Shown one piece after another: positions 1-20,444 of a stretch of DNA of 20,444 bases. Each line of letters opens with the position of its first letter. The first letter of the stretch is position 1. Under the pieces are notes generated by a model that saw only the letters and a program-made list of their open reading frames with translations, was not told the origin of the DNA and did no database searches. Made by a program: the position numbers and the translations under genes. Location of the stretch: positions 1 through 20,444 of the IMG/VR virus record IMGVR_UViG_3300020220_000422; one strand, written 5' to 3'. The stretch comes from a virus.

Positions 1-228
1 ACGTTGCGCTTCAACGCACCGATTGCACTTATCCACGACTCAGTGTTGTGCAGAGCAACTGACATGGGCATCCTGTCCACTTTGGTACGGGAGACCTACA
101 TGCACTTGTTTGCAGAGCACGACTACTTAACGGACTGGGCACAACAAATTGGAGCCAAGTCTGAACCACCAATCATTGACACGCTTGAACCTCAGTCAGT
201 GATTGAATCCACCTACTTTTTCTGTTAA
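1..228 (+). CDS. T7-like single-subunit RNA polymerase, C-terminal fragment
   Basis: This is the last 75 codons of the phage RNA polymerase that transcribes the middle and late genes. The 5' part lies outside the window. The visible protein contains IALIHDS, matching the catalytic motif C of T7 RNA polymerase (His-Asp, D812 in T7), followed by a helix resembling the T7 VRET segment. The protein ends in YFFC, where T7 ends in FAFA; that C-terminal 'foot' sits near the active site in T7. The stop codon overlaps the start of the ssDNA-binding protein gene in a TAATG junction, so the two are probably translationally coupled. The identity rests on motif, C-terminal length and position ahead of gp2.5/gp3/gp4. 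Confidence 0.9.
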   Translation, partial: TLRFNAPIALIHDSVLCRATDMGILSTLVRETYMHLFAEHDYLTDWAQQIGAKSEPPIIDTLEPQSVIESTYFFC

Positions 229-800
229 TGGCACAAACTATCCACGTTACACAACAGCCTGTTGTCCTTGAAGGTTATCAAGCTGTGATGAAGCCGTCTA
301 AATTTGGCTTTTCTCTTGCAGCTCTTGTTGACAGCAAGATGATTGAAATTTTGGAAGCTGATAGAATCGAGTCCTTGAAATGGGCAGAATCTAAACTGAA
401 GAATCCTAAGCGCAGCACACTGAAGCCTGAGCCCTGGGAGGAAGTAGCAACCAATCAATACAAGGTCAAGTTTAGTTGGAACGAAGAAACTTGCCCGCCA
501 ATCGTAGATACGGAAGGAACACCTATTACTGATGTCAACACCCCTATCTACAGTGGCTCTAAAGTAAAACTTGCTTTCCGTCAGAAACCGTACATCCTGC
601 GAGACGGGGTTACATACGGTACAAGTTTGAAGCTTGTAGGGGTGCAGGTTGTTACTCTTAATGGTTCTGCTGGTGTTGATACTGGTGATCTAGATCAAAC
701 GGAAGTAGCTGCTTTGTTTGGCCAAACCAAAGGGTACAAGTCCAACGATCCCAATGTGACTCCTGCTCCTGCAGCTGAGGAGACTGACGAAGACTTCTGA
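228..800 (+). CDS. Single-stranded DNA-binding protein (T7 gp2.5-like)
   Basis: This 190-residue protein is the likely phage ssDNA-binding protein, which coats single strands and coordinates polymerase and primase-helicase at the fork. The N-terminal and central part is a mixed beta-rich region consistent with an OB fold. The C-terminus is a short acidic tail, EETDEDF, ending in phenylalanine; in T7 gp2.5 an acidic tail with terminal Phe is essential for contacting partner proteins. It is shorter than T7 gp2.5 (232 residues). The ATG overlaps the RNA polymerase stop (TAATG), and the stop overlaps the start of endonuclease I (TGATG). The call combines tail, size and the conserved order gp2.5-gp3-gp4; the OB core itself is weakly conserved. 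Confidence 0.85.
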   Translation: MAQTIHVTQQPVVLEGYQAVMKPSKFGFSLAALVDSKMIEILEADRIESLKWAESKLKNPKRSTLKPEPWEEVATNQYKVKFSWNEETCPPIVDTEGTPITDVNTPIYSGSKVKLAFRQKPYILRDGVTYGTSLKLVGVQVVTLNGSAGVDTGDLDQTEVAALFGQTKGYKSNDPNVTPAPAAEETDEDF

Positions 801-1150
801 TGTATCGCTCAGGCTTAGAAGAGAAGGTCGCTGATCTTCTCTCTAGCTTGAAGGTAAAGTTTGAATATGAATCGACGAAAGTTCCATACATTCTCCAATG
901 CAATTACACCCCAGACTTTCTTTTACCAAATGGTATTTACTTAGAAGTAAAAGGAAGGCTGACGACTGAGGATCGAAGAAAGATGCTCGCAGTCAAGAAA
1001 AGTAATTCAGAGTTAGATATTCGCTTTGTCTTTCAAGCACCATTTAACAAGCTGTACAAAGGCAGCAAATCCACATACGCCAAGTGGGCCGACAAACATG
1101 GTTTTCCTTGGTGTACCTACCACTCTATACCAATCGAATGGCTGACCTAA
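800..1150 (+). CDS. Endonuclease I, Holliday junction resolvase (T7 gp3-like)
   Basis: This 116-residue protein closely matches T7 endonuclease I, which resolves branched DNA and helps break down host DNA. The catalytic set is visible: E7 in YRSGLEEKV, D39 in YTPDFLLPNG, and E49 and K51 in YLEVKG. These correspond to T7 E20, D55, E65 and K67. A C-terminal LYKGS segment and the HGFPW region also match. It lacks roughly 13 N-terminal residues and the lysine-rich C-terminal tail of the T7 enzyme. Its last 13 bases overlap the next small gene. All active-site residues are intact, so an active dimeric resolvase is expected. Confidence 0.95.
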   Translation: MYRSGLEEKVADLLSSLKVKFEYESTKVPYILQCNYTPDFLLPNGIYLEVKGRLTTEDRRKMLAVKKSNSELDIRFVFQAPFNKLYKGSKSTYAKWADKHGFPWCTYHSIPIEWLT

Positions 1151-1353
1151 AACAATCGTACGGAACACCTCAATTCTACGCTGATATGTTCAGTGACTGC
1201 CTTGCAGATGCTGACGGTAAAGATCCTATGTATGGAGATAATATTATTAAAGGCTTTCTGATTGCATTAGATGATTGGTTGAACTATCACAAAGAGCAGG
1301 TTGATGAGTACGAACGACTCAAACAGCGAGTTCGTAAGACACTTGCCATGTGA
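1138..1353 (+). CDS. Conserved-looking small protein of unknown function
   Basis: A 71-residue protein starting at the ATG that overlaps the end of endonuclease I. The frame is open further upstream, but that part is only the shadow of endonuclease I, so I chose the Met followed by ADLKQSYG. It begins with a short hydrophilic part, then an acidic stretch (CLADADGKD). An amphipathic C-terminal half rich in E, K, Y and R (HKEQVDEYERLKQRVRK) looks helical, possibly coiled-coil. Its last 50 bases overlap the primase-helicase start in another frame. It occupies the position of the T7 lysozyme gene (3.5) but shows no amidase motifs. No function is assigned. Confidence 0.7.
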   Translation: MADLKQSYGTPQFYADMFSDCLADADGKDPMYGDNIIKGFLIALDDWLNYHKEQVDEYERLKQRVRKTLAM

Positions 1354-2893
1354 AAACTGTGGGTCATCGGATGGCAATGCGTTGTATTCCGATGGCCACA
1401 CTTTTTGTTTTGTATGTCATCACCGTACTGATAGTAACGGCACAAATCACAATCACAACAACATGTCACCCCATGTACAACTCAAAGGGACCGCCCAACG
1501 TCTTCCCAAAAGAAACATTTCAGAAAAGGTTTGTGAGAAGTACAAAATCTACAGAGATGGAACTGTCTTACGCTTCCATTATTTCAGCGAGTCTGGAATA
1601 CTTCAAGGCTGCAAAATAAAAACCAAAGACAAGACATTTCGGTATGAAGGACAAACCACAGATGCCCTCTTTGGACAACATTTGTTTCCAACCTCTGGAA
1701 GACGAGTCGTTATCACTGAAGGAGAACTCGATGCGGCTTCATGTTGTGAAGCTATGCCGGGGTGGCCGATGGTCTCTATACCTAGCGGTGCCGCAGCGGC
1801 CAAGAAGTCGATTCAACGGGCTCTCCCCTGGCTCCAGGGTTATGAGGAGATTGTCTTGTTCTTCGACAATGACGAGGCAGGCCGTAAGGCAACGGAGGAG
1901 GCAGCAAGCGTATTGCCACCTGGCAAATGCACGATTGCATCACTCCAAGGTGATTACAAAGATGCGTCTGACGCCCTCATTGCCAATGACTCTCAAGCGA
2001 TTCGTGAGGCTATTTGGAATGCAAAACCTTACCGTCCAGATGGGATCGTTGATGGGAAATCGCTCTTAGAACTTGTAACCACACCTACACCACCCTCTGA
2101 TCATGATTACCCATTTAGCGGACTCCAAAGAAAACTTCATGGTATCCGATACGGAGAACTTGTCACAATTACTGCAGGATCTGGTATTGGGAAATCATCT
2201 TTCTGCAGGGAGCTTGCGACTTCTCTTCTTCAAGGAGGAGAACGGGTCGGTTATCTGGCTCTTGAGGAATCAAACCGTAGAACTGCTTTGGGACTGATGT
2301 CCTCAGCAGTCGGTAAATCATTACACCTTGGAGAACATGACCGATCTACTCTCACCCAAGCGTATCAGGATACTCTTGCTAACTGGAATCTCTTTCTTTT
2401 CGACGGCTTTGGTTCTTATGATCCTGATCTTATCTACAACCGAATTGAGTACCTGGCAGCAGGTCTTGATGCACGGGTCATCTTTTTAGACCACCTCTCA
2501 ATCCTTCTTAGTGGGCTTGATGGTGATGAACGTCGAATGATCGACACCACCATGACCAAGCTTCGCTCATTAGTTGAGCGGACAGGTGTGGCAATGTTTC
2601 TTGTATCGCACCTACGTCGAACATCTAATGACAAAAATCACGAAGAGGGGGCTCGTGTCACTTTGGGGCAGCTCAGGGGAAGCGCAGCTATTGCTCAACT
2701 CTCTGACGGAGTTATCGCGCTTGAAAGAGATCAACAGGCCACATCTGGAGGAAGTGATACGACAGTGCGAGTCCTTAAAAATCGCTATTCAGGCGAAGTT
2801 GGCATCGCGTGCCAACTGACATACGACTTGTCCACATGTAAATTCAATGAAACTGAAGCAGAAGAAGAGTTCGACGCTACCACCGACTTCTAA
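1304..2893 (+). CDS. DNA primase-helicase (T7 gp4-like)
   Basis: This 529-residue protein unwinds DNA and makes RNA primers at the phage fork. Domains in order: a zinc-binding domain with C16, C19, C35 and C38, spaced almost exactly as in T7 gp4; and a TOPRIM primase core with ITEGELDA (E139) and FFDNDEAG (D188, D190). The helicase domain follows, with Walker A GSGIGKSS (K297) and a Walker B-like segment VIFLDHLS (D396). The C-terminus is acidic (ETEAEEEF...DF), like the T7 tail that contacts the polymerase. I start at ATG 1304 rather than the TTG three bases upstream. An Asn/His-rich linker follows the zinc domain and leads to Met54, a possible internal start. Overlaps the preceding gene by 50 bases. 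Confidence 0.95.
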   Translation: MSTNDSNSEFVRHLPCENCGSSDGNALYSDGHTFCFVCHHRTDSNGTNHNHNNMSPHVQLKGTAQRLPKRNISEKVCEKYKIYRDGTVLRFHYFSESGILQGCKIKTKDKTFRYEGQTTDALFGQHLFPTSGRRVVITEGELDAASCCEAMPGWPMVSIPSGAAAAKKSIQRALPWLQGYEEIVLFFDNDEAGRKATEEAASVLPPGKCTIASLQGDYKDASDALIANDSQAIREAIWNAKPYRPDGIVDGKSLLELVTTPTPPSDHDYPFSGLQRKLHGIRYGELVTITAGSGIGKSSFCRELATSLLQGGERVGYLALEESNRRTALGLMSSAVGKSLHLGEHDRSTLTQAYQDTLANWNLFLFDGFGSYDPDLIYNRIEYLAAGLDARVIFLDHLSILLSGLDGDERRMIDTTMTKLRSLVERTGVAMFLVSHLRRTSNDKNHEEGARVTLGQLRGSAAIAQLSDGVIALERDQQATSGGSDTTVRVLKNRYSGEVGIACQLTYDLSTCKFNETEAEEEFDATTDF

Positions 2894-3014
2894 CGGTGAA
2901 CGTTACTTACATCTACCTACAGGAAAAATACTGCAAGCTCCTAAACCACCTACACCTGAGGCTGTAGCAAAAGCACAATTCGTAGACAAGACCTATGTAT
3001 GGTCTCCGAAATGA
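2847..3014 (+). CDS. Small protein between primase-helicase and DNA polymerase
   Basis: A 55-residue frame that begins inside the 3' end of the primase-helicase gene and ends in an ATGA overlap with the polymerase exonuclease start at 3011. It begins MKLKQKKSS and contains a proline-rich middle (APKPPTPEAV) and the ending FVDKTYVWSPK. The ~115 bases between the primase-helicase stop and the polymerase start are fully open in this frame, and the exact ATGA junction argues that it is translated. No recognisable Shine-Dalgarno sequence precedes the ATG. The function is unknown. The N-terminus is basic, with no membrane segment. Confidence is moderate because the protein is short. Confidence 0.6.
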   Translation: MKLKQKKSSTLPPTSNGERYLHLPTGKILQAPKPPTPEAVAKAQFVDKTYVWSPK

Positions 3015-3529
3015 ATCTTGTGTTTGATATTGAAACCGACGGACTTTACCATGATGTTACCTGCATCCACTGCATTGCAGTCACCGATCTCAACAGTGGT
3101 GAGAGTTATGTCTTTAATGATAATGGATCTAAACAGCCCATATCAAAAGGCATACAACTTCTTGAGGATGCTGATTGCATCATAGGCCACAACATAGTTC
3201 GCTATGACATTCCAGTCATTAAAAAGCTTTACCCTTGGTTTGATTCAAAAATCAAGGCAATAGACACATTGATTTTGTCTCGGTGCTATCACCCTGACAT
3301 GCTTGCCTTCGACAAAGAAAACAAATGGGCACACATGCCCTTGCAACTCCACGGACGACACTCCTTGGAAGCATACGGTTACCGTCTAGGTGAGTACAAA
3401 GGTCAGTTTGGTAAAACAACGGATTGGAAAGAATGGTCTCAGGAGATGCAGGACTACATGATTCAAGACGTAAAGGTAACAGAGAAACTATGGAAACACT
3501 TTGTCCCATACCTGAATGGATCTCACTAG
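3011..3529 (+). CDS. DNA polymerase, 3'-5' proofreading exonuclease part (T7 gp5 N-terminal half)
   Basis: This 172-residue protein corresponds to the exonuclease domain of family A T7-type DNA polymerase. Visible motifs are Exo I FDIETDG (D6, E8), Exo II IIGHNIVRYD (D66) and Exo III DYMIQDV (Y149, D153), plus the T7-like HSLEAYGYRLGE segment. All metal ligands are present, so proofreading should be active. The frame stops just after Exo III, where the linker to the polymerase domain begins in T7. The polymerase domain continues in the -1 frame from 3490, overlapping by 40 bases. I start at ATG 3011, which overlaps the upstream stop (ATGA); an ATG at 2999 adds four residues. A single-base sequencing error could also produce this split. 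Confidence 0.88.
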   Translation: MNLVFDIETDGLYHDVTCIHCIAVTDLNSGESYVFNDNGSKQPISKGIQLLEDADCIIGHNIVRYDIPVIKKLYPWFDSKIKAIDTLILSRCYHPDMLAFDKENKWAHMPLQLHGRHSLEAYGYRLGEYKGQFGKTTDWKEWSQEMQDYMIQDVKVTEKLWKHFVPYLNGSH

Positions 3530-4761
3530 AGCATAGGGTTGCACAAATCCTTTCCGACCAAGAAATCTATGGCTGGTACTTTGACGAAGAAGCAGCGCAT
3601 CGCCTTGAATCTACTTTGCGCTGCGAATTGGAGAACCTTACAAGATCTCTACGAGACAGACATCCTTTCGTTGCAGGAGCGGAATTTACTCCTAAGCGGG
3701 ATAACAGCAGCTCTGGCTATGTTGAGGGATGTACCTTCACACGTCTGAAGGATTTTAACCCGTCAAGTAGGGACCACATTGCGTGGGTCATGCAGACTTT
3801 CTATAAGTGGGTGCCTACTGAGTTCACAGAAAAGGGAAAACCAAGCATTGATGAAGTAGTTCTACATGACATTGGTACGCCAATGGCATTGGAGTTCTAC
3901 CGATGTTTGGATCTTACTAAAAAGTTAGGGATGCTCACGGAAGGAGTCAACGCCTGGCTGAAGTTAGTACGAAACAATCGAATACATCACAACTGTGAAA
4001 CTGCTACCAACACCTTTCGATGTGCTCATCGAAAACCAAATCTAGCTCAAGTGCCAAGCGAGGCTGAGTTCAGGAAACTCTTCTGTGCTAGCCCCGGTAT
4101 GTGCATGGTAGGTGCTGACCTTGCAGGTATTGAACTGCGTATGCTGGCTCATTACTTAGCAAGATACGACAAAGGACGATATGCAGATGTACTTCTTAAC
4201 GGTGACATTCACCAGGAGAATGCTGACAAGATAGGCATCAGTCGTCGATTAGTTAAGACGGTTACCTACGCCTTTCTCTACGGAGCAGGTAATCAAAAAA
4301 TCGGACTTTCATATGACCCTCAGTTATCCACAACCGCTGCGAGTAAAAAGGGTAAGGAGATACGTAAGGCATACATGGATGCAATTCCAGGATTGCAGGA
4401 ATTGGTTGAGGCGGTTAAGCGTAAGGCGGAAAGGAAAGGTGCGATCAGTGCTATTGACGGTCGCCGCATTGCTTGTGATGGCTCTCACAAAGCTCTGAAC
4501 TATTTACTTCAGGGCTCAGCCGCAGTCATTGCAAAACGTTGGATGCTTCTCACCCATGAGTGCATCATTCGTTGTGACATACAAGCTCATCAGTTGGCGT
4601 TCATCCACGATGAACTTCAGCTTGAATGTAAAGAAGAGAATGCGGAAGAACTTAAGTTCAGTTTATTGTGGGCAGCTCAGTCTGCTGGAGAATTTTACAA
4701 CCTTAGGATTCCTATCGCAGCCGAGGCAAAGCAAGGAACAAATTGGAACGAAGTCCACTAA
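3490..4761 (+). CDS. DNA polymerase, polymerase domain (T7 gp5 C-terminal half)
   Basis: This 423-residue protein corresponds to the thumb, palm and fingers of T7 DNA polymerase and lacks the exonuclease domain, which is encoded just upstream in another frame. After METLCPIPEW it matches T7 at LEHRVAQIL and FNPSSRDHI. Motif A is GADLAGIELRMLAHY (catalytic D210). Motif B is RRLVKTVTYAFLYGAG (K256, Y260, Y264), and motif C is FIHDELQLE (H373, D374). Y260 aligns with T7 Y526 and E. coli Pol I F762, the sugar-discrimination site. It ends NWNEVH, like NWAICH in T7. I chose ATG 3490 because earlier codons in this frame are shadow sequence. No canonical -1 slippery heptamer is seen in the overlap, so separate initiation is more likely than frameshifting. 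Confidence 0.9.
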   Translation: METLCPIPEWISLEHRVAQILSDQEIYGWYFDEEAAHRLESTLRCELENLTRSLRDRHPFVAGAEFTPKRDNSSSGYVEGCTFTRLKDFNPSSRDHIAWVMQTFYKWVPTEFTEKGKPSIDEVVLHDIGTPMALEFYRCLDLTKKLGMLTEGVNAWLKLVRNNRIHHNCETATNTFRCAHRKPNLAQVPSEAEFRKLFCASPGMCMVGADLAGIELRMLAHYLARYDKGRYADVLLNGDIHQENADKIGISRRLVKTVTYAFLYGAGNQKIGLSYDPQLSTTAASKKGKEIRKAYMDAIPGLQELVEAVKRKAERKGAISAIDGRRIACDGSHKALNYLLQGSAAVIAKRWMLLTHECIIRCDIQAHQLAFIHDELQLECKEENAEELKFSLLWAAQSAGEFYNLRIPIAAEAKQGTNWNEVH

Positions 4762-5110
4762 AGTATGTAAGGCATGTAAGGCAAGACTACCAATAGAGGA
4801 CTTTCCATATTTTTCAACTTCAAAAGCTGGAAGAAAAAACACTTGTAAAAGTTGTACTAAAAAATTATCAGAGATTAGAAAACAACTCAAAGAACAGAAT
4901 CCACCACCACCACCTGGGCCATGTCCAATATGTCATGAACATACAGAAAACTGGGTGTTAGATCATTGCCACACATCAAACGAATTCAGGGGGTACATTT
5001 GCGACCACTGCAACCTAGGACTTGGAAAGTTTAGGGATGACCCTGAAATACTGAAGTCTGCAATAGACTACTTGTCCACTACAGCATATGCCACCCAAAG
5101 CAAAATCTAG
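4640..5110 (+). CDS. Recombination endonuclease VII-type HNH nuclease
   Basis: The protein has two zinc-binding parts. The first is an N-terminal ribbon with CKAC (C43, C46) and CKSC (C69, C72). The second is an endonuclease VII-like HNH core with CPIC (C95, C98), VLDHCH (D108, H109, H111), FRGYICDHCN (C121, C124, N125) and LGKFRDDP. A run of five prolines links them. The family includes T4 endonuclease VII and many free-standing phage HNH endonucleases. The start is uncertain: ATG 4640 is the last in-frame ATG and would overlap the polymerase gene by 122 bases. The conserved part begins near 4760. An ATT at 4742 sits five bases after AAGGA and could be a non-canonical start giving 122 residues. 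Its place at the polymerase 3' end suggests a mobile homing-type nuclease. Confidence 0.85.
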   Translation: MRKNLSSVYCGQLSLLENFTTLGFLSQPRQSKEQIGTKSTKVCKACKARLPIEDFPYFSTSKAGRKNTCKSCTKKLSEIRKQLKEQNPPPPPGPCPICHEHTENWVLDHCHTSNEFRGYICDHCNLGLGKFRDDPEILKSAIDYLSTTAYATQSKI

Positions 5111-5231
5111 ATCACAACTAGCTCTGAAGGTATTTCAATCGAGAGCACGTTTCAAACATACAAGGCAAGGTAATGGTCAGCGCAGTCTGCCCTCGCACGG
5201 GCGCAAACTTAGGCGAGGACAAGGTAAGTGA
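5088..5231 (+). CDS. Small basic protein of unknown function
   Basis: A 47-residue, strongly basic protein beginning MPPKAKSRSQLALKVF and ending LRRGQGK, with FKHTRQGNGQRSL in the middle. It overlaps the end of the HNH gene by 23 bases, and its TGA overlaps the GTG start of the 5' exonuclease (GTGA). It fills the whole 117-base gap between those genes, and both junctions look translationally coupled. The R/K/G-rich C-terminus suggests nucleic-acid binding, but this is inference from composition. I recall similar short basic proteins ending in RGQG next to the exonuclease in other marine T7-like phages, but could not check this. Confidence 0.7.
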   Translation: MPPKAKSRSQLALKVFQSRARFKHTRQGNGQRSLPSHGRKLRRGQGK

Positions 5232-5956
5232 GCATATTGATTGATGCAGACTTTATTGTCTATAAGTGCTGTGCCGCAAACGAAACAGAAATTGACTGGG
5301 GTGATGACATCATCGTTGTCACCAGCCGATTCAGTGAGGCCTATGAAATGGTCGAACGGGAACTATACCGGATTGCCTGTGACCTTGGATGGTTTGATGA
5401 CAGTGTTCTGTTTTTTTCTGATACTGTCAACTTTCGCAAATCTATTGATCCAGAATATAAAGGACATCGCAATCGTAAGAAACCGTGCGGCTATCGACGA
5501 GTCATTAACAAACTCAAAGAAGAATACGAAGTCGTTGTCATGCCGACTTTAGAAGCTGATGATGCGATTGGAATATATGCCACTAAAAATGAAGGACATA
5601 TTATTTGTAGTCCTGATAAGGATATGCGTCAGATACCGGGTAAGTTGTACGACTTAAGTGAGGGTGTAGTAAATATAACAAAAGAAGATGGTGATAGATG
5701 GCACATGATACAAACTATGGCAGGAGATCAAACCGATGGATACGCCGGAATTCCTGGTATTGGTATCAAGAAAGCAGCTGCTTTACTTGATGAACATGGA
5801 GCAAGATGGGAAACCGTCCTTACTGCATTTGCTGAGAAAGATCTTTCGGAAGAGGTCGCTATCAAAAATGCAAGACTTGCAAAGATCTTACAAAATGATG
5901 ACTACGACTTCGCCAAGCAACAACCCATTCTTTGGACCCCCGCTACCTGTACTTGA
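5228..5956 (+). CDS. 5'-3' exonuclease, FEN family (T7 gp6-like)
   Basis: A 242-residue flap endonuclease/5' exonuclease that removes RNA primers and digests host DNA. Metal ligands are in the family order: D6 and D8 in LIDADF, D65 in FFSDTVNFR, E109, D111 and D112 in LEADDAIG, D130 and D132 in CSPDKDM, and D167 and D170 in GDQTDGY. The helix-hairpin-helix loop GIPGIGIKKA (174 onward) binds the DNA backbone. The GTG start overlaps the stop of the small basic gene (GTGA) and lets MSILIDAD begin the first strand of the fold. Its last 62 bases overlap the NblA-like gene in another frame. The protein is complete and somewhat shorter than T7 gp6. Confidence 0.92.
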   Translation: MSILIDADFIVYKCCAANETEIDWGDDIIVVTSRFSEAYEMVERELYRIACDLGWFDDSVLFFSDTVNFRKSIDPEYKGHRNRKKPCGYRRVINKLKEEYEVVVMPTLEADDAIGIYATKNEGHIICSPDKDMRQIPGKLYDLSEGVVNITKEDGDRWHMIQTMAGDQTDGYAGIPGIGIKKAAALLDEHGARWETVLTAFAEKDLSEEVAIKNARLAKILQNDDYDFAKQQPILWTPATCT

Positions 5957-6191
5957 TCTAAAAGTAGAACAACAATTTAAGCTACGTCAGATCGAAGATG
6001 CACTGCGTAATCCTGACACAAAGAAAGAAGATATCATTACGATCTTCATGGCACTTCAACGCCAGTGCTTTGTGCTTGGAAACAACATGACCAACTTACT
6101 GATGAAATGGCCACTACCAACTCCACAGGTCCAACCTACTACCGACGTGGATCCATCCAAGTTTGGGACTTCATACGGGATCAAGGGCTAA
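5895..6191 (+). CDS. nblA: NblA-like phycobilisome degradation protein
   Basis: This 98-residue protein matches the short NblA family in order and spacing. It has PPLP (15-18), LKVEQQFKLR (22-31), a charged turn, then a helix with ED (45-46), RQ (56-57) and NNMTNLL (63-69). Cyanobacterial NblA proteins (about 60 residues) share the PPLP, VEQQF and C-terminal RQ...N...M elements. NblA brings phycobilisomes to the Clp protease during starvation; phage copies are thought to speed antenna breakdown and amino-acid release. It is longer than the family, with an extra N-terminus (residues 1-14) and a Pro/Thr-rich tail after residue 72. It overlaps the exonuclease gene by 62 bases and the next gene by 85. 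ATG 5898 is an alternative start. The call rests on motif memory, not a search. Confidence 0.72.
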   Translation: MMTTTSPSNNPFFGPPLPVLDLKVEQQFKLRQIEDALRNPDTKKEDIITIFMALQRQCFVLGNNMTNLLMKWPLPTPQVQPTTDVDPSKFGTSYGIKG

Positions 6192-6406
6192 GTTTTCACT
6201 TAGGAAACGCAATCAAATACATATGTCGTGCGGGATATAAAGACAGCCGCATCTCAGATCTTCGCAAAGCAATCCACTATTTACAGAATGAGCTTGAATA
6301 CGAAATCTTTCATCAGCGACCAAGCAAAGGAGTTCAGGAAAAGTTTCCAGGTCAACAACAGTACGAAGCCAGCTTCACGGACTGGGCAGAAGAATTTGAT
6401 CGTTGA
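6107..6406 (+). CDS. DUF3310 protein (T7 gp1.7-like family)
   Basis: A 99-residue protein with the typical DUF3310 block: YYRRGSIQVWDFIRDQGL (11-28), FHLGNAIKYICRAG (30-43) and DLRKAIHYLQNELE (51-64). In T7 the related gene 1.7 product is a nucleotide kinase acting on dTMP/dGMP; most family members are uncharacterised, so the enzymatic role here is inferred. The conserved domain ends near residue 66. The last ~33 residues, which overlap the MazG-like gene in another frame, look unlike the family and are probably a by-product of that 119-base overlap. I start at Met 6107, since the upstream codons are the shadow of the NblA-like frame. Its neighbours MazG and ribonucleotide reductase also concern nucleotides. 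Confidence 0.85.
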   Translation: MATTNSTGPTYYRRGSIQVWDFIRDQGLSFHLGNAIKYICRAGYKDSRISDLRKAIHYLQNELEYEIFHQRPSKGVQEKFPGQQQYEASFTDWAEEFDR

Positions 6407-6677
6407 GGAATTCAAAGAGTTTCTAGAAGCTGATCAACAACTGCTTCTTGACTATAAGCGTAACTCCAGTGAATGTTTAAAAGAACTAGCAGATGTTGTA
6501 TATGTCTGCTACCAATATGCAGAAAACTTGGGATGGGATTTGGATGAAGCCCTAAACCGTGTTCATCAAAGCAACATGACCAAGCTTGGTAAGAATGGCC
6601 AACCAATCCTGCGTGAAGATGGAAAGGTTTTGAAAGGCCCAAATTATCAACCCCCTGTACTTACTGACCTCGTTTAA
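6288..6677 (+). CDS. mazG: MazG-like nucleoside triphosphate pyrophosphohydrolase
   Basis: A 129-residue all-helical NTP pyrophosphohydrolase of the MazG-like type. The metal-binding signature EExxE...ExxD is seen as E40, E41, E44 in IVEEFKEFLEA and E66, D69 in LKELADVVYV. The family ending LDEALNRVHQSNMTKLG follows, with a C-terminal strand (LKGPNYQPP). Such enzymes hydrolyse NTPs or dNTPs. In cyanophages they were proposed to alter (p)ppGpp or the nucleotide pool, but the substrate cannot be read from sequence. I start at Met 6288 so that the N-terminal helix FISDQAKEFRKSF is kept, which means a 119-base overlap with the DUF3310 gene. Its stop is followed two bases later by nrdA, suggesting coupling. 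Confidence 0.88.
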   Translation: MSLNTKSFISDQAKEFRKSFQVNNSTKPASRTGQKNLIVEEFKEFLEADQQLLLDYKRNSSECLKELADVVYVCYQYAENLGWDLDEALNRVHQSNMTKLGKNGQPILREDGKVLKGPNYQPPVLTDLV

Positions 6678-6679
6678 TA

Positions 6680-8083
6680 ATGTCCACCCCTCACAAAGAA
6701 CTAATCGCCCGTACTGGGCGTGTGCAATCTTGGATTGACGATCCCACCTCCCGCCTACCTGTCTCCTGCACAGTCTTTGTAGTGGAGGATGAAATGGAAG
6801 GACCAAATGGTATCGAAGCATCCTGGCGTTTTGTTTCCCACGCTCTCCGCTACGGAGCTGGCGTGGCTGTCCATCTATCCAAGCTCCGACCTAAAGGAGA
6901 TGAGAATGGCAAGGGACTTGTGGCTAGCGGCCCAGTATCCTTTGCAAAGATCTACTCCAGCCTCAACGAAATCCTAAGGCGAGGAGGAATTTATAAGAAT
7001 GGAGCCGTGGTTGCTCATCTTGATCTTAGTCATCCCGACGTGCTGGAATTTATTACTGCTAGTCGGTCTGATCTACCTTGGATCAAACGTTGCGTCAATA
7101 TTAACCAGTATTGGTGGGATAACACCACACAAGAAACTAAAGATGCTTTGCTTCAAGGCATACGGCAAGGTGATATCTGGCTCAACAAAACAAAAGTAGA
7201 TAGAAATGGTAATCGTATCCGAGGAAACGTTTGCTTGGAGGTGTACCTGCCATCACGGGGAACCTGTTTACTGCAACATGTCAACCTCGGTCAATGCGAA
7301 CTCAATGACATTCACAGTGCATTCGTCAACGGAATGTCAGAGTTGTGCGCCCTTCATGCAAAAACAGATGTTGACTCTACAGGAGAGTATCTCTCTCCGC
7401 AGACAGATCGCCAAGTCGGTCTCGGAATGCTTGGACTGGCCAACCTGCTCCGTCACTACGGTGTGACGTACAAAGAGTTTGGCAAGGCACTTGAACAAGT
7501 CAACTCTAAGCAATACTATGAGCACACTCCTGCAACTATCCTTGCTAAGGAATTACAAGGTGGTATCTATGCAGCTGCAGCGGTTGCTCGCTACAGCAAA
7601 ATGGAGCGGGCTTTTGCGATTGCACCTACTGCTTCATGCAGTTACAGATACACTGATCTAGATGGGTACACCACCTGTCCTGAGATCGCTCCTCCAATCT
7701 CTCGTCAGGTAGATCGTGACTCTGGAACCTTTGGTGTTCAGAGCTATAACTACGGCGACGTAGAGATCGCCAGTGATGTTGGCTGGGAGGATTACAAGAA
7801 AGTGGCTGATGGCATTGTACGGATGCTTGATGTTACGGGACTTCTTCACGGTTACAGCTTCAATAGTTGGTCTGATGTGATCACCTATGACGAGGCGTTT
7901 ATTGAAGAGTGGCTGCAATCCCCGCAGACCTCCCTTTATTACTCGCTCCAAGTTATGAGTGATACTCAAGACAAGACCAGCGCCTATGCCGCTCTGGATG
8001 AGTCTGAGGTGGATGATTACTTGGAGTCAATTCTTTATGACAGGGATGATGACCCTGCACCTCAATGTAACTGTGGCGAATGA
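6680..8083 (+). CDS. nrdA: Ribonucleotide reductase large (alpha) subunit, short class I-type
   Basis: This 467-residue catalytic subunit reduces ribonucleotides for phage DNA synthesis. Active-site residues can be placed by homology to E. coli NrdA: C30 in PVSCTVF and C196 in GTCLLQHVNLG (redox pair C225/C462), and N183, C185, E187 in NVCLEV (N437/C439/E441). A phosphate-binding PTASCSYR, the tyrosine pair Y420-Y421 in LYYS (Y730/Y731) and a C-terminal CNC (C463, C465) follow. It is far shorter than E. coli NrdA (about 760) and lacks the N-terminal ATP cone. Cyanophage enzymes of this type were often labelled class II; the YY radical-transfer pair and an adjacent small subunit argue for class I. 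The stop overlaps the nrdB start (ATGA). Confidence 0.9.
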   Translation: MSTPHKELIARTGRVQSWIDDPTSRLPVSCTVFVVEDEMEGPNGIEASWRFVSHALRYGAGVAVHLSKLRPKGDENGKGLVASGPVSFAKIYSSLNEILRRGGIYKNGAVVAHLDLSHPDVLEFITASRSDLPWIKRCVNINQYWWDNTTQETKDALLQGIRQGDIWLNKTKVDRNGNRIRGNVCLEVYLPSRGTCLLQHVNLGQCELNDIHSAFVNGMSELCALHAKTDVDSTGEYLSPQTDRQVGLGMLGLANLLRHYGVTYKEFGKALEQVNSKQYYEHTPATILAKELQGGIYAAAAVARYSKMERAFAIAPTASCSYRYTDLDGYTTCPEIAPPISRQVDRDSGTFGVQSYNYGDVEIASDVGWEDYKKVADGIVRMLDVTGLLHGYSFNSWSDVITYDEAFIEEWLQSPQTSLYYSLQVMSDTQDKTSAYAALDESEVDDYLESILYDRDDDPAPQCNCGE

Positions 8084-8793
8084 ACCCTTATCAAAAACTA
8101 CTTTCTCGGAAAAGAACTTGGACTCCAGTACAAACAACTGCTGGTAAATTAGCTGATGGTGCTCAAGAAACAATCTATCGAGCCCTTGCCATGCGTCATA
8201 TGGAGCTTCCCGTTGGAGACTTCATCGAGGCTTCTCTTGGTGAGGTTCCAGCACTATCAGCAGATCTACTTCGATCAAATATCAAAGACGAAGTGAACCA
8301 CGACCTGGCTCTTGGTTACATCACCAATGCTATTGGTGTTGACCCAGTTGCTGAAGAAGAAGCTAAGCGGCTTCGCTCTGCGTGGGAAGCTCATCCAGAT
8401 CACACAATCCTAAAAGCGTTAGTTGCAGAACGTGCAATTTTCTTTGTACTGCTGCCATTCTTTCGCTTTAATGGTGATGCTGGACTACGCACTGTAAGTG
8501 CAGATATTAGTAGAGACGAGCAAGTACATGTTGCAACGAATAGCCTGGTGGCTCGTGAGCTTGATCTCCATTGGAGTCCTTCTTTGGATAAGCTCAGGAA
8601 AGCAACCATAAATTGGGTGATGCAACCCCTGTCCGGGGCAGAACCCAACAAGTATCTAAATAAAAAATTTTGGCTGGATGCAAGTGATCGCTTGATGTAC
8701 GAAGGCAAGGCACCTGAACTTGTTGAGACCAAGCGGGCACGTATGCCTGCCTTTTTTGAACATGCAAATCCAAACCTCCCACAGTACGCTTAA
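8080..8793 (+). CDS. nrdB: Ribonucleotide reductase small (beta) subunit lacking the radical tyrosine
   Basis: This 237-residue ferritin-like protein should hold the dinuclear metal cofactor that activates NrdA. Metal ligands visible are E71 and H74 in KDEVNH, E117 in VAERAIFF, and E147 and H150 in RDEQVH. The first acidic ligand is not certain (E30 in the AQETIYRAL helix is a candidate). The position four residues after the first ligand His, where E. coli has Tyr122, is Leu78. The radical must therefore be formed differently, for example by a metal-only cofactor as in other Tyr-less class I enzymes. It is much shorter than E. coli NrdB (about 375). The ATGA overlap with nrdA supports equal expression. 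It could be mistaken for a hypothetical protein. Confidence 0.82.
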   Translation: MNPYQKLLSRKRTWTPVQTTAGKLADGAQETIYRALAMRHMELPVGDFIEASLGEVPALSADLLRSNIKDEVNHDLALGYITNAIGVDPVAEEEAKRLRSAWEAHPDHTILKALVAERAIFFVLLPFFRFNGDAGLRTVSADISRDEQVHVATNSLVARELDLHWSPSLDKLRKATINWVMQPLSGAEPNKYLNKKFWLDASDRLMYEGKAPELVETKRARMPAFFEHANPNLPQYA

Positions 8794-8950
8794 CTTAATC
8801 GTAACTGTAGAATCTCTTCTAGCAGAACTGGAAGAGTTGTATCCACCATACACCCCAACACCAGACACATCATTGCCACAAATCTTTTATAGATCTGGTC
8901 AACGTAGTGTTGTGGACTGGATTAAAACACGTCTTAATGAGGACAACTAA
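8762..8950 (+). CDS. Small protein of unknown function ahead of the head genes
   Basis: A 62-residue protein with two recognisable parts: a Leu/Glu-rich helix followed by ELYPPYTPTPD, and a C-terminal block FYRSGQRSVVDWIKTRLNE. It starts at an ATG within the last 32 bases of nrdB in another frame; codons upstream of it are nrdB shadow. It stops two bases before the gp7.3-like gene. The position between nucleotide metabolism and virion assembly is like that of small phage proteins preceding the portal in T7-like cyanophages, but I cannot assign a function. No membrane segment or cofactor motif is visible. The compact open frame and full use of the gap support it being real. Confidence 0.72.
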   Translation: MQIQTSHSTLNLIVTVESLLAELEELYPPYTPTPDTSLPQIFYRSGQRSVVDWIKTRLNEDN

Positions 8951-8952
8951 TT

Positions 8953-9258
8953 ATGTGTAGTGGTCAAAGACAACACCACAGAAATGAAGAAGCAAAGCGT
9001 GAAGCTAATAGACAGGCTGTAGCGTTTGAAAATGCTTTGAAAGAAAGAGAAAAAGCAAATATGGCAATAGTTGAATCTCTGAAACCTAAGTACACTCCAC
9101 CTCCGGCCAGTTCTGGCGCATCAATGATGGATAAGCAAGGTGTTCAAAGGAAACGTACCCGTAAGTCAAGTGTTATTGATGCTAGCAAGGGGGTTGCATC
9201 CTTGCGTATTCCACTAAACACTGGTGGTTCTAGTGGCTATGGTCCCAACATGGGTTAA
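8953..9258 (+). CDS. T7 gp7.3-like virion/tail assembly protein
   Basis: A 101-residue protein just upstream of the portal gene, the position of T7 gene 7.3, whose product is a small structural protein linked to tail assembly and host range. Like T7 gp7.3 it is low in complexity and basic, ending in a hydrophobic/glycine-rich patch (LRIPLNTGGSSGYGPNMG here; a Ser/Gly-rich end in T7). The first half is a highly charged helix (NEEAKREANRQ to KEREKANMA), then a proline-rich linker (YTPPPASSG), then KRKRTRKSS-type basic residues (RKRTRKSS). Sequence similarity to T7 is limited to the tail, so the call rests mainly on position and composition. It ends four bases before the portal start. Confidence 0.6.
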   Translation: MCSGQRQHHRNEEAKREANRQAVAFENALKEREKANMAIVESLKPKYTPPPASSGASMMDKQGVQRKRTRKSSVIDASKGVASLRIPLNTGGSSGYGPNMG

Positions 9259-9262
9259 ATAA

Positions 9263-10858
9263 ATGACAGCAAGAAGTCGGTACGATCACCTTTCAACATA
9301 CCGTTCCCAGTTTCTTGACATTGCTGTTCAATGCTCTGAGCTTACTCTTCCGTATCTCATCCAACGTGATGAGAACCGGGTAACCCATCAAACACTACGA
9401 CAACCGTGGCAATCCGTAGGAGCTAAAGCGGTCGTAACGCTTGCGGCCAAGCTTATGTTGAGCTTGCTGCCTCCACAAACGACATTCTTTAAGCTGCAGG
9501 TTCGTGATGACAAGCTAGGTACTGAGCTGCCTGCACAAGTCAGATCTGAGCTGGATCTAAGTTTTGCCAAAATGGAGAGAATGGTGATGGATTCGATTGC
9601 TGCATCCAGTGATCGAGTTACTGTTCATCAAGCTCTCAAACATCTTGTCGTAGGTGGCAATGCTCTTATCTTTATGAGCAAGGATGGATTGAAGCATTAT
9701 CCATTGAATCGCTTCGTTGTTGAACGAGACGGAAACGGCCAAGTAATTGAGATCGTAACCAAAGAACTTATTAGCAAGAAACTACTACCGCAAGAATTGG
9801 TTAGTAGTAAAATTCCTAATCAAGTTAATAGCAATGGTGTCTCCTTAAATGGAGATGACCTAGAAGTGTATACTCACGTCCGACTTGATAACAACCGTTG
9901 GATCTGGCACCAGGAGGTGAACGATAAGAAGCTTCCTGGTTCTGAAAGCAAAGCTCCAAAGGATGCATCCCCCTGGCTCGTCTTGAGATTCAATTCGTGC
10001 GATGGTGAGAATTACGGAAGGGGCCGCGTTGAGGAGTTCCTTGGTGATATGAAGTCTCTTAATGCACTGTGTCAGGCCCTCACAGAAGGCTCTGCAGCAG
10101 CCGCTAAAGTGGTCTTCGTGGTATCACCCTCAAGTACTACTAAACCGCAGACGCTGGCCCAAGCAGGCAACGGTGCAATCGTTCAAGGTAGGCCTGAAGA
10201 TATTGGAGTAGTTCAAGTTGGTAAGACTGCTGATTTCAGTACAGCTGCCAACATGATTGCAACTCTTGAGCGTCGCATCTCTGAAGCGTTCCTTGTACTG
10301 AGTGTACGCCAAAGCGAGCGCACTACAGCCGAAGAGGTCCGCCTCACTCAACTTGAACTTGAACAACAACTTGGTGGATTATTCTCCCTACTGACTGTCG
10401 AGTTTCTAATACCTTACCTTAACCGAAAGCTACTTGTTCTGCAACGTAGCGGTGAGCTTCCACGTATCCCTAAAGAGATTGTGCGACCAACCATTGTGGC
10501 TGGTATCAACGCTCTTGGTAGGGGACAAGATCGTGAAGCCCTTACAACATTTATGGCAATGATTGCCCAAACACTTGGTCCTGACAATCTAATGCGTTAC
10601 ATCAATCCTGATGAAGCGATTAAACGTCTGGCTGCAGCTCAAGGTATTGATGTGTTGAACCTTGTGAAGTCAATGGATCAACAGCAGCAAGAACAGCAAC
10701 GAGCAATGCAACAACAATCTCAAATGCTTCTTACTAAGCAAGCAGGCCAGATGCTACAAGCACCGATTGCTGACCCCTCTAAGAATCCTAATGCCGAGGA
10801 AATGCTTGGCAATGTTGTTGGGGGGCTGACTGACCAAGAAGAACAACCACCACAGTAA
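9263..10858 (+). CDS. Portal (head-to-tail connector) protein, T7 gp8-like
   Basis: This 531-residue protein forms the dodecameric portal ring through which DNA is packaged and ejected. Length and architecture match T7 gp8 (536). The N-terminal region contains YDHLSTYRSQFLDIAVQCSE, then QSVGAKAVVTLAAKLML with SLLPPQTTFFKL, a family signature. The middle carries NYGRGRVEEFLGDMKSLN, and the helical C-terminal domain carries RTTAEEVRLTQLELEQQLGG. A Gln-rich stretch (residues about 471-492) precedes the acidic, Pro-rich end. The next gene, the scaffold, starts four bases after the stop, giving the usual portal-scaffold pairing. Confidence 0.95.
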   Translation: MTARSRYDHLSTYRSQFLDIAVQCSELTLPYLIQRDENRVTHQTLRQPWQSVGAKAVVTLAAKLMLSLLPPQTTFFKLQVRDDKLGTELPAQVRSELDLSFAKMERMVMDSIAASSDRVTVHQALKHLVVGGNALIFMSKDGLKHYPLNRFVVERDGNGQVIEIVTKELISKKLLPQELVSSKIPNQVNSNGVSLNGDDLEVYTHVRLDNNRWIWHQEVNDKKLPGSESKAPKDASPWLVLRFNSCDGENYGRGRVEEFLGDMKSLNALCQALTEGSAAAAKVVFVVSPSSTTKPQTLAQAGNGAIVQGRPEDIGVVQVGKTADFSTAANMIATLERRISEAFLVLSVRQSERTTAEEVRLTQLELEQQLGGLFSLLTVEFLIPYLNRKLLVLQRSGELPRIPKEIVRPTIVAGINALGRGQDREALTTFMAMIAQTLGPDNLMRYINPDEAIKRLAAAQGIDVLNLVKSMDQQQQEQQRAMQQQSQMLLTKQAGQMLQAPIADPSKNPNAEEMLGNVVGGLTDQEEQPPQ

Positions 10859-10861
10859 TGT

Positions 10862-11671
10862 ATGTCTGAAACCCTAACTTATGACCCAACTCCACCCGCA
10901 GAGGTAATTGCTTCTCAGGAAGCTGACATGGCAGAATCTCTTGCGCTTGGGGAAGAGTTGATGGCACAGCAGGAAGGTCTGCTGGCTGGTAAATACAAAA
11001 ACGCACAAGAACTTGAACAGGCCTACGTCGAGCTACAACGCAAGCTAGGCAGTAAGGAAGATGACTCTGAATATGAGGAGACTGATGAAGGTTACTCTGA
11101 GGATGAACAAGTAGAGGAGGAGTCACAAGAGGAGTCGGATGACCCGACCATTGACTTCCTTTATGATGTTGATCAAGAGTACCAAACAAACGGAGAACTC
11201 AGCGAAGAAACCTTAGAGAGGTTTTCGCAGATGTCCTCTCGTGAATTGGTTGACGCATACTTCCGCTACCAACAACAAGTTGGACCTCAGCAACAATCAC
11301 AAGGTGTTGAGTTGTCTTCTGGTGAAATCAATGCAATCAAGAATTCTGTAGGCGGCGAAGCAGCTTATCAACAACTGACAGGCTGGGCAGCAGAAAACTT
11401 TACTCCTGCAGAAGTACAAGCTTTTGATTCTGTTGTGGAGTCAGGTAATACTGCAGCTATCAACCTTGCTCTGCAAGCACTTTACTATCGATACACTGAC
11501 GCTATGGGCTACGAAGGTGAAACACTACAGGGTAAACCCGCACGTTCTATGGACACCTTCCGTAGTCAAGCTGAACTTGTTCGTGCAATGAGTGACCCTA
11601 GATATGACAATGATCCTGCATATCGACAAGATGTGATGGATCGACTTGATCGATCTGACCTCAACTTCTAA
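10862..11671 (+). CDS. Capsid assembly scaffolding protein (T7 gp9-like)
   Basis: A 269-residue, strongly acidic protein placed between portal and major capsid genes as in T7. It would guide procapsid assembly and be absent from mature virions. Residues about 63-97 are a run rich in Asp, Glu and Ser (SEYEETDEGYSEDEQ and onward), followed by DPTIDFLYDVDQEY. The C-terminal half is helical, with GGEAAYQQLTGWAAENFT and a basic final segment (QDVMDRLDRSDLNF) like the capsid-binding ends of scaffolds. The start lies four bases after the portal stop. The stop overlaps the hli start in a TAATG junction. The capsid gene is 2.4 kb downstream, unusually far because of the accessory island. Confidence 0.9.
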   Translation: MSETLTYDPTPPAEVIASQEADMAESLALGEELMAQQEGLLAGKYKNAQELEQAYVELQRKLGSKEDDSEYEETDEGYSEDEQVEEESQEESDDPTIDFLYDVDQEYQTNGELSEETLERFSQMSSRELVDAYFRYQQQVGPQQQSQGVELSSGEINAIKNSVGGEAAYQQLTGWAAENFTPAEVQAFDSVVESGNTAAINLALQALYYRYTDAMGYEGETLQGKPARSMDTFRSQAELVRAMSDPRYDNDPAYRQDVMDRLDRSDLNF

Positions 11672-11841
11672 TGACTAAAAATATTTGGGCAAAAGAGCCA
11701 ACAATTTATATGGATCCTAATTACTACGAATCACATAATGAACGTGCTGAACTGCTCAACGGTCGGCTTGCAATGCTTGGCTTTGTAGCAGCAGTAGGTG
11801 CATATCTTGTTACTGGTCAAATTATCCCAGGAGTACTTTAA
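11671..11841 (+). CDS. hli: High-light-inducible protein (Hli)
   Basis: A 56-residue single-helix protein of the chlorophyll-binding family. The signature ExxNGRxAMxG is present as E27, N30, G31, R32, A34, M35, G37 in RAELLNGRLAMLGF. It continues into one transmembrane helix (LGFVAAVGAYLVTGQII). Hli proteins sit in the thylakoid membrane, bind chlorophyll and carotenoid, and protect photosystem II under stress; cyanophages often carry them with psbA. The N-terminus (MTKNIWAKEPTIYMDPN) is soluble. Both ends are TAATG overlaps, with the scaffold gene before and a 17-codon frame after, so it is embedded in the late operon. Confidence 0.92.
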   Translation: MTKNIWAKEPTIYMDPNYYESHNERAELLNGRLAMLGFVAAVGAYLVTGQIIPGVL

Positions 11842-11894
11842 TGTGCTGTAGCAACAAAAAAGGCCATAAGCACAATGGCAACAAAAAGAAGTAA
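11841..11894 (+). CDS. Possible 17-residue basic peptide
   Basis: A tiny frame starting in a TAATG overlap with hli and ending inside the start of the next gene. It encodes MCCSNKKGHKHNGNKKK, with two adjacent cysteines, two histidines and seven lysines. The coupling at the 5' end and lack of any other gene in the 33-base gap make translation plausible. A frame this short cannot be trusted without comparative data. The Cys/His/Lys composition would suit metal or nucleic-acid binding, but no function is assigned. Confidence 0.35.
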   Translation: MCCSNKKGHKHNGNKKK

Positions 11895-12123
11895 TGTTAG
11901 TCTAAAGATTGGCGTACACAAATCACGTACTGGTGGCTTAACAGCTGCTGGCCGTGCAAAATACAATCGTGAGACAGGTTCCAATCTCAAGGCGCCGCAA
12001 CCTGAAGGTGGGCCACGCAAACGATCATTCTGTGCTCGTATGTCTGGTAACCCAGGTCCAATGAAAGATGAGAAAGGAAGACCTACACGAAAAGCATTAG
12101 CCCTTCGTAAATGGAAATGTTAA
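11875..12123 (+). CDS. Small basic DUF6321-like protein
   Basis: An 82-residue, Lys/Arg-rich protein. Recognisable blocks are SRTGGLTAAGRAKYNRETG, NLKAPQPEGGPRKRSFCARM, GNPGPMKDEKGRP and the ending ALALRKWKC. I recognise this pattern as a small protein common in marine phages (DUF6321), with no known function. The basic charge and the conserved cysteines near residue 53 and at the C-terminus hint at nucleic-acid or metal binding. It overlaps the 17-codon frame upstream, and its TAA is immediately followed by the ATG of the next basic protein with no spacer. Confidence 0.75.
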   Translation: MATKRSNVSLKIGVHKSRTGGLTAAGRAKYNRETGSNLKAPQPEGGPRKRSFCARMSGNPGPMKDEKGRPTRKALALRKWKC

Positions 12124-12273
12124 ATGACTAAGCCTGGCCTTTATGCGAACATTCACGCTAAGCGTAAGCGTATCGCACAAGGAAGTGGAGAGACGATGCG
12201 TAAGCCTGGGACTGCAGGCGCTCCAACTTCCAAGCAATTTAAACAAGCAGCTAAGACTGCAAAGAAAAAATAA
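12124..12273 (+). CDS. Small basic protein of unknown function (49 residues)
   Basis: A 49-residue protein beginning MTKPGLYANIHAKRKRIAQG, continuing SGETMRKPGTAGAPTSKQF and ending AAKTAKKK. It directly abuts the preceding stop codon. The GLYANIHAKRKRI...GSGE...MRKPG pattern is one I recall as recurring among phages of marine and other bacteria, without a known function. It is highly basic, has no membrane segment and no cysteines. It sits in a run of three or four tiny basic genes between hli and the RlpA-like gene. Confidence 0.72.
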   Translation: MTKPGLYANIHAKRKRIAQGSGETMRKPGTAGAPTSKQFKQAAKTAKKK

Positions 12274-12284
12274 CGGAGTTAATC

Positions 12285-12407
12285 ATGCCTAATGTTGGTG
12301 GTAAAAAGTTTCCTTACACTCCTGCTGGTAAAGCAGCCGCTAAGAAGGAAGCAGCTAAAAGTGGCAAACCAGTAAAGATGAAGCCCTCAGTTAAAAAAGG
12401 GTATTGA
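12285..12407 (+). CDS. Small basic protein of unknown function (40 residues)
   Basis: A 40-residue protein, MPNVGGKKFPYTPAGKAAAK at its start and KPSVKKGY at its end, with alternating Lys and Ala. A GGAG motif lies six bases before the ATG, the clearest ribosome-binding site in this cluster. The K/P-rich composition resembles the two preceding proteins, suggesting nucleic-acid binding or packaging as virion minor proteins; this is inference only. It is the last gene before the noncoding stretch leading to the RlpA-like gene. Confidence 0.65.
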   Translation: MPNVGGKKFPYTPAGKAAAKKEAAKSGKPVKMKPSVKKGY

Positions 12408-12490
12408 CAGATAGAGGCATGGCTCCTAGCGAGTAGTGCTGTGCCTCTTACCGAGTAGATAGTCATATAAAAGTTCTTTGCTAATTAATT
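12408..12490 (+). promoter_or_regulatory. Noncoding leader with a hairpin before the RlpA-like/psbA pair
   Basis: This 83-base gap has no open frame. It holds a perfect 7-base inverted repeat, AGAGGCA (12413-12419) and TGCCTCT (12442-12448), around a 22-base loop. CGAGTAG occurs twice (12430 and 12452). An AT-rich part containing TATAAA (12466-12471) precedes the next start. No T-tract follows the hairpin, so it is not a typical terminator. It could be a leader, processing site or promoter for the photosynthesis-related pair. Confidence 0.4.
12430..12458 (+). repeat. Direct repeat CGAGTAG, two copies
   Basis: Seven-base copies at 12430-12436 and 12452-12458, 22 bases apart (two helical turns). 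One lies in the loop of the hairpin and one just after it. The significance is unknown; chance is possible. Confidence 0.4.
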
Positions 12491-12787
12491 ATGATTCCTA
12501 TCCTAACTACTCTGTCGGTGATCTCCAGTTGGTACGGTCCTGGTTTCCACGGAAACCTAACTGCCAATGGTGAACGATATAATCAAAACGGCCTTACTGC
12601 AGCGCACAAGACACTCCCATTTGGATCAAGACTAAAAGTCTGTTACAAGCGGTGTGCCGTTGTTCGGGTCAATGATCGTGGTCCCTACATTACTGGTAGG
12701 GGTGTAGATCTCAGTAAAGGTGCGGCTGATGCAATCGGTCTCACTAACTCTGGAGTTGGAAGGGTTCAAGTAACTCGTCTTAACTAA
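12491..12787 (+). CDS. RlpA-like double-psi beta-barrel protein, possible cell-wall hydrolase
   Basis: A 98-residue protein that is almost only an RlpA-type double-psi beta-barrel. Family blocks in order: [19 protein letters not shown] (12-30), [16 protein letters not shown] (35-50), [10 protein letters not shown] (57-66), [16 protein letters not shown] (69-84) and GVGRVQV near the end. In bacterial RlpA this barrel is a lytic transglycosylase acting on peptidoglycan; H39 and D62 match the positions thought to be catalytic. There is no clear signal peptide or lipobox, only a short hydrophobic N-terminus ([10 protein letters not shown]). No SPOR domain is present. It stops eight bases before psbA, so the two are probably co-transcribed. 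A role in host lysis or wall penetration is inferred. Confidence 0.85.
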
Positions 12788-12795
12788 CTTCAACA

Positions 12796-13854
12796 ATGAC
12801 TGCAACTATCGCAGTACAACGCTCTCAGACTACATGGGAGCGTTTTTGTAGCTGGGTCACCAGCACTGATAAGCGTCTTTATGTTGGTTGGTTTGGGACA
12901 CTGATGATTCCGTGTCTCATTGCAGCCACTGCTTGCTTCATTCTTGCATTTGTTGCCGCTCCCCCCGTCGACATCGACGGCATCCGTGAGCCGGTATCTG
13001 GAAGTCTTCTTTATGGAAACAACATCATATCAGGAGCCGTCATTCCAAGCAGCAATGCCATCGGACTACACCTCTACCCAATTTGGGAAGCTAATTCACT
13101 TGATGAATGGCTCTACAACGGGGGGCCGTATCAGCTCACCGTCTTCCACTTTCTCATTGGTATCTATGCTTACCTGGGACGAGAGTGGGAACTTAGCTAT
13201 CGATTAGGAATGAGGCCTTGGATCTTTGTCGCATATTCAGCTCCGGTTGCAGCCGCAACGGCTGTATTCCTTGTCTATCCATTCGGTCAAGGTAGCTTCT
13301 CGGATGGTATGCCTCTCGGTATATCTGGTACGTTCAACTTTATGTTGGTCTTCCAAGCCGAGCATAACATTCTCATGCACCCGTTTCACATGCTTGGTGT
13401 TGCTGGCGTTTTCGGTGGGGCACTCTTTAGTGCAATGCACGGTTCACTTGTCACGTCCTCGCTTATTCGTGAGACGACTGAAGAAATTTCTCAAAACCGT
13501 GGTTACAAGTTTGGACAGGAAGAAGAGACTTATAACATTGTCGCTGCTCACGGCTATTTTGGTAGGCTTATCTTCCAGTACGCTTCCTTTAATAACAGCC
13601 GTAGTCTTCACTTCTTTCTCGCTGCTTGGCCTGTGGTCGGCATTTGGCTTACTTCACTTGGAGTAAGTACAATGGCGTTCAACCTGAACGGCTTCAACTT
13701 CAACCAGTCGATCCTGGATTCCCAGGGTCGTGTGCTGAACACCTGGGCCGACGTGCTGAACCGCGCTGGTCTGGGCATGGAAGTGATGCACGAGCGCAAC
13801 GCTCACAACTTCCCGCTGGACCTGGCCACTCATACAGCTCCAGTTATCGGTTGA
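12796..13854 (+). CDS. psbA: Photosystem II D1 protein
   Basis: This 352-residue D1 reaction-centre protein would replace damaged host D1 in the thylakoid membrane. Numbering matches host D1. E130 is present (the high-light D1:2-type residue), as are Y161 (TyrZ), D170, E189, H190, H198, H215, S264, H272, H332, E333, H337, D342 and A344, so all manganese-cluster, chlorophyll, iron and quinone ligands are intact. The C-terminal extension after A344 is only THTAPVIG, eight residues, about half the usual cyanobacterial length. Codons 296-345 are strikingly GC-rich at third positions (42 of 50) compared with the 50 codons before (23 of 50, hand count), indicating recombination with a host copy. 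It follows the RlpA-like gene by eight bases. Confidence 0.98.
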
Positions 13855-13885
13855 TCAAACAACTCAGTAGTTAAATAGAAGAACG

Positions 13886-13902
13886 CTAGGCACATAGCCT
13901 AG
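13886..13902 (+). other. Hairpin after psbA
   Basis: CTAGGC and GCCTAG flank a five-base loop (ACATA). The 6-bp stem is perfect. There is no T-tract, so it is more likely an RNA stabiliser or processing site than an intrinsic terminator. Confidence 0.5.
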
Positions 13903-13906
13903 AGAT

Positions 13907-13925
13907 GTGAGGTGCAACTCCTCAC
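13907..13925 (+). other. Second hairpin after psbA
   Basis: GTGAGG and CCTCAC flank the seven-base loop TGCAACT. It sits four bases after the preceding hairpin. The arm resembles a tRNA anticodon arm in size, but no tRNA fold surrounds it. Confidence 0.5.
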
Positions 13926-13936
13926 CTGAGTCTTGG

Positions 13937-13954
13937 CTATTGGCCCGTACGCGG
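13937..13954 (+). promoter_or_regulatory. Candidate phage RNA polymerase promoter before the capsid gene
   Basis: The site reads CTATTGGCCCGTACGCGG. ATTGG followed by CCCGTA resembles the 15-base promoter I recall for the Syn5 cyanophage RNA polymerase (ATTGGGCACCCGTAA), with three bases fewer between the two blocks. A related site (14 of 18 identical) occurs at 6701-6718 within nrdA. It lies about 105 bases before the capsid ATG. Tentative. Confidence 0.3.
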
Positions 13955-13965
13955 ATACCCTTTAG

Positions 13966-13977
13966 CCGTCATGACGG
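13966..13977. other. 12-base perfect palindrome
   Basis: CCGTCATGACGG is its own reverse complement. It could be a protein-binding site, or the stem of an RNA element when paired in trans. It is followed at once by GTCTGGAGAGACAGAC, which can form a short stem. Confidence 0.45.
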
Positions 13978-14014
13978 TCTGGAGAGACAGACAACAATAA
14001 AGCAACAAAATTTT

Positions 14015-14052
14015 CCAAGCTTGGAGAGAACGTAAAACTATTTGTTTCTCTC
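14015..14052 (+). promoter_or_regulatory. Capsid leader palindrome and hairpin containing a Shine-Dalgarno-like GGAG
   Basis: CCAAGCTTGG (14015-14024) is a palindrome. It adjoins GAGAGAA (14024-14030), which pairs with TTCTCTC (14046-14052) around a 15-base loop, ending six bases before the capsid ATG. The only purine-rich ribosome-site-like sequence (GGAGAG) lies in this stem 33 bases from the ATG. The hairpin could block it, or bring it close to the start. Confidence 0.45.
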
Positions 14053-14058
14053 AAAACA

Positions 14059-15195
14059 ATGGCTCATCAATCTGCTACTAACCCCGCACAGGTTACGTTT
14101 GGCGGTTCTAACAACCTTGCCAGCGACAATCGTGCTCTGTACCTGAAGCTTTTTTCAGGTGAAATGTTCAAAGGCTTCCAACGGGATGCCATTGCTCGTG
14201 ACTTGGTGATGAAGCGCACCCTCAAGGGTGGCAAGAGTCTCCAATTCATTTACACGGGACGCACCACTGCTGAGTACCACACTCCTGGTAACAGCATCCT
14301 CGGTAACACCGACAAGACTCCTCCGGTGGCTGAAAAGACCATCACTTGTGACGACCTTCTGATTAGCTCTGCTTTTGTGTATGAGCTGGATGAAGTGCTG
14401 GCTCATTACGATCTGCGTGGTGAAATCAGCCGCAAGATTGGTTATGCCCTCGCTGAGAAGTATGACCGCCTGATCTTCCGTGCTATCGCTAAAGGTGCTC
14501 GTCAAGCTAGCCCTGTAACTGCCGCTAGCTTTGTGGAGCCTGGTGGTACTCAGATCCGTGTTGGCTCTACTGTTAACCAGTCTGATGCTTTTAACCCCAC
14601 TGCCCTTATCGATGCGTTCTACGACGCTGCTGCAGCCCTTGATGAAAAGGGTGTGAGTTCCGATGGGCGTGTGGCTGTCCTTAACCCCCGTCAGTACTAC
14701 GAGCTGATCCAGCAAGTCGGTACAAACGGTCTGGTGAATCGTGATGTCCAAGGCACTGCTCTGCAGTCTGGCCAAGGCATTATTGAGATTGCCGGCATTA
14801 AGATCTACAAGTCGATGAACATTCCGTTCCTCGGCAAGTACGGTACTGCCTATGGCGGCACCACTGGTGTGACCGCTCCTCAAAACACTGGTTCCTTTGT
14901 GAACCCGTCGATTGAAGCCGCTACAGCTGTTGCATCGGGTAGCTTCGGTCCTCAGCAGAACTATGGCGCAGCTGCTGCGTTTGACGCAAGCTGTGGCCTG
15001 ATCTTCCAACGTGAAGCTGCTGGTGTGGTCGAGGCCATTGGCCCTCAGGTTCAAGTCACCAGCGGTGACGCTTCCATCCTGTATCAAGGTGACGTGATTG
15101 TGGGTCGCCTGGCTATGGGTGCTGATTACCTGAATCCGTCTGCTTGTGTGGAGCTGTTTGCTGGTACGGCAACTGCCCCCACCGCATTCTCCTGA
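14059..15195 (+). CDS. Major capsid protein (T7 gp10-like)
   Basis: This 378-residue protein is the main shell protein, of HK97 fold. It begins in a typical T7-like cyanophage way (MAHQSATNPAQVTFGGSNN), followed by LKLFSGEMFKGFQRD, LVMKRTLKGGKSLQFIYTGR and the E-loop-like region with AEYHTPG. Later parts include YALAEKYDRLIFRAIAKGAR, RVAVLNPRQYYELIQQ and a C-terminal GLIFQREAAGVVEAIGPQVQ. Length is close to T7 gp10A (345) and typical of cyanopodoviruses. The gene is richer in C-ending codons than its neighbours, as expected for strong expression. It has its own structured leader and is followed 16 bases later by a strong intrinsic terminator. No frameshifted longer form was seen. Confidence 0.96.
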   Translation: MAHQSATNPAQVTFGGSNNLASDNRALYLKLFSGEMFKGFQRDAIARDLVMKRTLKGGKSLQFIYTGRTTAEYHTPGNSILGNTDKTPPVAEKTITCDDLLISSAFVYELDEVLAHYDLRGEISRKIGYALAEKYDRLIFRAIAKGARQASPVTAASFVEPGGTQIRVGSTVNQSDAFNPTALIDAFYDAAAALDEKGVSSDGRVAVLNPRQYYELIQQVGTNGLVNRDVQGTALQSGQGIIEIAGIKIYKSMNIPFLGKYGTAYGGTTGVTAPQNTGSFVNPSIEAATAVASGSFGPQQNYGAAAAFDASCGLIFQREAAGVVEAIGPQVQVTSGDASILYQGDVIVGRLAMGADYLNPSACVELFAGTATAPTAFS

Positions 15196-15211
15196 TTCTT
15201 GTATCAATACG

Positions 15212-15237
15212 GGGACTCTTCGGAGTCCCTTTTTTTT
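15212..15237 (+). terminator. Rho-independent terminator after the major capsid gene
   Basis: GGGACTC (15212-15218), the stable tetraloop TTCG and GAGTCCC (15223-15229) are followed by eight T. A perfect 7-bp stem with UUCG loop and U-tract is textbook. It is placed exactly as Tphi follows gene 10 in T7, where partial termination lowers expression of the tail genes. Confidence 0.95.
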
Positions 15238-15256
15238 ATTTACCTCTTAGATAGAG

Positions 15257-15871
15257 ATGCCTGCTACTTATGCTGTGTCCACCGAACTGGATGCTGTCAA
15301 TCAAATACTGACCTCTGTAGGACAGGCCCCTGTCACTACGCTAGATCTTCAAAACCCCGAAGTCTCTATTGCACTGACAACTCTTCGGGAGGTTAACAAA
15401 CAAGTCCAAGCAGAAGGCTGGATCTTCAATACAGAACGGGGGTATGAATTAACTCCAGACAATGTTACGAACAACATTGCATATCCTGAAAATACACTTT
15501 CAATCGATATAAATACTGATAAGTACGGTGCTTCGTATGACACTGTGCGACGTGATGGTAAGTTGTACGACAGACTGAATCATACATTTGAGTGGGATCA
15601 TTCTGTCTTGTGTGATATTACCTGGCTGTTCCCTTTTATCGATGTGCCACCTGCGATCCAAAACTACATTACTGCAAGAGCTGCTCGGCTTGTGTCAGTC
15701 AAACTTGTTGGAGATAAGGAAATTTATACCCTACTTCAGGAACAAGAACTGCAAACAAGAGCAGTGGCTTTGGAGTATGAATGTAATCAAGGAGATTACA
15801 GCATCTTTGGGTGGAGGGATGGTCAAGACAATTTCAATAGTTATCAACCTTATAAAGCACTTATTCGATGA
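15257..15871 (+). CDS. Tail tubular protein A (T7 gp11-like)
   Basis: This 204-residue protein forms the ring that joins the portal to the tail nozzle. Length is close to T7 gp11 (196). Family features visible are the N-terminal ATYAVSTELDAVNQILTSVG, LREVNKQVQAEGWIFNTERG and the C-terminal VPPAIQNYITARAARLVS, a well conserved helix. The gene starts about 20 bases after the terminator T-tract, so it depends on read-through or its own signal. Its TGA overlaps the ATG of the gp12-like gene (ATGA), coupling the two tail proteins. Confidence 0.93.
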   Translation: MPATYAVSTELDAVNQILTSVGQAPVTTLDLQNPEVSIALTTLREVNKQVQAEGWIFNTERGYELTPDNVTNNIAYPENTLSIDINTDKYGASYDTVRRDGKLYDRLNHTFEWDHSVLCDITWLFPFIDVPPAIQNYITARAARLVSVKLVGDKEIYTLLQEQELQTRAVALEYECNQGDYSIFGWRDGQDNFNSYQPYKALIR

Positions 15872-18804
15872 GTACTGTTACCCAACGGATACCCAACTTC
15901 CTTGGTGGTATCTCTCAGCAAGCTGACTATCTTAAATATCCAGGCCAACTGGTAGATAGCATCAACACCTATCCTGATTATGCATTAGGTCTATTGAAGC
16001 GTCCTGGTGGAAACTTTGAAGCTGAGCTATACCAAGCAACCACAGCTGGACGTTGGTTTTCTATCCTTAGGGATGACAACGAAAAGTATGTAGCTCAATA
16101 TGCTGACAACAAGTTTCGTGTATGGAGTTTGATTGATGGCTCACCACGAGCTGTTGATATGCATACAAACACAGGCGTGCCCGGTACATGTGTTATAGCT
16201 ACATTACAAACAAAGCTGACCGAATACAACACTGCTGTAGCACTTACAAAGACAAGAACAACAGAGCTAAATACGGCACAGTCTAATTACGCACAAGCAT
16301 TGGCCGGACAGGCTACAACGCAAGTATTACTGTTTAGCATAGATACTGATTATGATGAAGAATACGATCAATCAGTAGTATCAGGTGTTATTCAAAACAC
16401 TGTTACTAATCAGTATTTTATCAAATCAAACAATGCCATACTTGGTTCAGGCACGGGAGTAATTACATATCCAGCAGGATTTAGCCAAGGCACTGAACGT
16501 ACGGATGAGTACCCGATTCTTGAGCGCCAGAACTTTAGAATCTATGAGCTTGTACAAACCGTAGCGGCAACACACACTGCAGGTCAACTGTCAACAGCAT
16601 TGAGCGCGATGACGACCGCTCAGACAAACTACAATAATGCTGTTAGTGATCAGGCTGCAAAAACTTCAGCTTACAACACACAGGTCAGCAACTGTAATAT
16701 TACAACAGTTCCAGCGAACGCTTATCTTTCTGGTGCCACAGCTGATGATATTCAGCTACTGACGCTAAACGATTATACGTTTGTATTGAATAAGGCTAAG
16801 GTGCCTGCTATGACAGCAGCTACGGTTGCTGCGTTACCACATCAGGCCTTTGTGGTTATTAGTATTGTAGCCTACAATGCTAATTATACTGTAACACTAA
16901 ACGGAACTAACTTTACAAAAACAACTCCACCTGATGTAACTGGAGGAGTAAATGATGCAGGAACTATTGCTACTGCACTTGCAACTCTAATTAATGGGTC
17001 TGGCGGTTTTAGTGCTACTGCTGTTGGGCCAGGTATTTACATATCGCATAGTTCAGCGTTTACAGTAACGACCAGAGGGTCAGCTGCAGAAGAAGGACTT
17101 TATGTGTTTCAGGATAAGATTACACTTGCAGGCAAACTACCTCTGCAATGTCGGAATGGGTACAAAGTTAAGGTTGTCAATACGACAGATGTCGATGTAG
17201 ATGACATGTGGGTTGTATTTACAACCACCAATAACCAACTGCTTGGTCCTGGTGTTTGGGAGGAAACAAACTGTCCTGGCATCACCTTCCAGCTAGATCC
17301 ACTGACAATGCCACACCAGCTTGTAAGGCAAGCAAACGGCTCGTTTAGGTACGAGCCAGTAACTTGGGAGGATCGTGAGGTTGGTGATGACAATACTAAC
17401 CCGCTTCCAAGCTTTATTGGTAACCCGATTACTAACCTATTTTTCTATAGGAACCGGTTAGGCTTTCTATCTGATGAACACGTTATTCTGAGTAGAGCCG
17501 GGGATTACTTTAATTTCTTTGCTACAACAGCACAGACAGTTACTGATGATGACCCGATTGATATTACCGCTACTTCGACTAAACCAGTTACACTTAACTA
17601 TGTCCAGTCAACCAACACAGGTTTGATTCTATTTGGACAGAATGAGCAGTTCCTACTTAGCACCGAAGCTACCGACATCCTAAGTCCAAAGACTGCAAAT
17701 ATCAACACGCTTAGTAAATACGAAGCTGACGCTGATGTAGAAGCAGTTTCACTTGGTACTACGGTTGCATTTGTTTCAAAAACAAATTTGTATAGCCGAG
17801 TTTTTGAACTGGGAAGAATTCGTTCAGATTCTCCACCCGTGATGGCGAACATCACAACATCAGTATCTGAGCTTATTCCAAGCACTATTAACACTATGAT
17901 TGCTTCTCCGGCCTTGTCAATGGTCTCCATTGGTCAGGTTGGTCAATCTACGTTATATCAATACAAGTTTTTTGATGACTCAGAGGAACGTGTTGCTAAC
18001 ACATGGTATAAGTGGACTTTAACTGGCACGTTACTTCATCAGTTCTTTGATATTAGTAGCTTTTATTCAGTCGTAGCTAATGGAGCAAAGGTACTTGTAT
18101 CTTCTTTTGACCTAACTCAAGCAAGTGACCAAGGATATCTGACACTACCTACAGGGGAACGTACTGATGTTTGCCTTGACTTCTTTAATACGAATCCCTA
18201 TCGGACCTACAACTCTGGTACTGATCAAACGACTATCTTCTTACCGTTTGACCATGTAACTGGTAAAACACTATCAGTCATTGTACTTGGTGGATTTATC
18301 GGTTCATCACCAGCTGTGTCAAGTCAATCAATCGGTGCAATTCTGTACCCAACAGTTGTCGGTACATCGGGTAACTTCTCTGTAGTTGTTGACGGAGATT
18401 ATAGAGGTCGAGATCTTATTATCGGCTACTTGTACAACATGACGGTAGAGCTGCCTAAGTTGTACCCAGGGCAACAGCCATCTGACAAGAAATGGGTGGC
18501 TGACACTACTTCAGATCTTATTATTCATCGCATCAAGGTGCAGACAGGTCTTAGTGGCCCTGTAACCTATCAAGTAAATATTACTGGTTTAGATCAGTGG
18601 GATAACGTTGTAAACGTAACGCTTCCCTATGCATATGTTCTAAATAACGTGAACATGTCAGCAACAGCCACGCACAACGTACCTATTCATCAACGTAACC
18701 GAAACCTAAGGATTCGCATTGTTGGTGATACACCATTCCCCGTCACTCTACAAAGGATGGATTGGGAAGGAAAATATAACCCACGTCATTACACCCGCCG
18801 CTAA
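15868..18804 (+). CDS. Tail tubular protein B, nozzle (T7 gp12-like)
   Basis: This 978-residue protein forms the tail nozzle. The N-terminus is the family signature (QRIPNFLGGISQQADYLKYP, then KRPGGNF), and later come FIGNPITNLFFYRNRLGFLS and ILSRAGDYFNFFATTAQTV, both typical of gp12. It is almost 200 residues longer than T7 gp12 (794). The extra length includes residues about 112-280, where two coiled-coil-like segments of similar sequence (TAQSNYAQALAGQA at 136-149 and TAQTNYNNAVSDQA at 250-263) flank a separate stretch. Residues about 280-420 look like a Thr/Asn-rich beta domain. This region may project from the nozzle and vary between phages; that role is inferred. Confidence 0.93.
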   Translation: MSTVTQRIPNFLGGISQQADYLKYPGQLVDSINTYPDYALGLLKRPGGNFEAELYQATTAGRWFSILRDDNEKYVAQYADNKFRVWSLIDGSPRAVDMHTNTGVPGTCVIATLQTKLTEYNTAVALTKTRTTELNTAQSNYAQALAGQATTQVLLFSIDTDYDEEYDQSVVSGVIQNTVTNQYFIKSNNAILGSGTGVITYPAGFSQGTERTDEYPILERQNFRIYELVQTVAATHTAGQLSTALSAMTTAQTNYNNAVSDQAAKTSAYNTQVSNCNITTVPANAYLSGATADDIQLLTLNDYTFVLNKAKVPAMTAATVAALPHQAFVVISIVAYNANYTVTLNGTNFTKTTPPDVTGGVNDAGTIATALATLINGSGGFSATAVGPGIYISHSSAFTVTTRGSAAEEGLYVFQDKITLAGKLPLQCRNGYKVKVVNTTDVDVDDMWVVFTTTNNQLLGPGVWEETNCPGITFQLDPLTMPHQLVRQANGSFRYEPVTWEDREVGDDNTNPLPSFIGNPITNLFFYRNRLGFLSDEHVILSRAGDYFNFFATTAQTVTDDDPIDITATSTKPVTLNYVQSTNTGLILFGQNEQFLLSTEATDILSPKTANINTLSKYEADADVEAVSLGTTVAFVSKTNLYSRVFELGRIRSDSPPVMANITTSVSELIPSTINTMIASPALSMVSIGQVGQSTLYQYKFFDDSEERVANTWYKWTLTGTLLHQFFDISSFYSVVANGAKVLVSSFDLTQASDQGYLTLPTGERTDVCLDFFNTNPYRTYNSGTDQTTIFLPFDHVTGKTLSVIVLGGFIGSSPAVSSQSIGAILYPTVVGTSGNFSVVVDGDYRGRDLIIGYLYNMTVELPKLYPGQQPSDKKWVADTTSDLIIHRIKVQTGLSGPVTYQVNITGLDQWDNVVNVTLPYAYVLNNVNMSATATHNVPIHQRNRNLRIRIVGDTPFPVTLQRMDWEGKYNPRHYTRR

Positions 18805-18806
18805 AT

Positions 18807-19259
18807 ATGACTAAAGAGTGTCACTCCACCTGTATTATCAGACCTGCAACTGTCCAAGATCTACCACTGATTATTAATGATCTAGTCTTACCAGGCAAAG
18901 ATGACATGAAGAGGGGTGGTTATAACCCTGCAATATCAATGCTTCTTGACTTAAAAACATATGATACAAGTGTTGCATTAAGTCCTGATAATAAACCAAT
19001 GGTACTCTTTGGTGTTAACAAAGACGGTAACGTCTGGATGCAAATGACAAATGAAGTATATAAGCATCCGCGCTTTTTAATGAAAGCAACAAAAGCTTGG
19101 TTAGCAGATCAGAAACATAAGTTGCTCTATAACTATATTGATATACAAAACACAACTCTGCTCAAGATGGTGAAGAAGCTTGGCTTCAAATTCCTAAGGG
19201 TTGTACCAATGACTTCTAACAACATTTACTACGTGGAGTTTGTACGATTATGGTCGTAA
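18807..19259 (+). CDS. GNAT-like protein in the T7 gp13 position
   Basis: A 150-residue protein with an acetyltransferase-like outline: IIRPATVQDLPLIINDL at the N-terminus, a central beta part (PMVLFGVNKDGNVWMQMT) and a C-terminal YIDIQNTTLLKMVKKLGFKF that resembles the last helix-strand of the GNAT fold. T7 gp13, encoded at the same place, has the same outline (IRPTKSTDF start, and a NTSHIRFLKTIGA segment near the end) and is an assembly-associated internal protein, not a proven enzyme. No clear acetyl-CoA-binding loop (R/QxxGxG/A) is seen, so catalysis is doubtful. It starts two bases after gp12 and overlaps gp14 by ten bases. Confidence 0.75.
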   Translation: MTKECHSTCIIRPATVQDLPLIINDLVLPGKDDMKRGGYNPAISMLLDLKTYDTSVALSPDNKPMVLFGVNKDGNVWMQMTNEVYKHPRFLMKATKAWLADQKHKLLYNYIDIQNTTLLKMVKKLGFKFLRVVPMTSNNIYYVEFVRLWS

Positions 19260-19921
19260 TAAATCCAGCCACCATCGGCATAGCTATGGGATTATTCCAA
19301 GGAGGCATGTCCTTTCTTGGAGGTGGCAAGGATAATTCAGGCGAGGTCTTTCAAAACGAGCTATCGATTGCACAAACAAATATTGCCAATCGGCAAAAAG
19401 AACGTGCAGCTGGACGAGCAAAGGTAGCTACTGAGGAACAGATCTTAGAAAATAGGGATGCTGCTAATCGAGCCTTTACTCGTGAACAAGCACGTTTTAA
19501 TGAACAGCTGTTTGGGTTTTCAATGGCTAGAAATAGCCTCATTAAAAATAGAATCCTTGCCGAGGCTCAATACAACGTTGCTGAGAGATACGGTAAAAGT
19601 GCTAAGCGATTACGGGACGTTGAAATCGTTGGTGCTTACGGTCGTCAGAATGCGTTGTTCTCAGAGAATGTAGCAAGTGCTGGGCGTCAATATCAACGTG
19701 ACATGGATGACTTTGCACGAGCACGGTATGACGCTGACCGTACAGCGGTATCTGGTCTTGCAGCTCAATTAGAAGGTTTTACACCAACAATGGCTCAAAC
19801 ATCGTATATGCCTAAGGGCAACAATATGGGTCTACGGATTGGTCAAGCTGCCTTGAGCGGGTTGCAAGGTGGACTAAGTATGTATAGTTCCTTTGGTGGA
19901 GATTTTAACCCTAAAACATAG
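19250..19921 (+). CDS. Internal virion protein B (T7 gp14-like)
   Basis: This 223-residue protein is probably ejected into the host with gp15 and gp16 to form the DNA-translocation channel through the cell envelope. It has a small hydrophobic Gly/Met-rich N-terminus (PATIGIAMGLFQGGMSFLGG), then a long Ala/Arg/Gln-rich helical body (ANRQKERAAGRAKVATEEQI, ANRAFTREQARFNEQL) and a glycine-rich end. T7 gp14 (196 residues) has the same layout. The start overlaps the gp13-like gene by ten bases, and the gp15-like gene begins nine bases downstream of the stop. The call rests on architecture and synteny. Confidence 0.85.
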   Translation: MVVINPATIGIAMGLFQGGMSFLGGGKDNSGEVFQNELSIAQTNIANRQKERAAGRAKVATEEQILENRDAANRAFTREQARFNEQLFGFSMARNSLIKNRILAEAQYNVAERYGKSAKRLRDVEIVGAYGRQNALFSENVASAGRQYQRDMDDFARARYDADRTAVSGLAAQLEGFTPTMAQTSYMPKGNNMGLRIGQAALSGLQGGLSMYSSFGGDFNPKT

Positions 19922-19929
19922 TAGAATAG

Positions 19930-20444
19930 ATGGCTAAAATTAACCCCCTACAAGAACAAGTTACCTTCCAAGGTTCAGCCAAGGGAGGTGCCTTTGATCC
20001 TTATAACGTACCAAACCCTAACGCTGGATTAGATGGCAAGCTTGCCGCAATAAATCAATCCTTTGAAAACATCAAGGAAGGTCAACGCCTCAAAGATAAT
20101 GAGAATACTCGTTACCTTGAGCAGCTTTCCAAATTCTCTGAGACACTGACTGAAACAGTTGCCCAGGGTGTCAAGTTCTACGCTGACTACGAAGAAGAGC
20201 AAGCAAACATGTTGTTTGCTGAAGATCAGCGAGCACAGGAGCTAGCCAAACTACAGCTAGAAAAGGATGAGCAAACAATTACTGATATTGACAGTGCTCA
20301 TACTCAACAAGCAACTAATTTAATCAAACAAGGTGCTCCACCTGAGATTGTGGAGCGCATGAAAGATCTTGGTGGTCTACGTGGTTACTACTACAAGCGC
20401 AACGCAGCTGTAGCTGCTGGCAAGGGGTGGGAAGCGTACATTAC
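19930..20444 (+). CDS. Internal virion protein C (T7 gp15-like), N-terminal part
   Basis: The first 171 codons of a gene that runs off the window. The protein begins MAKINPLQEQVTFQGSAKGG, then FDPYNVPNPNAGLD, then a long Glu/Gln/Lys-rich helical region (IKEGQRLKDNENTRYLEQL; EEEQANMLFAEDQRAQELAK). Position directly after the gp14-like gene and the helical composition fit T7 gp15, an ejected core protein of about 750 residues. The N-terminus alone cannot exclude a gp15/gp16 variant. The stop codon is not in the window. Confidence 0.8.
   Translation, partial: MAKINPLQEQVTFQGSAKGGAFDPYNVPNPNAGLDGKLAAINQSFENIKEGQRLKDNENTRYLEQLSKFSETLTETVAQGVKFYADYEEEQANMLFAEDQRAQELAKLQLEKDEQTITDIDSAHTQQATNLIKQGAPPEIVERMKDLGGLRGYYYKRNAAVAAGKGWEAYI

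Follow-up and report, generated by a model that had tools for sequence, protein, structure and literature searches.

A 98-residue reading frame on the plus strand of DNA from an uncultured T7-like cyanophage, at positions 5895-6191 of the 20,444-nucleotide record IMGVR_UViG_3300020220_000422 (analysed over its whole length and called the window below), is very probably a genuine viral nblA, whose product would be a two-helix adaptor of the ClpC protease system. The original prediction, made from the sequence without database searches, had singled out this frame by the motifs PPLP, VEQQF-L (VEQQFKLR in the protein), ED, RQ and N..M..L, and these do follow one another in that order in the translated product (MMTTTSPSNNPFFGPPLPVLDLKVEQQFKLRQIEDALRNPDTKKEDIITIFMALQRQCFVLGNNMTNLLMKWPLPTPQVQPTTDVDPSKFGTSYGIKG). 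It had further claimed an overlap with both neighbouring genes, which amounts to 62 bases with the exonuclease and 85 bases with the DUF3310 gene, leaving 150 bases that belong to nblA only (Table 1).

The nblA frame and its overlaps

Table 1. Features of the nblA locus and related genes; positions refer to the window except for the last three rows, which refer to the phage loci named.
Feature	Position	Strand	Basis or remark
nblA, 98-aa NblA-family protein	5895..6191	+	ATG 5895 or 5898; stop 6189-6191
Helix 1 (residues 24-38), opened by VEQQFKLR (LTMEQ-type) motif	5964..6008	+	AlphaFold model, alignment
Helix 2 (residues 44-71), NLLMKW at its end, the position of the NblA phycobilisome-binding C-terminal motif	6024..6107	+	AlphaFold, sequence comparison
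nblA/exonuclease 3' overlap, coding for N-terminal extension and GPP	5895..5956	+	
nblA/DUF3310 5' overlap, C-terminal tail under influence of DUF3310 frame	6107..6191	+	Codon-position variation
T7 gp6-like 5'-3' exonuclease, upstream neighbour	5228..5956	+	phrog_107, E 1e-67
DUF3310 ('nucleotide kinase') gene, downstream neighbour	6107..6406	+	PF11753, E 1.2e-12; start ATG 6107 probable, picked from ORF sequence
MazG-like nucleotide pyrophosphohydrolase, beyond DUF3310	6288..6677	+	Domain/family matches
High-light-inducible (Hli) protein	11671..11841	+	PF00504, 23 bits
psbA, photosystem II D1 protein	12796..13854	+	PF00124, E 1.2e-88
nblA homologue in P-SSP7 (L032)	1507-1815		
nblA homologue in NATL1A-7 (L037)	1510-1782		
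nblA homologue in P-GSP1 (L195), divergent	~2180-2405		

With coding genes overlapping it at both ends and a GPP motif that is partly set by the end of the exonuclease, the frame could be suspected of being a non-functional opening, overprinted by chance between exonuclease and DUF3310. The 150 bases exclusive to nblA strongly contradict this. Among 24 sequences, the differences in this part are 0.31, 0.15 and 0.54 at codon positions 1, 2 and 3, so that position 2 is held far more tightly than position 3. Compared with the nearest dozen relatives, dN is only ~0.1-0.2 at a dS that has reached or nearly reached saturation; for close pairs the dN/dS is ~0.03-0.24. In 29 IMG/VR loci the gene is conserved in the corresponding position; it is kept across several phage genera and has relatives (E up to 1) in 37 phage records, all of them from cyanophages or uncultured marine phages. 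Outside the overlaps the frame is under strong purifying selection, and comparative sequence analysis confirms it as real; a chance origin is scarcely credible.

The overlaps have left their mark on both ends of the protein. The conserved start ATG of the relatives corresponds to window position 5904, which reads ACG in this phage, a change that is silent for the exonuclease (TAT/TAC). The window nblA therefore starts at 5895 or 5898, two or three codons further upstream than in its podoviral relatives. The extra terminal parts described in the original prediction do exist, with ~18 residues at the N terminus and ~26 at the C terminus, but they are mostly by-products of the overlap with exonuclease and DUF3310 and not new domains. 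The exonuclease ends in a conserved PILWTP, also found in Tangaroavirus phages without nblA, which dictates in part the N-terminal PP/GPP motif. In the overlap with DUF3310, NblA codon positions 1, 2 and 3 differ by 0.19, 0.40 and 0.33; the most variable one, position 2, is the wobble position of DUF3310; it is therefore DUF3310 that constrains the C-terminal tail. The same tail is shortened by stops in S-TIP37, S-SBP1, KBS-P-1A and others. Since GPP is partly forced by the exonuclease end and the tail follows DUF3310, most of both extensions can be attributed to the overlaps.

Some other features of the window were recorded along the way. The DNA polymerase is found in two overlapping frames at 2999-4761, one with the 3'-5' exonuclease part and one with the polymerase part; the annotation of S-TIP37 carries the same division as 'split protein or frameshift'. 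Upstream of psbA, two tiny lysine-rich ORFs (49 and 40 aa, 12124-12407) are flanked by a DUF6321 gene and a gene for a DPBB/RlpA-like lytic transglycosylase. A search of the window with Rfam retrieved no RNA families.

Evidence for membership in the NblA family

A comparison with the NblA family profile had been proposed as a check, and its outcome depends on which sequence is asked. On its own, the window protein reaches 13.9 bits against PF04485, under the Pfam gathering cut-off of 25 bits, and at E 0.001 the profile matched nothing over the whole window record. Orthologues from the same locus of other T7-like cyanophages, about half identical to the window protein, do clear the cut-off over the whole domain, namely S-TIP37 with 27.8 bits and two further loci with 31.3 (L030) and 33.0 bits (L027), and PF04485 matches at E up to 1 are seen in 19 of the 22 viral members. 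To take the missing Pfam match of the window sequence alone as a refutation would have misled. In the window protein and its close relatives the turn between the helices is two residues longer, and it is after this turn that the window's Pfam match breaks off.

More sensitive comparisons point to the same family. We gathered 15 cyanobacterial NblAs by genome searches. When the ORFs in all six frames of the window are searched with an HMM built on them, the nblA frame is the sole find, at E 2.2e-5, and the next candidate has E 0.89. The best sequence match in the PDB is 3cs5, a crystal structure of NblA (E 0.0016), a match that owes part of its strength to the PPLP stretch, where the likeness is likely coincidental. 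When the core without PPLP is used, the best cellular match drops to E ~0.002 on the scale of 1000 sequences. Aligning the viral with the cellular profile in hhalign gives a probability of ~96% (95.9%) with E 5.6e-9 over 56 columns, and 96.2% is retained after removal of the PP segment. The corresponding scores are 47-50; in 100 column shuffles no score exceeded 15.4 and no probability 2.2%. Helix 2 by itself carries little sequence signal (3.7%). Conversely, the viral profile run over 98 cyanobacterial genomes retrieves mostly known NblA loci as its top matches. Within a picocyanobacterial family, it produced one clear match, which turned out to be a phage contig in a host bin. This contig (G223:C3) is T7-like, with DNA polymerase, exonuclease and MazG, and was binned with a picocyanobacterial species genome; its NblA-like protein is divergent and has a longer, charged C-terminal part.

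The structure prediction agrees with the helix-turn-helix that had been expected for the monomer. AlphaFold places helices at residues 24-38 and 44-71 in an NblA-like hairpin with disordered ends, and the isolated core also folds (pLDDT 84.5). Fold searches with Foldseek found nothing of significance, whether the full model was run against BFVD and the PDB or the core model against the PDB; against the PDB no NblA chain came up and all matches lay at E >1. VIA-align on the PDB matches of the full model likewise gave no significant result. With only two helices, the hairpin probably offers too little structure for such scores to be informative.

The known motifs can be located on this hairpin. 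The N-terminal motif reads LKVEQQFKLR in the window and ELTMEQQFKLR in most relatives, with E, Q and K invariant in the alignment, which recalls the LTMEQ-type motif described for NblA (PMC5083919). Close to the end of helix 2, L68 is invariant among the aligned viral members. It occupies the position of L51 in Anabaena NblA, one of two C-terminal residues, together with K53, that bind phycobiliproteins. At the K53 position the window has M70, followed by K71; the other members have K, A, T, R or S there. The M in place of K counts against the assignment to NblA, as do the longer turn and the weak signal of helix 2.

Could all this resemblance have arisen by convergence, in an unrelated helical hairpin protein of phages? 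The window protein belongs to phrog_27006 (E 4.7e-32), which PHROGs leaves unnamed, and the PDB fold search yielded no match to NblA. The sequence profiles, however, agree at the level of the family and orthologues clear the Pfam cut-off, which makes convergence very unlikely. Taken together, the Pfam scores of the orthologues, the match to 3cs5, the profile alignment, the reciprocal retrieval and the predicted hairpin support the original assignment, and the sequence and model data identify the window protein as a divergent member of the NblA family.

Distribution, targets and role in infection

In T7-like cyanophages the podoviral nblA site lies between the gp6-like exonuclease and DUF3310/MazG, and the window fits this arrangement. 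We find the gene at the exonuclease/DUF3310 junction in S-CBP1, S-TIP37, S-RIP2, P-SSP7 and others, often unannotated, and it is present where the phage exonuclease is ~57% or more identical to that of the window. At this locus it was not found in 9515-10a, NATL2A-133, Syn5, S-TIP28, SS120-1 and S-CBP42. In two of these, 9515-10a and NATL2A-133, the exonuclease directly overlaps DUF3310; such an empty site implies that nblA was gained or lost between the two genes. In S-RIP1, nblA lies in two frames (1693-2413 of its locus) and is separated from DUF3310 by an HNH endonuclease gene; the exonuclease is likewise in two pieces, so that sequence errors are possible.

The host range raises a puzzle. 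Prochlorococcus is described as lacking both phycobilisomes and nblA (PMC7439483). Homologues are nonetheless carried by the Prochlorococcus phages P-SSP7, P-SSP3 and NATL1A-7, and in divergent form by P-GSP1. The podoviral NblAs might form a separate branch of adaptors for which the phycobilisome is not the target, or not the sole one. We consider this improbable; if true, it would explain why nblA is retained at the same locus in Prochlorococcus phages. Also improbable is a reading in which an NblA-fold adaptor was re-targeted, still recruiting ClpC but delivering another host protein such as residual phycoerythrin or a non-antenna protein. The phages just named and their phycobilisome-free hosts speak for such re-targeting. 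Against it stand the nearest relatives of the window phage, S-CBP1, S-CBP3 and S-CBP4, which infect Synechococcus CB0101 and hence a host group that has phycobilisomes, and an activity of marine phage NblA on phycobilisomes, as related in PMC9602691.

Most likely, judging by the family, the window NblA steers phycobilisomes to ClpC/ClpP during infection. NblA is known as a dimeric helical hairpin in which one motif, close to the N terminus, contacts ClpC and another, close to the C terminus, phycobiliproteins (PMC4103541, PMC7760959, PMC7966870), and from this analogy come the dimer, the binding partners and the degradation of phycobilisomes proposed here. The gene would be expressed together with the replication genes and its product would dimerise. 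The end of helix 2 may then bind phycobiliproteins, while the N-terminal (L-T/K-x-EQ-x-F) region would bind ClpC, so that the antenna is handed to ClpC/ClpP. Its breakdown would release amino acids and lower light capture, and phage D1 and Hli would meanwhile sustain photosystem II. Both genes named in the original prediction are indeed in the window, and since Hli and psbA occur in the same phage, a combination of antenna removal with D1 supply is plausible.

Relation to known NblA systems

That phages carry NblA, in freshwater as in marine settings, was stated from the outset and is already in the literature, as far as PMC9602691 and PMC5083919 describe it. Nadel 2019, as reported in PMC9602691, predicted nblA in 14 cyanopodovirus isolates and observed loss of phycobilin when nblA from marine viral metagenomes acted in S. 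elongatus. A 2026 review (PMC12892361) relates from Nadel et al. 2025 (Nature 648:434), who followed this up, that viral NblA affects oceanic photosynthesis; in that review's account, viral NblA cuts the light capture of infected picocyanobacteria, an effect put at as much as 5% of photosynthetic light capture worldwide. Host, phage group and estuarine isolates suggest that the window locus corresponds to the podoviral nblA of Nadel et al. The gene is not new as a kind: podoviral nblA has been described, and the window adds a further, uncultured member.

The expectation that such a gene is easily left unnamed is borne out by the records of S-TIP37, S-SBP1, S-CBP3 and NATL1A-7, all of which omit it. 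As nblA overlaps both neighbours, is missing from such records and in most podoviral members scores under the Pfam cut-off, surveys that use only annotation or Pfam will undercount it.

Among known systems, the NblAs of T7-like cyanophages are the closest, sharing host group, phage type and family. Besides two identical contigs, the nearest viral relatives are 60-70% identical to the window protein, and that of S-CBP1 61%; the window phage differs in being uncultured. With cyanobacterial NblA (PF04485; 1ojh, 3cs5) it shares the EQQF opening helix 1, the helix-turn-helix and the L near the end of helix 2, but core identity is only ~25%, the turn is two residues longer and the terminal extensions are added. 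The NblAs of the freshwater cyanophages Ma-LMM01, MaMV-DC and PaV-LD are likewise phage-borne and have the LTMEQ-type N-terminal motif (PMC5083919). According to PMC9602691, however, their identity to host NblA is high, and the podoviral proteins of marine and estuarine origin cluster separately and at a distance.
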